Below, piece by piece: positions 1 through 64,000 of a stretch of 64,000 nt of DNA. The stretch is from a bacterium (GTDB lineage: Bacteria > UBP6 > UBA1177). Both the position numbers and the translations under genes were made by a program. Position 1 is the first letter of the stretch. Each line of letters begins with the position of its first letter. The notes beneath the pieces were generated by a model. That model did no database searches, was not told the origin of the DNA, and was given only the letters and a program-made list of their open reading frames with translations. Location: positions 1 through 64,000 of the forward strand of contig JAFYIZ010000047.1 in assembly GCA_017538365.1 (NCBI GenBank), given 5' to 3'.

Positions 1-1
1 C

Positions 2-214
2 GACCGCATAGAAAAACTTCCCGATGAAAATCCGACCATAGGAATCCTGCTCTGCACGAGCAAAAACGATACTGTCGTGAAAATGACTCTGCCGCAGGAC
101 AACAAAACCATTCTTCCGAAAGAATATCAGATCTATCTGCCGACATCGGAACAGTTGGTGAAAGAAGTAAACGAGGCAAAACAGATCGTGGAAGATACGA
201 AAAAACAATCATGA
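2..214 (+). CDS. C-terminal fragment of a YhcG/DUF1016-type PDDEXK nuclease-family protein
   Basis: The window opens inside this gene; 70 residues and a TGA stop are visible. The visible part reads ENPTIGILLCTSKNDTVVKM and then LPKEYQIYLPTSEQLVKEV. That matches the usual C-terminal end of YhcG/DUF1016 proteins, where a PTIGLLLCKSKN-like strand is followed by an LPS-E-LE helix. These proteins carry a PDDEXK nuclease fold, often sit beside type I restriction genes, and have poorly defined functions. The catalytic residues lie outside the window. The broken restriction-modification locus directly downstream fits that habit. The family call is recognition by eye from a short tail, so moderate confidence. 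Confidence 0.6.
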   Translation, partial: DRIEKLPDENPTIGILLCTSKNDTVVKMTLPQDNKTILPKEYQIYLPTSEQLVKEVNEAKQIVEDTKKQS

Positions 215-241
215 AAAAGTCGTGACAGTCACGACTTTTTC
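214..241 (+). terminator. Intrinsic terminator overlapping the stop codon of the YhcG-like gene
   Basis: Inverted repeat with arms AAAAAGTCGTGAC (214-226) and GTCACGACTTTTT (228-240), ending in a T run. The left arm begins on the last base of the TGA stop. The stem is long and nearly loopless, so the centre probably opens. It should separate the YhcG-like gene from the restriction-modification locus. Confidence 0.8.
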
Positions 242-485
242 CGAAATTTAATCTTACTGGATTCCGTAATATTAAAATCAGTTTGACCGATCAATAAGTT
301 GCACATCTTTTGTTGCATCTCGAATTAAATTAAGCGCAAAAACCAATCGCAAAAACACATCGTTTTCTTTGACTCTCCTTAGATAAAAATTGGAAAATTA
401 TTCAATGAAATTAAGTGGTTATTCTCTTGAAAAGGGGTGGAGTTTGGGGTATGGTGCGGGGCGTTGGTTGGTTGGGAGAAAAAGC

Positions 486-1691
486 ATGATAACAAAAGAT
501 AATTTTTCAGATGTTCTTGTTCAGCTTGGGTTCCGGAAAAAAAAACGGATATATACTAAACATTTTGATTCTGTTGATTGCGATTTAAAAGCTGACTTTT
601 CAAATAAAAAGCTCATTTACCCGGAAGACAAAGGGTTTGAAGTAAATGACGGTACGACTAGTAATTTTGAACATCCTGAAAATTTTGTTGTTTTTGAGTG
701 TGTAAACCGCCTCTTCGAAAAAGGCTATCGTCCAGAACATATTGAACTTGAACCCCGCTGGTCTCTTGGTCATGGCGGTAAAAGCGGTAAGGCTGATATT
801 TGTGTAAAAAATAAAGACGGCTCTCCATATCTGTGCATAATTGAATGTAAGACCGCTGACACAGAATACAAAAAAGAACTTTCTAATATGAAGGCAGATG
901 GCGGACAGCTTTTTTCTTACTGGCAGCAGTCAAAGGCTACAAAATGGCTCGTGCTGTATGCAAGTGATTTTGATGAAACAAATCAGAAAGTTACTTCTAC
1001 TGTATCAACTATAAACTGTTCAGATGATGCCAACTTTATTGAGCTTGCAAAAGATGATAAATCATTAAAACTTTACAAAGACGCTACGACGGTAGAAAGT
1101 CTGTTTGATGTTTGGAAAGAAACTTATGAGCAGAAATTCTATGGCGACATCATTTTTGATGAAGAAACTATCGCTTATGATATTGGTGTTCTTCCGCTCA
1201 AAAAGAAAAGGCTTGTCGACTTCAACCGTGATGATAAGATCGTAAATCAGTTTGAAGAGATTCTGCGTCACAACAATGTAAGCGACAAGGAAAACGCCTT
1301 TAACCGCTTGATAGCGCTTTTTATCGCAAAACTTTACGATGAGAAAACAAAATCTCCGGAAAGCGAAGTTGAATTCCAGTACAAGACAGGAACAGACACT
1401 TATCAGAAAATGCAGGACAGGCTTCAGAAGCTTCATCACTTTGGAATGAAGGAGTTTATGAAGGAAGATGTTTTTTATGTAGCCGACGACTATGTAAAAA
1501 ATGTGATGAAAAATGCAATCGGCGAAAACCGTGAACAGCTGGAAGCAGAGCTGAATGAAACAATCACAAAGTTGAAGTTTTACACCAACAACGATTTTGC
1601 ATTTAAGGATGTTCACAACAAGGCTCTTTTCTATCAGAACGGAAAAATTCTTGTTGAAATGGTAGATTTTCCAAAAATACAGAATTATTGA
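486..1691 (+). pseudogene. 5' part of a broken single-chain restriction-modification gene: nuclease and helical region
   Basis: 401 codons, starting at ATG 486. That start has GGGAG at 474-478 and gives MITKDNFSDVLVQLGF, the usual beginning of this family; an upstream in-frame TTG at 390 has no good ribosome site. Residues 100-125 hold a PD-(D/E)xK type nuclease core: D104 in GKADI, then E120 and K122 in IIECK, as in HsdR N-terminal domains. The rest resembles the helical region before an N6 methylase. The frame stops at 1689-1691. One base skipped in the A5 tract at 1673-1677 would continue as PKYRIIDSNELQLLGD and then GQFFTPIPIT, the family's expected junction. So this is the front half of one gene joined to 1831-4212. 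A sequencing error in the A tract is possible, but a second lesion follows at 1801. Confidence 0.8.
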
Positions 1692-1830
1692 CTCAAACGA
1701 GCTACAGCTTTTGGGCGATATGTTCGAGCAGCTTTTGAACAAGGGCTTTAAGCAGAACGAAGGTCAGTTCTTTACGCCGATTCCGATTACCTGTTTTATC
1801 TGAAAATGCCTTCCGCTTGAAAGCATTATT

Positions 1831-4212
1831 ATGGACGAAGAAAAGAAAGAAATCCGATACCCAAAGGTTATAGATTACGCATGTGGTGCAGGGCACTTTT
1901 TAACAGAAGGATTTCGTGAGATAAATGAAAAAATTGGCGAGCTTGGCTTAAAAGCAGAAAAGGGCTGGGAACGCGACTGCATTTTTGGAATTGAAAAAGA
2001 TTACCGCCTTGCTCGTGTAAGCAAAATATCAATGTTCATGCATGGAGCTGATAACGGAAACATTGTTTTTGGAGACGGACTTGACAATCACAATGAAAAA
2101 ATCGTGATTGAAAACGGACAGTTCGATATTCTCGTTGCAAATCCGCCGTACAGCGTGAGCGCATTCAAAAATCATCTTGAACTTAAAAACAATGAGCTTA
2201 AACTTCTCGACTACATTTCAAAAGACGGAAAAGAAATCGAAACGCTTTTTGTTGAGCGAATCGCACAGCTTTTAAAGCCGAAAGGAATTGCTGCCGTAAT
2301 CTTGCCAAGTTCAATTTTGAGCAATTCAAGCACAAGCTACATAAAAGCTCGTGAAGAAATTCTCAAGAACTTTGCCGTTCACGCAATCGTACAGTTTGGT
2401 AGCAAGACTTTTGGAGCGACCGGCACGAATACAGTTGTTTTGTACTTGCAGAAAAACAATGAGCCGCCTGTAAAGAGCGAAATTGTCAAAGACAATGTAA
2501 CTGCAATTTTTGAAAACGAAGATTTGAAAGTTGTAAGCGACAAGGAGATTTTTGATTCTTACTGCAATAAAATCAGTGTTTCAAAAGAGGATTATCTTGC
2601 GTTTATAAAGACTGCCCGCTATAACGAAGATTACAAACAGCACAAAACACATTTCTATTTTGGAATGTATGTAAAAGAGTTTGAGGCAAGTGCAGATTTT
2701 AAAAAGCTTAAAGCAGAAAAGTTGAATAAGGCATTTTATGATTACGCACTGAATATAGAAAAGGAAAAACTCTATTATTTTGCGCTTGTCTACAAGCAGA
2801 AAACACTTGTTGTTACTGCCCCTAGCGACAACGCCGAGCAGGAAAACTTTTTGGGCTACAGCTGGAGCAACCGCAAGGGCGACGAAGGAATCAAAATTAA
2901 AAGCAGTTCTCCACAAAATTCATGCGGACTTTTGTACAATGTTGACGACGAAGAACATAGCATTGCCCACTATGTAAAAGATGCGTTCTTAGGGATTTAC
3001 CGCAACGATAAATACATCTCCGCAAACGCCCTCAAAGATATGATTGACTTTAACCGAGTAAGTTTTGACAAGGCGATTAAGACGAGCGTTCAGAGTGGAG
3101 CAGTGCAGATTGAAAGCAAGTTTTCGCTGAAAAATATATCTGAACTTTTTGATTGTTCTGCAGGTGGTGATAAGCCAAAAGAGTTTTCTGAAATTGAGAC
3201 AGATATTTTCAAAATACCAGTTTATGCTAATGGAATTGAAAATGATGGTTTAGTTGGTTTTACAAAGAATGCAAAGATTTTTGATGAGTGTATTACAATA
3301 GCTGGGCGAGGAACTTTGGGATTTTCAGTTATAAGGAAAAATCCTTTCGTGCCTATTGTCCGATTGATAGTCGCCATTCCGAAATCTAAAAACATAAATC
3401 TCTATTTTGCAAAACTAATGTTTGATTTACTTGATTATTCAAATACTGGTGGCGTAATTCCTCAATTAACAGTTCCAAATTTTATAAATAATAAAATTCC
3501 ACTTCCACCATTAGATGTGCAGAAATCAATCGTTGCAGAATGTGAAGCCGTTGATTCAGAATATCAGAATGCACAGAAAGAGATTGAGGACAACAAGGCA
3601 GAAATTGCTGAGATAATGGCAAATGTGCAGGGAGAAGAAAGGCGACTTTCTGAACTTTGCTCAGTAATAAATCCTTCTAAATCAGATATTCGGGATATAT
3701 CAGATGATACTATTGTTTCATTTGTTGACATGCCTTCTGTCAGTAATGATGGTTTTATCGAGAAAAAATTAGATAAACCATTAGCTGAACTGAGGAAAGG
3801 CAGTTACACATATTTTGCAGAAAATGACATCATTATTGCAAAAATAACTCCATGCATGGAAAACGGAAAATGCGCAATTGCAAGAAATCTTACGAACAAA
3901 ATTGGAATGGGAAGCTCTGAATTCCATGTATTCAGAATAAAATCTGACTATTCAACAGAATTTGTGTTTGATTATCTGAATCGTGCAGAAATTCGTAATG
4001 AAGCACAGAAAAATATGACAGGTGCAAGCGGTCATCGTCGTGTTCCTATATCTTTCTATGAAGCATTAACAATCCCTGTTCCACCTCTTGCCGAACAGCA
4101 GAAAATCGTCGCTCAAATCTCCGCTCTGGAAGAAAAAATAACCGCCGCAAAGCGTGTAATGGCAGAGTGCCCAGAGAAGAAACAGGCGGTGCTGGATAAA
4201 TTTTTGAAATAA
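1831..4212 (+). pseudogene. 3' part of the broken restriction-modification gene: N6 adenine methylase and two specificity domains
   Basis: 793 codons remain open from the first ATG after an in-frame TGA at 1801-1803. The frame before the TGA (from about 1681) reads GQFFTPIPITCFI and would continue KCLPLESI, so the TGA probably replaces a sense codon such as TGG. SAM motif I is DYACGAGHF (residues 15-23) and the catalytic motif IV is NPPY (104-107), which define a gamma-class N6 adenine methylase. From about residue 430 two HsdS-like target recognition domains follow. Each is closed by a typical hinge, PLPPLDVQKSIVAE and PVPPLAEQQKIVAQ, with a helical spacer between. With the 5' part this makes nuclease-methylase-specificity in one chain, a type IIG/type I-like design. 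The methylase half lacks its start region and is probably not made as a normal protein. Confidence 0.8.
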
Positions 4213-4218
4213 ACCGTC

Positions 4219-4341
4219 TGAATTTATTGGGGAAGTGGTTCTGACACACGCCCCAGTCATCTTGAACGAATGTGAAAGATCTCTGAGATTCTTCGCTCAC
4301 GCTCAGAATGACGAGCGGGCGGGCCGCCCGCGCTCCGACAA
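4219..4341. repeat. Dispersed intergenic repeat, copy 1
   Basis: Starts just after the methylase/specificity stop with GAATTTATTGGGGAA. It continues into a 59 bp core (4258-4316: CATCTTGAACG to GAATGACGAGC) and ends in a GC-rich GGGCCGCCCGCGCTCCGAC block. Copy 2 lies about 480 bp downstream; the cores differ at only two of 59 positions. Frames through this core read ILSVSEESQRSF, a string often mis-annotated as protein in bacterial genomes. It is non-coding here. Confidence 0.8.
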
Positions 4342-4386
4342 AACGGATCATTTTATGTTGCGGATAAAATTTTTCTTAAATAAATC

Positions 4387-4415
4387 TTGACAAAGCCTAT
4401 TTTAAATTATATACC
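4387..4415 (+). promoter_or_regulatory. Predicted sigma-70-like promoter of a candidate small RNA
   Basis: TTGACA at 4387-4392 with an AT-rich -10 region, TATATA (4408-4413) or TATACC (4410-4415), giving 15-17 bp spacing. No clear gene follows at coding distance, but an intrinsic terminator ends about 60 bp downstream. Confidence 0.45.
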
Positions 4416-4420
4416 GCGTT

Positions 4421-4481
4421 CAATGCAACGCCATTCTTTCTTGAATGGTTATGAGCCACGCCTGTCGTGGCTCTTTTTTTT
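4421..4481 (+). ncRNA. Candidate small RNA with two hairpins
   Basis: About 60 nt lie between the predicted promoter and a strong terminator. The first hairpin is CCATTC / GAATGG (4431-4436, 4443-4448) with a six-base loop. The second is GAGCCACG / CGTGGCTC (4453-4460, 4466-4473) with loop CCTGT, followed by eight T residues. No reading frame of note fits inside. The layout (promoter, 5' hairpin, terminator hairpin) is that of a short regulatory RNA. It could also be debris of a lost gene end. Sequence-only inference. Confidence 0.4.
4453..4481 (+). terminator. Intrinsic terminator
   Basis: Perfect 8 bp stem GAGCCACG/CGTGGCTC, five-base loop, then eight T residues. It ends the candidate small RNA. 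Confidence 0.75.
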
Positions 4482-4493
4482 GGCTTGGTCTTA

Positions 4494-4616
4494 ATGAAAA
4501 ACAACTACAAACGCTTTGAAAATGCGGTTATGCCGGACAATGTGCCGACTGCGGACGGCAAGACATATTCCATTCCTCAGGAGTGGAAAGCGAAACAATT
4601 TTTCCAGAAATCTTAG
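4494..4616 (+). CDS. Doubtful 40-residue ORF, possibly a gene remnant
   Basis: ATG to TAG encodes a peptide starting MKNNYKRFENAVMPDNVPTA and ending QEWKAKQFFQKS. The composition looks like ordinary soluble protein. There is no ribosome binding site, and it begins 13 bp after a terminator T run. A hairpin TTCGGAA/TTCCGAA lies right after the stop. I do not recognise it; a decayed gene fragment is as likely as a real small protein. Confidence 0.2.
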   Translation: MKNNYKRFENAVMPDNVPTADGKTYSIPQEWKAKQFFQKS

Positions 4617-4697
4617 TTGTTCGGAAATTCCGAACAGGTCAAAACCACAAACGCCATTAGGGGAGACGCCATGGTATGACGTCTCTGCGACAAAACG

Positions 4698-4870
4698 ACT
4701 GAATTTATTGGGGAATGGTTCAAGATTCCAAATTGGAATCTTAGAAAGCCTGCAGGCGAGCCGCCCGCGCTCCGACACACGCCCTCGTCGTCATCTTGAA
4801 CGAATGTGAAAGATCTTTGAGATTCTTCGCTTACGCTCAGAATGACGAGCAACATCCCCTCGCCACACTG
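4698..4870. repeat. Dispersed intergenic repeat, copy 2, with nested hairpins
   Basis: Repeats GAATTTATTGGGGAA and the 59 bp core (4792-4850) of copy 1, with a 50-60 bp insert between them. The insert holds the hairpin AGATTCCAAATTGGAATCT (4722-4740) and the block CCTGCAGGCGAGCCGCCCGC (4749-4768). A related block occurs inverted at 57629-57657. Beyond it, to about 4950, are further repeat-like pieces: TAGGGGAGCTGG and a GGCGC/GCGCC hairpin. The TAGGGGAGCTGG piece is shared with 25017-25028. Confidence 0.7.
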
Positions 4871-4965
4871 GAGAGGTTTAGAAATCATACCGCTTCTAGG
4901 CTCCACTGCCGTAGGGGAGCTGGCGCAAAGCGCCTGATGGGATCAAGGGTGAGGTCCGAAAAGTT

Positions 4966-6300
4966 TTATCTATTGATTACTACGATGAAATCACGACCGT
5001 TTCTGCTTATCGTGAAGAGGAGTTTCTTTGATTTGTTGATGATCTGGTTTGCTTCAGCGGCGTTTTTGACCCGTTTTTTGTTGATCGCGACTATTACGTC
5101 CCCCGGCATGAGGCCTGCGGAGTAGGCAAGCGAACCCTGTTCGACATTGGAAACTGTGATCTTTCCTTTGTTGTCGGAGAGCGTGAGTCCTATCTCGTCG
5201 AGGACTTTCTGGTCGAGTTCCTGCGGAGTGTCTGAAGGCTGGAAGTTTTTGTCGAGAACGACGTCTAACTTCATCGGTTTGCCGTTTCGGATGATCTCAA
5301 GCGGTATCTTTTTGCCGTAAGGGCTGAATGCGACCGCTGTTCTGAACTGCGAGATGTTTTCAACTTCCTTGCCGTCGAATTTCGTGATGAGGTCGTACTG
5401 CTGAACTCCAGCTTTGTCTGCCGGGCTTTTCGGTTCGACGCTCGAAACGAGGATTCCGTTTACCGATTTATCGATCTCGAAGTAGTTTCTGATGTCGTCG
5501 TTAAGTTCCTGAATGACGATACCCATCATCGCGCGCTGTATCTTTTTGCCGCTTTTGAGCTGCTGCGTGATCTCTTTGACCATGTTCGCCGGAACTGCAA
5601 GGCCGATCCCCATGTAGCCGCCTGACTGCGAAAGTATCGCGGTGTTCATTCCGATGACTTCGCCTTCGACATTGAGGAGAGGTCCGCCCGAGTTTCCTGG
5701 GTTGATGGCAGCGTCTGTCTGGATGAAGTCTTCGTAGTCCGTGACGCGCATTCCGCTTCTCCCTTTTGCAGAGACGATGCCGAACGTGACGCTGTTTGAA
5801 AGGCCGAACGGGTTGCCTATCGCGATCGCGAAACTGCCGACTTTTATTTTATCCGAATCGGCGAACTTGAGTTCCTGAATTTCTCCTTTTTTGAAGTCTT
5901 CTATCTTGATGAGACCGACATCGGTGTGCGGATCGGTGCCGATGAGTTTCGCGCTGAAAGTCTTGCCGTCTATCATGACTTCGATCTTATCTGCTTTTTC
6001 GACAACATGGTTGTTTGTTACGATGAAACCTTCCTTGTCGTCGATTACGAAACCAGAGCCCTGCGCCTGGCTTTTTCTGCTGCGCGGCTGCATCGGATTG
6101 CCGAAAAAGAAATCGAAGAACGGGTCACGAGCTCTCTGCTGCTCGGTTATCTCGACTTTGATCGAAGCGACGCTTTTTTTCGCTTTTTCCGAAACTTTGA
6201 TGATTTCCTGCTCGAAATCACGCATGTCAGAAGCACTTATCTGAGCGAAAGAAAAGAACAAAAAGAGCGGTAAAAACAAGAACTTTGTGAAATTTTTCAT
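4966..6300 (-). CDS. degP: Periplasmic serine protease HtrA/DegP family
   Basis: 444 residues. Start taken at the ATG at 6300, preceded by GGAGGG; an upstream in-frame ATG would add nine residues and spoil the signal peptide (MKNFTKFLFLPLFLFF..., cleavage near ASA/SD). The trypsin-like domain shows the catalytic triad H98 (TNNHVV), D127 (HTDVGL) and S204 (NPGNSGGPL). Two PDZ domains follow, about 255-345 and 360-440. An aromatic-rich FFDFFFG loop near residue 61 is the LA-loop region typical of DegP. It degrades or refolds misfolded envelope proteins in the periplasm. It stands alone after two envelope genes on the same strand with about 90 bp between, so it may have its own promoter. Family certain; DegP versus DegQ not resolved. 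Confidence 0.92.
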   Translation of the reverse strand: MKNFTKFLFLPLFLFFSFAQISASDMRDFEQEIIKVSEKAKKSVASIKVEITEQQRARDPFFDFFFGNPMQPRSRKSQAQGSGFVIDDKEGFIVTNNHVVEKADKIEVMIDGKTFSAKLIGTDPHTDVGLIKIEDFKKGEIQELKFADSDKIKVGSFAIAIGNPFGLSNSVTFGIVSAKGRSGMRVTDYEDFIQTDAAINPGNSGGPLLNVEGEVIGMNTAILSQSGGYMGIGLAVPANMVKEITQQLKSGKKIQRAMMGIVIQELNDDIRNYFEIDKSVNGILVSSVEPKSPADKAGVQQYDLITKFDGKEVENISQFRTAVAFSPYGKKIPLEIIRNGKPMKLDVVLDKNFQPSDTPQELDQKVLDEIGLTLSDNKGKITVSNVEQGSLAYSAGLMPGDVIVAINKKRVKNAAEANQIINKSKKLLFTISRNGRDFIVVINR

Positions 6301-6392
6301 ATTTCCCTCCAACAAAAAAACTCTCAATAAACAATCACTTGCTTTTATTTATTTCCGTTTTTGCGAAAGAAAAGGGGGGAGGAGAAATTTAT

Positions 6393-7319
6393 TTAGTAGT
6401 AGAATCCGGCGACGATAAGGTATCCGATATCTTTGTGAGTCGATTTTCTGCCGTCGTTTTCCCGGAATTCCGCCGATCCGAGGATTCCGACACCGAGTTT
6501 CGGACGTATTTTTCCGGCGATTTCAAAAGGAAGGACGTAAGACATGCTTGCCGTATACTCAAGAAAATTCTGTGTCACTCCGACTTTGTCGAAAACATAG
6601 TTTCCCGATCTTTTTTTAAGGACTGCAGATTTGTATTTAGCCTGCCAGAATGAAAAACTGCCGCTCAGAAGAATGCCTCCGAAAGGGGAAAAGCTGAAAA
6701 GGACTTCTTCCGAAAGCTCGACAGCAGGGACCTGCCATTTGACCGAATCTGTTTCGTAAACGCGCAGGGTGAGCGGGTCAAAAAACAGCTTTTGATCGGT
6801 GAAAAGGCAGAAAGTGGGGTAGAAAACAAGTGCGAAACGGTTGTTTATGCGCTCTGTGTATTTGTCTATCCTGAGTTTCAGGAAGGGGAAGATCATGTCT
6901 AACTGCATATTGTCTTCAAAAGTGACAGTTGAATCTTCGAGATCGAAATAGCCGAATTCCTCGTTTTTCACACGCTTGTATTCAACTCCGGCACTGAGCG
7001 CGAAAAGTGCAGGATCTTTTTTTACGTAAAACCCGAAAACCTCGGCTCCAATGACGAAAGTTTTCGAAAAAAGGGCGTATCTGCTGTTCTTGTAGTCTTC
7101 CAGACTCTTTTTTTCAGCCGCGATGTAGTAGTTTCCGTACAAAGATGAAAAAATATCGGAAGTGTAGTGCCAGAGGATGTCGGCAGCCGGAATGAAGCCC
7201 GAAGTCTGGCTGTACTGGATATTCACGCTGAATTTGTTCTGCGGCGCTTCTTCTTTTGCGAAGACGGAAAAAAGTGGAAATATAACGAGTGTAAAGGTTA
7301 AATATCTGATCTTATTCAT
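6393..7319 (-). CDS. Exported beta-barrel-like protein of unknown function
   Basis: 308 residues with a Sec signal peptide (MNKIRYLTFTLVIFPLFSVFA, cleavage before KEE). The mature part is rich in alternating aromatic/hydrophobic strands such as NIQYSQTSGF, YKRVKNEEFGYFDL and FALVFYPTFCLF. It ends in -AGFYY, an aromatic C-terminus of the kind seen in outer-membrane barrels. No named family recognised. Its ATG overlaps the stop of the upstream lipoprotein gene (TAATG), so the two are almost certainly translated together and may form an envelope pair. Barrel nature is inference from pattern. Confidence 0.7.
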   Translation of the reverse strand: MNKIRYLTFTLVIFPLFSVFAKEEAPQNKFSVNIQYSQTSGFIPAADILWHYTSDIFSSLYGNYYIAAEKKSLEDYKNSRYALFSKTFVIGAEVFGFYVKKDPALFALSAGVEYKRVKNEEFGYFDLEDSTVTFEDNMQLDMIFPFLKLRIDKYTERINNRFALVFYPTFCLFTDQKLFFDPLTLRVYETDSVKWQVPAVELSEEVLFSFSPFGGILLSGSFSFWQAKYKSAVLKKRSGNYVFDKVGVTQNFLEYTASMSYVLPFEIAGKIRPKLGVGILGSAEFRENDGRKSTHKDIGYLIVAGFYY

Positions 7320-8974
7320 TATTTGCTCATATCGATTATCCAGAAATCTAGGTCGCTTTTGTGCAGATATGATGTTGTCTGCGAATTCATGTAGACGGTT
7401 TTTGCCTGAGATTCCTGATTGTTGGGTTCGTAGTTCGAAACATCGGTGAAACTTTCTTTATCAGAATTCCATTTGTCATTGTCGAACGAGCCGACGCCGA
7501 TTGAATAAACTCCTTCGGTATTGAGCGATAAACTCTGCGCGATGAGTTTGTATTTTGCGTCTGGTCTGTACGGGACCCAGACGACGCTCGACATGCTGAC
7601 TATCTCACGGTGCGGTGAGAGGAGAATGAAGGGATTCGACATTGTGGAATAAAGGTAAATCGGCACCGATTTTCTGAAAATCCGCAGAGTTACGACATCT
7701 TCCCATGTCTCGCCGTTTATGTCTTTGAGCGAAACTGTAAACTCGACATCGTGATAAACTGCATTTTTCAGGTCGGCAATCTTTGAAAAGGGGATAGTTT
7801 CAATGGAAAAGCTGTAAGAAACATACCTTTCAGGCTCGATTGTGCCTAAAATTTCGTCTTTTGCTTCTACCTTGACCGAGGAGTCTGCGGTTTTCAGCGA
7901 GACCGTCGTGGCTGAAGCGTCCTGATTTCCGAGGTTGTAGACGCGGAGACGGATCGTGTATCTGTTGCCCTCTTCGCTATTATCACGGTCTTCGGCATAG
8001 TAGACGTCGTTTGTCGTGTCGAGAAGCGCTTTGTAAATGTAGCCGTTTTTTGAAAAGTAGAAATTCCCGGCGTTAAGGTGGTCTGCGATCGTCTGCGTTA
8101 CGCTTGTTCCTTCGACCGAGATCGTGTATTCGCCCGAAACTATGCCGTCAAACTCGGTGTTTCCGCCGCTTCCAGAAGTCTGCTCGTATGTTTCGCCTGA
8201 ATCCTGTGTGTTTTCAAGGACGACGTCGATCCCGCCGACACCGCTTCCCGAAGGCGATTTTGTGAAACTGTCGGCACGCATTACATGCAGTTTCAGAGTT
8301 GCGTCGGTAATGCTGTTGCGGATTAACCTGAAAGTCTCGTCTTCAGTAGATATTTCAAGCATGTTGTCATCGATTTTAGTGACAGATTCCGGTACGAACT
8401 GGCTGTTGTAAGAGCCGCGCGTGATGCCGTTTGTCCCGAGATAGAAATCGGAACCGTTATCGAGCCTGAACCACTTTCCGCGGAAAGCCTTTTTTATCTT
8501 CGGAACGCACTTCGGCTCGTAGTATTCATTTGTTAAATAGCAGGAGCCGCTTTCGACGATTTCACTTTCAGGGAAGAGAGATTTGCAGTTTTTCTGTTTT
8601 TCCCAGACATGTCCTGTGTATAAGTGCTCAAAGCTCTCGCATTTTTCGATATCGTCGCCGTTGCAGCGGTAACTGCTGCCGTGTTCGCAGAGGTATTTGG
8701 ACTCTACAGAGCATGAACATGAATATGAGTGAGTGCTGCATGAAGGTTTTCCGATATCGGAGGGGCACCCTATCGCGCAGTTTTCAACCTGCTCCCAGTA
8801 GTAGTCCCCGCCGTTAGGACGGCACTGTTCAAGGTAGATTCCGTTGCACTGGTAAGAGTAGGCGTTCGAACTTGAGCAGTCACCGAAGCATGATGAAATC
8901 AAAAAGGCGAGAGACGAAACGAAAAACAGAAAAAATCCGTATCTATATCTTGAAATCACAGATTTTTTTGTCAT
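7319..8974 (-). CDS. Large cysteine-rich lipoprotein with CARDB-like domain
   Basis: 551 residues from ATG 8974, which has GGAGG four bases upstream; an in-frame ATG at 9010 lacks a ribosome site. Lipobox LISSC with C29 as the lipid anchor. Residues 30-145 hold repeated Cys modules of the form Y.CNG..LE.C......W...ENC (CNGIYLEQC, CNGDDIEKC). A middle segment includes an Ig-like stretch NRYTIRLRVYNLGNQDAS (CARDB-like). The end, EPNNQESQAKTVYM then SDLDFWIID, resembles bacterial pre-peptidase C-terminal domains. Probably a surface-exposed binding protein; exact role unknown. Translationally coupled to the following barrel-like gene. Confidence 0.7.
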   Translation of the reverse strand: MTKKSVISRYRYGFFLFFVSSLAFLISSCFGDCSSSNAYSYQCNGIYLEQCRPNGGDYYWEQVENCAIGCPSDIGKPSCSTHSYSCSCSVESKYLCEHGSSYRCNGDDIEKCESFEHLYTGHVWEKQKNCKSLFPESEIVESGSCYLTNEYYEPKCVPKIKKAFRGKWFRLDNGSDFYLGTNGITRGSYNSQFVPESVTKIDDNMLEISTEDETFRLIRNSITDATLKLHVMRADSFTKSPSGSGVGGIDVVLENTQDSGETYEQTSGSGGNTEFDGIVSGEYTISVEGTSVTQTIADHLNAGNFYFSKNGYIYKALLDTTNDVYYAEDRDNSEEGNRYTIRLRVYNLGNQDASATTVSLKTADSSVKVEAKDEILGTIEPERYVSYSFSIETIPFSKIADLKNAVYHDVEFTVSLKDINGETWEDVVTLRIFRKSVPIYLYSTMSNPFILLSPHREIVSMSSVVWVPYRPDAKYKLIAQSLSLNTEGVYSIGVGSFDNDKWNSDKESFTDVSNYEPNNQESQAKTVYMNSQTTSYLHKSDLDFWIIDMSK

Positions 8975-9065
8975 TTTTCCTCCGAATTCCGGCAAAAAAC
9001 TAAAAGTCATTTATTTTAAGGAATAGGGGAAAATAGTCAAATTAAAGACTAGTGTGAGGTTTGTT

Positions 9066-10919
9066 TTAGTTGTTTTCCTTGAGGCTTTCCATGTATTCTT
9101 TGCCGCGCATAGCGTGACGCAGAGCCGCTGAAAGAACGGTCTTTCTGAGTCTGAGTGAATTCGGTGTGACTTCGACGAGCTCGTCTTCGTTGATGAAGTG
9201 TATCGCCCTTTCGAGAGTCATCGGTTTGACCGGGGTGAGTGTTACGGCGTCATCTTTTCCTGCAGCACGCATGTTGGTGAGCTTTTTCGCCTTGCACGGG
9301 TTGACGTCGATGTCGAGATCTTTCGAGTGTTCGCCGATGATCATTCCTTCATAGACCGGCATTCCGGGAGTGATGAAGAGTTCTCCTCTGGGTTCAAGGT
9401 TGAAAAGTGCGTATGCGATTGCTTCACCCTGTCTGTCGGAAACTATCGAACCAGTGAATCTTACCGGGAAGTTGCCGCGGTATTCTTCATATCCTTCAAA
9501 AAGCGTGTTGAGAGTTCCGGTTCCTTTCGTGTCGGTGAGGAACTGGTCGCGATATCCTATAAGACCGCGTGAAGGAACGGTGAATTCCATGAAAGCGCGT
9601 TCGTTTGCCGAGTTGACGAGATTTGTCATCCTTCCTTTTCTTGCCGAAAGTTTCTCGGTGACTATTCCGGTGAACATTTCGTGGCATTCGATGTAGACAT
9701 GCTCTATCGGCTCATATTTTTTGCCGTCGATTTCTTTGTAAATAACGGTCGGTCTGCCGACACAGAGCTCGAAGCCTTCACGCCTCATCTGCTCGACGAT
9801 GATCGCCATCTGAAGCTCTCCGCGCCCTTTGACGATGACGTAATCGTTCGTTTCGGGCTCTTCCAGCCTGATCGAAACGTTCATCAGAGTCTCTTTGTGA
9901 AGTCTCTCCTTGATCTTGCGCAGCTGGACGTATTTTCCGTCTTTTCCAGCAAGCGGACCGTTGTTTATCGTGAAGACCATGCTGACTGTCGGTTCATCGA
10001 CTTTGATCCTCGGAAGTGCGACGGGCTGATCGATAGTTGCGACGGTGTCACCGATGTGGACATCTTCGATTCCGGCAAGAATTACGATGTCACCAGGTTC
10101 GACGATTTCGGCGTCAACAAGTTTAACTCCCTGATAAAGCTGAAGTTTTGAAACTTTAAGACGTGCCTGCTCGTTGCCTTCCTTGATGCAGACAAGCGAC
10201 TCGTTGCAGTGGACGCTGCCGTTTACGACTTTTCCGATTGCAAGCCTGCCGAGATAGTCGTTGTAGCTCAGATCGGTAACTAACATCTGGAATGGCTGCT
10301 TCGGATCGTAAAGCGGACCTTTAGTGAACTCGATTATCTTATCCATGAGGATGTGAAGATTTTCGCCTTTTTCTTCAAGCGTTTCCTGAGCTATACCGTC
10401 ACGACCTATCGCGTAGAGAACGGGGAAGTCAAGCTGTTCGTCGTCAGCACCTAAGTCTATGAAAAGATTGCCGATTTCGTTCAGAACTTCCTGCGGACGG
10501 GCATCTTTTCTGTCGATTTTATTTATGACTACCATTATCTGGAGTTTTGCTTCGAGAGCCTTGCGAAGAACGAATCTCGTCTGCGGAAGAGGCCCTTCCG
10601 ACGCGTCAACGAGAAGTATCGCACTGTCAGCCATGAAAAGTGCACGCTCGACTTCGCCGCCGAAATCAGCGTGTCCGGGAGTGTCGATGATGTTGATTTT
10701 GACGCCTTTCCATACGACCGAGCAGTTTTTCGCAGCGATCGTGATGCCGCGTTCGCGCTCGAGATCCATGTTGTCCATGATCCTGTCGTTTACGATCTCG
10801 CCTTCGCGGAATACGCCGCTCTGCTTGAACATTGCGTCAACAAGTGTAGTTTTGCCGTGGTCAACGTGAGCGATTATCGCCACGTTCCTGATTTTGTCGT
10901 TTCTTACTAAATTGCCCAT
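9066..10919 (-). CDS. typA: Ribosome-associated GTPase TypA/BipA
   Basis: 617 residues, the normal length of the family. P-loop AHVDHGKTT (residues 18-25), switch motif RERGITI, G3 DTPGHADFGGEVER and G4 NKIDR are all intact. Domain II, the EF-G-like domains III and V, and the BipA C-terminal domain (GKDDAVTLTPVKPMTLE then EVTPNSLRLRK) follow. TypA is a translational GTPase that helps late 50S assembly and growth under stress or cold. ATG 10919 has AAGGA upstream. It is followed by a different envelope operon, so probably its own transcript. Confidence 0.96.
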   Translation of the reverse strand: MGNLVRNDKIRNVAIIAHVDHGKTTLVDAMFKQSGVFREGEIVNDRIMDNMDLERERGITIAAKNCSVVWKGVKINIIDTPGHADFGGEVERALFMADSAILLVDASEGPLPQTRFVLRKALEAKLQIMVVINKIDRKDARPQEVLNEIGNLFIDLGADDEQLDFPVLYAIGRDGIAQETLEEKGENLHILMDKIIEFTKGPLYDPKQPFQMLVTDLSYNDYLGRLAIGKVVNGSVHCNESLVCIKEGNEQARLKVSKLQLYQGVKLVDAEIVEPGDIVILAGIEDVHIGDTVATIDQPVALPRIKVDEPTVSMVFTINNGPLAGKDGKYVQLRKIKERLHKETLMNVSIRLEEPETNDYVIVKGRGELQMAIIVEQMRREGFELCVGRPTVIYKEIDGKKYEPIEHVYIECHEMFTGIVTEKLSARKGRMTNLVNSANERAFMEFTVPSRGLIGYRDQFLTDTKGTGTLNTLFEGYEEYRGNFPVRFTGSIVSDRQGEAIAYALFNLEPRGELFITPGMPVYEGMIIGEHSKDLDIDVNPCKAKKLTNMRAAGKDDAVTLTPVKPMTLERAIHFINEDELVEVTPNSLRLRKTVLSAALRHAMRGKEYMESLKENN

Positions 10920-11024
10920 CTGTTTCCTTCATTAAAAGACCGTTTTCAAAAAAACGCGCGTAATTTATTTAGAGTTTTTCCAATTTCAAGAAAAATATTG
11001 AATTTTGTTGAAAAATCAGCGGAA

Positions 11025-11924
11025 TCAGAAGAGAAAAACGGTAGAAAGCATGAAGTTGTAACTCTGCATTTCGTGTGTTGCACCGAAAAGACCGAGTTCG
11101 ATGTTCGTCGGCGAGACGTTGAAAGAGGCTGCCGCTTCGAACCATTTTATCCGGTAGGCGAGCCTGAAAACGAAAAATTCGCGGTGGAAAAGAACGCCTT
11201 TCGCGCTGTAAAGGGCGACTTCGAAGCCTGTGGAGAAGCGGACGTTGTAGAGATCGATGATGTCGAACTGCAGATTCAGGCTGTAGGATTCCCACGGAAC
11301 GGAGTTGTTTGCAAGTTTGAGGTTTATTCCTTTTTTGAAGCGTGCTCCGACGCGCAGAAAGGAGAAACCGACCGAAAATTTGAGACCGAAAGCCCATTTT
11401 TCTTCGGATGTTGCAAAAAGTGAAACCCCGAAACGGTCGCTTTTTTTAGCCCACGGGAAAAATTCGATTCTGTCGGTAAGTTTTATGCCGCCTTTCAGGA
11501 AAATCGGCTTCGGTTTTTCTTCTTTCGGCTGTTCGTTTTCAGCATAAAAACTTTCTTTGAACTCGTCTTTCTGCCACTTAGAAGAAAGATTTTTGATTTT
11601 TGCCAACTTCTCTGAATCTTTAGGTATTTTGTCCTGATTTTCGTCTTTTTCGTAGATTACGGCGACCATCTCTTCCATGAGGTTGCAGACATCTTCGGCA
11701 GTTATTTCCTTTATCGGCAGAGTTCTTACAAAACCGTTTTCGGCAACTATCGAAAGGGTGTTTTCATCGGGCATTTCAATAAGAAAGTTTATTGAAGTTT
11801 TCTTTTCTTTGTAAAATGCCGTGATCTTGCTGCGCAGCTCTTCGGGGATGTTTTCATCGAAAAAAATGTTCCCGAAAAGTGAAAATGAAAAAAATAAGCA
11901 TAAAACAAAGAAAAATGCTTTCAA
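11025..11924 (-). CDS. Exported protein of unknown function, barrel-like C-terminus
   Basis: 299 residues with a signal peptide (MKAFFFVLCLFFSFSLFG). The N-terminal third (FDENIPEELRSKITAFYKEK, then ADEVC-like ITAEDVCNLMEEMVA) looks globular. A lysine/glutamate-rich linker near residues 110-140 leads to a C-terminal half of alternating strands (FGVSLFATSEEKWAFGLKF, LNLQFDIIDLYNVRFSTG). It ends FMLSTVFLF, compatible with an outer-membrane barrel. No family recognised. It is the last gene of a minus-strand run and begins 11 bp after the lipoprotein gene 11936-12460. Confidence 0.65.
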   Translation of the reverse strand: MKAFFFVLCLFFSFSLFGNIFFDENIPEELRSKITAFYKEKKTSINFLIEMPDENTLSIVAENGFVRTLPIKEITAEDVCNLMEEMVAVIYEKDENQDKIPKDSEKLAKIKNLSSKWQKDEFKESFYAENEQPKEEKPKPIFLKGGIKLTDRIEFFPWAKKSDRFGVSLFATSEEKWAFGLKFSVGFSFLRVGARFKKGINLKLANNSVPWESYSLNLQFDIIDLYNVRFSTGFEVALYSAKGVLFHREFFVFRLAYRIKWFEAAASFNVSPTNIELGLFGATHEMQSYNFMLSTVFLF

Positions 11925-11935
11925 ATCAAAATCCG

Positions 11936-12460
11936 TCAGTCGTGTTTTTGAATAAATCCCATATTTTCCGAAGTTTCCAAAACATCGGGGTTGGTTTGGT
12001 CTATTCTGAGCATAACATCCGAGAAAAACTTGGCTTTTTCAATATTTTTTTCTTCGATCGCCTTTCGCATCGAAACAAATGCAATGTGCGGGAAAACTAT
12101 TTTTCCGGCATTCAGTTTAACGTGTTCGATATTTTTCGTCATATAGAAAGTGTAAAGCTCATCGCTCCCTTTCTTATATTTTTTATCGTAAAAAGTGTAG
12201 GAAATCGGCGTATATCCGTTCTCTTCCGGCAGGATTTCGAATTCTGACGGTTTGAAAACGAAGCAGTATTCCTCAAAATCACGCTCAGAAAAGACTTCCT
12301 GTGTGGTTTTGTCAAGCAGAATGTAGGCCTGGTGCGTGTTTCCGTCGGTTCTCGCCTGCATGAACTGCGTTACAGGGTTTTGAGATTTTTCAGTTTTTGT
12401 ACATGAAATGAAAAATATCGGCAAAAATAAAAAAATGAGAAAAAATCTCTTTAAAATCAT
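11936..12460 (-). CDS. Small lipoprotein of unknown function
   Basis: 174 residues with lipobox FFISC (C20) after a very hydrophobic signal peptide. The mature protein begins with VTQFMQARTDGNTHQAYILL, a pattern seen in NTF2-like or DUF4878-type lipoproteins where a helix precedes a curved sheet. A later segment IEEKNIEKAKFFSDVMLRID looks like a TPR-like helix pair. It starts 4 bp after deoC and ends 11 bp before the next gene, so it is co-transcribed with both. Function not assigned. Confidence 0.7.
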   Translation of the reverse strand: MILKRFFLIFLFLPIFFISCTKTEKSQNPVTQFMQARTDGNTHQAYILLDKTTQEVFSERDFEEYCFVFKPSEFEILPEENGYTPISYTFYDKKYKKGSDELYTFYMTKNIEHVKLNAGKIVFPHIAFVSMRKAIEEKNIEKAKFFSDVMLRIDQTNPDVLETSENMGFIQKHD

Positions 12461-12464
12461 GCTC

Positions 12465-13238
12465 TTACCAGTTTTCCATTATCGAAACCGAGCTGCTGCA
12501 TCCGATCCTGTCGGCACCAGAGAGCATCATTGCGACAAGTGTTTCTTTGTCTCTGATTCCGCCGGCAGCTTTGACTCCGAGCCTTTTTCCGGCAACGGCT
12601 CTCAAGAGTTTTACGTCGTCTACAGTCGCTTTGCCGTTGACACCGGTCGAAGTTTTGAGCATGTCTGCTCCGGCAAAAACCGCGATAAGGGCGGCGTCTA
12701 TTTTTTCATCCTCGGAAAGTGCTGAAGTTTCCAGTATGACTTTTATGTAAGCCTTTGTTTTTGTTGTGCTTTTTAAAAGCTCAAAGCACTCTTTCAATTT
12801 TTTGCTTTTGATAAGTCCGATATTTATTACGACATCGATTTCGTCGGCTCCGTCAAGCGCCGCGGTGATTGATTCGGCTGTTTTTGCCGCTGCAGTTGAA
12901 GCTCCGAGAGGAAAGTCTATGACAGTGGCAATGAGAAATTTTGCGTTGTTTTTGCTTCTGAAATCTGCTGCGGTTTTTACCCACATAGGGTTTATGCAGA
13001 CTGCTTTGAAACCGAATTCAGCGGCTTCGCGGCAGATTCTGAGAACATCTTCTTCCGCTGCATTGAAGGAAAGGATCGTGTGGTCGATCGCATTGGCAGC
13101 AATTTTTTTGGAAATTTTCGGAGCCGTGTATGTAAATTCAAGGTTTTCTTCGATTTTTTTTGCTTCAAGAGGCGAAATTTCAAGGATTTTCACAAGTTCC
13201 TTAGCTCTTTTTGCAATCTTTTTTTTCAAGTTTTCCAT
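12465..13238 (-). CDS. deoC: Deoxyribose-phosphate aldolase
   Basis: 257 residues, a TIM-barrel class I aldolase that splits 2-deoxyribose 5-phosphate into glyceraldehyde 3-phosphate and acetaldehyde in deoxynucleoside breakdown. The Schiff-base lysine is K195 in DMLKTSTGV; the second active-site lysine is in GVKAAGGIR; the IKVILETS strand and GADEIDVVIN are also standard. GGGGAG lies six bases before the ATG. It follows a deacetylase gene with 19 bp between and precedes two envelope genes. Confidence 0.95.
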   Translation of the reverse strand: MENLKKKIAKRAKELVKILEISPLEAKKIEENLEFTYTAPKISKKIAANAIDHTILSFNAAEEDVLRICREAAEFGFKAVCINPMWVKTAADFRSKNNAKFLIATVIDFPLGASTAAAKTAESITAALDGADEIDVVINIGLIKSKKLKECFELLKSTTKTKAYIKVILETSALSEDEKIDAALIAVFAGADMLKTSTGVNGKATVDDVKLLRAVAGKRLGVKAAGGIRDKETLVAMMLSGADRIGCSSSVSIMENW

Positions 13239-13257
13239 TTTTATCTCCCCAAAAAAG

Positions 13258-14193
13258 TTAAATATTGCCGTTAAGTTTCATTTCGGCCACTTCGCAGAGC
13301 GTTTTGAAAGTAAATCCACTGTTTTTATAAAAATCTATAACATGCTGGAATCTTTCTATTTTTCTATCGAGTGAAAAGGCAAGATCGGGCTGTTTGCCTT
13401 TCAGCGGCTCAAAATGCTGCGATTCATCCGCGCTGCATAAGTCTATCCCGTGTGCTTCGATATTGATGAAAGTTCTGCTTTTCGAAATTTTCAGCATCCA
13501 TTCAAGCAGGAATGCAGGAAAAGCGATTATCGAAGTGCCGATAAGCGGAATGTTTGCAAGCGGGCATAGGGTCGTCATCGGAAGTTCTACGAAAGTTCCT
13601 TCCTTTTTTATGTCGCGCACGGTTTTATCAATAAATTCAGGTGTATATCTGCCGAAAGCATCGGCAAATGATGAAATGATGGACTTTGATTCATGCCCTG
13701 AAAGTTTTTTCAGATTTATGAGAAGCCACTTTGCAAGGTAATATGAAATCGACGGGAAAAGTGACGAATCATAAGTGTAACCGACTGATTTTAATACTGA
13801 AATCAAATCTTGAGAAGAATTGTAACCCGGACTTCTGAAACCAAGGCATTTTATACCCGTGGTTTCTTCAAGAAACTCTTTGTTTTTCTTTATTTCCTGA
13901 AAAATTTCATCTTTTGCCATTCTTGTCAGCTGGTAGTTGTGAGAAAAGGAGTGATCTGCGATTTCGTGACCGCTGCGGACGATTTCTCTTAAAATTTCAC
14001 TGTTTTTTTCTGAAAATCCGTGTGCCGTAATGAAAAAAGTCCCTTTTATCGAATTTTTGTCGAAAAGTTCGAGAAACCTTCTTATCCCCTTTAGATAAAT
14101 CGGATCTTCGCTGATGCCGGAAGTTTCAATGCCGTGTATCGCGTAGTAGCAGATCAACGGGTCGACATCGACGTTTATACAGGCGATTTTCAT
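13258..14193 (-). CDS. Polysaccharide deacetylase (NodB-like, CE4 family)
   Basis: 311 residues, no signal peptide. The NodB fold shows its metal site: N-terminal NVDVD (D9, D11), the HSFSH motif (H81, H85) and GFRSPGYN. Members remove N- or O-acetyl groups from sugar polymers; cytoplasmic forms often act on lipid-linked or polysaccharide precursors. The N-terminal DVDPLICYYAIHG is similar to deacetylases of polysaccharide biosynthesis clusters. It sits 12 bp from the GNAT gene and 19 bp from deoC. Substrate unknown. Confidence 0.85.
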   Translation of the reverse strand: MKIACINVDVDPLICYYAIHGIETSGISEDPIYLKGIRRFLELFDKNSIKGTFFITAHGFSEKNSEILREIVRSGHEIADHSFSHNYQLTRMAKDEIFQEIKKNKEFLEETTGIKCLGFRSPGYNSSQDLISVLKSVGYTYDSSLFPSISYYLAKWLLINLKKLSGHESKSIISSFADAFGRYTPEFIDKTVRDIKKEGTFVELPMTTLCPLANIPLIGTSIIAFPAFLLEWMLKISKSRTFINIEAHGIDLCSADESQHFEPLKGKQPDLAFSLDRKIERFQHVIDFYKNSGFTFKTLCEVAEMKLNGNI

Positions 14194-14204
14194 TAAAACC
14201 TCAA

Positions 14205-14642
14205 TTATTTCACCGCTTTTCTCATTTCAAAGTAGGGGAGGCGCGTCATTTGGCAAACTCCGCTTCCCGTTATTTCAAAACCGTTTTTTCTGTAAAAGTT
14301 TATCGCTCTTTCGTTGTCTGCGTAAACTTGCAGGAAAAGCTCGTCTTTTCCTGACATGGCTGAATTTAAAAGCTTGGTTCCGATTCCTCTTCCCCAGAAT
14401 TCGGGAAGAACGAAAAGCCCTTCGATGCAGTCAGCGGAAGATGAAACCACGCCGACAACTTTTCCGACATGTTCGTAAACTGAATTTTTACAGCTTCTAA
14501 GAGTGGAAGTGACGAATTTTTTTTTATCTTTTTTAAAAAAATCGGGACTTACATTCAGTGATAGAGCGTTGTTCGACTTTTCATAAACGGTTTCGATATC
14601 GTGTATGTCGGATTCTTTAAAATTCCTTATCACTTCACGCAA
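14205..14642 (-). CDS. GNAT family N-acetyltransferase
   Basis: 145 residues. The acetyl-CoA binding motif A is LFVLPEFWGRGIGTKLL (R85-G-I-G88). It is followed by the typical Y..N..A..FY.K.GF block (VYADNERAINFYRKNGFEI). Substrate cannot be told from sequence. It lies 19 bp after the ankyrin gene and 12 bp before the deacetylase gene, so probably one transcript. Confidence 0.88.
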   Translation of the reverse strand: MREVIRNFKESDIHDIETVYEKSNNALSLNVSPDFFKKDKKKFVTSTLRSCKNSVYEHVGKVVGVVSSSADCIEGLFVLPEFWGRGIGTKLLNSAMSGKDELFLQVYADNERAINFYRKNGFEITGSGVCQMTRLPYFEMRKAVK

Positions 14643-14661
14643 CCAGCTAAATTTATTGCGA

Positions 14662-17541
14662 TTATTCGTAAGCTCCGGCTCTTTTCAGCATGTCTACGAT
14701 ATGATAGTTTCCGGTGTATTGAGCCCTTGTGAGAGCCGTTCTTCCTTTGTCGTCTTTTGCGTTGACATCAACTTTTTTGGAAATCAGGAACTGTACGACT
14801 TTCTCGAAACCTCTGCTTGCCGCAATCATGAGCGGAGTGCTTTTCTGTTTGTCGAGGATATTGTAGTTGGCTCCTTTGTTGAGGATTGTGAGAACCACCT
14901 GTTCTTCTCTTTTTGCACAGGCATAAAGGAGAACTGTTTCACCTTCCTTGCTTTTTGCTTCAAGGTCTGCGCCTGCTGCAAGGAGCATGTCGATCATTTT
15001 AGCATTGCCGTTGCGTACTGCATACCAGAGCGGGAAGAGACCGTCGGAAAATCTGCGGTTTACCGATATCTGACGCTGGATAAGATTCTCTGCAATGTCG
15101 TGATAGTTGTTCAGAACAGCGTAAACCATAAGTTCGTCCTGCTCGGAACGTTTTTCGATAAGCGCATCTTTATTGAGAAGATAAATAACTACGTCGTGCC
15201 TGTTTTCTCTTTTTGCGAGAATAAGCGCCGTGTCGCCGTTTTTATCGGCTGCATCGATTGTCGCCCCTTTTTCGATAAAGGTTTTAACAAACTTGATGTG
15301 TCCTTTCTTTGCTGCGACGATTAAGGGAGTTTCCCCACTCAAGTTCGCTTTGTTAAGATCTGCGTCTTTCGAAAGAAGAAGTTCAGTTATGTCGTCGAAA
15401 TTCTTGTGGAGCGAGATGAGAAGCGGCGTGTTGCCGAAGAGATCCGATGCGTTCAGGAAAGCTCCGTGTTCAAGAAAAAGTTTTACAAGCCCGATGTTTC
15501 CGCGTGATGCTGCAACGAGAAGAGGCGAGTTGCCTTCGCTGTCCTTGAGGTCGATCTGTGCATTGTTTTTAACGAGCATGTGAACCATTCTCGGTTTGTC
15601 GGCAATGACTGCGGAGAGAAGGGCGGTTCTCTTCTTGTTGTCCATCAGATTGATGTTTGCACCGTGCGTTATAAGTGTGTTGGCAACTTCTTTTTTATCG
15701 TTCTCCACTGCCCACATAAGGACGGTTTTACCGTTTTTGTCCTTGATGTTCATGTTCGCTTTGCCTTCGGCGAGAACTTCGATCATGTCGCGGTTGTTCG
15801 TAAAAGCTGCAATCCAGAGCGCGCTGAGACCGTCGCTGAACTTGGTGTTTACGTTTACGCCAAGCTCTATTAATGTTTTTACGAGTTCTCCGTCACCGAT
15901 GACGAGACCGCGCTGGAGCAGAAAAATTGAATCTTTGCTTTTAAGCTGTGCTCCGTGTTTTTTGAGGAGTTTCGCCATTTCGTATTTGCGTCTTTCAACA
16001 CAGTAGGTGATGAGGTTTTTACCGGTTTTGTCGACTGTGTCGACCTTTGCACCGGCATTAAGAAGAAGTTCGGCGATGTCTGTCCTTTCTTTGACTGCGG
16101 CATACCAGAGCAGTGTTAAACCGTCTTCGTAAACTTTGTTGACGTTTGCCTTGAGAAGAGTGAGCGATCTGACTCTGTCGACATCTTCGTTTACAACTGC
16201 CTGTTTGAGCATTGTATCAGCGTCTGCCGAAGCGAAGCGGACTCCGAATTTCGTGAGCCTGTTGATTACTTCTACATTTCCTGTGTCTATTGCCCAAGCC
16301 AAAAGCGTCTGACCTGCGGAATCCTTAATGTTGACGTTGACTCCGCCTTTAAGATATTCGTCGAAAGCGTTCCAAGCCTGCTTTTCAGCTGCAAGCCACA
16401 AAACTGTCCTGCCGTTTTCAAAGGTAAGGTTGAGCATGGTTTTCTGTTTTGTGACGATTGATGCGAGCCAAGGATCGTTCTTGTCGACCGAAACGCGCAT
16501 AAGGGCCGAGCACTCTGTCGATGAAAGCAGTGCTCCTCTGCCGGTGAAATATCCCGCCATAACCTTTTGACCGCCTAAAACTGCGGCAAGAAGCGGAGAC
16601 AGCCCCGATTTGTCGTGGTAGTTTATGCTTGCACCTTTAGACAAAAGATCTTTTGCGAGGTCCAGGTCACCCGATTTTGCTGCTTCGACAAGTTCGTTGT
16701 TGACTTCTTCAAGGCTTTTGATTACCGGAATTATCGTGATTTTTTTCTCGGTCTTTTTACCGGATTTAATTTCGATCGCCTCGTCTTTCGTCGTATGACC
16801 TTCAAGTTCAAATCGGACAGTGTGAGTTCCGGGCTCAATGTCGTTTATCGTACATGGAACGGTGCAGCTTTTCGGAGAGTTGCCTGAAACGTCGAGAGTG
16901 ACTTTTACTCCCTGTTTTTCAGATGAAAACTCCGCAGAACCTGGAAGTATCACTTCCGGAACCGGAGCCGGAGCAACAGGTTCTTCCGGAACGACATACT
17001 CTTTTTGAGCAGTCTCTTTAAAGTTTTCAGCTTTGTATTTTTCAAGTTCTTTGTTCTCTTCCACGAAAACCGGAGTTTCTGTCTTTTTGCCGTGGATCAT
17101 CGAAACTACCGCTTCAAGAGCCTTTTTCATGCCTGCTGCCGTACCGTTGAAGTCGGTTGCGCCCGCTTCGGTCTTTCTTTTGCCGTCGACATAGATGTAG
17201 TTTACTGTCAGTGTGAAGATTCCGGCAAAGTATTCAATGGATGGAAGTACTACGATGTCGGCTTTCAGAGCTTTTCCGATTTCGACCTGACACTCCATCT
17301 GGTTGCAGTTTGACCATTCCGGCGAGCGTTTTTTCATATCGTTCAGAGTGCTGTCAGCAATGATGGTGTATTTACCGATGCTCCCTAAAAGTTGGGTGAT
17401 GTATTCTTTCGAACCTTTGACGACATCAGGATGAATCTTGCCCGTATTGTCGGAAGTGTCCATAACTACCAGTGTTTCTGCAAACAAATCGGCAAAAGAA
17501 ACAATAAAAACAATGAATATGATTCCAAGCAGTTTTTTCAT
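14662..17541 (-). CDS. Exported PEGA-domain protein with about twenty ankyrin repeats
   Basis: 959 residues. Signal peptide about 1-21 (cleavage near LFA/ETL), GGAGG before the ATG. Residues 22-150 form a TolB-N-like sensor domain with a Cys pair (SNCNQMECQVEIGKALKAD). A PEGA-type beta domain (VTLDVSGNSPKSCTVPCTIN, EPGTHTVRFELEGH) follows at about 205-275. From about 285 to the end run ankyrin repeats, recognisable by G.TALI.A...G...V..L...GA. The protein is probably periplasmic or surface-bound and mediates protein contacts; the partner is unknown. A related N-terminal domain occurs in the coiled-coil protein at 36369-39527. Confidence 0.85.
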   Translation of the reverse strand: MKKLLGIIFIVFIVSFADLFAETLVVMDTSDNTGKIHPDVVKGSKEYITQLLGSIGKYTIIADSTLNDMKKRSPEWSNCNQMECQVEIGKALKADIVVLPSIEYFAGIFTLTVNYIYVDGKRKTEAGATDFNGTAAGMKKALEAVVSMIHGKKTETPVFVEENKELEKYKAENFKETAQKEYVVPEEPVAPAPVPEVILPGSAEFSSEKQGVKVTLDVSGNSPKSCTVPCTINDIEPGTHTVRFELEGHTTKDEAIEIKSGKKTEKKITIIPVIKSLEEVNNELVEAAKSGDLDLAKDLLSKGASINYHDKSGLSPLLAAVLGGQKVMAGYFTGRGALLSSTECSALMRVSVDKNDPWLASIVTKQKTMLNLTFENGRTVLWLAAEKQAWNAFDEYLKGGVNVNIKDSAGQTLLAWAIDTGNVEVINRLTKFGVRFASADADTMLKQAVVNEDVDRVRSLTLLKANVNKVYEDGLTLLWYAAVKERTDIAELLLNAGAKVDTVDKTGKNLITYCVERRKYEMAKLLKKHGAQLKSKDSIFLLQRGLVIGDGELVKTLIELGVNVNTKFSDGLSALWIAAFTNNRDMIEVLAEGKANMNIKDKNGKTVLMWAVENDKKEVANTLITHGANINLMDNKKRTALLSAVIADKPRMVHMLVKNNAQIDLKDSEGNSPLLVAASRGNIGLVKLFLEHGAFLNASDLFGNTPLLISLHKNFDDITELLLSKDADLNKANLSGETPLIVAAKKGHIKFVKTFIEKGATIDAADKNGDTALILAKRENRHDVVIYLLNKDALIEKRSEQDELMVYAVLNNYHDIAENLIQRQISVNRRFSDGLFPLWYAVRNGNAKMIDMLLAAGADLEAKSKEGETVLLYACAKREEQVVLTILNKGANYNILDKQKSTPLMIAASRGFEKVVQFLISKKVDVNAKDDKGRTALTRAQYTGNYHIVDMLKRAGAYE

Positions 17542-17617
17542 AAAAATCCTCCAAACACAAAAAGACGGTGGACTATAACCTAAAAGAATTTTTTTTGAAG
17601 AAAATCAGCGCGGCGGC

Positions 17618-18247
17618 TTAAAGTTTTTCGATTAATGACTCAAAATCGGTGTCATTTCCGCCGCGGCGCATGATTCTTGTCACATATTTCCCCAGAATGT
17701 CGAATTCAAGGTTGACTTCTACACCTGTTTTGAGAGTTTCGGAGAAGGAAGTTCTCTTTAAAGTTTCCGGAATGAGCGAGATTTTGAATGTGTTTCCGTC
17801 AAGTTCTGCTATTGTCAGGCTGACTCCGTTGACTGTGACTGAGCCGCGCGGAACGGTGAGGTCGGTAAATTTTCTGTCAAAAGTGATTTTGATTTCGGTT
17901 CCGTCACCGATTTTTTTGATTTCGGCTACTTTTCCGCATGAATCGACATGACCCTGCACGATGTGTCCGTCGAATCTTCCGTTTGCAGCCATTGCGCGTT
18001 CTAAATTCACGGTCGAACCGGTGACATATTTTCCTGCGATCGTCTTTTCGAGGGTCGATTTCGAGACGAAAAACGAAATATTTTCTTCTGTAAAACTCTC
18101 GACGGTGAGGCATACTCCGTCAACCGCTATTGAATCACCGGTTTTGATGTCGCGTCCGAACGGATTCTTGATGCTGATGCGGCATTCGGTACCTTTTTTT
18201 TCGATTTTTGTTACTGTTGAAACCGCTTCGATTATTCCGGTGAACAT
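17618..18247 (-). CDS. ribE: Riboflavin synthase, alpha subunit
   Basis: 209 residues. Two tandem lumazine-binding barrels: MFTGIIEAVSTV at the start and the second copy from about residue 93 (FDGHIVQGHVDSCGKV). Conserved SIAVDGVCLTV and VTVNGVSLTI mark the two halves. It converts two 6,7-dimethyl-8-ribityllumazine into riboflavin and the pyrimidinedione. No other rib gene and no FMN riboswitch-like structure are seen upstream. The short tail GGNDTDFESLIEKL is normal. Often also called ribC. Confidence 0.95.
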   Translation of the reverse strand: MFTGIIEAVSTVTKIEKKGTECRISIKNPFGRDIKTGDSIAVDGVCLTVESFTEENISFFVSKSTLEKTIAGKYVTGSTVNLERAMAANGRFDGHIVQGHVDSCGKVAEIKKIGDGTEIKITFDRKFTDLTVPRGSVTVNGVSLTIAELDGNTFKISLIPETLKRTSFSETLKTGVEVNLEFDILGKYVTRIMRRGGNDTDFESLIEKL

Positions 18248-18364
18248 CTGTTTTTCCTCTCAAAGGTCAATAAAAACCTCTTAATTTATGTTAAGGCGCT
18301 GTTTTGTCAAATAAGCCTTCCGGAAAAGGAAAAAAATAAAAAAAATTTTAAGACGTTTTTATTG

Positions 18365-18392
18365 TTGACTTTTAATTTTTGCCAATTAGTAT
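18365..18392 (+). promoter_or_regulatory. Predicted promoter of the RRM gene
   Basis: TTGACT (18365-18370), 16 bp spacer, TAGTAT (18387-18392). The leader that follows (about 60 nt) contains an interrupted inverted repeat near 18410-18420 (TTGAGAA / TTCTCAG), which could fold and affect translation of this cold-shock-type gene. Confidence 0.55.
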
Positions 18393-18454
18393 CGCGTCAC
18401 CTTGAGAAATAGTTCTCAGGGTGTGTTTTACAATTGTTTTTTGAGAGAAGAGAC

Positions 18455-18727
18455 ATGAACATTTATGTTGGAAACCTTGCGTACAAAATGAGTGAAGAAG
18501 AACTTAGAGCCGCTTTCGAAGCTTACGGAACAGTTGATTCCGCAAGATTCGTAATCGATCGCGAAACCGGTCGTTCCAAAGGATTCGGTTTTGTTGAAAT
18601 GCCGGTAAAAGAAGAAGCTATGGCTGCGATCGAAGGCCTCAACGGAACCGAGCTTGCAGGCAGAACAGTTACTGTCAACGAAGCACGTCCGCGCGAAGAG
18701 AGACCGAGAGGCGGTTTCAGAAAGTAA
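18455..18727 (+). CDS. RRM-type RNA-binding protein
   Basis: 90 residues: one RNA recognition motif and a short Arg/Gly tail (PREERPRGGFRK). RNP2 is IYVGNL (residues 3-8) and RNP1 is KGFGFVEM (42-49). Start set at ATG 18455, because MNIYVGNL is the standard beginning; an in-frame ATG at 18434 would add seven residues. Such glycine-tailed RRM proteins in bacteria are often cold- or stress-induced RNA chaperones. Monocistronic: own promoter and a terminator downstream. Confidence 0.93.
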   Translation: MNIYVGNLAYKMSEEELRAAFEAYGTVDSARFVIDRETGRSKGFGFVEMPVKEEAMAAIEGLNGTELAGRTVTVNEARPREERPRGGFRK

Positions 18728-18770
18728 TTCTTTAAGATTCGCAAATAGATCCCACGCATTTTTGTTTCTT

Positions 18771-18800
18771 GCCTGAGTTTTTTAGCTCAGGCATTTTTTT
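18771..18800 (+). terminator. Intrinsic terminator after the RRM gene
   Basis: GCCTGAG (18771-18777) pairs with CTCAGGC (18786-18792), followed by A and seven T residues. Confidence 0.85.
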
Positions 18801-18869
18801 ATCCCTGTTTTTTGTAGTTTTCATCACTTTTTTATGCTATAAGCGAACGCCTTTTTGATGGAGTTGTAG

Positions 18870-19748
18870 ATGATTACCGAATGTCCGAACTGCAACAAGG
18901 CGATATCGGTCGCTAACAGCGGGATGGTCAGATGTCCGAAATGCGGAGCTCTTGTTTTTATAGGCGATCCGCTGAAAGACGAGAAAAACAGTGTTGTTGA
19001 TTCCGCACCGGAAGAGCGTAAAGAAAGTAACAAGGAAGCCGAAATAAACGAAAATATTAAGAAAATCCAGTCGGTTCTTAAAAAAATAACGATTGTGACT
19101 GATTCGGGAACGCCCTGGGACCGCGTTTCGCAGCTCGGTTTCGCCGACGCCTTTTTTCTTACGACAAAAGAGCTTCTGCTGACTCCGGAAGCGTTTTTCT
19201 ACAAAATGAAAGTCTGTAAAAAGCCTTCGTTTCTTCCTCTTTACGGCATTATCGCGGCTTTTGCGGCTTCTCTTTTCCAGATTTTCTGGGCTTTGAAATT
19301 TTTCCAGACCGCTTTTCCCGATTTCGCTTCTTTCAAAGCGGCGGTCTCTTCGTCAGGAGGTTCGGTACTTCCTCTGCTGAAGGACGAAGCTGCTTTAAAA
19401 GCGGTTTTCGACATTATGAATCCCGATGCGGCGATGCTTGTCACCCAGCTTTTGATTTCTCCTTTCATGGCGATAGTTTTTACAGCTTTCATTCTCCACA
19501 CGGGAAGCACTCTTTTAGGTGCAAACACGCGGCTCGTACATTTCTACAGAATGTCGAGTTTTATAATGGTGACAGGATTGCTTAATATTATCCCGGTGTT
19601 GGGAAATATCACCTCTTTTGTGTGGCGTGCCGTTCTCGTTTACAAAGGGGGAAGGATTCTGAACGGATTTAACGAAAGAAAAGCGAGAGTTTTTCTCGTT
19701 TTCTATATTTTTATGCAGATTCTTTTTATCGGATTGGGGATGCTATGA
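18870..19748 (+). CDS. Zinc-ribbon membrane protein, Yip1-like
   Basis: 292 residues. The N-terminus is an MJ0042-like zinc ribbon with C5, C8, C22 and C25 (CPNC ... CPKCGALVF). A charged linker leads to a C-terminal region with four to five membrane segments, including FLPLYGIIAAFAASLFQIFW, LLISPFMAIVFTAFILHTG and VFLVFYIFMQILFIGLGML. The order and the VGLL...G-like helices resemble Yip1-family membrane proteins. Function unknown. Its TGA overlaps the ATG of ispF (ATGA), so it is co-translated with it. Confidence 0.78.
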   Translation: MITECPNCNKAISVANSGMVRCPKCGALVFIGDPLKDEKNSVVDSAPEERKESNKEAEINENIKKIQSVLKKITIVTDSGTPWDRVSQLGFADAFFLTTKELLLTPEAFFYKMKVCKKPSFLPLYGIIAAFAASLFQIFWALKFFQTAFPDFASFKAAVSSSGGSVLPLLKDEAALKAVFDIMNPDAAMLVTQLLISPFMAIVFTAFILHTGSTLLGANTRLVHFYRMSSFIMVTGLLNIIPVLGNITSFVWRAVLVYKGGRILNGFNERKARVFLVFYIFMQILFIGLGML

Positions 19749-20227
19749 ATTTAAGGGTAGGGAGCGGATTCGACGTCCACAGATTTGAAGAGGGAAGAGA
19801 GCTCTTTTTAGGCGGGATTCTGATTGAAAACCACATCGGGCTTGCCGGTCACAGCGATGCCGACGTGCTGATCCACGCTGTAATCGACGCTCTTCTGGGA
19901 GCAACGGCGATCGGTGATATAGGAGAACTTTTTCCCGATACCGACAACGCTTTCAAAAATATAAGGAGCACGATCCTGCTTGAAAAAGTCGTCTCAGAAC
20001 TTCATTCGCGCGGCTGGCAGATCGTAAACGTAGATTCGACCGTCATCTGCGAAACGCCGAAAATCAGCAGATATAAGCTTCAGATGAGAGAAAAACTGGC
20101 TGAAATAATGCAGATCCCGCTTGACTGTGTAATGGTCAAGGGAAAAACCACCGAAAAACTCGGTTTTACCGGCAGAAAAGAGGGTATCGCGGCTATGTCC
20201 ACAGCACTTTTGGAGAAAAAATCATGA
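19745..20227 (+). CDS. ispF: 2-C-methyl-D-erythritol 2,4-cyclodiphosphate synthase
   Basis: 160 residues, normal size. Metal-binding D10 and H12 in SGFDVHRF, H44 in DADVLIHAVIDALLGA, plus the GDIGELFPDTD and GKTTEKLGFTGRKEGIAAM signatures. It cyclises the CDP-methylerythritol 2-phosphate intermediate in the non-mevalonate isoprenoid pathway. ispD is not next to it, which is unusual because the two are often adjacent or fused. ATGA overlaps link it to the genes on both sides. Confidence 0.97.
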   Translation: MNLRVGSGFDVHRFEEGRELFLGGILIENHIGLAGHSDADVLIHAVIDALLGATAIGDIGELFPDTDNAFKNIRSTILLEKVVSELHSRGWQIVNVDSTVICETPKISRYKLQMREKLAEIMQIPLDCVMVKGKTTEKLGFTGRKEGIAAMSTALLEKKS

Positions 20228-20838
20228 AAAAAATCAGTTTTTATGTAGGGAAAAAGAATTTTATAACGTTCGCGGTCGCTTCGCTGATCCTGCTTTATGC
20301 GATCTACTCGTTTTCCGACAACGTGATCTACTTCTTTTCAAACGACACGCCGATAGATCTGGGTGACGCCCTTGAACTGAACACTGAAAACTTCGCGAAA
20401 GTGAAAGACGGTGACTATGTTCAGATCAAAGGAATAACTTCGATTCAGGGCGGAAACATCAAAAAAGGTGTTACCGGTGAGCGTCATGTCGTCTACTATC
20501 TCAACGGTTCTTCGAAGTTCATCATAGATTCGGCAGTTACCGACGAAGATTCATTTTCCGGCCCGCACTACAGAACGGTTAAGGGCAGGGCTTTTGCTTT
20601 CAAAACCAATTCCAAGGCTAAAAAAATGCAGTCTTTTTTTGCAAATTCACTCTTTCTCGATATGAAGGATGACGGCTTTTTCATCGAGGACGGCGTTATT
20701 CCCCGCACCGATTTTACAGGGCTTTTCATGTTTGCTTTTTTCACTGTTCTGATGATTTTGAACATAGTTTTCTTCATAAAGCCTATGAAGCGTGAACCAA
20801 GTCAGGAAGAGATAGACAGGGAAATCGACGCACTTTGA
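20224..20838 (+). CDS. Membrane-anchored protein of unknown function
   Basis: 204 residues with one membrane segment near the N-terminus (about 14-35, FITFAVASLILLYAIYSF) and one near the C-terminus (about 165-185, GLFMFAFFTVLMILNIVFFI). The middle 130 residues (DLGDALELNTENFAKVKDGD, YVQIKGIT) look like a beta-rich extracytoplasmic domain. No family recognised. The ATG overlaps the ispF stop, and the next gene starts 12 bp after its stop, so it belongs to this operon. Confidence 0.75.
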   Translation: MKKISFYVGKKNFITFAVASLILLYAIYSFSDNVIYFFSNDTPIDLGDALELNTENFAKVKDGDYVQIKGITSIQGGNIKKGVTGERHVVYYLNGSSKFIIDSAVTDEDSFSGPHYRTVKGRAFAFKTNSKAKKMQSFFANSLFLDMKDDGFFIEDGVIPRTDFTGLFMFAFFTVLMILNIVFFIKPMKREPSQEEIDREIDAL

Positions 20839-20850
20839 TTGGAGCATGTG

Positions 20851-22857
20851 ATGGCAGACAAAACCGGTAAAAAACAGATTTTTTTTCTAGTTCTGGCGGT
20901 TGTTTTCGTCTATTTCAACTCGCTTCCGAATGATTTTATTTTTGACGATGTTCCGCTTGTTCAGAATTCGCTTTGGATAACTTCGGCGAATTTTTTTGAT
21001 ATTCTGCGCTCCTATAGACCTCTGCGTTATGTTTCATACGCTTTGGATTACCGCATTTTCGGCATGAATCCTGCCGGTTTCAGGCTGATGAACATAATTT
21101 ACCACACGATTTCGGTGCTTGCTCTTTTCTGGGCTCTTAAAATGTTCGGATTTACGAAGCGCGCGGCTTTCGTTGCGGCTCTGATTTTCGCGGTCCATCC
21201 GGTCAATACAGATGCTGTCGCCTATATTTCAGGCAGAAGAGACGTCCTCATGGGGCTTTTTTACATTTTAAGCATCGGCTGCTTTTTTAAATTTTACAGA
21301 ACCGTTTCTCCTGCAGAAAGGGCGGTGTCCGGCGCAGTCAGAAAACAGTGGGGAATGCTCGTTCTCGCGCTTGTTTTCATGTGGATTTCGATTTCGTCAA
21401 AAGAGATGGGAGCCACGATTCCGCTTGTTTTCATAATGTATGCCGCATATAAGGACGGCGCGGCGCTTCTTAAGAAGCCTTGGTTTTATTTCATCGCAAT
21501 GGTTTTTCTTATTCTCTTTTCGTTTTTTGCATTTCTTGCCATCTCAGGCGGCGGCAGTGCGCTGGTTTCGCTCCAGGGAATCCGTTTCCACGGCAATTCG
21601 CCAGAAGTTCACTATCTGACAGCCGCGACGATATTTCTGCACTATCTCAAACTTACGGTTTTTCCGTGGAAAATCATTCTCGACAATGCCGGATATCCGC
21701 TCGTCCTTGACTGGAATTTTGAAGTGTTTTTCTCAATTCTTTCGATATTCGTTCTTGTTTTTCTCGTTTGGTCTCTTCTTACGACTTCCAGAAAGAACAA
21801 GACTAATGCAACGGCGGAACGTCTTGAAACAAGGCATTCTATAGCATTCTGGATATTCTTTTTTATCGTTTCTCTGGCTCCTGTCCTTCAGATAATTCCG
21901 CTTCACGAGATCGTAGCGGTGCACTATCTCTATGTTCCGATCATCGGTTTCTGTGCCATAATCGGGCGATTGTTTGATTATTTTGCCGGAAGTGAACAGG
22001 TCGAATTTTCTCAGATGTTCAATTTTGCCGTAAACAGGAAAAGGGCTGTTGCCGCACTTTGCATAACCCTTGTTTTCTCGCTTTTTTCGCTTCGGACGAT
22101 TTCGCGCAACTTTGAAATGAAAAACATCTGGACAGTGCTTCACGCCGATGCAGAGAAACAGCCGCTCTCTTTCCGCGGTCTTTTCACGATCGGAGCCGAA
22201 TACCTCAACATGAAATTCCCCGACAAGGCGTGGGAGTATTACAAACAGTCGATTGATACCGGCTACTGGGATCCCAATCTTTTAAGCAACATCATAGGTT
22301 ACCGCATTATTAAAGGACAGCACGACGAAGCGATCGCGTTTTATGAAGAAATGGTTAAGAAAGGTGAATACATCACTTCGAACGGTGTTTTGAATATTGC
22401 AGCTATCTACATGATCCGCGGAGACTGCGATACTGCGTTGAAAATTGCAAACTCCGTTAAAGCAGATGCCAGTGAACTCAAACGCAGCGAACGCCTGAAA
22501 AAATGCAGGGAATACGGCTTCGAAAAGTTCAATGACGGCAATCTTTACGATGTCTACGAAAAGCAGAAACTTATGAAAGATAACGACATAAATGTCGAAA
22601 GGAAGCCTTACCTCAAGAAGCTTATCGAAAGCGGTGAATTTGAAGGTGAAAAGCTGATCGAACTTGTTTCGGAACTTGCCGCTGTTGACTTTATCTCTGA
22701 TATTCCCGAAGCGGTAAAATACTACAGATACGAAGTCGAACTTTATACGAAGGCAGGTAAACCTGCGCCGGAAGTTGCGGTTCGCTCGATTGCCGTTCTT
22801 GAAGATTATTCCCGCAAAGTTCTTGAAGAAGGCAAATATCTGCCGCTTGAATTTTAG
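20851..22857 (+). CDS. TMTC-like membrane glycosyltransferase with TPR repeats
   Basis: 668 residues from ATG 20851 (GGAG six bases upstream); a TTG at 20839 is in frame but has no ribosome site. About ten membrane helices in residues 8-430. They include the signature FIFDDVPLV near the start and VHPVNTDAVAYISGRRDVLMG, typical of the GT-C (PMT/ArnT-like) TMTC group. From about 430 on there are TPR-like helix pairs (GLFTIGAEYLNMKFPDKAWE, HDEAIAFYEEMVKKG). Such proteins are thought to transfer sugars from lipid carriers to exported proteins. That role, and the link with the many Ser/Thr-rich lipoproteins here, is inference. Confidence 0.8.
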   Translation: MADKTGKKQIFFLVLAVVFVYFNSLPNDFIFDDVPLVQNSLWITSANFFDILRSYRPLRYVSYALDYRIFGMNPAGFRLMNIIYHTISVLALFWALKMFGFTKRAAFVAALIFAVHPVNTDAVAYISGRRDVLMGLFYILSIGCFFKFYRTVSPAERAVSGAVRKQWGMLVLALVFMWISISSKEMGATIPLVFIMYAAYKDGAALLKKPWFYFIAMVFLILFSFFAFLAISGGGSALVSLQGIRFHGNSPEVHYLTAATIFLHYLKLTVFPWKIILDNAGYPLVLDWNFEVFFSILSIFVLVFLVWSLLTTSRKNKTNATAERLETRHSIAFWIFFFIVSLAPVLQIIPLHEIVAVHYLYVPIIGFCAIIGRLFDYFAGSEQVEFSQMFNFAVNRKRAVAALCITLVFSLFSLRTISRNFEMKNIWTVLHADAEKQPLSFRGLFTIGAEYLNMKFPDKAWEYYKQSIDTGYWDPNLLSNIIGYRIIKGQHDEAIAFYEEMVKKGEYITSNGVLNIAAIYMIRGDCDTALKIANSVKADASELKRSERLKKCREYGFEKFNDGNLYDVYEKQKLMKDNDINVERKPYLKKLIESGEFEGEKLIELVSELAAVDFISDIPEAVKYYRYEVELYTKAGKPAPEVAVRSIAVLEDYSRKVLEEGKYLPLEF

Positions 22858-22865
22858 GTGTTTTT

Positions 22866-24992
22866 ATGGTTTCAAATGTTGAAATTCTTGCTCCGGCAGG
22901 CAGTTTTGAAGCTGCCGTCGCCGCTTTCGAAGGCGGTGCAGACGCGGTTTATCTCGGTTTAAGCGATTTTTCGGCAAGAAAAGCTGCAAAAAATTTTTCG
23001 AAAGAAGAGCTTCGTTCCCTGAAAACACTTGCAGAGAATCAGGGAAAGAAGATTTTTGCCGCTCTCAATACAGTTATAAAAAGTTCCGAAATCGGAAGCG
23101 TGCTCGATGCTGCAAGGTTTTTAAGCGATATTTCAGTTGATGCCGTCATTCTGCAGGATATAGGTTTTGCAACACTGTTAAAAAAACTTTTTCCGGCGCT
23201 ACCGCTTCACGCTTCAACGCAGATGGCAGTTCATACTGTTGAAGGCGTCAAGTTTCTGAAAGCATTAGGCTTTTCAAGAGTTGTTCTGAGCCGCGAAGTT
23301 CCTCTCGATCTTATTGCAAAAATCAAAAAGGAAGTTCCCGATATGGAGCTTGAAGTCTTTGTCCACGGCGCTCTCTGCTACTCTTTTTCGGGGCTTTGTT
23401 TAGCCAGCGGCATGGTTTTGGGGAGATCGGGAAACCGCGGAATGTGCGCGCAGCTCTGCCGGAGCTACTACGAAACCGAAGACGGAAAGAAAGGGCACTT
23501 TTTTTCGTGCAATGACCTCGAATACAAAGACTATATTCAGCAGCTGAAATTCGCCGGAGTCGATTCCTTCAAAATCGAAGGGCGCATGAAATCTCCCGAA
23601 TACGTTTTCCACACATCTGCTCTTTATCGCGCCATGCTTGAAAGAAGCGACTACTTTGATGCTTTGAAAAACAGCAGAATCTGCTTTGCGAGAGCGGCGA
23701 CGCTTGGTTATCTTAAGAATTTTTCGGGTGAAAAGCTGATAAGTTCAACGTATCCCGGTCACCGCGGAGTAAAAATCGGTGTCTGCGAAAAAAGGCTGAA
23801 AGACCGCTTTTTCATCAAAACAAAATATTCGCTCGGCATAAGAGACGGGCTTCTTTTCTTTAAAAACAACGACGAAACGCAACCTTTCAACTGCTCTGTT
23901 GAAGAGATTTCTTCCGCGTCCGGCAAAAATCTCAAAATCGTGGGCGACAGCTCGAGAGTTTTCATCAAAACGGCGGAACTTCCCGAAGTCGGAGACGAGA
24001 TTTTTCTTGTAAGTTCGAGAACGCTGGAAAGAAAAAAGGTGAATTCCGGCAGTTTCCAGATGATTAAAAAAAGCATTCCTGCTGAAGTTTCCATTCGCGG
24101 AAAAAATATCGAAATAAAAAGCGGGAAATTCCTGTACACCTCGGAAGAAGTGAACGTTGAAAACTCGGAAAATCAGAATAATTTCAAGGATAAATTCGCT
24201 GAAATACTTAAAAATTCAGGTGAATCATTCTATTTTTCAGACAAAGTTTCTTTTGATGAAAGCTGCGAATTTATTTTTATCCAGCCGGCGGTTCTTAAAA
24301 AAATAAGGAACGATTTTTACATCAGATACAAAGATTTTGCTGATGCCGGGTATGAAAAAAGAAAAACGGAAATTTTGTCATCATTTGTTTCGCCTGAAAC
24401 TGCGGAAGTTCCCGGAATATTCTGCGAAAGGACGTTGATGAATCCTGACGGCGAAATTCCCTTTTTCATGCCTGCCGATAGTGAAAATATGCTTAAAACC
24501 GTCGGAGAATTTCTGACAATTCCGCTTCTTCCACTGATGAAGGAAAGTGAAAAATATCTTAATAAAATCAATGAGATAATTTCGAGAAATAAAGACAAAA
24601 AAATTCTTTTAGGACTTTCCAATTTCGGGCATCTCAATTTCGCTCTGGAACACTTGAAAGACGGGAATATTTTCTTTTTTATCGATTTTTCGCTTTATAT
24701 TGCAAATGAATTTTCATACTCTTTTTTTAAAAATCTTCTGGGTGAAAAACTCCTTTTCGGCTACTCCTGGATAGAAGAAAAAGAGGAAATTCCGCAGCTT
24801 TCACCTGAAGTTATCGCGGTTTCAGGATTCAATCCGCCTCTTTTTGTCAGCGCAGGGTGCTTTGAGCGCTCGAACGGCTTCAAAAAATGCGCCGAGTGCA
24901 AAGGCTCGAAAAGTGAGCATCTTTTGAAAAACTGCGGTCGAAAGTTCAAAGTCATTTCGAAAAACTGCATCACGTTTATGTTTGCAGATTGA
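22866..24992 (+). CDS. U32 family protein with DUF3656 region
   Basis: 708 residues, eight bases after the previous stop. The start EILAPAGSFEAAVAAFEGGADAVYLG and the cysteine block HGALCYSFSGLCLASGMVLGRS...GMCAQLCR are the U32 signature; those cysteines hold an iron-sulfur cluster in studied members. The middle and C-terminal parts fit DUF3656. Family members such as RlhA (YdcP) hydroxylate 23S rRNA rather than cut protein, so the old label collagenase-like peptidase may mislead. The C-terminal tail adds a second Cys set (C.ERSNGFKKCAECKGS ... NCGRKF). Not named rlhA because several U32 types share these features. Confidence 0.88.
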   Translation: MVSNVEILAPAGSFEAAVAAFEGGADAVYLGLSDFSARKAAKNFSKEELRSLKTLAENQGKKIFAALNTVIKSSEIGSVLDAARFLSDISVDAVILQDIGFATLLKKLFPALPLHASTQMAVHTVEGVKFLKALGFSRVVLSREVPLDLIAKIKKEVPDMELEVFVHGALCYSFSGLCLASGMVLGRSGNRGMCAQLCRSYYETEDGKKGHFFSCNDLEYKDYIQQLKFAGVDSFKIEGRMKSPEYVFHTSALYRAMLERSDYFDALKNSRICFARAATLGYLKNFSGEKLISSTYPGHRGVKIGVCEKRLKDRFFIKTKYSLGIRDGLLFFKNNDETQPFNCSVEEISSASGKNLKIVGDSSRVFIKTAELPEVGDEIFLVSSRTLERKKVNSGSFQMIKKSIPAEVSIRGKNIEIKSGKFLYTSEEVNVENSENQNNFKDKFAEILKNSGESFYFSDKVSFDESCEFIFIQPAVLKKIRNDFYIRYKDFADAGYEKRKTEILSSFVSPETAEVPGIFCERTLMNPDGEIPFFMPADSENMLKTVGEFLTIPLLPLMKESEKYLNKINEIISRNKDKKILLGLSNFGHLNFALEHLKDGNIFFFIDFSLYIANEFSYSFFKNLLGEKLLFGYSWIEEKEEIPQLSPEVIAVSGFNPPLFVSAGCFERSNGFKKCAECKGSKSEHLLKNCGRKFKVISKNCITFMFAD

Positions 24993-25053
24993 GACCTCTT
25001 AACTGCTCCCCTAAGCTAGGGGAGCTGGTTGCGTAGCAGACTGTGGAGCGTGT
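24993..25053. repeat. Intergenic repeat with hairpin
   Basis: Follows the U32 stop. CTCCCCTA/TAGGGGAG (25006-25013, 25017-25024) is a perfect stem, followed by GGTTGCGTAGCAGACTGTGG. Parts match 4905-4950 (TAGGGGAGCTGG then a GCGC hairpin), and the GACCTCTTAA/GAGGT ends resemble the repeats at 36161 and 53736. It has no T run, so it is not a clear terminator. Confidence 0.5.
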
Positions 25054-25104
25054 TGTATTTTGGGCGTGTGTGCATTTTTTACAATTTCCATAAAAAAAAA
25101 CTGC

Positions 25105-25132
25105 TTGTTAATTTTCCAATATCCGGTATAAT
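25105..25132 (+). promoter_or_regulatory. Predicted promoter of lipoprotein gene 25179
   Basis: TTGTTA (25105-25110), 16 bp, perfect TATAAT (25127-25132). It lies 47 bp before the chosen ATG. Confidence 0.6.
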
Positions 25133-25178
25133 AAGAGTCTGATTGTTACATATAATGTGTTTCCGGAGGTCTCTAAAG

Positions 25179-26735
25179 ATGAAAAGGTTTTTGAATTTAC
25201 CGGTTGTTTTATTAGTTTTTCTTCTTTTTTCCTGCTCTTCGTCAAAATCGGAAAACGACGCTGATGTCCTACTTGATAGTGATTCCGATTCTGATGACAT
25301 CGAAACAATGGACGATGATTTTGATTCACAATGTTCTGAAATTGTTGATGATTCTAACGAAACGTCTGTCCATGACAATGATTCCGACACAGAAAAATCC
25401 GATTCTGCCGAATGTAAACCTCCTCTAAGCGAAGCTCCATTCCCATATTACGACGCAAACGGCAAGATCACTTTCTGCCGTCCCGGTTGCGACACGCCAA
25501 CTGATGATGACCCAATCTGCATCGGCAACCTGTGGGATGAACAGAATGATGCTTTGTGTCACGAATATCCTGAATACGCTTGCTGCGGAACTCCTTGTAT
25601 TCTCGAAAGTTTGAAACCGATGACAAAAGAAGAAAACGATAAAGTCATGGTGGATGATAACGGCAAAATCATGCTTGCTATGCACAAATGCGATTTAAAA
25701 ATATCAAGATGGTTTAATGATGGTTCTCTTGGAGTTGTAAAATCATGGAATCTTAGCGATGGTAAAATCGGATTTCACATGTATCCCCTACAACTTAATC
25801 CGGAAAAATGGTCTGTTGGAAGGAAATATTTCACTTACGATACGGCAACACAGAAATATTCTCTTGTCATTCCGTCACGCAGTCAAGAACAGGCGTATTA
25901 TAAAGGCAAAAGACTTGGGCTTATTTCTGACAAACGAAGTCTTGATTTGAACAACGAAAATATATTCCTCGCTTATATTGATGATGACGGAAAAGTTGAA
26001 ATTGTCTACGATAAAAAAGTCAAAAGTATTTCTTATGAACCTGCTTTGAATGAAAAATGGGCGTTTATAAATCTTGTTGATTCTAACGGCAAGCGAATGC
26101 TCTATGCCAAAGTGGGAGAATGGAAGTGGACTTCGCTGGGAAATGGTTCGGGCTGGTTTCCATCACTTGTCGGAGACACTCTTTCTTTTGTCGATGACAA
26201 CGTTAACGGCTGGATTTGTGATTTGTCCAAAAGACCGCAAAAACTTGAAGAGTGCTTGAAATTCAATCAGGAAGGAGAACAGACAGAATATCTTTATTTC
26301 GATAAAGAAAATGAAAATCGCTTTGTGTATTACGACACATTCAAGAGAAAAATCGTACTAGCAGAGAGAAATGGAATAACTTTCAAAAAAACAGATCTTA
26401 TAACCGAATTTACGGAAGAATCTGCCTCAAAGGCATACTCTGTTCCCCCGAGAATGCTTCGTGGAAATCTTCTTTTGTATGAAGAAATAACCGATGATGA
26501 AATAAAAAATGGCGGTAGACTTTGTTATTATAGGATTGATAAAAACAAAAAATACTGCATGAAGAAGATGGACGATGACAAAACTTATTCTGATGGAACA
26601 ACAATTTTTCCTTATGGCTTTGCAGAGTTCGAGGGAAAATGGCTGCTTTATCAGAAGAGGAATTCCATGCCGCTTATTTTGCGTGACATGAAATGTTATT
26701 GCAAGGAAGAGGGCGTTTGCCCGTTTGAAGAATAA
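25179..26735 (+). CDS. Acidic-linker lipoprotein with propeller-like domain
   Basis: 518 residues from ATG 25179 (GGAGGT eight bases upstream); a TTG at 25143 is in frame but overlaps the promoter end. Lipobox LLFSC (C19). Residues 20-85 are an Asp/Ser/Glu spacer (LLDSDSDSDDIETMDDDFD). A Cys-rich knot follows at about 90-140 (CRPGCDTPTDDDPIC, YACCGTPC). The rest has repeated strand pairs (KIMLAMHKC, EKWAFINLVDSNGKRMLYAK, VYYDTFKRKIVLAERNG) that suggest a beta-propeller. Probably surface-exposed. Function unknown. Confidence 0.7.
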   Translation: MKRFLNLPVVLLVFLLFSCSSSKSENDADVLLDSDSDSDDIETMDDDFDSQCSEIVDDSNETSVHDNDSDTEKSDSAECKPPLSEAPFPYYDANGKITFCRPGCDTPTDDDPICIGNLWDEQNDALCHEYPEYACCGTPCILESLKPMTKEENDKVMVDDNGKIMLAMHKCDLKISRWFNDGSLGVVKSWNLSDGKIGFHMYPLQLNPEKWSVGRKYFTYDTATQKYSLVIPSRSQEQAYYKGKRLGLISDKRSLDLNNENIFLAYIDDDGKVEIVYDKKVKSISYEPALNEKWAFINLVDSNGKRMLYAKVGEWKWTSLGNGSGWFPSLVGDTLSFVDDNVNGWICDLSKRPQKLEECLKFNQEGEQTEYLYFDKENENRFVYYDTFKRKIVLAERNGITFKKTDLITEFTEESASKAYSVPPRMLRGNLLLYEEITDDEIKNGGRLCYYRIDKNKKYCMKKMDDDKTYSDGTTIFPYGFAEFEGKWLLYQKRNSMPLILRDMKCYCKEEGVCPFEE

Positions 26736-26755
26736 CTTAAACAATGGAGAAAAAA

Positions 26756-29700
26756 ATGAAGAAAATCCTTGTTTTACTTATTGCAACATTATTGTTCAAT
26801 TATGTGAATGCTTCCTTCTTTAGGCCTTTGAGCTTTTCTGTTGAGTGTGAACGAAATCCGTGTAACAGCGTCTGCTTTCCTATGAATGAACTTTGCAGTA
26901 ATTTTGATGTCAATTTTTGTGATTCTGAAACTCTGCCAACTGAAGTTTCCGTTTCTATTTTGCCTATATTTATAAATTTAGGAGAAATGACATTTTTTAG
27001 CAAAGCTTCAACGATTAAAAATCTCCAGATGGACATAGAGAACTATTTAGAATACAGCGGAATCAATCACAAGTTCAATTTTATGCCTCCAGTTTCTATA
27101 GATTATTCTCTTGCTCTCATAAATGATTCCTACCTTTATGATGCCGCAAAAGGTGAAATTCCAAGTATTAACGCACTTCGTACAAAATATGGCGCAGATA
27201 TTGTAGTGTTGTTTGTTTATGAAGAAGATGATGATTATTCCGGAGAATCTTGGGCTATTCCGGCTTTAACGCCACAAGATGCTTTTGTTGTGATTAATTT
27301 AAATGGTATCTCAGAGAAGCCGGTGGAATATGTAGTTGCTCATGAAATAGGACATCTTATGGGAGCTGTTCACGAACCGGGAGAAGAACTTAATAATCAG
27401 CCATTATGTAGCTATGGAAGAGGTTTTTGTAACTATTCCAGCTTTAAAAGGACTATTATGGCAACGGCATGCGAAGTTTCTTTCAATTTAATCTATGGAT
27501 ATTCTACTGGTGAAACATCAACAAATTATACTCACAATACCGCGAAACTGATAAATCTTTATGCTCCGTACATAGCATCTTTTTATGAAAAGAAAAAGCT
27601 GTGTCTGGATAAAGATGGAGATTCTGTTTGCGATACTTCAGAGAGGTTTGAAAATTTTAGAGACGCAATCGCAAACTGTTACAATGCTATTTTAGACGAA
27701 TGGACTTGCGATGTTGCTGAAATGGCAAATTTAATAGGTGTTGATGAGCTGAATATTTTGGTTGATAACTGCCAGAATAAATATAATGAAAAAGAGCAGG
27801 GTAAATACGAAATAGTAGTTGCTCCATGCGAAAATGGAACTGATGATGTCGGAGGAGCATTTTGTAAAGGAGCTGCATATAAAGATAAAAACGGTAACTG
27901 GTGGTGGCAGCCGGATCATGATCTTGACGGAACAGGTGATGCCTGCGACCACGACACAGTTTGGAGCGAATTTAACGGAGTCCCGACGGGCAATTCTATT
28001 GTAGATGAAATTGTCACAGAAAATGGTGGTTTGCAAGTAGCCATAATAAGGATGAATGAAACACTATCTGTTCCCATCAACCTGAACAAGTCGCAATCGA
28101 CTTCGACAAGTACAAAAATTACAACGACAAGATACTGCTGGTTGCCAGAGTGGGATAAAGATTCTTGGGGAATAGACGGACACTGCACGACGGAAGAAAA
28201 ACACAAAACTAACTTTTCAGAATATTGCGACACAAATTTCGGATACAGTCACGGAAGTGATCCTGTGCCGATAAGTACAGAACGAGTTTTGACATGGAAA
28301 TTTATCAAAGACAAAACCGATTCTACAAAAAGTAATGAGTTTACTAAAATTAAGACAGGAGAAACTGGAATAATCAATTGGAATTGGAGACATGATTTTT
28401 CAGAAGACACAGACGATGAATATTTGAAAAGAGCTTTGAAGACAGCAACTAGTTGCCAAAGTTCAGCACCATTAGGTTTCTGCGATGACGGTATTGTTCC
28501 AAAATTTTACTATACGATGTCAACGGGTGTTCACAGCGGAGATATGGATGAAGATTATATTACAAACGATAACGAAATAAATCCGACTTTCTTTAAGAAC
28601 CAAAAGAAATACACCCGTTCGTCAAGACTTACTCTCGATCCTATAACGATTTCATATCACAAAGAGCCAGTCCTTTCTTTTTTCCCTATCGGCTATTATT
28701 GTACAGGTGGCTGTAATTTTCCGGTAGAAGAATGGCATGACATGCTTATTGGCAGGCTTATATACGGGCCGCGTCCTTATGAAATGCCGGGAATGGAACA
28801 TTACTTCAAGAATACTTACGGCTCAGATTTGATTAACACTGGTGTTTCGTTCAGAGAATGGAGTCGTAACGCTGTTGGAATGCCTTCCGTTGCTGAAAAG
28901 AGCCGACCGGTGTATCTTCTTACGATAACCGAAAACGCTTCAAAAATGAATGAAGGTATCGTTGCCGTTCAAAATAGCGGATTTATACCTCGAAGCGGAG
29001 AAGCTGCATCACCAAATTCGACATTTGAAATCAAAGAAATGGATTTAAATTCCAACGGAGACTGGAGAACAAAAGGCATTTTAGATGTTAGCGAAGTTCC
29101 AAATTTTATGCCGATAACATCGACTTATCACAATAGAGAGCTTTATATCGTCAACAAAAACAGCGGCAACACAGCGCATATATATCGAATTGACAAAACC
29201 GATCTGGCAATTACACCTCAGCAATTCATCAATATATGCCCAGTGCAGTGGATTTTTACACTGGTAGACTTAGGTACTATTATAAATCTTTCAAACATTA
29301 CGCTTCATTCAGTCGGAAACAGCCTCTTTGCTCTTGGAAAAACCACTTCTGGAATGAAAGTCTACAAACTTTCAGAACAGAATGGGAACAATTATTTTGA
29401 AGATATTTCCGGCACTGCAATGCCTCAAATCAGGGATGTCTACAATGTTGAAGTCAAAGACGGCGTTCTTTACCTTGCGGGTGGAGCACTGCTTAGTGAA
29501 AGTGAAGTGCATTTCACGAACGATATCTGGCGTTTCACTGAAACCGACGGTTGGCAGCTTATCCGCAATGATCTCAACATCTTCCCTGTAACTCTGAGAA
29601 TCGATTTTGACGGAGACAATATAATCCTTACCGACAGAGTCATAAGACCGAACGGAACGACAGACAGAGCGATATTTGCAGATGACGGCACAGGCGATAT

Positions 29701-30706
29701 CGTGATAGAAACAGTTCCTGTAGAAGGAGCTAATGTTCAGGGTTTTGGTGATTACTGTCTGAAAGAATCCGAAACAGCTGTTCAAGGCGGCATAGAAACA
29801 AGCGGAGAATGCGTTCCGTTCACTCATCCGTGGTATAGCTCTTTTTCTGCCGGTGCAACCGTTTACAGCCTGGATGGAAAAGAAGGAAGGCTTTATGTCG
29901 GCACAAACAATGCAATAAAAGTTTACGATATTTCCGATCCGATTGCACCTGTTTTAGTTTCATCCTTCTCGACGAGCAGCAGAGTCAACGACCTTGAAGT
30001 TTACGGCAACACTCTTTTTGCAGCAACAAACGGAGGACTCTACAAGCTTGATGCTTCAAACGACACGCTTACACAAACATTGTTCGTTTCGGCTACCCTC
30101 AACTACCAGTACAAAGTTGAAGTTTACGACGGAAAACTTTATGTCGGTGACGACAACGGCATAAAAGTCAGAGACCTTGAAACTATGAGCGTTCTCACCT
30201 CGGTAAACAACGGATCAGTGCTCGATTTTGCAATAGAAAACGGTGAAATCGGACTTTACAAAGATGCTTTGTTCTCTCCGGTAGAGATCCGCGATGCAGA
30301 GACGCTGACTTTAAAAGCAAATGAGTTTTTCGGATGCTTTGAGATAGAAGTCGGAAGCTCTGACGGCAGATTCTATCTTTCATGCGACGATGAAACCTAT
30401 CGCTTTGAAGATGACGGAGACGGCGGAATTTCTTTCACTGAACTTTCGGGCGATATCAGAGAACTTCAGGATGTCTACACTTTCGACGGATATACTTATT
30501 TTTACGATGAAAACACAATCTGGATTTCAACCAGCAACGATGTTCCGGCTATTTGCGGAAACGGCATAGTCGAAGGTGACGAAGTCTGCGACGGAGGACA
30601 GATCGATTGTGAAGAGTTGGATTCAAATTATGTCAGCGGAACTGCTACCTGCAACTCAACATGTGACGGCTACAATACGAATAATTGCTCCGATGACGGG
30701 TGGTAA
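26756..30706 (+). CDS. Secreted metzincin-like metalloprotease with propeller and CGNG repeat
   Basis: 1,316 residues; start at ATG 26756 (GGAG six bases upstream; ATG 26744 contains that GGAG). Signal peptide MKKILVLLIATLLFNYVNA. The zinc site is H196-E197-x2-H200-x2-G203-x2-H206 (HEIGHLMGAVH). A likely Met-turn follows in RTIMATA about 30 residues on, so this is a metzincin of reprolysin-like type. Residues 420-1000 are long unassigned regions with DxDxDG-like calcium loops (DKDGDSVCD, DHDLDGTGDACDHD). The section 1030-1270 has kelch/LVIVD-like blades (EVYGNTLFAATNGGLYKLD, KVYDISDPIAPVLVSSF). The end is a DUF4215-type Cys repeat (CGNGIVEGDEVCDGG). Probably a secreted or surface protease; substrate unknown. 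Confidence 0.82.
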   Translation: MKKILVLLIATLLFNYVNASFFRPLSFSVECERNPCNSVCFPMNELCSNFDVNFCDSETLPTEVSVSILPIFINLGEMTFFSKASTIKNLQMDIENYLEYSGINHKFNFMPPVSIDYSLALINDSYLYDAAKGEIPSINALRTKYGADIVVLFVYEEDDDYSGESWAIPALTPQDAFVVINLNGISEKPVEYVVAHEIGHLMGAVHEPGEELNNQPLCSYGRGFCNYSSFKRTIMATACEVSFNLIYGYSTGETSTNYTHNTAKLINLYAPYIASFYEKKKLCLDKDGDSVCDTSERFENFRDAIANCYNAILDEWTCDVAEMANLIGVDELNILVDNCQNKYNEKEQGKYEIVVAPCENGTDDVGGAFCKGAAYKDKNGNWWWQPDHDLDGTGDACDHDTVWSEFNGVPTGNSIVDEIVTENGGLQVAIIRMNETLSVPINLNKSQSTSTSTKITTTRYCWLPEWDKDSWGIDGHCTTEEKHKTNFSEYCDTNFGYSHGSDPVPISTERVLTWKFIKDKTDSTKSNEFTKIKTGETGIINWNWRHDFSEDTDDEYLKRALKTATSCQSSAPLGFCDDGIVPKFYYTMSTGVHSGDMDEDYITNDNEINPTFFKNQKKYTRSSRLTLDPITISYHKEPVLSFFPIGYYCTGGCNFPVEEWHDMLIGRLIYGPRPYEMPGMEHYFKNTYGSDLINTGVSFREWSRNAVGMPSVAEKSRPVYLLTITENASKMNEGIVAVQNSGFIPRSGEAASPNSTFEIKEMDLNSNGDWRTKGILDVSEVPNFMPITSTYHNRELYIVNKNSGNTAHIYRIDKTDLAITPQQFINICPVQWIFTLVDLGTIINLSNITLHSVGNSLFALGKTTSGMKVYKLSEQNGNNYFEDISGTAMPQIRDVYNVEVKDGVLYLAGGALLSESEVHFTNDIWRFTETDGWQLIRNDLNIFPVTLRIDFDGDNIILTDRVIRPNGTTDRAIFADDGTGDIVIETVPVEGANVQGFGDYCLKESETAVQGGIETSGECVPFTHPWYSSFSAGATVYSLDGKEGRLYVGTNNAIKVYDISDPIAPVLVSSFSTSSRVNDLEVYGNTLFAATNGGLYKLDASNDTLTQTLFVSATLNYQYKVEVYDGKLYVGDDNGIKVRDLETMSVLTSVNNGSVLDFAIENGEIGLYKDALFSPVEIRDAETLTLKANEFFGCFEIEVGSSDGRFYLSCDDETYRFEDDGDGGISFTELSGDIRELQDVYTFDGYTYFYDENTIWISTSNDVPAICGNGIVEGDEVCDGGQIDCEELDSNYVSGTATCNSTCDGYNTNNCSDDGW

Positions 30707-30806
30707 TCAAGCCAGCGCAAACCCATAAATACAACACATGCCCTCGTCGCTCCGCGCCACTCCCACTAACTTGACGAGAGAATGATACCGTTTGCAGAGC
30801 TTTAAT

Positions 30807-30834
30807 TTGACAAACATCTGTCCATCAATAAAAT
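30807..30834 (+). promoter_or_regulatory. Predicted promoter of lipoprotein gene 30873
   Basis: TTGACA (30807-30812), 16 bp spacer, TAAAAT (30829-30834), 39 bp before the start codon. Confidence 0.6.
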
Positions 30835-30872
30835 TTTCAGGCTTTTTTATAGACTTAACGCGAGAGATGAAA

Positions 30873-33329
30873 ATGAGAAAATTATTTCAAATCATGCTGC
30901 TTGCAGCGGTTGTTTTGCTTGTTTCCTGCGGTGGAAGCAAAAAATCACAAGATTCATGTCCTGACGGTTATGATTGGTCGGGAACCGACTGCGTAAAAAG
31001 AACAGATCAGAGTGATTCCGGTGATTCTACTGTCACTGATACCGATACTCCGTCGGACGACGGCGACACGGCTGATGACACTGAACCGGATGAAGATGCC
31101 GACACTGAAGAACCGGACAACGAACAGTCGGATTACAACGGCAGTTGCAAAGAGATCCGCAGCGGAGATGCGTATGAAATAAATGTCGAGACGAATAAAC
31201 TTACTATCGGTAATGTTACGATTAACGGTAAATCCGACAACGCTGCTCTTTACGGTGAAATCTGGGCTGAAAACAGGGAAACTCTTTCGGAATTCAAACT
31301 TGGTGACGTAAATTCCGAGTTTTCAGGCAAAACAGTAAATATCCCGAAAGGAAGATACAGTTTCGCTTTCAGACCTGTTTCTTCGGCAAACAAAGTCGCG
31401 ATCGAAGGTCTGGATAATGTTGATATGTCGGTCGGTGACAAAAAACTTGATTTCGATCTTCCGCTTTATCATTTAACGGGAAAGGTCCTCAACAATTCAG
31501 ATGCCGCTTTTACTGTTGAAGAGAGTTATCAGGAGTCCACTCAGCTTGTGGTCAAAAACGGAGCTTTCGAGAAAGTACTTCCTTACAGCGAGTTTGCTGC
31601 TTACGATCTTCTTCTTCCGAAAGGAACTTATTCCGTTTATTTCAAAGGTCAGCTCGCGGCAGGAGAAGGGATTTTTGAAGGAACGGTCATTGATAGTTCA
31701 CAAGCTTTTGCGGTCGAAGAAGATACCGAGCGTGATATCAAAATTCAGACGATCACTTTTACCGGTTCAATTGCCAAAAAAGGATATGCCGATGATGGTT
31801 ATGAGGTAAATAAAGGTCAGCTCATTCTTGTCGAAAATCCTCCTTTGGGTGCTAAAAACGGCGTTGTTGTTTCCGATCTTTCTGCGGCATCGGCTTACAG
31901 CATCACTGTTACTGCCGGCGCTAAGCTCAATCTTCTCTATCTCCCGGAAGCAGATTCTTATCCTGTACGTTATATAAAGCTGGAAACCTGGAGTTCTGAA
32001 ACCGAAACTCCTGCATCACACAATATCACGCTTGATTTCGGAAGAGTTTACGGAAAAATCACGTTCCTTGGCGGCAATAGTTTCCCGACGCTTACGAACT
32101 GCTCCGAAGCGGACTGCACGATAGGCAAACTCAAAGCGACGCTGGAAACCTTGTCAATGGATGAAGCTATATCTCTTGTTGTTAAAGATCTCGGCACGGA
32201 TTTGGATACCGATGAAGAAGGAAACGTTGTCGGCGCAACTTATGATGCTCTGCTTGTCAGAAGAAATTTCTTTAAATACACTGATTCGGAAGGGCAGGAA
32301 AAGAGCGAATATATAGGAAAAACCTACGCGATGAATTTCGAAAGCCATCTTAATGATATCAAAGGAGGTTTTACAGCTCTTCCTTTCTCGGTTCCGGCAA
32401 CTTATACGAACAGTGAAGGCAACAAGGTTTCGTCGTTTGCTTTCTATGTTACGGAAGCCGACGGAACGAAAACATGGCTCACCGAAAAAAATATTGATAT
32501 TGATGTCTCTCCGAGCAAGGTGACTGGAAAAATCACTCTCAACGGATCGACTTTCGAGACTGATAAATCCGATTTTATCAAGCTCAAAGATTCAAGCGGT
32601 ATCGAATATCCGGTTTTGAATTTTTCGGAACTTTCAGGCGGAGAATTTACTTTCTATGCGCCGAAAGGAACTTACGACGTTCTTTATGACGGTGAACACA
32701 TTCTTTTGAACAGCTTTAAAACATACATCGAGCATGATTTTGAAATCGGCGGGAACGGAAACACTCACGACTTTGAGATAAAAACCGGTTCGGTGGCTTT
32801 GGATTTCAATGTAAACGGAACGCCTTTCGCAGAGTGGGTCGAGGCTCAGAAAAATCTTGATGATATGGGACTTGCGGTAAATATCGACAAAACGGCAAGC
32901 GATTTCGTACTCGATCTTTCCAAAAAAGAGGGAAAATACGTTGCTGAAGTTCTTCTCGGTTCGACTGTAAACGCATATCTTGAACTTGTTTTTGCCGATA
33001 AAGTCTCTTCGGAAAAGAGCTATTCCAGAATCAGACTTCTTTCGTCGCAAAACATGACATCGGGAATAACCGTCAAAGACGATCTTACCCTTGTAAAATC
33101 CGATATCTCCGTGAAACTTAACGGAAATGCAGTCAAAGCTTCCGGTTATGCTGCAAAACTCAGGATTCAGGGAACTAATTCGAGTGAGATCTTCTGTCCG
33201 GCTGAAACTGCGGTCAGTGCATTCTTCAAGAAAGGCGAATACAAAAGCCCGACTCCTGAGCTTTTCCTTAACGAAGGTTTTGAAGCAAAGCACAAAATAC
33301 CTCTCAAATGTCTCTATTTCGGTGAATAA
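30873..33329 (+). CDS. Large acidic-linker lipoprotein with repeated beta-sandwich domains
   Basis: 818 residues from ATG 30873; GAGAG sits six bases upstream, whereas ATG 30867 directly abuts it. Lipobox LLVSC (C19). A short Cys motif DSCPDGYDWSGTDCV precedes an Asp/Thr spacer (about 45-95, DTDTPSDDGDTADDTEPDED). The mature part repeats a pattern of LTGKVLNNS / FTGSIAKKG / VYGKITFLGG / VTGKITLNGS strands followed by PKGTYDVLYDG-like strands. This suggests several carboxypeptidase-regulatory-like or transthyretin-like beta-sandwiches in tandem. Likely a surface structural or adhesive protein; function not assigned. Confidence 0.72.
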   Translation: MRKLFQIMLLAAVVLLVSCGGSKKSQDSCPDGYDWSGTDCVKRTDQSDSGDSTVTDTDTPSDDGDTADDTEPDEDADTEEPDNEQSDYNGSCKEIRSGDAYEINVETNKLTIGNVTINGKSDNAALYGEIWAENRETLSEFKLGDVNSEFSGKTVNIPKGRYSFAFRPVSSANKVAIEGLDNVDMSVGDKKLDFDLPLYHLTGKVLNNSDAAFTVEESYQESTQLVVKNGAFEKVLPYSEFAAYDLLLPKGTYSVYFKGQLAAGEGIFEGTVIDSSQAFAVEEDTERDIKIQTITFTGSIAKKGYADDGYEVNKGQLILVENPPLGAKNGVVVSDLSAASAYSITVTAGAKLNLLYLPEADSYPVRYIKLETWSSETETPASHNITLDFGRVYGKITFLGGNSFPTLTNCSEADCTIGKLKATLETLSMDEAISLVVKDLGTDLDTDEEGNVVGATYDALLVRRNFFKYTDSEGQEKSEYIGKTYAMNFESHLNDIKGGFTALPFSVPATYTNSEGNKVSSFAFYVTEADGTKTWLTEKNIDIDVSPSKVTGKITLNGSTFETDKSDFIKLKDSSGIEYPVLNFSELSGGEFTFYAPKGTYDVLYDGEHILLNSFKTYIEHDFEIGGNGNTHDFEIKTGSVALDFNVNGTPFAEWVEAQKNLDDMGLAVNIDKTASDFVLDLSKKEGKYVAEVLLGSTVNAYLELVFADKVSSEKSYSRIRLLSSQNMTSGITVKDDLTLVKSDISVKLNGNAVKASGYAAKLRIQGTNSSEIFCPAETAVSAFFKKGEYKSPTPELFLNEGFEAKHKIPLKCLYFGE

Positions 33330-33359
33330 TTCATACATTTTTTCTAATTAGGAGGAATT

Positions 33360-34226
33360 ATGAAACGTGTAGTTACTGTCCAGGATATTTCATGCCTCGG
33401 CAAATGTTCTCTTACCGTTGCACTGCCGGTAATTTCGGCGATGGGTGTTGAAACATGCGTTATTCCGACTGCGGTTCTTTCGACTCATACGGTTTTCAAA
33501 GGTTTTACTTTCCACGATCTGACTGGCGAAATCGCTCCGATTATGGAACACTGGAAAAAGGAAAAATTCCGTTTCGACGCGATATACACAGGTTATCTCG
33601 GCTCTTTCGAGCAGCTTGAACTTATGAAAAAGCTCATTGACGATTTCGGCGGAAAGGAGACTTTGGCGATAGTTGATCCGTGCATGGCGGATAACGGCAA
33701 GCTTTATCCCGGTTTTACTCAGGAATTTGCTTTTGCGATGGCGAAACTCTGTGCGAAAGCCGATATCGTCGTTCCGAATATGACTGAAGCAAGTTTCATG
33801 CTCGGTGTTCCGTATCGCGCTGGAGGCACTTACGATGAAACTTATCTCAAGAAAATACTTAAGGATATTGCTGCGCTGGGTGCAAAGAAAGTCGTTCTCA
33901 AAGGCGTCGAATTTCCCGAAGACCAGCCGTCGTTCAAAAATGTTGCAGGAAAGATCGGAATCGTTGCCTACGACGCTGAAAACGATGCTTTCTCAAGCTA
34001 TTTCCACGAAAAAGTCGACCAGACTTTCCACGGAACGGGCGATATTTTCGCAAGCGTTTTTACCGGCGCTTATCTGAGAGGTTTTACTCTTGAAGAATCG
34101 TATTCTCTTGCTGCCGATTTCGTTGTCGAAGCTATCAAAGAGACGATGAGGCACGAAAATCGCAACTGGTACGGTGTCGATTTCGAAGCGGTTTTCCCGT
34201 ATCTTATCAAGCGTTTGGAACGCTGA
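33360..34226 (+). CDS. pdxY: Pyridoxal/pyridoxamine kinase family protein
   Basis: 288 residues, ribokinase fold. N-terminal VTVQDISCLGKCSLTVALPVISAMG and the middle AIYTGYLGSFEQL match the pyridoxal kinase family; the anion hole and catalytic Asp lie in FHGTGDIFASVF near residue 226. It phosphorylates pyridoxal or pyridoxamine in B6 salvage. Strong AGGAGG before the ATG. It ends five bases from the convergent gene on the minus strand. The symbol is by family similarity; pdxK-type activity is not excluded. Confidence 0.88.
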   Translation: MKRVVTVQDISCLGKCSLTVALPVISAMGVETCVIPTAVLSTHTVFKGFTFHDLTGEIAPIMEHWKKEKFRFDAIYTGYLGSFEQLELMKKLIDDFGGKETLAIVDPCMADNGKLYPGFTQEFAFAMAKLCAKADIVVPNMTEASFMLGVPYRAGGTYDETYLKKILKDIAALGAKKVVLKGVEFPEDQPSFKNVAGKIGIVAYDAENDAFSSYFHEKVDQTFHGTGDIFASVFTGAYLRGFTLEESYSLAADFVVEAIKETMRHENRNWYGVDFEAVFPYLIKRLER

Positions 34227-34231
34227 TCTTA

Positions 34232-34900
34232 TTATTTGGTTTCTTTTTCGGCGATTCTGCCGTTTCCTTTGAAAATCGAATTTTCGGGAACAAACCCGCG
34301 AACGCATGAAAGCGGGTAAACTACAGAATTTCTTCCGATTATTGTTCCTGGGTTAAGAACTGAATTGCAGCCGATTTCGGCATTGTCGCCAAGAATTGCA
34401 GAAAATTTGCGAAGTCCAGTTTCAAGTGTTTCGCCTTCGCAGTGTATTTTGACATTTCCCGGAATCGAGCGGACATTCGAAAGGATGACTCCGGCTCCGA
34501 TGTGGGCGTGAAAACCTAAAACCGAGTCTCCGACATAGTTGAAGTGAGGTGTCTGCACTTTGTTGAAAAGAAAACTGTTTTTTATTTCGGTTGAATTACC
34601 GATTACCGAGTTGTTTCCGATTATCGCACTGCCGCGGATGAAGGCGCTCTGTCTGATTTCGACGTCATGTCCGATGATTGTCGGTCCTTTGATGAATGCA
34701 GTTTCGGCGATTTCAGTGTTTCTGCCGACCCAGACATTTTCCTTTATCATCGTGTAGTCGCTGCCGAGTGTCGGCCCTTTTTTCAGAATATACTCTTTGA
34801 TGAGCGGCAGAATTTCGTGCGGATAATCACAACCCTCGAAAATATCTGCGAAATCGGTTTGCGTTAAATCCAAAAGTGCGTTGATTTTGATTTTTTCCAT
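34232..34900 (-). CDS. Left-handed beta-helix (hexapeptide) transferase-like protein, GlmU C-terminal type
   Basis: 222 residues. After 50 residues of helical start (KINALLDLTQTDFADIFEGC), hexapeptide turns follow: VWVGRNTEIAETAFIKGPTI, IIGHDVEI, IGNNSVIGNSTEIKNS, IGAGVILSNVRS, ILGDNAEIGCNSVLNPGTII. This is the acetyltransferase-type half of GlmU and related nucleotidyltransferases, without the nucleotidyltransferase domain. It may acetylate or bind a sugar nucleotide; the substrate is unknown. It starts 8 bp after the stop of the M50 protease gene. Confidence 0.82.
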   Translation of the reverse strand: MEKIKINALLDLTQTDFADIFEGCDYPHEILPLIKEYILKKGPTLGSDYTMIKENVWVGRNTEIAETAFIKGPTIIGHDVEIRQSAFIRGSAIIGNNSVIGNSTEIKNSFLFNKVQTPHFNYVGDSVLGFHAHIGAGVILSNVRSIPGNVKIHCEGETLETGLRKFSAILGDNAEIGCNSVLNPGTIIGRNSVVYPLSCVRGFVPENSIFKGNGRIAEKETK

Positions 34901-34907
34901 GATTCAC

Positions 34908-35558
34908 CTACCCGAAAATTAAACTTGGAATCAATATAAAAAGGTTGAGGATGAGCTGTGCCGGAATGAGAAGATATTTGAAAGCTCCGGTTACTACCAG
35001 AACCATGATTATGATGAATCCGTATCTTTCAAGCGTGATGAAGATCCTGTCGTATTCGCGCGGCAGAAAACCGTTTAAAATCCTGCTCCCGTCAAGCGGC
35101 GGTATCGGAATGAGGTTGAAGAAGCACAGCAGAATGTTGAACATGAGCGAGATATAGAAAAAAGTTATAACGATCTCATTCGGGAAAAACCGGTATGCAG
35201 CAACGTAAAAAAAGGCGCTGATGAATGCTAGAATGAGATTGCTCAAAGGACCTGCCGCAGCTACGATCATCATGCCGCGTCTCATGCTTATGTGAGGATA
35301 AAAACGGTACGGATTGACGGGAACCGGTTTCGCTCCGCCGAAAAAAACTCCGGCTAAAAGGTAACTTAAAAGCGGAACAACGACCGACATCATCGGATCA
35401 ATGTGGGCTATCGGGTTCAATGTGAGCCGGCCGGCGTCTTTGGCAGTCGAATCGCCGAGTTTCAGCGCCGCGAATCCGTGGGCGACTTCGTGGACAACCA
35501 TAGAAAAGAGCAGGGGAATTATGCCGATTGCGATGTAAAATATTTTGTTTCTTACCAT
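34908..35558 (-). CDS. Site-2 protease family membrane protein (peptidase M50B)
   Basis: 216 residues with four to five membrane helices. The zinc site is HEVAH (H23, E24, H27) in the first core helix and the second metal motif is NLIPIPPLDGSRI near residue 155. This short form without PDZ or CBS domains is common (YwhC-like). It probably cuts membrane-embedded substrates; the substrate is unknown. Seven bases separate it from maf upstream. Confidence 0.92.
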   Translation of the reverse strand: MVRNKIFYIAIGIIPLLFSMVVHEVAHGFAALKLGDSTAKDAGRLTLNPIAHIDPMMSVVVPLLSYLLAGVFFGGAKPVPVNPYRFYPHISMRRGMMIVAAAGPLSNLILAFISAFFYVAAYRFFPNEIVITFFYISLMFNILLCFFNLIPIPPLDGSRILNGFLPREYDRIFITLERYGFIIIMVLVVTGAFKYLLIPAQLILNLFILIPSLIFG

Positions 35559-35565
35559 TTTGACC

Positions 35566-36144
35566 TCAACTGTTGTGTTTAAACCCTAATTTTTCAAGAT
35601 TTTCGATGACTTCGCAAACCGGAAGTCCGATCACGTTCGAGTGGGAGCCGTTTATTGCTCTGACCATAAACGCCGCCTTGCCCTGAATTGCATAAGCTCC
35701 CGCTTTGTCGTAAGGCTCGTCGGTATCACAGTAAAAAGCGATTTCATCAGCCGAAAGTGTTTTGAACTCAACATCGGTGCTGACTGAAAAAACGGAAGTT
35801 TTTCCTTTGTAGAATATCGCGACACCGGTGCAGACCTGATGAGTTCTGCCGCTGAGTTCCGAGAGGATTCTTTCGGCGTCGGTTCTATTTTTCGGTTTGC
35901 CGATGACTTCGCTTTCCAAAGCGACGACGGTGTCTGCGGAAATAACCGGAATATCATAGTAATCACTTGAATTTACTACTGATTTTCCTTTTTGTTCAGC
36001 TAAAGATTCAACGATTTCGGTCGGTTTTAGCCCCTGTTGGATCTTTTCTTCGCAGCACGGTTTTACAACAATTGGTTCGAAGCCGGCATCTTTCAAAAGT
36101 TCAAACCTTCTCGGAGAGCCTGAAGCAAGCACTATTTTCATCAT
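35566..36144 (-). CDS. maf: Maf-family nucleoside triphosphate pyrophosphatase
   Basis: 192 residues from ATG 36144 (GGAG six bases upstream; TTG at 36156 in frame overlaps it, ATG 36141 is an alternative). Signature IVLASGSPRRFELL at the start, ISADTVVALES and IGKPKNRTDAERILSELSG in the middle, GAYAIQGKAAFMVRAINGSHSNVIGLP at the end. Maf proteins hydrolyse non-canonical nucleotides or dTTP/UTP and affect septation. First gene of the minus-strand set maf, site-2 protease, beta-helix protein. Confidence 0.95.
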   Translation of the reverse strand: MMKIVLASGSPRRFELLKDAGFEPIVVKPCCEEKIQQGLKPTEIVESLAEQKGKSVVNSSDYYDIPVISADTVVALESEVIGKPKNRTDAERILSELSGRTHQVCTGVAIFYKGKTSVFSVSTDVEFKTLSADEIAFYCDTDEPYDKAGAYAIQGKAAFMVRAINGSHSNVIGLPVCEVIENLEKLGFKHNS

Positions 36145-36160
36145 TTCTATCTCCAAATGC

Positions 36161-36215
36161 GGCCATGCCTTTTTCCCGTCTCCACTTTGGAGAGGGAATT
36201 AAGAGGTGAGGCCAT
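36161..36215. repeat. Intergenic hairpin repeat upstream of maf
   Basis: GGCCATGCCTTTTTCCC, a TCTCCACTTTGGAGA hairpin, then GGGAATTAAGAGGTGAGGCC. The outer GGCC ends also pair. A relative with the same CTCCAC/GTGGAG core and GAGGT flank lies at 53736-53789, also just upstream of a minus-strand gene. Dispersed intergenic palindrome family. Confidence 0.6.
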
Positions 36216-36291
36216 CAAAAAAACGCGGGATTATACTTGAAAACGGAAGAAAAAACAGATTATTCTTGATTTTGCTATATTAAAAAAAATA

Positions 36292-36320
36292 TTGACTTAA
36301 AAAGTAAATTCTAGTTATAT
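36292..36320 (+). promoter_or_regulatory. Predicted promoter of the coiled-coil gene
   Basis: TTGACT (36292-36297), 17 bp spacer, TTATAT (36315-36320), about 50 bp before the start. Confidence 0.55.
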
Positions 36321-36368
36321 GGTGCGCTTTTTTGGTGTTTCGTTGAAAATTACATATTGGAGGAAAAT

Positions 36369-39300
36369 TTGAAAAGTCTGAAAGTTTTGTTCTCATTGTT
36401 TGTTGTTTTTATGACTTTTTCCGTTTTTGCAGGAACTGCATCGGTATTTCCGATGGCTGCGATAGAAGGCGACCGTCTTGCAGCTGACGATATCGATCTT
36501 TCGATTGAAGAGGTTATTGATGACGTAAAAGGGGCTGATGCAGCCATGTTTACTGATTCTCTCGGAACGAAAGCGAAAAAGGAACTTGCAAAATGCGGCG
36601 AAAATTTGGGCTGCCAGAAGAAATTCATATCCAAGGCAAAGAAAAAATCCGATTTTTACATTTTTTCCAAAATGAAATTCGTCAAAAAGAGCGGAAAAAC
36701 GATAATTGAAACTTACCTTGTAGACAACGAAGGCGGAAACCTTGGAAAAGAGAAGGTAAATTTTGATAAAGGCGCTTCCACTGAAAAAATCGCTTCGAAA
36801 CTTGTAAAAGTCTGGAGCAAGATGCTTGCATCAAATTCTGTTGCGAAAAGTAAACCTGAAGAGGAAGAAGAAGAGGATGAAGAACCTGTAAGACCTGCGA
36901 AAAAGTCTTACGGAAAAAATACTGATTCTGCGATAAAAGAGGCTCTTGAAGCTTATGCATCAGGTGATCTCAAAGCTGCCGACAAAGCTCTCGAAGGTGC
37001 TGCCGAAAGAGATGTTAAAGCTAAAGAACTCAAAAAGAACATTGCCGAAATAGCAAGGTTCGTTCAGAAGGCAAATGCATCAATCAAAGCTAAAAACTAC
37101 GATGAGGCGATTCCTATAATCGCAAAGGCTGAGAATCTTGATGAAGCGATTCTCGAAATGGGCGCAAGTTCGAGATACCGCGTTTACAAGAAAGATTCCG
37201 TTGAAAGAGTTGTATATTCCGATCCGAGCGAAAAGGATATCCGCATGGTTGACACGATCCATTCGAGATTCGAAAAACAGCGCGAAAAACTCAGAAAGGA
37301 AAAAGCTAAAACTGTTTCGGAAACAGACACCTGGCTCAACACGAGAATTCTTGAGAGAGAAGCCAAAGTCAAAAAATACGATGAAGATTCGAAGACTGCC
37401 AAACAGCAGAAAGACACTGAATACAAAGAACTTTCGGAAAGAATCAAAGCGATGAAGTATCAGTGGGAGAAGGACGACAGCGAACTCGAGCAGAAAATCG
37501 TTGAACTTGAAAACAAGCTTACTCTTTTCGAGCAGAGAGAAAAAGGTGTCACGAAAGGTTCGAACGCTCTTTCGGCTCAGTATGAAAAGGAAATGGCGAA
37601 AGAGATGGCAGATACCGACAAAAAATACGGTGATATCCTTAAAAAGATGAAAGATGAAAAGGAAGCCCGCTACAAAAAGCAGGACGACGAAATCGAGGCC
37701 GGCAATAAAAAGACCGAAGCTGCTATTCTTGCTCTTGAAGCAAAGAAAAAAGCAAACAGCGACAAAATCTCCGAACTTGACAAGAAAATGACTGCAGAAC
37801 AGGAAAAGTTCGATGATAACGAAAAGCAGATCATGGCCAAGAACGAAGAAATCAAAATGAAAAACGAGGACGAGGACAGAAAATACAAAGTCGAAGTCGA
37901 AAAAGAGTATCAGGCTAAGTTCGACGACCTCAACAAAAAACTTCAGGATTACGATGCTCAGGAATCGGAAGAGCGCGAAAAACTTAAAAAATACGACGCT
38001 GCTACTGAAGAATACATGTTCAAAAACGCAGAAGTAATGCAGAAGTATCAGGAAGAGATCGAAAAAGAGCGTGCTACGGTCGAAGCTGAATGTGCAAAGA
38101 ATAAGGAGTCGGCTTCCGCAGATGCTGAGAAAGCTTACACCGAAGAACTTGAAAAGCTTAACAAGGAAAAGGCTGACATTGAGGCCAAGATCGCTGAAAA
38201 AGAGACTCCGGCTCTCAAAAAACAACTTGCCGCAGCTGAAAAGAAAATTTCGAAACACGAAGGCGGAAAAGATGCTTTTGTCGCTAAGAAAATGGCGGCT
38301 GTCGAGCAGGAATGCGAAAACAAGAGCATGGCAGTAGACATGAAACTTGCTCAGAAGAGCGACGAACTTAACAAGGACAACACGAAATATCAGAAGAACC
38401 AGCAGGCTGAAAAGAAAAAAGCCGAGGCAAATTTCAAAGCTTTCCAGCAGAGAAAAGATGCTTTCAGAAAGAATATCGACAGTCAGATTTCCGCTGCACA
38501 GAAAGAAAGAGACCGTAAACTTGAAGCACGCGAAAAAGAGAGAAGCAAACAGTCCGAAACATGGAACAAAGAGGCTGCAGCAAGACAGAAAGATCTTGAA
38601 AACAAGCAGAGATCAGACAAAAACGCGAAAGAACGTCTTGTTAAGGAAAACGAAGGCATTGATGCAAATATCGCTATAACAAATGCAAAATGGGCTGACA
38701 AGAGCGACGATATCAAGGTCAAAAACCAGACTGAAAACCAGAAATATGAGAAGACCTGGCAGGAAAAATACGACAAGACCGATGCTGAGTACAAAGAAAA
38801 GAAAGAAGCTATAGAAAACAAATACGCTCAGAAACAGGTTGCCGACAAAGACGCTCAGAAAGCTCAGAAAGAAAAATGGGAAGAGGAAGTTCAGAAACTG
38901 AACGAAGAGAAGCAGAGAAGAAAAGACGAGAGACAGGCTATTCTTGCGGCTGAGCAGGAAAAATGGAAAGAGAAGACTGCAAAATGGGAAGAGGAAGAGG
39001 CTCAGAGAAAGGAAGAGAAGGCTCAGTTCTCGAAAGATCTGAAAAAACTTGCTGCTGAAGACAAGAAAGATGCTCAGGCTAAAAAGAAAGAAGCCGATCA
39101 GAAATATGAAGAAGGTATGAAAGAGATCGACGAAAAAGAACTTGAGCAGGTTCGTGCTAAATTCAAAGAGGAATACAAAGTTGCTAAGTCGAGAGAAGTT
39201 GTTGACGTAAAAGGTTCTGAAGATATCTATAAACTTAAGGCGGATGCTTTTGCGAAGAGCGGTCTTTCAAAACTCAACGAAAAGGATCTTATCGGTGCAA

Positions 39301-39527
39301 GAAGAGCGTTCGCTGAGGCTCTCAGAATCGACAGAAACAACCAGATCGCGCTCAACGGCATGAATTCGATCAACGTTACGGCTAAATCGATGTACTGGGA
39401 AGCTTACGGAAAGAGAGAGACCGACAAAGCTAAGGCTAAAGAAATCTTCACGCTTCTCATCAAGACTTTGATGCCTTCAAACGAATTCTTCCTTAAGGCA
39501 AAAACCGCTCTCGAAGAGCTTGAATAA
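36369..39527 (+). CDS. Exported giant coiled-coil protein with TolB-N-like domain and TPR end
   Basis: 1,052 residues. Start taken as TTG 36369, five bases after GGAGG; the TTG at 36357 overlaps that ribosome site. The choice gives a clean signal peptide (KSLKVLFSLFVVFMTFSVFA). Residues 22-160 resemble the N-terminal domain of the ankyrin protein at 14662-17541, with a Cys pair CGENLGC and a SDFYIFSKMKFVKKSGKTII strand pair. An acidic spacer EEEEEEDEE follows. About 300-930 is almost unbroken Lys/Glu/Gln/Ala heptads, long enough for a rod of roughly 90 nm. The end has TPR-like helices (AKSGLSKLNEKDLIGARRAF). A periplasmic or surface rod; role unknown. Confidence 0.82.
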   Translation: MKSLKVLFSLFVVFMTFSVFAGTASVFPMAAIEGDRLAADDIDLSIEEVIDDVKGADAAMFTDSLGTKAKKELAKCGENLGCQKKFISKAKKKSDFYIFSKMKFVKKSGKTIIETYLVDNEGGNLGKEKVNFDKGASTEKIASKLVKVWSKMLASNSVAKSKPEEEEEEDEEPVRPAKKSYGKNTDSAIKEALEAYASGDLKAADKALEGAAERDVKAKELKKNIAEIARFVQKANASIKAKNYDEAIPIIAKAENLDEAILEMGASSRYRVYKKDSVERVVYSDPSEKDIRMVDTIHSRFEKQREKLRKEKAKTVSETDTWLNTRILEREAKVKKYDEDSKTAKQQKDTEYKELSERIKAMKYQWEKDDSELEQKIVELENKLTLFEQREKGVTKGSNALSAQYEKEMAKEMADTDKKYGDILKKMKDEKEARYKKQDDEIEAGNKKTEAAILALEAKKKANSDKISELDKKMTAEQEKFDDNEKQIMAKNEEIKMKNEDEDRKYKVEVEKEYQAKFDDLNKKLQDYDAQESEEREKLKKYDAATEEYMFKNAEVMQKYQEEIEKERATVEAECAKNKESASADAEKAYTEELEKLNKEKADIEAKIAEKETPALKKQLAAAEKKISKHEGGKDAFVAKKMAAVEQECENKSMAVDMKLAQKSDELNKDNTKYQKNQQAEKKKAEANFKAFQQRKDAFRKNIDSQISAAQKERDRKLEAREKERSKQSETWNKEAAARQKDLENKQRSDKNAKERLVKENEGIDANIAITNAKWADKSDDIKVKNQTENQKYEKTWQEKYDKTDAEYKEKKEAIENKYAQKQVADKDAQKAQKEKWEEEVQKLNEEKQRRKDERQAILAAEQEKWKEKTAKWEEEEAQRKEEKAQFSKDLKKLAAEDKKDAQAKKKEADQKYEEGMKEIDEKELEQVRAKFKEEYKVAKSREVVDVKGSEDIYKLKADAFAKSGLSKLNEKDLIGARRAFAEALRIDRNNQIALNGMNSINVTAKSMYWEAYGKRETDKAKAKEIFTLLIKTLMPSNEFFLKAKTALEELE

Positions 39528-39539
39528 AAGAGGTGTGAA

Positions 39540-39962
39540 ATGCAGAACACAGTAGCTCCTGTAATAATCAAAGGGCAGTACAAAGGCGGGCTTCGCAATG
39601 AAATGACCCACCTTAAATCGAACAACACCATTATGACTGATGCTCCGACCGACAACCACGGCAAAGGTGAAGCTTTTTCACCGACTGACCTCGTCTGCGG
39701 AGCACTTGCTGCGTGCATGATGACGATCATGGGAATTACCGCGCAGACTCACGAATTCGATATCGACGGAACTACTTACGAAATCAAAAAGACGATGGCT
39801 ACTGATCCGCGCCGCATCGGACAGATCGACATCACAGTCAACTTTCCGAAGCACGATTATACCGACAAACAGAAGGCTATGCTTAAGGCTGCAGCAGACA
39901 CCTGCCCGGTAGCAAAGACGCTCGGCTCTGAAGTCGTTATAAATCTTACCTTGAATTTCTAA
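39540..39962 (+). CDS. OsmC/Ohr family peroxiredoxin-like protein
   Basis: 140 residues. Redox cysteines C59 in LVCGALAACMM and C122 in ADTCPVAKTL are both present, with SPTDLVCGALAAC as the family motif. Members reduce organic or fatty-acid peroxides. The gene starts 12 bp after the coiled-coil stop (GAGGTG before the ATG), so it may be co-transcribed. OsmC rather than Ohr by its second-half pattern, not certain. Confidence 0.92.
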   Translation: MQNTVAPVIIKGQYKGGLRNEMTHLKSNNTIMTDAPTDNHGKGEAFSPTDLVCGALAACMMTIMGITAQTHEFDIDGTTYEIKKTMATDPRRIGQIDITVNFPKHDYTDKQKAMLKAAADTCPVAKTLGSEVVINLTLNF

Positions 39963-40030
39963 TAATTTTCTTAAAATCAACATAGGTCAACTGTCAGTTC
40001 AGATAATCCGCCAACACTCAGCCAAAAAGC

Positions 40031-40086
40031 CGTCATTCTGAGTGCAACGAAGAATCCATGGATCTTTCGTGATGCTCAAGATGACG
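40031..40086. repeat. Diverged inverted copy of the dispersed repeat
   Basis: CGTCATTCTGAGTGCAACGA to GCTCAAGATGACG. Read on the minus strand this matches the order of elements in the 59 bp core at 4258 and 4792 (CATCTTGA ... GAAAGATC ... GATTCTTCG ... CTCAGAATGACG). It lies between the convergent OsmC and tdk genes. Its ends CGTCATTCTGAG / CTCAAGATGACG can pair imperfectly, so transcripts from both sides would fold here. Confidence 0.6.
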
Positions 40087-40116
40087 TATAATCGTGTTGA
40101 AATAAGAACTGGAAAG

Positions 40117-40704
40117 TTATTCTTGTTTGTTGCCGAGATTTCCTTCAGCCCAGTGTTTGCGGCAGAGTGCGACGTAGCTTTCATTGCCGCCGAGCATGAC
40201 CTGTTCGCCCTCTTTGACCACTTTGCCGTCAACGACTCTGGCGTTCATGATCGCTTTTTTTGAGCACCAGCAGACGGTTTTGATCTCTTCGATCGTGTCT
40301 GCCATGGCAAGAAGGCGTTCGCTTCCGGGGAAAAGATTGCCTGCAAAATCGGCGCGCAGACCATAAGCGATGACCGGAATATTGAGTTCATCGACTACGC
40401 GGCATAGCTGCATGACCTGTTTTGCTGTGAGAAACTGCGCTTCGTCTATTATCACGCAGTCGATTTTTGTTGAGTCGTTCATTATGCTGACAGTTTCAAA
40501 TGCATCGTCGTTTGGGCTTAAAATATATGCCTTTTTTGCGAGACCGACTCTGCTTTTTACGATGTCAATGCCGTCGCGCGTGTCAATTGAAGGCTTGAAA
40601 ATGACGGCGTTCTGATTTCTTTCGAAGTAGTTGTATTCGACCATGAGGGCGTTTGAAGTTTTGCTTGCCCCCATTGCACCGTATCTGAAGTAAAGTTTAG
40701 CCAT
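40117..40704 (-). CDS. tdk: Thymidine kinase (type II)
   Basis: 195 residues. P-loop GAMGASKTSNAL (residues 9-20), Walker B/catalytic base VIIDEAQFL with E88, the zinc ribbon start TVCWCSKKA and a second half C..H near the end (ALCRKHW). The GAMxxSKT form of the P-loop occurs in one branch of bacterial TKs. It salvages thymidine to dTMP; deoC in the same window works in deoxynucleoside breakdown. Confidence 0.95.
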   Translation of the reverse strand: MAKLYFRYGAMGASKTSNALMVEYNYFERNQNAVIFKPSIDTRDGIDIVKSRVGLAKKAYILSPNDDAFETVSIMNDSTKIDCVIIDEAQFLTAKQVMQLCRVVDELNIPVIAYGLRADFAGNLFPGSERLLAMADTIEEIKTVCWCSKKAIMNARVVDGKVVKEGEQVMLGGNESYVALCRKHWAEGNLGNKQE

Positions 40705-40719
40705 AGATCAGCCTTTTGA

Positions 40720-41472
40720 TCAGTCGATAGTGTTCCATTCCAAAGGTTCGAGTTTATAGCATTTACCGTTTTCGACTTCTATGTAGACGCCGTTTTCCTC
40801 ATCAATCAGGAGTTCGTAAAAAACGATGGCTGTCGTATCGATTTTCAATTTCATGTAGTCGTCTGCATCGACATCTTCAATGTGGATTGAACCGCTTTTT
40901 GCGATGTAATTCTTTTTAAACCACCACATACTTGCATCAAAGTCATTGTATAGGAAAACAAGGGTGCCGTTTTCAGCATTCGGATCGAGATTTTCCAGAG
41001 AAATAGTTTCGCCTTTGAGTTCGGTGACGTTTTTGGAGAACTTTGCCTCGATGAAAAACAGAGGCGGCGTCTCATCTTCATAAGTTTCCGAATCATAAAG
41101 CCAGATATCGATTTCATTGTCGTCCATCTTGCGGACATCTTTCGATTTGTAAACAATTGTTTCGCAGTTGCTGTCGTCTATAACATCGTTGTTACCGGTG
41201 TCGGTGTTGTCCGTATCATCTGTAGTATCGCCTGTATCGGTTACTTCCTCATCATTAGTCGTATCGCTGTCATCAGGCAGACCTGGCGTGTTGTTTTCTT
41301 CATCGTTTGAGGAATCGGTGTCGGTTTTCTCTTCATCTGTTGCTGAATCGCCGGTGTCGCTGTCGGAATCGGTAACGGTGTCGCCTGTGTCGGTTTCGTC
41401 ATTACTGTCGCCGCAGGAAACAAAAATCATCATTGACAAAACCAAAAGTGAAATTTCGAAAAACTTTTTCAT
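40720..41472 (-). CDS. Acidic-linker lipoprotein of unknown function
   Basis: 250 residues, lipobox IFVSC (C20), GGGAGG before the ATG. Residues 22-115 are an Asp/Thr/Glu/Ser spacer (DTGDTVTDSDSDTGDSATDE). A beta-rich domain of about 130 residues follows (IDIWLYDSETYEDE, MWWFKKNYIAKSGSIHIEDV) and ends YIEVENGKCYKLEPLEW. No family recognised. It lies 15 bp upstream of tdk on the same strand, so tdk may depend on its promoter. Confidence 0.7.
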   Translation of the reverse strand: MKKFFEISLLVLSMMIFVSCGDSNDETDTGDTVTDSDSDTGDSATDEEKTDTDSSNDEENNTPGLPDDSDTTNDEEVTDTGDTTDDTDNTDTGNNDVIDDSNCETIVYKSKDVRKMDDNEIDIWLYDSETYEDETPPLFFIEAKFSKNVTELKGETISLENLDPNAENGTLVFLYNDFDASMWWFKKNYIAKSGSIHIEDVDADDYMKLKIDTTAIVFYELLIDEENGVYIEVENGKCYKLEPLEWNTID

Positions 41473-41599
41473 AAGAGCCTCCCAAAAAAATTGAACAAAT
41501 AAAACCGCCCCATTATACGGATATTGCGAAAAAAAACCAGATTGAGGGAGTTTCCGTTATTTTGCTTGAAAAAAACGATAAAAATGTAAGTTTTTCGGA

Positions 41600-41627
41600 T
41601 TGACAAATGCAAAGTCGAAATTATATT
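41600..41627 (+). promoter_or_regulatory. Predicted promoter of the nifS-nifU-spoIID operon
   Basis: TTGACA (41600-41605), 16 bp, TATATT (41622-41627), about 40 bp before the nifS ATG. No Rrf2/IscR-like gene or obvious palindrome is seen beside it. Confidence 0.6.
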
Positions 41628-41665
41628 AGCGCCGGTGAATTTATTGTTTTTTAGGAGTTTTTAAA

Positions 41666-42856
41666 ATGACACACAGAATATACTTCGACAACAGCGCAAC
41701 AACGCCGGTCAGACGTGAAGTCGTCGATGCGATCATGCCGTTTCTTACGGAACTCGGCGGCAATCCTTCAAGCAGACACTATGAAGGCAGAATCGTCAGG
41801 ACTGCAGTGGAAGAGGCAAGGGCTAAAGTTGCTGCTGCCATCAATGCAGATCCGTCTGAGATCTACTTCAATTCATGTGCAAGCGAAGGCAACAACACCG
41901 TTCTTCGCGGCTACATGATGGGACTTGGCAAAAACGCGGCGAAAAACCACATCATCACGACTGCGGTTGAGCATCCGAGCATTTTCAACACCGCTGCGGC
42001 ACTTGAAAAAGAGGGCTTCGAGGTTACTTATCTTCCCGTTGACGAGAAGGGAAACCTCAATCTTGACGATCTCCGCAAAGCGATAAAGGAAAACACCGGC
42101 CTTATTTCGACTATGTTTGTAAACAACGAGATCGGAAATATCTATCCGGTCGAAGAAATCGGAAAAATTGCCCATGAGCACAACATTCTTTTCCATGTCG
42201 ACGCGGTTCAGGCTGTCGGCAAAATCCATGTCGACGTCAAAAAAATCGGCTGTGACTTTCTGACGGTTTCAGCGCATAAATTCTACGGTCTCAAAGGTGT
42301 CGGCGCACTTTTTGTAAAACGCGGAAGAGTGCTCAAAAACCTTCTTACCGGCGGTCATCAGGAAAAGGGAAAACGCCCGGGAACGGAAAATGTTGTCGGC
42401 ATAATCGGCATGGGAAAGGCGATAGAACTTGCTGTTGCAGAACTTGACGACGAAGCAAAAAGAGTTGCGGCTTTAAGAGACCGCCTCGAAAAGCGGGTTC
42501 TTGAAGAAATTCCTTTCACGAGAGTTGTCGGAGATCCTTCACACAGAGTTCCTACCCTTTCAAACATTTCGTTCAGATTTGTTGAAGGCGAGGGGATTCT
42601 GCTCAAACTCGACACCGAAGGAATCGCGGTTTCAACCGGTTCGGCGTGTTCTTCGAGCGACCTCAAGGCAAGCCACGTCATCACCGCTATGCACGGAGAC
42701 CCGGAAGAGGCTCATTCGAGCATCCGTTTTTCGCTTGGAAAATATTCGACAATTGAAGATGTTGACTACACTGTCGAAACTTTGAAAAATACAATTTCGC
42801 TGCTTCGCAGTTTTTCACCGATTTACGATGAATTCGTTAACAAAAACAAACACTAA
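41666..42856 (+). CDS. nifS: Cysteine desulfurase, NifS/IscS type
   Basis: 396 residues, PLP-dependent class V aminotransferase fold. PLP lysine K205 in VSAHKFYGLKG, persulfide cysteine C328 in STGSACSSSDLKASHV, N-terminal IYFDNSATTPV. It takes sulfur from cysteine for iron-sulfur cluster assembly. The next gene, 14 bp downstream, is a NifU-type scaffold, which supports the role. No nitrogenase genes are near, so this is general cluster assembly; the name nifS is by sequence type only. Confidence 0.95.
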   Translation: MTHRIYFDNSATTPVRREVVDAIMPFLTELGGNPSSRHYEGRIVRTAVEEARAKVAAAINADPSEIYFNSCASEGNNTVLRGYMMGLGKNAAKNHIITTAVEHPSIFNTAAALEKEGFEVTYLPVDEKGNLNLDDLRKAIKENTGLISTMFVNNEIGNIYPVEEIGKIAHEHNILFHVDAVQAVGKIHVDVKKIGCDFLTVSAHKFYGLKGVGALFVKRGRVLKNLLTGGHQEKGKRPGTENVVGIIGMGKAIELAVAELDDEAKRVAALRDRLEKRVLEEIPFTRVVGDPSHRVPTLSNISFRFVEGEGILLKLDTEGIAVSTGSACSSSDLKASHVITAMHGDPEEAHSSIRFSLGKYSTIEDVDYTVETLKNTISLLRSFSPIYDEFVNKNKH

Positions 42857-42870
42857 GATAGGAGAAAATC

Positions 42871-43251
42871 ATGAATTACACAGAAAAAGTTATGGATCAT
42901 TTCCTTCATCCGCGCAATGTCGGCAAAATCGAAAATCCCAATGCTGTTGCCGAGGTCGGAAACGCTCAGTGCGGCGATATCATCAAACTCTTTTTGCGCA
43001 TCAATCCTGAAGGTATAATCGAAGACATTTCTTTCGAAACTTTCGGCTGCGGCGCTGCGATCGCGACTTCTTCAATGACGACCGAAATGGTCAAGGGAAA
43101 GCACATCGACGAAGCTCTTCTCGTTACAAGAGACGTCGTTGCAGAAGAGTTGGGCGGTCTTCCCGCAAGCAAAATGCACTGCTCGAACCTTGCTTCGGAA
43201 GCTCTGCACAAAGCAATCAACGAATACAAGGCGAAGTACAATCTCAAATAG
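42871..43251 (+). CDS. nifU: Iron-sulfur cluster scaffold, NifU/IscU N-terminal type
   Basis: 126 residues, a single IscU-like domain. The three cluster cysteines are C34 (NAQCGD), C60 (FGCGAAIA) and C104 (KMHCSN). It has MNYTEKVMDHFLHPRNVG at the start but lacks the ferredoxin and Nfu domains of full NifU. It builds clusters with sulfur from the upstream desulfurase. AGGAG before the ATG. Confidence 0.95.
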   Translation: MNYTEKVMDHFLHPRNVGKIENPNAVAEVGNAQCGDIIKLFLRINPEGIIEDISFETFGCGAAIATSSMTTEMVKGKHIDEALLVTRDVVAEELGGLPASKMHCSNLASEALHKAINEYKAKYNLK

Positions 43252-43263
43252 CAAAAGTTCTTT

Positions 43264-44388
43264 ATGGATCTTTTGAAAAAAATCTCTTTTTTATTTGTTT
43301 TTTTCACATTTGTTTTTCCTCTTTACGCTTTTGATGTCGACGAACTTCTTGACGGTGACGGTCTGTCGAGCGGTTTTACCCATTTTTTAAGAATCGGGAT
43401 AAAAACCGACGTCGTGTCATTTTCACTCGAAGGTGATGCCGGAATTTTTGATAAAAAGGAACGTGCCGTAGGAGAAATTCAGGGGCATGTGACTGTTTCG
43501 GCACTGCAGGGCGGAATAAAGGTCGGCAGCAAAGTTTTCAATGAGAATATGCTGAAATTCACTTCGGAACTCATTCCGCTCAAATTCGAAGGGAGAATGT
43601 TCAGAGGCGAGATCGAAGTCCACCTTAAAAACTCAAAACTTATCGTTGTCAACAAGCTCGATATCGAAGATTACGTCAAAGGAGTAATCAACAAAGAGGC
43701 GATTCCGTCATGGCCGGTTGAAGCGAAGAAAACGCAGGCGGTTTTAGCGAGAACTTTCGCGGTTTATCAGAAAATGTTCAACCCGAGAAGCGAATTTTTT
43801 GACCTCGCGCCGACAGTTTTAGATCAGGTCTATGACGGACTCGGAAAAGAGGATGTCACTTCGGTCGAAGCGGTCAATGCGACAAGAGGCGAGGTTATAA
43901 CTCTTGGCAACGATCCTGCAAAAATTTACTTCCATTCGACCTGCGGAGGAACGATTTCGAGTTCGGCTGAAATCTGGAAAAAAGATGAACCGCATTTGCA
44001 GGAGTTGCATTGTCCTTACTGCACAAAGTCGTCGCTTTACCGCTGGAAAAGAAACCTCAAAGCAACCGATATCGCAAAAAAATTGGGTGTGAAATCGGTG
44101 AAGTCGATTTCAACCGTGCGCGGAAAAACGAGAGTCGATTCGGTAGTCGTTGACGGTAAAAAAATTCCGGTCAACAAATTCCGTGAGCTTGTCGGTTTTT
44201 CGGTAATCTGGTCGAACGATTTCACGGTCGCCAAAAGCGGCGCGAACTTCGTTTTTTCAGGCAAAGGCGCCGGACACGGAGTAGGAGTCTGCCAGTGGGG
44301 CATGGCGGGAATGGCTGCTCAGGGGAAAAATCACTACGAAATCCTGAAATTCTATCTCAAAGGAATTGAAATCAGAAAAATGTATTAG
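43264..44388 (+). CDS. SpoIID/LytB-domain exported protein
   Basis: 374 residues. Signal peptide about 1-22 (FLFVFFTFVFPLYAF). The SpoIID core shows NKLDIEDYVKGVINKEAIPSWPVEAKKTQAVLARTFA, YDGLG, the conserved STCGG (HSTCGGTISSSAEIW) and the closing GAGHGVGVCQWGMAGMA. SpoIID-type enzymes are lytic transglycosylases on denuded glycan; outside spore formers they act in cell-wall remodelling. The gene starts 12 bp after nifU without a clear ribosome site, so it may depend on read-through translation. Confidence 0.92.
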   Translation: MDLLKKISFLFVFFTFVFPLYAFDVDELLDGDGLSSGFTHFLRIGIKTDVVSFSLEGDAGIFDKKERAVGEIQGHVTVSALQGGIKVGSKVFNENMLKFTSELIPLKFEGRMFRGEIEVHLKNSKLIVVNKLDIEDYVKGVINKEAIPSWPVEAKKTQAVLARTFAVYQKMFNPRSEFFDLAPTVLDQVYDGLGKEDVTSVEAVNATRGEVITLGNDPAKIYFHSTCGGTISSSAEIWKKDEPHLQELHCPYCTKSSLYRWKRNLKATDIAKKLGVKSVKSISTVRGKTRVDSVVVDGKKIPVNKFRELVGFSVIWSNDFTVAKSGANFVFSGKGAGHGVGVCQWGMAGMAAQGKNHYEILKFYLKGIEIRKMY

Positions 44389-44464
44389 CCGCCGTCTTGC
44401 CTTTTTTAAGCTTTCTCTTAAAATCGTCCGGTTTTTGATTTTTGTTAATCAGAGGGAGTTTCAA

Positions 44465-45919
44465 ATGAAAAAAGTTTTAACTATTTCAGTTTTTGCTGCT
44501 TGTCTCGTTTCGTTCGCTTCGTGCGGAAGCAGCGGTGAGGGCGGCGGTGAAAGTTTTTACGGTCCACAGTGCGGCAACGGCAAAATCGAATCCGGTGAAG
44601 TGTGTGACGGTGATGTAACCTGCGGTGAAGCGGGACATTTCTGGCCGGAAGGCAAAGCAACCTGCAATTCTGACTGTTCCGCTTACGATACCAGCAAATG
44701 TGTAGCTAGAGATCCTAGCGATAAATGCGGAAACGGACAGATTGACAGCGGCGAATCTTGTGAACAGGGCGACACGAAGCCGTGTTCAGAGCTTTCAGAC
44801 AACTTTACTCAGGGCGATGCAAAGTGCAAAAGAGACTGCCGCGGATGGAATCCGGAAGATTGTTCTAACGGCGGAAAGGTCAAACCGTGTTCTCTGATTC
44901 TTGAATGCGTACTGAAATGCGCCGATTCTTCCTGCGAAACTGCCTGCAAAGAGGCCGGAACAGATCAGGGTGCTGCTCTTTATGCAGATCTTGAAACATG
45001 TGCGGCTGCATGCGGCGGCGTTGCTGACGAAGATTGCCTCATAAAAACATGCTACAATGAATATTATGCATGCAATCCTAATAAAAAATGCGGAAACAAG
45101 GTGCTTGACGAAGGCGAATTGTGCGAAAAGAAAGATACCAAGCCCTGCCAGGAACTCAACACTGATAGTAAGCAGTATCAGCCGGTAAACGAAGCTGTCT
45201 GCAACTCTTCATGCACAGGTTGGGATACATTTTCCTGTGTTGATATCAATGCTCTCACCTGCTATCAGGTTTTCGAATGTGTTCAGGAGTGCAGCGATTC
45301 AGAGTGTGAAGCAGCCTGCATTTCAAAAACCTGGACAGAAGCAAAGAGTATATACGATACGATGATGGCTTGTCTCGACAAGAACTGTCCGGTAATCACC
45401 GACGAGTGCATGAACGAGTTCTGCAAATTCCAGACTGATTCATGTAAAACTCATCTGACCTGCGGAAACGGCATCGTTGATAAACAGTATGAAGTTTGTG
45501 ATACCAAAGATGAAAATGCAGGATTTATAGATTGCGGCGAAATAAAGGATGAAAAAGGCGAATCTATGTATGAAGCTGGAACCGGAACAGCTTTCTGCGG
45601 ACCAAAGTGCACCACATTTGAGACTGATTTGTGTTACAGATTCTGCAGCTGTGCTGAAGTTCAGAAGTGCATAGAGCAGGAGTGCGGCGGTTATCCGAAA
45701 AGCAACGCCGAAAATACCGATGAAAAGATTGCCTGCATGGAAACATGCGAAAGCTGGGGAACTTATGTAGGAAAAGGCGATACGGCAGGTTACCGTAGAT
45801 ATATGGAAGCTTGTTCCGACAGTAACGGAGCTTCAGCTTGGGATTCAGATACATGCCGTCAGCAGGTAAGTGCAGACTGCAGTGATACCGATACAAACGA
45901 TCCCAGATGTCCTTACTAA
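44465..45919 (+). CDS. Cys-rich lipoprotein with four CGNG (DUF4215-like) repeats
   Basis: 484 residues from ATG 44465 (GGGAG upstream); the in-frame ATG at 44366 lies inside spoIID. Lipobox SFASC (C20). Four copies of the CGNG.ID.GE.C module start near residues 36 (CGNGKIESGEVCD), 96 (CGNGQIDSGESCE), 211 (CGNKVLDEGELCE) and 334 (CGNGIVDKQYEVCD). Between them are Cys-rich helical segments of the type LECVLKC...C...C. These repeats are common in Myxococcota surface proteins. Its job is unknown. Confidence 0.8.
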   Translation: MKKVLTISVFAACLVSFASCGSSGEGGGESFYGPQCGNGKIESGEVCDGDVTCGEAGHFWPEGKATCNSDCSAYDTSKCVARDPSDKCGNGQIDSGESCEQGDTKPCSELSDNFTQGDAKCKRDCRGWNPEDCSNGGKVKPCSLILECVLKCADSSCETACKEAGTDQGAALYADLETCAAACGGVADEDCLIKTCYNEYYACNPNKKCGNKVLDEGELCEKKDTKPCQELNTDSKQYQPVNEAVCNSSCTGWDTFSCVDINALTCYQVFECVQECSDSECEAACISKTWTEAKSIYDTMMACLDKNCPVITDECMNEFCKFQTDSCKTHLTCGNGIVDKQYEVCDTKDENAGFIDCGEIKDEKGESMYEAGTGTAFCGPKCTTFETDLCYRFCSCAEVQKCIEQECGGYPKSNAENTDEKIACMETCESWGTYVGKGDTAGYRRYMEACSDSNGASAWDSDTCRQQVSADCSDTDTNDPRCPY

Positions 45920-45980
45920 AATAAAATCCAATATTTCTGAACTCAGTTCCCGCATTTGACAATTAACTTCTTTTTTAACC

Positions 45981-46008
45981 TTGCCATTTTTCCGAAAATC
46001 TTTAAAAT
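45981..46008 (+). promoter_or_regulatory. Predicted promoter of the DUF1566 lipoprotein gene 46053
   Basis: TTGCCA (45981-45986), 16 bp, TAAAAT (46003-46008). A TTGACA at 45956 lacks a matching -10. Confidence 0.5.
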
Positions 46009-46052
46009 TTTGTGCGTTTTTTTGAAAGGATTGTTTTTTTACGGAGATAAAA

Positions 46053-48026
46053 ATGAAAAAGGTCCTGTTTTTAATTGTTTTAACGGCTATGTTTCTGGTT
46101 GTTTCGTGCGGCGGAGACAAGAAAACGGAAAATCCAGATGCAGATGAAACCGTTACGGATGAAGATTCTGCCGATGCCGAAGAGACCGGAGACAACGATC
46201 ATCCGGGTGATACCGAAGTTTCAGACACGACTTCGGATACTTCCGATTCAACAGACGATTCTGCGGATTCCTCCACGGATGACACGGATTCTGCAACGGA
46301 TACAACGACTCCCGACGATGATTCAGCTACTTCTGAACAAGGCAGGAAACAGGGCGAACTTTACGGCGAATGTTATCCGAACAATACCTGCAACGAAGGA
46401 CTTATCTGTGATATCGAAAACAATATCTGCATCAAAGATCCCGACGCCCAAAATGATGACGACACGGATACACCTGATGAAACAACAGGTGGTGATAGCG
46501 ATACAACGCCTGAAGATGCAGATCCAATTGAAAATTCTGATGAGATTAACGATCCTGTCGATCAAGACCAAAATCAGGAAGAATCGGATGATAATAACGA
46601 TTACGATAATCCTGAAAATCCAGACAACGATGCCGATTCCGGAGATTCGACTTTGGATGATGACAGCGATGCTGCGGATTCAGAACCAGACCATGATTCA
46701 GACAATCCTGAAATTATCGACAATGATGCAGACGCCATTATTTTCGACCCGTGCGACTCTGATCCGTGTTCTGGAATCACATATTCTACCGGATTGTGTA
46801 CAATGACCGATGAAGGTTATACATGCGGCTGCCTTGAACATTATTCATGGAACGGTTCTGTGTGCAAAGCCGTTTCAATAGAAGATGTCGATTGCATAGG
46901 CAAGCCCGAAAACGCTGTCTGGAACACTGTTGACAAAATCCGTCAGACTTGGGACGGTGAAGAGTGGTATCCTTCAAACGAAGCTGTTTACAACACGAAT
47001 CCGAGCGATAAAGAGTGCCGTTTTATATGCGACACTGACTTCACGTGGAATGGAACAGAGTGCGAGAGCACTGTAAGCAATTATTTGCCACTCGGCAATA
47101 TCTGCACTGGAGAGACGTTGTGCTACAACGCATCATCGTCAATTACATGTCCGACCTTATCAACTGCTAATTTTTACGGACAGGATGCGCAATACACAAG
47201 TAAATGCACGGCACAGAGTTTTTCATCTTCATGGAATGTAGTCGTAGACAACAATACAGGACTTACTTGGGAAAAATCACCGTCGCCAGACAACTACACT
47301 TGGTATGAATCAATCAACAATGCAACCAACCACTGCTCCGAATTGAACAAATCAAATTACGGCGGAATCAACAGCTGGCGTATTCCGAATCCGATGGAGT
47401 TGTTGACTATTGTTGATAACAGTTATCGTCAGGCAACGAACTCGAATTTTACAGGAATGCCGTGGTCCTCTTATTTATGGACATCGCAGGAAAATAAAAG
47501 CAATACAGGTTATGCTTATATATTTTCTCCGAGTAGTGGATATTATTATATGGATACAGCATCGTCTACTTCTTATTGTAAAAAGAGCCAAACTCATCAT
47601 ATCCTTTGTGTAAGTGGTAACGAAATGCAACCTGCGACATCTGCTGATTTTACGAGGCAGACGATAAACGGAAAAGTTGTTGTTACCGATTCAAAGACAG
47701 GTCTTATGTGGCAGAAGGAGTATGCAACAGACAAAACATGGCAGCAGGCTCTTGCATATTGTCAGAGCTTGAATGGTGAGAGTTACGGTGGCTATTCTGA
47801 TTGGCGTCTGCCCAATAAGAACGAACTGGCATCACTCTTGGATCCCGGCAAATCCAAAGCTCCCTATTCGAACTTCCCGGATATGCCGAGCAATAATTTT
47901 TGGTCTTCATCTACAGGTGTTACCTATGCAAACTACGCTTGGCTCGTAAGATTCAATATCGGCGATCTGACCTACACCGATAAGACTAGCTCCAATAATG
48001 CCCGCTGTGTCCGCAACGCTGATTAG
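46053..48026 (+). CDS. Acidic-linker lipoprotein with two Lcl/DUF1566 domains
   Basis: 657 residues, lipobox LVVSC (C19), GGAG before the ATG. Residues 20-230 are nearly all Asp, Thr, Ser, Glu and Pro, broken by a Cys knot (GECYPNNTCNEGLICD) near 108. An EGF-like Cys motif comes at about 231-270 (CDSDPCSGITYSTGLCTMTD). Two DUF1566 (Lcl C-terminal-like) domains follow, about 355-520 and 530-655, each with the TGLTWEKS/TGLMWQKE start, a WRIPNPMELL/WRLPNKNELA core and a CVR/CVS end. In Legionella Lcl this domain binds glycans and surfaces. Adhesin-like role is inference. Confidence 0.82.
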   Translation: MKKVLFLIVLTAMFLVVSCGGDKKTENPDADETVTDEDSADAEETGDNDHPGDTEVSDTTSDTSDSTDDSADSSTDDTDSATDTTTPDDDSATSEQGRKQGELYGECYPNNTCNEGLICDIENNICIKDPDAQNDDDTDTPDETTGGDSDTTPEDADPIENSDEINDPVDQDQNQEESDDNNDYDNPENPDNDADSGDSTLDDDSDAADSEPDHDSDNPEIIDNDADAIIFDPCDSDPCSGITYSTGLCTMTDEGYTCGCLEHYSWNGSVCKAVSIEDVDCIGKPENAVWNTVDKIRQTWDGEEWYPSNEAVYNTNPSDKECRFICDTDFTWNGTECESTVSNYLPLGNICTGETLCYNASSSITCPTLSTANFYGQDAQYTSKCTAQSFSSSWNVVVDNNTGLTWEKSPSPDNYTWYESINNATNHCSELNKSNYGGINSWRIPNPMELLTIVDNSYRQATNSNFTGMPWSSYLWTSQENKSNTGYAYIFSPSSGYYYMDTASSTSYCKKSQTHHILCVSGNEMQPATSADFTRQTINGKVVVTDSKTGLMWQKEYATDKTWQQALAYCQSLNGESYGGYSDWRLPNKNELASLLDPGKSKAPYSNFPDMPSNNFWSSSTGVTYANYAWLVRFNIGDLTYTDKTSSNNARCVRNAD

Positions 48027-48035
48027 CGCACTGTT

Positions 48036-48461
48036 TCAAAACACAACTTCTTGATTCTTCAGCACGAGTTCCAGCATTTCCCGGGGAGTGACCACAAAAC
48101 ACTGTTCCGGAAAATGTTTTATGTTGCCTGTCACGAGGTATGTTTCGTCAGATTTTCTGTTTTCCATAGTTATTTCGTAAAAAACTCGGTCTTTCGGATC
48201 AGGGAAATTCAAATCAAGGGTTTCAGCTTTTATCGATAGGCCCAATTCTTCAATATTGCCGACAAAATCCTCAATTATCTGCTTGCTCAGATTGAATTTC
48301 GGTCTGCTTAAAACTTCGCGGTATTCATTAAGTATTTCGTCATTAAAAACGGGTGTGATGATGCCGTCGAACACGAGTTCCAGAATGTTTCCCGGAAGAG
48401 ACTGCCATTTCAGCATTGCCGAAACGACGACATTCGTATCTATCACGGCGTAATAATGCAT
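48036..48461 (-). CDS. PIN-domain toxin
   Basis: 141 residues. PIN nuclease acidic residues are visible: D8 in AVIDTNVVVSA, E43/E47 in FNDEILNEYREVL, D87/D90 in FPDPKDRVFYE. The closing CFVVTPREMLE is typical of the PIN_3 group of toxin components. Such toxins cut RNA. Its ATG directly follows the antitoxin stop (TAG then ATG, zero spacing), as in a coupled toxin-antitoxin operon. It ends 9 bp from the convergent lipoprotein gene. Confidence 0.9.
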   Translation of the reverse strand: MHYYAVIDTNVVVSAMLKWQSLPGNILELVFDGIITPVFNDEILNEYREVLSRPKFNLSKQIIEDFVGNIEELGLSIKAETLDLNFPDPKDRVFYEITMENRKSDETYLVTGNIKHFPEQCFVVTPREMLELVLKNQEVVF

Positions 48462-48734
48462 CTACTTCCGCGCCTCTGCGATTTCTGCATTGATCTCGTC
48501 AAGAGTCATTTCACTGTTTCCGTTCTGTTCGGCAATCCTGCTTGCAGCTTTCATTGCGGCAAGACCGCGGCTTTCTTCCAGTTTCATCGAAAAAGGAATC
48601 CCGTTTTCGCGCACCAGTCTGGTTACGCACATTCTCAAATAAGTCGGAAGATCAATTCCCAGCTGCTCGCACACAACAAGTGCCTGTGCTTTTGTGGAAT
48701 CTTCCATTCTGAACTGAACAAACGATGTCGACAT
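48462..48734 (-). CDS. RelB/DinJ-like antitoxin
   Basis: 90 residues from ATG 48734 (GGAGG five bases upstream); two in-frame upstream ATGs lie in the promoter. A ribbon-helix-helix N-terminus, STSFVQFRMEDSTKAQALVVCEQLGIDLPTYLRMCVTRLV, is close to RelB/DinJ. The C-terminal part (MTLDEINAEIAEARK) would wrap the toxin. RelB-like antitoxins are usually paired with RelE/YafQ, but pairing with PIN toxins is known. It probably represses its own promoter. Confidence 0.88.
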   Translation of the reverse strand: MSTSFVQFRMEDSTKAQALVVCEQLGIDLPTYLRMCVTRLVRENGIPFSMKLEESRGLAAMKAASRIAEQNGNSEMTLDEINAEIAEARK

Positions 48735-48762
48735 TTTTACCTCCATAAAAATTCGCTTGTTC

Positions 48763-48791
48763 ATTATATCACAAATGCAATCAAATGCAAT
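48763..48791 (-). promoter_or_regulatory. Toxin-antitoxin promoter with tandem decamer, likely operator
   Basis: On the minus strand TATAAT (48768-48763) with TTGCAT (48790-48785) 16 bp upstream. A perfect 10 bp tandem repeat CAAATGCAAT (48772-48781, 48782-48791) covers the spacer and -35. Its position fits a binding site for the ribbon-helix-helix antitoxin. Inference. Confidence 0.5.
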
Positions 48792-49031
48792 CAATAAATT
48801 TCAAATAATTGCAAAAATTGTGATTTTGTCTGCAAAACACAACTTTGTCTTCCGTATTTAAAGATCTAAAAACAAATTTTTACAAACTAAAATATTATTT
48901 TTATGAATATTGTCAACTTAAAAACTTATTTTATTGACAAAAATGCTCTAAGATTTTATTCGAAATGCTCGTCTGCTTGATTTAAAAGCCCGTTTTTGTA
49001 AAATTTGACGTTTGTTTTTGAGGGCGGAAAA

Positions 49032-50360
49032 ATGAAAAAACTAATAATTTCAATGTTTTTATTGTTTCCTATCTTGTTCCTTCAAGCTGAAGAACAGAAA
49101 GATGTCGTTTTGCGGATGACGGAAGACGAACTCAAGGCTTGTTACGAAAACAAGGAAAAAACGGAACAGCGGTTTCTGATAAAAAAAGACTATGTAGGTC
49201 ACATGGGGTTTATAGACGGCTGCGGTCGAGTTGTCATTGAACCGGTTTATTATTCCGCGCTTGAATTCAGTGAAGGCCTTGCCCGTGTCAAAAAAGACGG
49301 CAAATTCGGATTTATAGACAAGTCCGGTAAAGTCGTAATCAATTTTTATCTCGATTTCGCGTGGTTTTTTCATGAAGGGAAGGCTCTCGTTGAAATACAC
49401 GGAGACAAAGAAGAGAAATTTTATATTGACAAAGAGAATAAAAGATACCCCGTAAGAAACGAGGAAAATCCTACAGAAAAAGTCGTGAGATTCAGAAAAC
49501 ATTATGACAATTTGATTTATGAAGAGAAAACATATAGCGGTCTTGCCTTCGGTGGTTATGCTGAATGGAAAAAACAGTTTTATACCGACTATTCCGGTCA
49601 GAAACTCAGTGTTATCAGTGTTTTAAAAGATGAACTCATCGACAGTTGCAAAAATACAAAACTGCTGGAAAATGAGGGGGATATAACTTTTTTAAAAAAC
49701 GGCAATGTGTTAAAAACATTAAAAAATACTGCTGTTTACAGTTTGCCGATATGCCAGGACAGGTTGACTGGAATAGTGTGGCTTAAGAAAAACAAAAACA
49801 ATTCTTTTCTCGAATATTTTATGCAAGCAGGCAGAGATTTTTTCCATATAAGTGAAGAAACTCTGTTTATTTACAACTTGGACGGAATCAAAATCGCCGG
49901 ATTTGAAAACGACTATATCATAAGAAAAATCGAATACTTGGATGAAAATAGCATCAAAGTTAGTTTTTATGACGGCAGAGAACCTGAATTTTTTGACCTG
50001 ACTGGAAAACAGAGACACGTTGAAGATGTTGAAGAAAAACCTTTCTGGCTTCCCGGAATCAAGTGCGATTTTATTTGTGAGGCGGAAAGAAAAGGCAAAA
50101 AACTGAGTCTTGAGGATAGAACTAAATATAAAATTTGTCCGAAAACCGGATACGAATACAGGGATAAAAGAATCGACGGAAAATTTGTCCGCGAAATCTA
50201 TAATACAAAAACAGGTGAAACGATAATAACAATAGGTGCTTATGCATCTCTCAGAAATTATGAAAGCTTGGAAGGAGGATGCCTTTCAGTTATCGAAACA
50301 CCGGAAAATATCTACTATCTTAACGATGATTACAAAGTTTTCTGGAGCGGACGACGATAG
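49032..50360 (+). CDS. Exported WG-repeat protein
   Basis: 442 residues from ATG 49032 (GAGGGCGG upstream); ATG 49005 would bury the signal peptide MKKLIISMFLLFPILFLQA. Residues 50-120 hold two WG repeats (GHMGFIDGCGRVVIEPVYYS, GKFGFIDKSGKVVINFYLDF). The remaining 300 residues have strand-rich stretches, e.g. YIIRKIEYLDENSIKVSFYD, and no known domain. WG repeats occur in exported or surface proteins of unknown role. The gene converges on the ORF6N gene with seven bases between stops. Confidence 0.78.
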   Translation: MKKLIISMFLLFPILFLQAEEQKDVVLRMTEDELKACYENKEKTEQRFLIKKDYVGHMGFIDGCGRVVIEPVYYSALEFSEGLARVKKDGKFGFIDKSGKVVINFYLDFAWFFHEGKALVEIHGDKEEKFYIDKENKRYPVRNEENPTEKVVRFRKHYDNLIYEEKTYSGLAFGGYAEWKKQFYTDYSGQKLSVISVLKDELIDSCKNTKLLENEGDITFLKNGNVLKTLKNTAVYSLPICQDRLTGIVWLKKNKNNSFLEYFMQAGRDFFHISEETLFIYNLDGIKIAGFENDYIIRKIEYLDENSIKVSFYDGREPEFFDLTGKQRHVEDVEEKPFWLPGIKCDFICEAERKGKKLSLEDRTKYKICPKTGYEYRDKRIDGKFVREIYNTKTGETIITIGAYASLRNYESLEGGCLSVIETPENIYYLNDDYKVFWSGRR

Positions 50361-50367
50361 ATTTTAA

Positions 50368-51486
50368 TCAATTCAATATCAAATCTTTCTGGCTAAGAAG
50401 CTTGTCCACAACAGGATAAACCATTGTTGCATCTTCGAATCTGTTTATGGCGCACACTTTTTTGCCCGCGTCCTTGCTTGATGCGCCGCAGTGAAACGCT
50501 TTTTCTGTTGCCGTTTTGTAATCTATGATGATAAATCTGTCGTGACAGTCGGGATTCGGTTTGATTGAAAGAGTCGGATACTGAGAATTGAAATCATTCA
50601 CTACAGAAGCTGTCAAATATCCTTTTCTGCCGTATCCGTTCTGCGTAAAAAGAATAACCTGCACGCCAGATTTTTTATGTTTCAGAAGGTCAAGAGTCTT
50701 GATATCGACATAGTTGTCAATCACAAAAATGCTTTTTTCAGCAAGGCTGTAAATATCGGTGTAAGCGACATCGGCTTCAAATTTCTGCCCTTTGTAGATG
50801 ACAAAATTCTTAAAATCAGCATGGTGCACGAAATTTTCATTGATTTTGTCTATGTTTTCGCAGATTTTCTTGATCTCAGAATCATTCTTTTTCTGTTTTT
50901 CCGCAATAGTCAGCACCGAATTTGAAAGCAGCTGCATTTCGTTCCTTGTTACAAATTGCAGATTTTCCTGAACATAGTGTTTGAGTTCGCGGAAAGCGCG
51001 CATGATAAAAATGCTCTGCTGTTCCGCCAGTTCGCCGCGCAGAACCGTTGCAAGCATATATATTCCCTGTTCCGTAAAGGCGTAAGGCAGTTTTCGAACA
51101 CCGCCTTCCTGCCCTGAAAATAATGTCTCTTTCCGTGAAGTCACAAATTGTGACTTCACCAAATTCTTGCCCTCTCTTGAAGTCGCATTTTGCGAAATCA
51201 AGATTCCTGTTTCCCGTGAAGTCGCAATTTGCGACTTCACCAAATCATTGTTCTCACTTGAAGTCACAATTTGTGACTTCAAGATTTCAACTTCATATTT
51301 TGTCAGTTGGAACATAAAATCATCCGGAAATCTGGAAATGTTGCGTTTGACCTGCTGATTAAGCCTTTTTACTTCATATCCGTAAATTTCAGCCAGATCA
51401 AAATCAAGCATTACAGGAAGCCCGCGAATTGTGTAAATTCTCGACTGCAAATCGTTTTCACTATGAATCGCAATGCCGTTTTTCAT
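50368..51486 (-). CDS. ORF6N-domain protein with C-terminal phospholipase D-like domain
   Basis: 372 residues. Residues 13-67 are the ORF6N/Bro-like DNA-binding domain (IYTIRGLPVMLDFDLAEIYG, VKRNISRFPDDFMFQLT); YAFTEQGIYMLATVLRGE at about 136 closes it. Between them the usual single LRSQ.VTSS motif is repeated four times (starting near residues 70, 84, 97, 111). This is encoded by a DNA palindrome array described separately. A helical linker leads to a PLD-like domain from about 245: IFVIDNYVDIKTLDLLKHKKSGVQVILFT and the active-site-like CHDRFIIID, where R stands for the K of HKD. Family members are known, mostly from Bacteroidetes and prophage-like regions; they may be defence or mobile-element proteins. 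Function not established. Confidence 0.82.
   Translation of the reverse strand: MKNGIAIHSENDLQSRIYTIRGLPVMLDFDLAEIYGYEVKRLNQQVKRNISRFPDDFMFQLTKYEVEILKSQIVTSSENNDLVKSQIATSRETGILISQNATSREGKNLVKSQFVTSRKETLFSGQEGGVRKLPYAFTEQGIYMLATVLRGELAEQQSIFIMRAFRELKHYVQENLQFVTRNEMQLLSNSVLTIAEKQKKNDSEIKKICENIDKINENFVHHADFKNFVIYKGQKFEADVAYTDIYSLAEKSIFVIDNYVDIKTLDLLKHKKSGVQVILFTQNGYGRKGYLTASVVNDFNSQYPTLSIKPNPDCHDRFIIIDYKTATEKAFHCGASSKDAGKKVCAINRFEDATMVYPVVDKLLSQKDLILN
51137..51280. repeat. Four in-frame 21-bp palindromes inside the ORF6N gene
   Basis: Copies at 51137-51157, 51179-51199, 51218-51238 and 51260-51280. Consensus GAAGTC[AG]CAA, a central A/T base, then the inverse TTG[TC]GACTTC. Three copies are perfect 10 bp-arm palindromes; the second is degraded on one side (GAAATC). 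Period 42, 39, 42 bp, always in frame, so each adds one SQ.xTS peptide unit to the protein. Confidence 0.9.
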
Positions 51487-51609
51487 ATTTCTTACCGTAC
51501 AAAATTGTAACAGAATATAAATAGACTTTTATTGTTTGAAAGTCAATAAAACTTTATTATATGATAAAAATTTTTAGAGATTTGTGTAGATGAAATTGAA
51601 AATGGTGAT

Positions 51610-53718
51610 TTATTCTACACCGAGCATTTTAAGGAAGAAACCGATTTCCATTGCAGATTCTTTGATACGTGCCTGAGTCGATTTGCCCTGGCCATGGCCC
51701 GCTTTGGTCTCGACCCAGAGGAATATCGGATTGTTTGATTTGTTTTCGTACTGGAGTGCTGCAGCCATCTTCTTTGCGTGCATCGGGTGAACGCGGGAAT
51801 CGTGTTCGCCTGCTGTGAGAAGGACTGCCGGGAATTTGCCGTCTTTTGCGATATTCTGATAAGGCGAATATTTGAGGATATATTCAAACTGCTCTTTGTC
51901 GTCGCTTGAGCCGTACTCGCTTACCCAGTATCTTCCGATGAGGAATTTGTGGAAACGGAGCATGTCAAGCAGAGGAACTGCGACTACTGCCGCTTTGAAA
52001 AGGTTGCCGAACTGCGTGACCATAGCGCCGGTGAGAAGTCCGCCGTTGCTGCCGCCCCAGATAGCGAGTTTTTCGGGGTTCGTGTATTTTTCATCGGCGA
52101 GATATTTCATCGCGTATGCGAAATCGTCGAAAGTATTCTGTTTTTTGTCGAGCATTCCCGCTCTGTGCCACTTTTCGCCGTATTCACCGCCGCCGCGGAT
52201 GTTTGCTATCGCCATGATGCCGCCCGTTTCAATCCAGACTGCATTAACTGCCGAGAAATACATCGGGTAGTTTACGTTGAAACCGCCGTAACCGCGAAGG
52301 AAAGTGTGGTTCTTGCCGTTTTTCTGCAAACCTTTCTTGTAAATTATGAACATCGGGATTTTTGTGCCGTCTTTTGAGGTGTAGAAGACCTGCTCTGTCA
52401 CGATATCGTCAGTTTTTACCGGAACTTTTGCCTGCCAGAGCTGTTTCATACCAGCTTCTTCGGTGTATTCGTAGATCGCCGGCGGGAAAGCGAACGAAGA
52501 GAACGCGACATATATTTCTTTGTTGACAGGATCTGAGATGAATTCCGCGCTTCCGAGAGCGGGAAGGGGAATCTCACGCTCGTTTTTGCCGTCAAGGTCG
52601 TAAATGCTGAGCTTGCTTGCGACATCGTGCATTTTTGAAGTTACTATTCTGCCGTTTGAAATTGAGAAAAATTCAATGACATCTTTCTCGTGCTCGGGAA
52701 CAGCCGTCGTCCATTCGAGCGTTTCGCAGTTTATTTTCTCGATCTTCCAGTTGAGGGCACCGTCTTTGTCGGTTTTGAGGAAAGCGTATCCGCCGTAGAC
52801 TTCGCCTTCGTAAATGTTGTCAAAGTTGTCAACGACTTTTTTTGTTTCTTTCGTTTTTGTGTTGTAGAGCGCGAGAGTCGCTTTTCCGCTTGAGCCCTGA
52901 TATTCGGTGATAAGGAGCCAGAGTCCTTTTTCGTCGAGTGAACTGACGATGATTCCTTCTTTTATCGAGCTTTTCGCGATGATTTCGTCATTTTCGGCGT
53001 CAGTGCCGATTTTGTGGAAGCGGATGCTCTGTTCGGTGTCGATTTCTCCTGCGTGGTTGCCGTCGAGTTTCCTCGTGTAGTAGAAACCGCTCTCATCTGG
53101 AAGCCAGCCGACTGAAGCATAGCGGCAGCCGTCGATCGGTTTGTCCGCTTCTGCGCCCGAATCGGTATCGAGAAGGTGAAGGACAGACTGTTCCGAGCCG
53201 TTTTCGCTGAGGCCGTAAGCAATGTATTTGCCGTTTGGAGAAGCGTACCACCAGTCCATTGCGGTCGTTCCGTTTTTATCAATCGTGTTCGGGTTGATAA
53301 GTTCTTTTTTCGTTCCGTCGGCGAGTTGCATCATAAGAACAGGCTGGTTCTGCAGACCTGTCTGATAGCGGAAAAACAGCTTGTCTCCGCGTTTTACCGG
53401 CGGCAGCATCTTGTCGTAATTCCACACTTCGCCGAGTCTTTTTTCTATTTTCGGAGTCTGTGCCCACGAAAAAATCGTCTTTTCGGTGAGCTCGTTCTGA
53501 GCCGCAGTCCACTTCTGAACATCCTCAGAATCGTTGTTTTCAAGATGACGGTAGTAGTCTTCGACTTTCGTGCCGAAATAGTCGTCGGTTACGAGTTCAC
53601 GCTTTGTTTCGGGGTAGTTCCACACAGTTTTTTCCTCTTTTGCGGGTGCTTTCTCCTTTTTTGTGCAACCAGCTAAAATTGCCAGTAAAATCAATGCGAT
53701 AAGTGAGATTTTTTTCAT
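51610..53718 (-). CDS. Prolyl oligopeptidase family lipoprotein (S9A)
   Basis: 702 residues. Lipobox LAGC (C18), so it is anchored in the envelope rather than cytoplasmic. An N-terminal beta-propeller (DYFGTKVEDYYRHLENNDSE, then seven blades to about 425) caps a C-terminal alpha/beta hydrolase. Catalytic triad: S557 (GGSNGG), D640 (EHDSRVHP), H675 (KAGHGQG). It cuts short peptides after proline. AAGGAGG before the ATG; a hairpin repeat sits just upstream. Possibly helps use peptides released by secreted proteases such as 26756-30706. Confidence 0.93.
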   Translation of the reverse strand: MKKISLIALILLAILAGCTKKEKAPAKEEKTVWNYPETKRELVTDDYFGTKVEDYYRHLENNDSEDVQKWTAAQNELTEKTIFSWAQTPKIEKRLGEVWNYDKMLPPVKRGDKLFFRYQTGLQNQPVLMMQLADGTKKELINPNTIDKNGTTAMDWWYASPNGKYIAYGLSENGSEQSVLHLLDTDSGAEADKPIDGCRYASVGWLPDESGFYYTRKLDGNHAGEIDTEQSIRFHKIGTDAENDEIIAKSSIKEGIIVSSLDEKGLWLLITEYQGSSGKATLALYNTKTKETKKVVDNFDNIYEGEVYGGYAFLKTDKDGALNWKIEKINCETLEWTTAVPEHEKDVIEFFSISNGRIVTSKMHDVASKLSIYDLDGKNEREIPLPALGSAEFISDPVNKEIYVAFSSFAFPPAIYEYTEEAGMKQLWQAKVPVKTDDIVTEQVFYTSKDGTKIPMFIIYKKGLQKNGKNHTFLRGYGGFNVNYPMYFSAVNAVWIETGGIMAIANIRGGGEYGEKWHRAGMLDKKQNTFDDFAYAMKYLADEKYTNPEKLAIWGGSNGGLLTGAMVTQFGNLFKAAVVAVPLLDMLRFHKFLIGRYWVSEYGSSDDKEQFEYILKYSPYQNIAKDGKFPAVLLTAGEHDSRVHPMHAKKMAAALQYENKSNNPIFLWVETKAGHGQGKSTQARIKESAMEIGFFLKMLGVE

Positions 53719-53735
53719 GATTCCTCCTTAGAAAA

Positions 53736-53789
53736 CCTCACCCCTTTTATTTTCCTCTCCACTGTGGAGAGGGGGTAGAGATGAGGTCA
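53736..53789. repeat. Intergenic hairpin repeat upstream of the S9A gene
   Basis: CCTCACCCCTTTTATTTTC, then CTCTCCAC/GTGGAGAG as a near-loopless stem, then GGGGTAGAGATGAGGT. The outer ends ACCTCA / TGAGGT pair too. Related to 36161-36215. Confidence 0.65.
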
Positions 53790-53879
53790 AAATCGCGGAA
53801 TTGTATTGGGAAAATTGAAAAGTGCAAAATTTTAGGAGTGTGTAAAAAAATCAGTTTTTATAAAGAAATTTGAGATTAA

Positions 53880-55541
53880 TTATTCGGGATCGCAGGGAGG
53901 GAATGTAGTGGAAATATCATCCATATCGTAATCAAGAGTTGCCTTGGGGCTGTAAAGTTCAGCTTCGCCTGAAACGGTGATTGTCGTTGCCGCGTTCGGA
54001 GTCCAGTCGCTGCTCATTGCCGAAATATTGACAGTACCCATTCCGAAAGCGTGGTAGCAGACTCTGTTGCCGTCATTGTCGTATTCGCTGACGAAAATTC
54101 TTGCGCCTGTTTCCCATTCGCCGAGCCACAAGTTAAATTCTCCAGGTGCTGTGGCTGTTGTTACAAATTCGACAACAGGATTTTGTCTTGTATTGTCTTT
54201 GTATTTTGATTGAACAAGCAGGACGTTGTCATCACCGGTATCTTCGAATACTCCTATTGTTGCGTAGGATATGGTTGTGACACCCGTACTCGAATCAACG
54301 ATATTCGTGTTGTTGTTTCCGAATGTTCCGGTTACAAAAGGCCCATTCAATATGTGGTCGTTGGAGAGCGATGTCGCATCTTTTCCATGGAGATAGTTGA
54401 AGGTGCCGTTGATCTGTACATGACCGTAAGGCATTTTGTAATTGGGATCAGGATTCATTCCGCAGGTCTTCATCTCTTCCTGACATTTTTCCCAGTAGCA
54501 GTAAATATCTCCTTCACAGTTGTTTTGATTGCCGCATTCAAATATCTCTTCATACTGTGTTTTTGCAACGGCGGAGCTGTTAATGTAACAGTTGCCTGTA
54601 CAGTTGGAGTCGTCGTTACATTCTTGTATGCAGTTCATAATATTTTTGCAAGTCTCGTTGTCAGTTTCGTTTTTAGCGGTTACTGTTTTGGATACGATCC
54701 TGATGCATGCTCCGTTTTCTACAGGTGTCGAGTTGTAGTTCTCATCTAACCTCGTTTCAACGAGTTTTGCCGAAATTGTCGCTTTAAGTCCGTAGTTGGA
54801 TGAATTGTAATTGCTGACTTTGATTGTTCCGCTTTCCTGGAAATAATATTTCGGGTCTGCGTTTTCGTAGTCTTGTGATAAGATCAGACAATCTTTACAG
54901 TTTGCATAGTTGCTGTTTTCTTCCGAAGAAAGGTCATATTCTATGTTCTCGATGTTGTTTCGGCGAAATTCAATGAATAACAAATCATAAAGCGACGCAT
55001 CGCCCAAAGCGGTGGTTACCTGTCCGACGTAAAAACCTTTCTTATGAACGTAAAAGTTGGGATTAAGCTTAATTATTGTGCATCCTTCCGGATCAACAGT
55101 GTCTGTGTCTGAGTCATCATCATCATCGCTTTGTGAATCGCTTGAATCGTCGGTGGAATCAGATGAATCGGCATCGTCATCATTCTGCGAATCAGTCGAA
55201 TCGGAAGTGTCCGTTGAATCGCTTGAATCGTCGGCGGAATCAGATGAATCGGCATCGTCATCATTCTGCGAATCAGTCGAATCGGAAGTGTCCGTTGAAT
55301 CTGTTGAATCAGCCGTATCAGTTGAGTCTGAGGTGTCAGTCGAGTCTGAAGTGTCGGTTGAATCAGGGTTTTCAGTGTCTGTTTTGTCTGTGTCAGGATT
55401 GTCAGTGTCTGTTTTGTCTGTGTCTGTTTTGTCAGTGTCGGTGGTGTCAGTGTCAGGCAGGTCGATTTTGCCGTTTGCATCATCGCAGCCTGCGAAAATG
55501 AAAAGTGCAAAAATTACAAAAATCAACGAAAGTTTTTTCAT
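53880..55541 (-). CDS. Lipoprotein with very long Asp/Ser/Thr repeat spacer
   Basis: 553 residues, lipobox IFAGC (C19), GAGGT before the ATG. Residues 20-150 are built almost only of D, S, T with TDTDKTDTDK and STDTSDSTDS units, including one exact-length duplication (27 residues, 81 bp). A folded part follows: a beta domain (about 150-280), a Cys cluster of the form CKNIMNCIQECNDDSNC...C (about 290-360), and a C-terminal beta domain (about 370-545, e.g. VLLVQSKYKDNTRQNPVVEF). The Cys cluster resembles those in 44465-45919. Surface protein of unknown role. Confidence 0.75.
   Translation of the reverse strand: MKKLSLIFVIFALFIFAGCDDANGKIDLPDTDTTDTDKTDTDKTDTDNPDTDKTDTENPDSTDTSDSTDTSDSTDTADSTDSTDTSDSTDSQNDDDADSSDSADDSSDSTDTSDSTDSQNDDDADSSDSTDDSSDSQSDDDDDSDTDTVDPEGCTIIKLNPNFYVHKKGFYVGQVTTALGDASLYDLLFIEFRRNNIENIEYDLSSEENSNYANCKDCLILSQDYENADPKYYFQESGTIKVSNYNSSNYGLKATISAKLVETRLDENYNSTPVENGACIRIVSKTVTAKNETDNETCKNIMNCIQECNDDSNCTGNCYINSSAVAKTQYEEIFECGNQNNCEGDIYCYWEKCQEEMKTCGMNPDPNYKMPYGHVQINGTFNYLHGKDATSLSNDHILNGPFVTGTFGNNNTNIVDSSTGVTTISYATIGVFEDTGDDNVLLVQSKYKDNTRQNPVVEFVTTATAPGEFNLWLGEWETGARIFVSEYDNDGNRVCYHAFGMGTVNISAMSSDWTPNAATTITVSGEAELYSPKATLDYDMDDISTTFPPCDPE
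55135..55296. repeat. Two 81-bp tandem repeats in the lipoprotein spacer
   Basis: Units 55135-55215 and 55216-55296 differ by one base (GGTGG versus GGCGG). Each encodes 27 residues of the Asp/Ser spacer. The near identity implies a recent duplication, and unit number is likely to vary by slippage or recombination without changing frame. Confidence 0.9.
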
Positions 55542-55576
55542 AACTATACCTCAAATAAATTAGCAAAAAACAAATA

Positions 55577-55604
55577 ATTTTAGTGAAAAATCGGAAAAAA
55601 GCAA
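55577..55604 (-). promoter_or_regulatory. Predicted promoter of the long-spacer lipoprotein gene
   Basis: On the minus strand TTGCTT (55604-55599), 16 bp, TAAAAT (55582-55577), 36 bp before the ATG. Divergent to the promoter at 55631. Confidence 0.5.
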
Positions 55605-55630
55605 CCCGTTTGTTGCAAAAGGCCTGTTTT

Positions 55631-55658
55631 TTGACATTTTTCATCGAGAGTTTATAAA
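55631..55658 (+). promoter_or_regulatory. Predicted promoter of the P-loop gene 55693
   Basis: TTGACA (55631-55636), 16 bp, TATAAA (55653-55658), 35 bp before the start codon. Confidence 0.6.
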
Positions 55659-55692
55659 TAACGGTTTTAATTTTTTGACAGAGGAGATGAAG

Positions 55693-56697
55693 ATGAAAAA
55701 ATTGCTTGACACCGTTTTATTGCTGGCTCTTCCCGCTTCGGGAAAGTCGGAAGTCCGCAGATTTATGGAACATCTTACCAAAAAACAGTGCGAAAACGAC
55801 ATGCACATGGGCGAGACGCTTCAGCTTGACGATTATCCTTACGTTCACTTCATGCACAGAATCGACGACGAGCTCAGTAAGCTCGGCTGGCACTATATTT
55901 TCTACAAAGGTGCAACCCGTCCTTTCAAAGATCCGATGGAGTGGTCGACTCTGATCGAACTTCTCAACGAAGATTACGAAGACCTTGTAAATTCCAATAT
56001 CATCAATGTTCCGTCAGCCGCTCAGTGGCTTTTTGAGAGAATGGATAACATTCGCGAAAAGCTCGATCTGGGGCGTGAATTCGGAAAAATTCCTTGGGAT
56101 ATAAGAATCGCGGCAGGAAAGGCGATAGAAGCAGAAGTTGCTGAATTCCTTAAAGAAAAGAATGCAACGGCTGCAGCTGACAAAAAGAATAAAACTATCG
56201 TCATCGAGCTTGCACGCGGCGGTGCAAACGGCGCAAAAATGCCTCTTACTCCTCCGCAGGGATACGCATCAGCTTTTGAGATGTTCTCAGAGCACATCCT
56301 CAACAGAGCTTCGATACTTTACGTCTGGGTAACGCCCGAAGAGAGCAGAAGAAAGAACTACGAACGCGCGAAACCGAACGGCGAAAGCTCGATACTCAAC
56401 CACGGCGTTCCGCTTGAAGTTATGCTCGGCGAATACGGCTGCGACGATATGGCTTACCTCATCGAAACGAGTGACAAGCCCAACACCGTCAAAGTTGAGC
56501 GCACCGTCACTGTCAAAAAGAAAGGAAAAGATGTTTTTGCGACCAAAAAATGGAATATCCCCGTTGCAAGGTTCGACAACCGCGAAGACCTCACGACTTT
56601 CATCCGCAAAGACCCGAAAGAGTGGGGCAAGGAAGAGTACAAAAAGATGTACAAAGGTCTTTCCGACGCAATGAAAACTCTCGCAGAACTCTCGTAA
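55693..56697 (+). CDS. P-loop NTPase/kinase-like protein of unknown function
   Basis: 334 residues from ATG 55693 (AGGAG six bases upstream; ATG 55687 abuts it). The N-terminus LDTVLLLALPASGKSEVRRF carries a Walker A of the nucleotide-kinase type (PASGKS). It is followed by ETLQLDDYPYVHFMHRIDDE, a possible substrate region. Later, KTIVIELARGGANGAK looks like a Walker B-type strand, and ASILYVWVTPEESRRKNYER resembles the lid of small-molecule kinases. No signal peptide; cytoplasmic. It could phosphorylate a nucleotide or sugar, or be an adenylate-kinase-like NTPase; no closer family recognised. Confidence 0.7.
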   Translation: MKKLLDTVLLLALPASGKSEVRRFMEHLTKKQCENDMHMGETLQLDDYPYVHFMHRIDDELSKLGWHYIFYKGATRPFKDPMEWSTLIELLNEDYEDLVNSNIINVPSAAQWLFERMDNIREKLDLGREFGKIPWDIRIAAGKAIEAEVAEFLKEKNATAAADKKNKTIVIELARGGANGAKMPLTPPQGYASAFEMFSEHILNRASILYVWVTPEESRRKNYERAKPNGESSILNHGVPLEVMLGEYGCDDMAYLIETSDKPNTVKVERTVTVKKKGKDVFATKKWNIPVARFDNREDLTTFIRKDPKEWGKEEYKKMYKGLSDAMKTLAELS

Positions 56698-56734
56698 ATT
56701 TTAATAATTTCAATGTCTTAACTTTTTAAAAATC

Positions 56735-57604
56735 ATGCTTTACTTCATTTTAACTCTGCTTATTTTCGCTTCACTTGAAGTTGTCTCCAAACCGCTCATG
56801 CCATACATCGACCCGTTCGCACTCACTTTCTGGCGGTTTTTCATGGGGTTCGTCTTTTTCCTGCTTTATCCCGGCATGAAAAAACGCTTCGCCGAGATCA
56901 AAAAGTTCTCGAAAAGCGACTGGCTTTTCCTTTTTCTGCTGGGATTTCTGAACGCCTTCGTTTCGATGAGCCTGCTTCAGCTCGCAGTCAGGGAGAGCAC
57001 ACCGGCAACGGCGGCGGCGATTTTTTGTTCTAACCCGCTTTTCGTCATGATAATCTCTTCGATCGCAGGTTTTGAGAAAATCAGCGCGAGAAAAATCATC
57101 GGACTTTTAATCGGTGTAGCGGCGATTTTCGTGATCATGTGGGAAAAAGGCTTCAAGCTGAACTACGGCGCTATTTATGCCGTCTCTGCGGCTGTGATTT
57201 TTGCCGGATTTACGGTCCTCAGCAAGAAAACAGTCTCGAAGATCAAGCCGTTTTCAGTAAATCTGGTGTCGTTTTTCTTCGGAATAGTTTCGCTTGCGGT
57301 TTTCATGCTTGCAACGAATAAAAGTTTTGCCCTTAATCCGATTTTCTTCAAAGATTACGCTAAGCTGATAGCGTTCATCTATCTCGGTTTCATCGTCACC
57401 GGCCTTGGTTACGTCACATTTTTGGCGACGATCAAGAAATATTCACCCGTAAGTTCGTCGCTTATTTTCATGCTGAAACCGGCAGTCGCGACTGTTTTTG
57501 CGGTCATTTTCCTCGGTGAAAAACTTTCGGCGTATTTTATCGCCGGATTCGTAATGTTACTTCTCGGAACAGGTGCTATAGTTTCTGAAAAAATCTGGAA
57601 ATAA
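56735..57604 (+). CDS. EamA/DMT family transporter
   Basis: 289 residues with ten membrane helices in two EamA halves (about 5-135 and 145-285). Typical features are DPFALTFWRFFMGF, LQLAVRESTPATAAAIFCSNPLFVMI in half one and SSLIFMLKPAVATVFAVIFLGEKL in half two. Members export or import amino acids, nucleosides or metabolites; the substrate is unknown. The ATG lacks a clear ribosome site. It follows the P-loop gene by 37 bp. Confidence 0.9.
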   Translation: MLYFILTLLIFASLEVVSKPLMPYIDPFALTFWRFFMGFVFFLLYPGMKKRFAEIKKFSKSDWLFLFLLGFLNAFVSMSLLQLAVRESTPATAAAIFCSNPLFVMIISSIAGFEKISARKIIGLLIGVAAIFVIMWEKGFKLNYGAIYAVSAAVIFAGFTVLSKKTVSKIKPFSVNLVSFFFGIVSLAVFMLATNKSFALNPIFFKDYAKLIAFIYLGFIVTGLGYVTFLATIKKYSPVSSSLIFMLKPAVATVFAVIFLGEKLSAYFIAGFVMLLLGTGAIVSEKIWK

Positions 57605-57628
57605 AGCCGCCCACATCGGTTTATGATT

Positions 57629-57657
57629 GTCGGAGAGCACGCGGCTCGCCCGCAGGT
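57629..57657. repeat. Inverted copy of a GC-rich intergenic repeat
   Basis: GTCGGAGAGCACGCGGCTCG and on to CCCGCAGG. On the minus strand this reads CCTGCGGGCGAGCCGCGTGC, close to the block at 4749-4775 and, in its second half, to 4323-4341. Confidence 0.6.
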
Positions 57658-57757
57658 TGTTCTATTCCTGAAATAAAAGCTTGTCTTTATCGTCATGCTG
57701 TCTACAATACTGCGTTTTTTGTTTAAAAACTAACTTGTTTTGATGCTGGAGGAAAAA

Positions 57758-58297
57758 ATGAAGAAATTTTTTGTATGTTTTGCTGTTTTTGCAGCTTTGA
57801 TTTTTGTCATCGGCTGCGGCGGCGATACGGACGATGCTCAGTTTCCGGAATGCAGCGCATCGTCAGGCACACCGTGCAAAGATTCATCAAGCGGACTCAT
57901 CTGGTCGGCAAGGTCGTCAAGCAGCTATACTTGGAGCAACGCAGTTTCGTATTGTGACAATCTGACGGAAGGCGGCTATTCGGACTGGCATTTACCGAAT
58001 ATAAACGAGTTAAGGACGCTTATCAAAAACTGTGCCGGTTCCCAGACAGGCGGTTCATGTGCTGTTCAGGATCCGAGTTGTCTTTCTTCATCCTGCTATA
58101 GCAGCAGTTGTTATTGCAGTTATATGGAAAACAACGGCGGATATTACAGCAAACTTGGAGATGACGACACTGTTTATCTTTGGTCTTCCTCTCCTCGGTC
58201 AGATGATACAGGTGACGCATGGATCGTGATTTTCTACTACGGATACGTGAGCTACTACTATAAGGCTGACTACAGCAATGTCCGTTGTGTGAGGTAG
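57758..58297 (+). CDS. Small lipoprotein with one Lcl/DUF1566 domain
   Basis: 179 residues from ATG 57758 (GGAGG five bases upstream); an in-frame TTG at 57740 is rejected. Lipobox FVIGC (C20). Almost the whole mature protein is one DUF1566 domain: SSGLIWSARSSSSYTWSNAV, then YSDWHLPNINELRTLI, a Cys/Ser/Tyr-rich insert (SCLSSSCYSSSCYCSYM) and the terminal SNVRCVR. Unlike its relatives at 46053 and 59111 it has no acidic spacer. Likely surface glycan-binding by analogy with Lcl; inference. Confidence 0.82.
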   Translation: MKKFFVCFAVFAALIFVIGCGGDTDDAQFPECSASSGTPCKDSSSGLIWSARSSSSYTWSNAVSYCDNLTEGGYSDWHLPNINELRTLIKNCAGSQTGGSCAVQDPSCLSSSCYSSSCYCSYMENNGGYYSKLGDDDTVYLWSSSPRSDDTGDAWIVIFYYGYVSYYYKADYSNVRCVR

Positions 58298-58329
58298 GCC
58301 TTGCAGACCGCATTTTGCGCATTTCCTAT

Positions 58330-58354
58330 GTAGAGACGTGACCTGACACGTCTC
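58330..58354. repeat. REP element, upstream copy
   Basis: 25 nt starting GTAGAGACGTGACC and ending GACACGTCTC: a stem GAGACGTG/CACGTCTC around a short core. It is the exact reverse complement of the copy at 58822-58846. A partial ACGTCTC follows at 58360. Confidence 0.85.
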
Positions 58355-58475
58355 AATAAACGTCTCAAAAAACGTTCCTCTCAATCAATCTAATAAAATA
58401 AATCTAATTTTGACGTTGATTTAATTGAAAATTAAATTAAAATATTCCGATTTTAACGTTGCGCGGTAATGTGTA

Positions 58476-59072
58476 ATGTTTACAATGGATTGTGATAAAT
58501 TCAAAAACAAATACCGCATAGATTCGGCACGGGCAAAATGGCACGATTACGACGACGGTTTTTATTTTGTGACCATTTGCACAAAAAATCGGGAATATTT
58601 TTTCGGAACAATTCAAAACCGTGAAATGATTTTGTCCCCGATAGGAGAATATGCAAAACAACAGTTGCAGACAATCAACGAACATTATTTATATGCCGAA
58701 ATCATGTTATGGACGATAATGCCCAATCATATTCACCTTATTCTGTCTATTGACAGCAGCAAGATACCGCACAAAAAACGGGATATTCCTGTTGTAGGAA
58801 ATGATAACATCCAGAAAATAGGAGACGTGTCAGGTCACGTCTCTACACCCATTGAATGTGCGGTGCAAGGACAATCGTGGTTATCCAACGTGATATGCCA
58901 GTTCAAACAGTCAATAAAACGGTTTGCAAACCAGCATGAAATTGAATTTGCATGGCAAACCCGTTTCCACGATCACATCATCAGAAATCAGAAAGAAATG
59001 GATCTTATCACAGAATATATAGAGAACAACGTGAGAAAATGGGAAGAAGATTGTTTTTACATAAATTTGTAA
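58476..59072 (+). CDS. REP-associated tyrosine transposase (RAYT, Y1 HUH family)
   Basis: 198 residues. HUH motif H85-I-H87 in WTIMPNHIHLIL, catalytic tyrosine Y181 in ITEYIENNVRKW, and the N-terminal FYFVTICTKNREYFFG are those of the TnpA_REP group. RAYTs nick single-stranded REP hairpins and are usually single-copy, domesticated genes. Here the gene has inverted REP copies on both sides (58330 and 59071). A third copy, 58822-58846, lies inside the reading frame and encodes GDVSGHVST (residues 116-124). The frame stays open through it. No good ribosome site precedes ATG 58476; ATG 58485 is possible. Confidence 0.9.
   Translation: MFTMDCDKFKNKYRIDSARAKWHDYDDGFYFVTICTKNREYFFGTIQNREMILSPIGEYAKQQLQTINEHYLYAEIMLWTIMPNHIHLILSIDSSKIPHKKRDIPVVGNDNIQKIGDVSGHVSTPIECAVQGQSWLSNVICQFKQSIKRFANQHEIEFAWQTRFHDHIIRNQKEMDLITEYIENNVRKWEEDCFYINL
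58822..58846. repeat. REP element inside the RAYT gene
   Basis: 25 nt GAGACGTGTCAGG...CGTCTCTAC, identical (in reverse complement) to the copy at 58330-58354. It lies in frame within the transposase gene, in a loop-like region between the HUH motif and the tyrosine helix. Confidence 0.9.
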
Positions 59073-59095
59073 GACGTGTCAGGTCACGTCTCTAC
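59071..59095. repeat. REP element, downstream copy
   Basis: Matches the internal copy at 24 of 25 positions (first G is A). Its first two bases belong to the TAA stop of the transposase. Opposite orientation to the upstream copy, so the gene is flanked by inverted REPs. Confidence 0.9.
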
Positions 59096-59110
59096 TTGGA
59101 AATAGTCGGT

Positions 59111-60464
59111 TTATTCGCCTCTGCGGACGCAGCGGACATAATCGGAATTCGTTTTTGCGTAAGGATTTACGATGCTTTCGCTGAATATGACATACCATGC
59201 ACTTTTAGCGTTTTTGGCGTCACTTGTGGAAGTTCTGAATGTCCAGTTCGGCATTTCGGGAAAATCAGATGCAGGTTTGTATTTGCCGTAGTTTGCGATC
59301 GAGGCGAGCTCGTTTTTGTTGGGAAGTCTCCAGTCAGAAAATCCGGCGTATTCAAGTTTTTCGCAGGTGGAAAGCGCATCTGCGAATTTTTTAACGCTGT
59401 CTTTGTATGTTTTCTGCCACATGAGACCTGTGACTGAATCTTTGACTATCTCGTCTTCACCGATTTTTTCGGTTTCAAACTGACCGTCGGGAAGAGTCGT
59501 GCCGCGGACACAGCGGACATGCATCTTTTCGCTTTCGGTCTTGGCTTTGTGGCTTAAGAAACCTTTGTCGAAGCGGACGAACCACTTTTTATCCTTGTCA
59601 GCTTCATCAGTTGAGACGAAATCGGCCGAAGTCCAGAACCATTCGTCGTTCGTGCCGGGAAAAATATCTGTGTTTATCGCGGGATCGTATCTGCCGTTAT
59701 CAATGATCGAAAGGAGTTCCTTCGGTGTCGGAAGGCGCCAGCCGTAACTTCCCGCATATTCTTTTTCGCAGTGATTCGCGGCGCTCTGCCAGTCAAAACT
59801 GCCTTCGGGAATTTTCTGCTGCCACTCAAGTTTGAGGTTTTCGTCAAAAACGATCTTTTCGTCACCTGTTCCTTTGACTGTGAATTTCTGCGGAATGCAT
59901 TTGCCGGCTTTGGCATATTGCGCGTCCTGACCGTAAAAAGCTTCATCCTCTTCAGGGCATTCGATCTCGGCTGTTTCGTTATAACATTTGTTCTGTCCTG
60001 TGCAGATGTTGCCGAAAACGACAGGAATGTCGGGACTTGTGACTGCGGGGTCGTCATTGGGTTCGGCAGTTGTGTCTGAATCATCAGTTTTTTCTATGAC
60101 ACAAGTGTAGTGTTCGCAGACAAGACCTTCATCGCAGGTGTTGTCAGGGTAACACGGACCGGCTAGTTCGCCTGGCTGGATATCGCTGCCATAGTCAAAA
60201 TCATCATCTGAATCGGTATCGGCATCGTTTTCTGATGTATCGATATCTGATATAACGATATCGTCTGAATCGTCCTGTTCCGGCGCGGTGTCAGTTTTTT
60301 CGTCATCGCTCCCGGTCGCATCAGGCTGCGTGTCGGTGCTGTTGTCAGTGTCCTGCGATGTGTTGCTGTCGGTGTCAGTCAGTTCTTCCTCATCATCGGT
60401 CAGAGCAGGAAAAAGCGAGAAAAGCCGATAAGATCAGAATGAAAAACAGATAAGATTTTTTCAT
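59111..60464 (-). pseudogene. Frameshifted acidic-linker DUF1566 lipoprotein gene
   Basis: ATG 60464 (GGAGG upstream) starts a good lipoprotein signal, MKKSYLFFILILSAFLAFSC (C20), but the frame stops after 23 codons (TGA at 60395-60393). Removing one G of GG at 60398-60399 (CC on the coding strand) restores SCSDDDEEELTDTDSN. It then runs open to TAA 59111 without another stop. The body has an Asp/Thr spacer, a Cys knot (GPCYPDNTCDEGLVCE), and two DUF1566 domains (LEWQQKIPEGSFDW ... YGWRLPTPKELLSI; TGLMWQKT ... FSDWRLPNKNELA) ending CVRRGE. The layout equals 46053-48026. The downstream frame has no start codon before 59524, so only a fragment could be made. Sequencing error or true inactivation cannot be told apart here. 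Confidence 0.8.
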
Positions 60465-60550
60465 AAGTTGCCTCCAAAAACAAAAACTCTCTCCGATTTC
60501 GGGCTTATAATGAAAGAAATTCCGAAAATCAAAGAAAAGTAGGCGGATTT

Positions 60551-60578
60551 TTGCGACAATTTCAAAAATTACTATAAT
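60551..60578 (+). promoter_or_regulatory. Predicted promoter of the spermidine-synthase-like gene
   Basis: TTGCGA (60551-60556), 16 bp, perfect TATAAT (60573-60578), 34 bp before ATG 60613. Confidence 0.5.
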
Positions 60579-60612
60579 GCCTCGTTTTTGTGTTTATCGA
60601 AGAGGTAAAACT

Positions 60613-63015
60613 ATGATTTTTTCGGCGGTTTTTCTTATATCGGCTGTGCTTTTCGCGCTGGAAGTACTGCAGACAAGGATATTTTCTTTTTCCTCGTGGC
60701 ATCATATGACTTACATGGTTGTAGCTGTTGCTCTCATGGGATATGCCGCTGCCGGAACAGTTCTTGCCGTTAAAAAAGGCTTGAAAAATTATGAAAAATT
60801 TATCCATACGGCCTCAGTTTTATTAGTTTTTTCGATTCCGCTCGCTTTTTTTGCAACTTCAAGAGTTCCTCTTGACCCGATGATGTCGAACAAACTTTTT
60901 ATGATGGCTTTTCTTTTGTTTGACTATGTTTTTTTGTTTATTCCGCATTTTTTCGGCGGTCTCATACTGCTTTCAGTTTTTCAAAATAACGGCAAAAACG
61001 TAAATATAAGTTACTTCTTTTCTGTTTCAGGTTCTGTTGCCGGCTGTTTTTCTGCGCTTCCTCTGCTTGAAGCAATAGGGATGGAAGGCGCTCTCGTTGC
61101 GATGACCTTTTGTTCCGCTCTTGCTTCGGTTTTCATTGCTTTTGCAGCCGGAAGAGGGATTTTCAGGAGAGTTTTTTCAGCAATTCTCATTGTGCTTGCA
61201 ATAGTTTTGTTTCCTTTCAAAAACAGGGTTTTCGTCTTTACTCCGGTGCCTTCAAAAGCTCTCAATTCGCTTTTTGCAAACAGCGAAATGATAGAGTGGA
61301 ACCGTGCCGGAAGAGTTGATGTCGCCGGAACAGACGGTCTTGTATTTCAGCATCAGTGGTCCGATCTTCGGAAAGGAGTTATAACTATTGACGGCGATTC
61401 AGCATCGTTTTTTTACGATTTTTCCGATGAGCCGGAGCGACTTGTTCATTCGCTCTATTCTGCCGGATATTTCGGGCTTTATGCTCCGGATGTTTTTGTT
61501 GCAGGGCTTTCTGCAACCGATATTGCGGCAGCTCTTTTCTGGCAGGCAAAATCGGTTACATCCGTTGAGGTAAACAGTGCGGTTATTGATTTAGCTAAAC
61601 GTAAATATGCGACTTTTAAAAACAATATCCTGCAAAATGAAAAAGTCGGAATCGTTCATGACGAAATACGTTCGTTTTTAGGAAAAACCGATAAAAAATA
61701 CGACCTTATCCAGTTTTCAGGTACCGATACGGTATCTGCACTTTTGAACGGCGCCTACATAATGAACGAAAGCTATCTCTACACGAAAGAGGCTTTCAGA
61801 ACTTATTTAGATCACTTGAATGACGAAGGAACGCTTGCAGTAGTCAGGTGGGTGCTCTGGCCGCCGAGAGAGACACTCCGGGTTGCCGTAACAGCTGCTT
61901 TATTGTTGAAGGAAGCGGGAATAGAGCATCCCGGAAACAACATCGTCATCATCGGAGACGGCGTTTTGGCCAGTGTTCTTGTGAAAAAACGTCCGTTTAC
62001 CTGGATGGAACTGAATGATATTTCCGAAATCATTGCCGGAACAAAGGATCTCAGAATCATATATGCGCCAGGATTTTCAGTGGGAGCCGATTACTACGAT
62101 CCGATCGTGAGATTTGTTAATTTTTCGAGCGAACAGGCAAAAGAGTTCATAACGAGCGGTTTTTCTCATTTCTTTCAGTCGCTTGAAAACGGGAAAGAAG
62201 AAGCGTTTATTGAGGAATATCCCTATAATATCAGGCCTGTAAGCGATGATTCGCCGTTCTTTTTCAACTATTTCAAGTCGGAGGGCGAAAAACTGTCGAA
62301 AGAGGTGAGGATGGTTGCCGTGGATGACAGCGTATTCCAAATCGAGATGCTGATTATCACGTTTGTCCAACTGCTGTTTCTATCGCTTTCACTCTTTATT
62401 TCTCCGCTTTTTTTCATGTCAAAAGAGGAAAAGAAATATCTGCCGCTTGTTCAGATACTTGTTTTTGCAGCTTTAGGGTTTGGATTCATGTTTATTGAAA
62501 TGACTTTTATACAGAATTTCACTCTGATTTTCGGCGATCCGGCGACTTCGGCTGCAACAGCCGTAGGAATACTGCTTCTTTTCTCGGCAATAGGTTCTCT
62601 TTTCAGTAAAAAAATATTGATTTCTCTTGGAGAAAAGTCATTCTTCAGTGTTCTTGCGGTAATTCTGCCGTTGATGATTCTGGGTTATGCTGTTCTTGTG
62701 CCGCATTTCTCGGCTTTCTGTGCAGGTTTCTCATTTGCTTTAAAACTTCTTTTTACCATACTTTTTATAGCACCTCTCGGGTTTATTACAGGAATTGTTT
62801 TTCCGGTTTCGCTGCTCCTCGTAGGAGAGAAAAAGCCTTCCTTTATTCCGCTGGCAATCGGTGCGAACGGAGCAGGATCGGTTCTTGCAACAGTGGCTTC
62901 TGTAATGATTGCAATGGCTTACGGTTTTAAATTCGTCTTCGTTCTTTCAGCTTTCTGCTACTTCTTCGCCCTTTCAGCAATGCTTTATTTCGTTAAAAAG
63001 AGGGTTCGGTTTTAA
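60613..63015 (+). CDS. Membrane-embedded spermidine-synthase-like protein
   Basis: 800 residues from ATG 60613 (GAGGT upstream); ATG 60577 would overlap the -10. Six to seven membrane helices (about 1-205), then a soluble Rossmann domain (about 225-560) like polyamine synthases: VFVAGLSATDIAAALFWQAK, SVTSVEVNSAVIDLAKR, KYDLIQFSGTDTVSALLNGA, MNESYLYTKEAFRTYLDHLN. A second block of seven or so helices (about 575-795) follows. The SAM loop reads GLSATD instead of GGGDG, and the acceptor-site aspartate pattern is not seen, so true polyamine synthesis is doubtful. Such fused proteins are common in Myxococcota and related groups, with unknown function. Confidence 0.82.
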   Translation: MIFSAVFLISAVLFALEVLQTRIFSFSSWHHMTYMVVAVALMGYAAAGTVLAVKKGLKNYEKFIHTASVLLVFSIPLAFFATSRVPLDPMMSNKLFMMAFLLFDYVFLFIPHFFGGLILLSVFQNNGKNVNISYFFSVSGSVAGCFSALPLLEAIGMEGALVAMTFCSALASVFIAFAAGRGIFRRVFSAILIVLAIVLFPFKNRVFVFTPVPSKALNSLFANSEMIEWNRAGRVDVAGTDGLVFQHQWSDLRKGVITIDGDSASFFYDFSDEPERLVHSLYSAGYFGLYAPDVFVAGLSATDIAAALFWQAKSVTSVEVNSAVIDLAKRKYATFKNNILQNEKVGIVHDEIRSFLGKTDKKYDLIQFSGTDTVSALLNGAYIMNESYLYTKEAFRTYLDHLNDEGTLAVVRWVLWPPRETLRVAVTAALLLKEAGIEHPGNNIVIIGDGVLASVLVKKRPFTWMELNDISEIIAGTKDLRIIYAPGFSVGADYYDPIVRFVNFSSEQAKEFITSGFSHFFQSLENGKEEAFIEEYPYNIRPVSDDSPFFFNYFKSEGEKLSKEVRMVAVDDSVFQIEMLIITFVQLLFLSLSLFISPLFFMSKEEKKYLPLVQILVFAALGFGFMFIEMTFIQNFTLIFGDPATSAATAVGILLLFSAIGSLFSKKILISLGEKSFFSVLAVILPLMILGYAVLVPHFSAFCAGFSFALKLLFTILFIAPLGFITGIVFPVSLLLVGEKKPSFIPLAIGANGAGSVLATVASVMIAMAYGFKFVFVLSAFCYFFALSAMLYFVKKRVRF

Positions 63016-63029
63016 TAAGAAAATTCGCT

Positions 63030-64000
63030 TTAATTTATCCAGTTTTTGACGTCGTTGAAGAATTTTTTTGGCTGATTTACAGAAACACTGTGGGAGCTTT
63101 CGGGATAGAAGGGGAAGGTTACTGTTGCCGATTCTCCGTCCTTGAAATGCACTGTAAATGACTCTTCGCCGGTTTCGACGCTTGAAACACTGTCGAATTT
63201 TTTTGCAGCCTCCGGAGTTGCTTTCGCATAAAGGATAATATCTTCTTCCGCGTTGGTGATGAAAGTTTTGACGGTTCTTATGTTTTCAAGGAACATTTCG
63301 CCGTTCACATTGCTGTATGGAGAAGTCGAAGCACTGTAAAATTTTGAATTTATTGTGTTATTTGTATCGACATAATATTCGTCATAGCTCGGAAGGGTTC
63401 CGAAAACGCTTTCCAGATTGCCGCTTGCAAGAGGATGGATGTTCCGCTGTCCGATCCGTGTTTTCATTATGATTCTGACGCTTTCGGGAAGATTTTGGAG
63501 TTCGCTAACGTCAGCGATGTTTCTGGAATATCCGTTTGCATTTTTGTATCTGAAAGCGCCGGTTCTGTTTGCTGCGTAAAGATCTTCTATCTTGGCCGGA
63601 TCGTTCAGGATGAACTGCCCGAACATCGAGAACTGAAGTATTTTCGCAATGCCGTAATCGGTGTAATCGAAAAGCCAGTTGTATTCGTGGCGGTAAGCAT
63701 AAATATCGCGTCCTGCATTCTGGACATAATTCAACGCGTTGCTGTGTTTGTCGCAATTGCCGCCCCACGAATTTCCGCATGCTTTAAACTGTTTTCCCGT
63801 TTCCTGCTGAATTTCGTAAAGCGGACTGCCGCTTTGTTCGAGAACTTCACCGACTGCATCCATCTGCTGCTGTCCCATGGCAAGCGGCTGAATCATGATT
63901 TGCCCGCTGAACTGCTTTGCAACTTGCTCTTTCGAGGGCATTCCGCTTATAGTCGGGTCAATTTCGCGGAAGTGCTGCGCGATTTCTTCAAAAAGCGCGG
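63030..64000 (-). CDS. C-terminal part of an unrecognised protein, start outside the window
   Basis: 323 codons, open to the right edge on the minus strand; the first in-frame ATG (63941) is probably internal because the frame continues upstream (EEIAQHFREIDPTISG). Features: KQFKACGNSWGGNCDKHSNA with a possible disulfide pair, YAYRHEYNWLFDYTDYGIAK rich in aromatics, and a beta-rich C-terminus (EESFTVHFKDGESATVTFPF). Tyr/Asn richness and the Cys pair suggest an exported protein. No family recognised. It converges on the previous gene with 14 bp between. Confidence 0.65.
   Translation of the reverse strand, partial: ALFEEIAQHFREIDPTISGMPSKEQVAKQFSGQIMIQPLAMGQQQMDAVGEVLEQSGSPLYEIQQETGKQFKACGNSWGGNCDKHSNALNYVQNAGRDIYAYRHEYNWLFDYTDYGIAKILQFSMFGQFILNDPAKIEDLYAANRTGAFRYKNANGYSRNIADVSELQNLPESVRIIMKTRIGQRNIHPLASGNLESVFGTLPSYDEYYVDTNNTINSKFYSASTSPYSNVNGEMFLENIRTVKTFITNAEEDIILYAKATPEAAKKFDSVSSVETGEESFTVHFKDGESATVTFPFYPESSHSVSVNQPKKFFNDVKNWIN

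Follow-up and report, generated by a model that had tools for sequence, protein, structure and literature searches.

The gene at positions 486-4212 (+) of the window, the whole 64,000-nucleotide stretch of bacterial DNA that was analysed, is very probably a horizontally acquired single-chain type IIG restriction-modification (R-M) gene that was recently inactivated by two independent changes, a two-base loss at about 1665-1671 and a nonsense change at 1801. Open reading frames and their translations gave one gene in two main open pieces (Table 1), and the chain read through both lesions is about 1242 aa long.

Table 1. Coordinates of the features in the window (strand in the third column)
Feature	Positions	Strand	Description
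Shared stretch	1-471	+	95% identical to C40:1-471, another contig start in the same genome
YhcG/DUF1016-type nuclease gene, 3′ end	2-214	+	Truncated at the contig start (base 1 of window and contig coincide)
Piece 1	486-1691	+	401 aa, ATG 486, stop 1689-1691; HSDR_N-type nuclease and start of the methylase helical part
A9 run	537-545	+	Longest homopolymer of the gene; frame kept through A9
Nuclease core	795-851	+	D104 795-797, E120 843-845, K122 849-851
Lesion 1	1665-1671	+	Net two-base deficit against relatives (better fit); directly upstream of A5 1673-1677
In-frame continuation	~1666 to TGA 1801-1803, then 1804-4212	+	
GQFFTP block	1762-1779	+	Per column kept in 47-52 of 52 relatives
Lesion 2	1801-1803	+	TGA; Trp (TGG) in 9/9 nearest relatives
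Piece 2	1831-4212	+	793 aa from first in-frame ATG; methylase catalytic part and two specificity domains
SAM-binding motif	1879-1899	+	ACGAGHF
NPPY	2140-2151	+	N6-adenine methylase catalytic motif; NPP in 52/52, Y in 45, F in 7
Type-I-like specificity domain 1 (Methylase_S)	3121-3576	+	PF01420, E = 2.3e-28, 2 stretches
Type-I-like specificity domain 2	3667-4197	+	PDLC03127 Specificity_I, E = 8e-57

Relatives used for comparison

Relatives were collected by scanning genome_contigs with piece 2, which returned 78 loci; their sources were varied gut and rumen bacteria, plus isolates from other phyla. The aligned set comprised 52 of the 66 loci L039-L104, each with a single open frame of 1130-1500 aa and the FTP block; the remaining 14 were truncated, split or otherwise failed the length and FTP filter, and a few of the rows kept (L048, L060 and L090) fall short at the 5′ end. 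Broken members are frequent in the family, with pieces displaced or in more than one frame at 7 of 59 loci (L065, L068, L090, L096, L097, L103 and L104, with the first part of L103 displaced by 3.7 kb), a count from which L101 was excluded, its second-frame match being another gene. Related IIG genes of Campylobacter and Helicobacter contain or adjoin long G runs, namely G9 at L061 6879 and G14 at both L088 3585 and L088 7158, which suggest phase variation there. Among plasmids, 631 records matched piece 2, all at less than 60% identity and one covering at least 80% of it; piece 1 had no match in phage records, and two exact 29-30 base pieces of the sequence each gave 0 matches in viral_contigs.

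Family identity and domain layout

On its PADLOC and Pfam matches, the gene belongs to the single-chain type IIG R-M family, a known kind. The PADLOC profile PDLC03624 (REase_MTase_IIG, single chain, 1271 positions) matched piece 1 at positions 1-387 (E = 2.4e-122) and piece 2 at positions 443-1270 (E = 4.3e-146), and the two pieces are therefore parts of one chain. Profile and gene have the same order of nuclease, methylase and specificity parts, whereas the chain of this gene has two interruptions between its matched parts. Pfam returned a nuclease (PF13588, residues 73-149 of piece 1), an N6-adenine methylase and two Methylase_S matches on the gene. With these matches, and with intact single-chain relatives in existence, the reading of the region in an earlier note as an all-in-one R-M gene holds, as does its account of an NPPY motif and two specificity domains.

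The residues of a PD-(D/E)XK nuclease that the note had named, D104, E120 and K122, are present at those positions and conserved, being kept in 51/52, 50/52 and 52/52 aligned relatives, respectively (one alignment row is a gap at both 104 and 120). The FTP block, motif I and NPPY are likewise all in the DNA. GQFFTP lies upstream of the TGA, and the stop thus separates the FTP block from motif I and NPPY and severs it from the remaining methylase. Nuclease and N6 methylase share one frame in the aligned relatives; here that frame is interrupted twice, so that the gene, judged by its sequence, is a broken descendant of a single-chain type IIG gene and not a working member of the family.

Frame loss at 1665-1671

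Lesion 1 is better fitted by a net loss of two bases than by a gain of one. The region around it is gapped in 0 of the 52 aligned relatives, and in a frame-switch scan every possible switch point left one of the relatives' residues without a counterpart, which argues for two missing bases and against one added base. The top switch fell after base 1664 (mean score 61.2 against the 52 relatives, 96.5 against the eight nearest), with 1667 and 1670 close behind, and past base 1665 the shifted frame follows the family pattern hydrophobic-Phe-Gln-Lys-Tyr. The figure of two bases rests on relatives of which the eight nearest share 51-56% overall identity with the gene. A one-base gain together with a separate three-base loss is possible and is less simple.

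The frame loss had at first been attributed to an extra A in the A5 run at 1673-1677. This cause is not supported by the scan, in which switches within the A run scored lower (50.3 and 51.4 against the 52 relatives, 83.9 and 82.1 against the eight nearest); the A5 is one among 25 runs of at least five A within the gene. In an intact allele, the A9 run near the gene start could be a site of slippage.

In-frame TGA at 1801

The TGA at 1801-1803 is in frame, as the earlier note had it, and none of the readable relatives has a stop in this column (61 of 67 loci, six being without a readable match). The description of the replaced residue as a family-typical Trp stands for the nearest clade and fails for the wider family, since all nine nearest relatives have TGG and the 52 other readable loci carry another sense codon, mostly for Ile, Val, Leu or Met. 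Residue 441 of the chain, next to the TGA, is Lys here and Asp in all eight nearest relatives, and because this change adjoins the TGA, lesion 2 may belong to a more extensive local alteration. The two lesions lie about 130-137 bases apart, close to the 120 bp first given.

An alternative genetic code in which TGA is read as Trp was considered and rejected, because only one internal stop of any kind was found in the 41.1 kb of frames matched to congener proteins, and that stop, near 35588, precedes the likely start of its gene.

Decay and assembly fault

Matching to congener proteins located 41,103 bases of coding frame in the window, and within them there were zero frameshifts and one doubtful stop, the one near 35588, which lies in a leader. 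A leader with two apparent frame switches in a discarded test that was swamped by shadow frames precedes the start of a gene that we take to be TypA. Against this clean matched frame, two lesions in one 3.7 kb gene stand out, and poor assembly behind both of them is unlikely. The earlier argument that two lesions so close together speak for decay is thus upheld in its conclusion; closeness is weak evidence taken alone, and the clean remainder of the window is the stronger.

It is accordingly improbable that sequencing or assembly errors close to a contig end account for both lesions and that the organism has an intact gene. The assembly is a draft in 49 contigs, the gene begins at base 486 of its contig and adjoins a stretch that is present twice, and the remainder of the gene appears intact, all of which would suit such errors. 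However, in addition to the state of the matched frame, a two-base loss and a separate stop within about 140 bases make an unusual error pattern, and neither lesion is a homopolymer length error.

Likeness to known systems

The C-terminal end of the AloI and TstI chains carries two type-I-like specificity domains, and two such domains are present at the same end of the same chain here, as found with the Methylase_S and Specificity_I profiles. TstI is described as a single-chain type IIB enzyme with restriction, methylation and recognition in one polypeptide, of 1251 aa in its native form (PMC4027205). The gene resembles AloI and TstI in its one-chain nuclease, methylase and specificity layout and in its length, with about 1242 aa here against the 1251 so given for TstI; it differs in being broken, and the likeness is one of layout and length.

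For cj0031 of Campylobacter jejuni, a change of frame is predicted to abolish cutting and marking together (PMC4889913). Nuclease and methylase are fused in one frame in Cj0031, as here, and joint loss on frameshift is predicted there. The same source gives Cj0031 a TaqI_C domain and a G9 tract, whereas the gene in the window carries two Methylase_S domains, is without a G tract, and its loss is not a reversible slip. The methylase part also resembles RM.BsaXI (PDB 8w0p), which matches residues 27-214 of piece 2 (E = 3.2e-17); BsaXI has a separate S subunit (PMC9159934), whereas the specificity domains here lie in the same chain. Piece 1 had no relative among solved structures at E < 0.1.

Expected function

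By analogy with relatives, the intact protein would use its two specificity domains to bind a bipartite target, methylate adenine at that target and cut unmethylated DNA. Piece 1 retains the nuclease and has no target recognition. Piece 2 retains SAM binding, NPPY and the specificity domains and is missing both the conserved FTP block and the helical part at the N-terminal end of the methylase. Given what each piece lacks, neither cutting nor marking is expected. The broken frame is observed directly in the DNA; the lost activity is deduced by analogy with TstI and cj0031. With both activities in one chain, their joint loss should spare the host from cutting itself, which would make such a loss easy.

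It is very improbable that piece 2 functions by itself as a methylase guided by its own specificity domains and that restriction alone was lost. Motif I, NPPY and the two specificity domains of this piece are undamaged and well preserved. However, the FTP block missing from it has its F, T and P columns conserved in 52/52 relatives, the helical N-terminal part of the methylase is missing as well, and the ATG at 1831 has, by eye, no good ribosome-binding site.

Least credible of all, to the point of being negligible, is a gene that is phase-variable by slippage and was caught in its off state: type IIG genes can be phase-variable, as with the G9 tract of cj0031 (PMC4889913), and some relatives have the long G runs given above, but the frame loss misfits any change in the A run, the A5 is unremarkable among the runs of its kind, the longest run (A9) is in frame, and a TGA is irreversible by slippage. 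No hypermutable repeat was found at the point of frame loss, which is best placed outside the A run, and the gene contains no G or C runs of at least 7. The suggestion of a phase-variable A tract, offered with the original reading, loses its basis, since lesion 1 is not an added A in that tract.

Age of the loss

Inactivation by the two lesions appears to be recent, as judged from the sequence, because conserved columns show no excess of changes relative to intact relatives. At columns conserved at the 95% level (n = 127), the broken chain deviates at 1, which ranks it 24 of 53 sequences. Where all eight nearest relatives agree, it departs from them at 14/336 columns, and a leave-one-out control on those eight gave 5-19 deviations per 343-357 columns. 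Conserved sites are thus as well kept as in intact relatives, in keeping with the earlier view that both halves are well preserved and the loss recent. All catalytic residues are present.

Genomic surroundings

The first 4 kb have a GC content of 35-39%, and the stretch from 4 to 12 kb has one of 42-50%. The gene is absent from 14/14 other genomes of the genus, save for two weak matches to the nuclease only. Synteny with congeners starts at 4967, to the right of the gene, and the first gene from there is presumably a degP-like protease. Beside degP, one congener (G014) has type III-like restriction genes, together with a gene that we take to be of the YhcG type, and another (G006) has an IIG gene of 814 aa, with 97% identity to an intact IIG gene on contig C40 of the genome studied here. 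The low GC, the absence from congeners and the other R-M genes beside degP speak for a mobile setting, and the degP-side site looks like a place where R-M genes come and go.

To the left, the neighbouring YhcG-type gene lies outside the broken gene. PF06250 (YhcG-type) matches it at G000:C1:2-160, over positions 99-153 of 157, and has 11 matches in the whole genome. The 471 bases shared between the two contig starts contain the end of this gene; past 471, C40 continues into its different, intact IIG gene, whereas the contig of the window (C1) continues into the broken one.

The two copies of the 97% identical IIG gene (L142 6585-9029 in G006 and L120 434-2944 on C40) belong to two species of the genus and differ in chromosomal position, which indicates recent transfer. 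Behind the broken gene, an interspersed repeat of about 45-60 bases is found at about 4240-4300 and 4771-4834; it has 27 further matches in the genome, on many other contigs, at 80-100% identity.

Meaning of the finding

In sum, the gene is an ordinary, recently inactivated R-M pseudogene, and gene losses of this kind are unremarkable. The finding bears mostly on annotation: a genome survey would score either two R-M fragments or an active system here, neither of which is likely to function. The case also shows that a frame loss can be located correctly by comparison with relatives where the nearest homopolymer tempts and misleads. A tentative and rather unlikely extension is that the degP side is an R-M exchange point in the genus and that the IIG cassette on C40 may have functionally displaced the broken gene. 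If true, incoming R-M genes would regularly render resident ones dispensable, and the residents would decay within the recent history of a strain.
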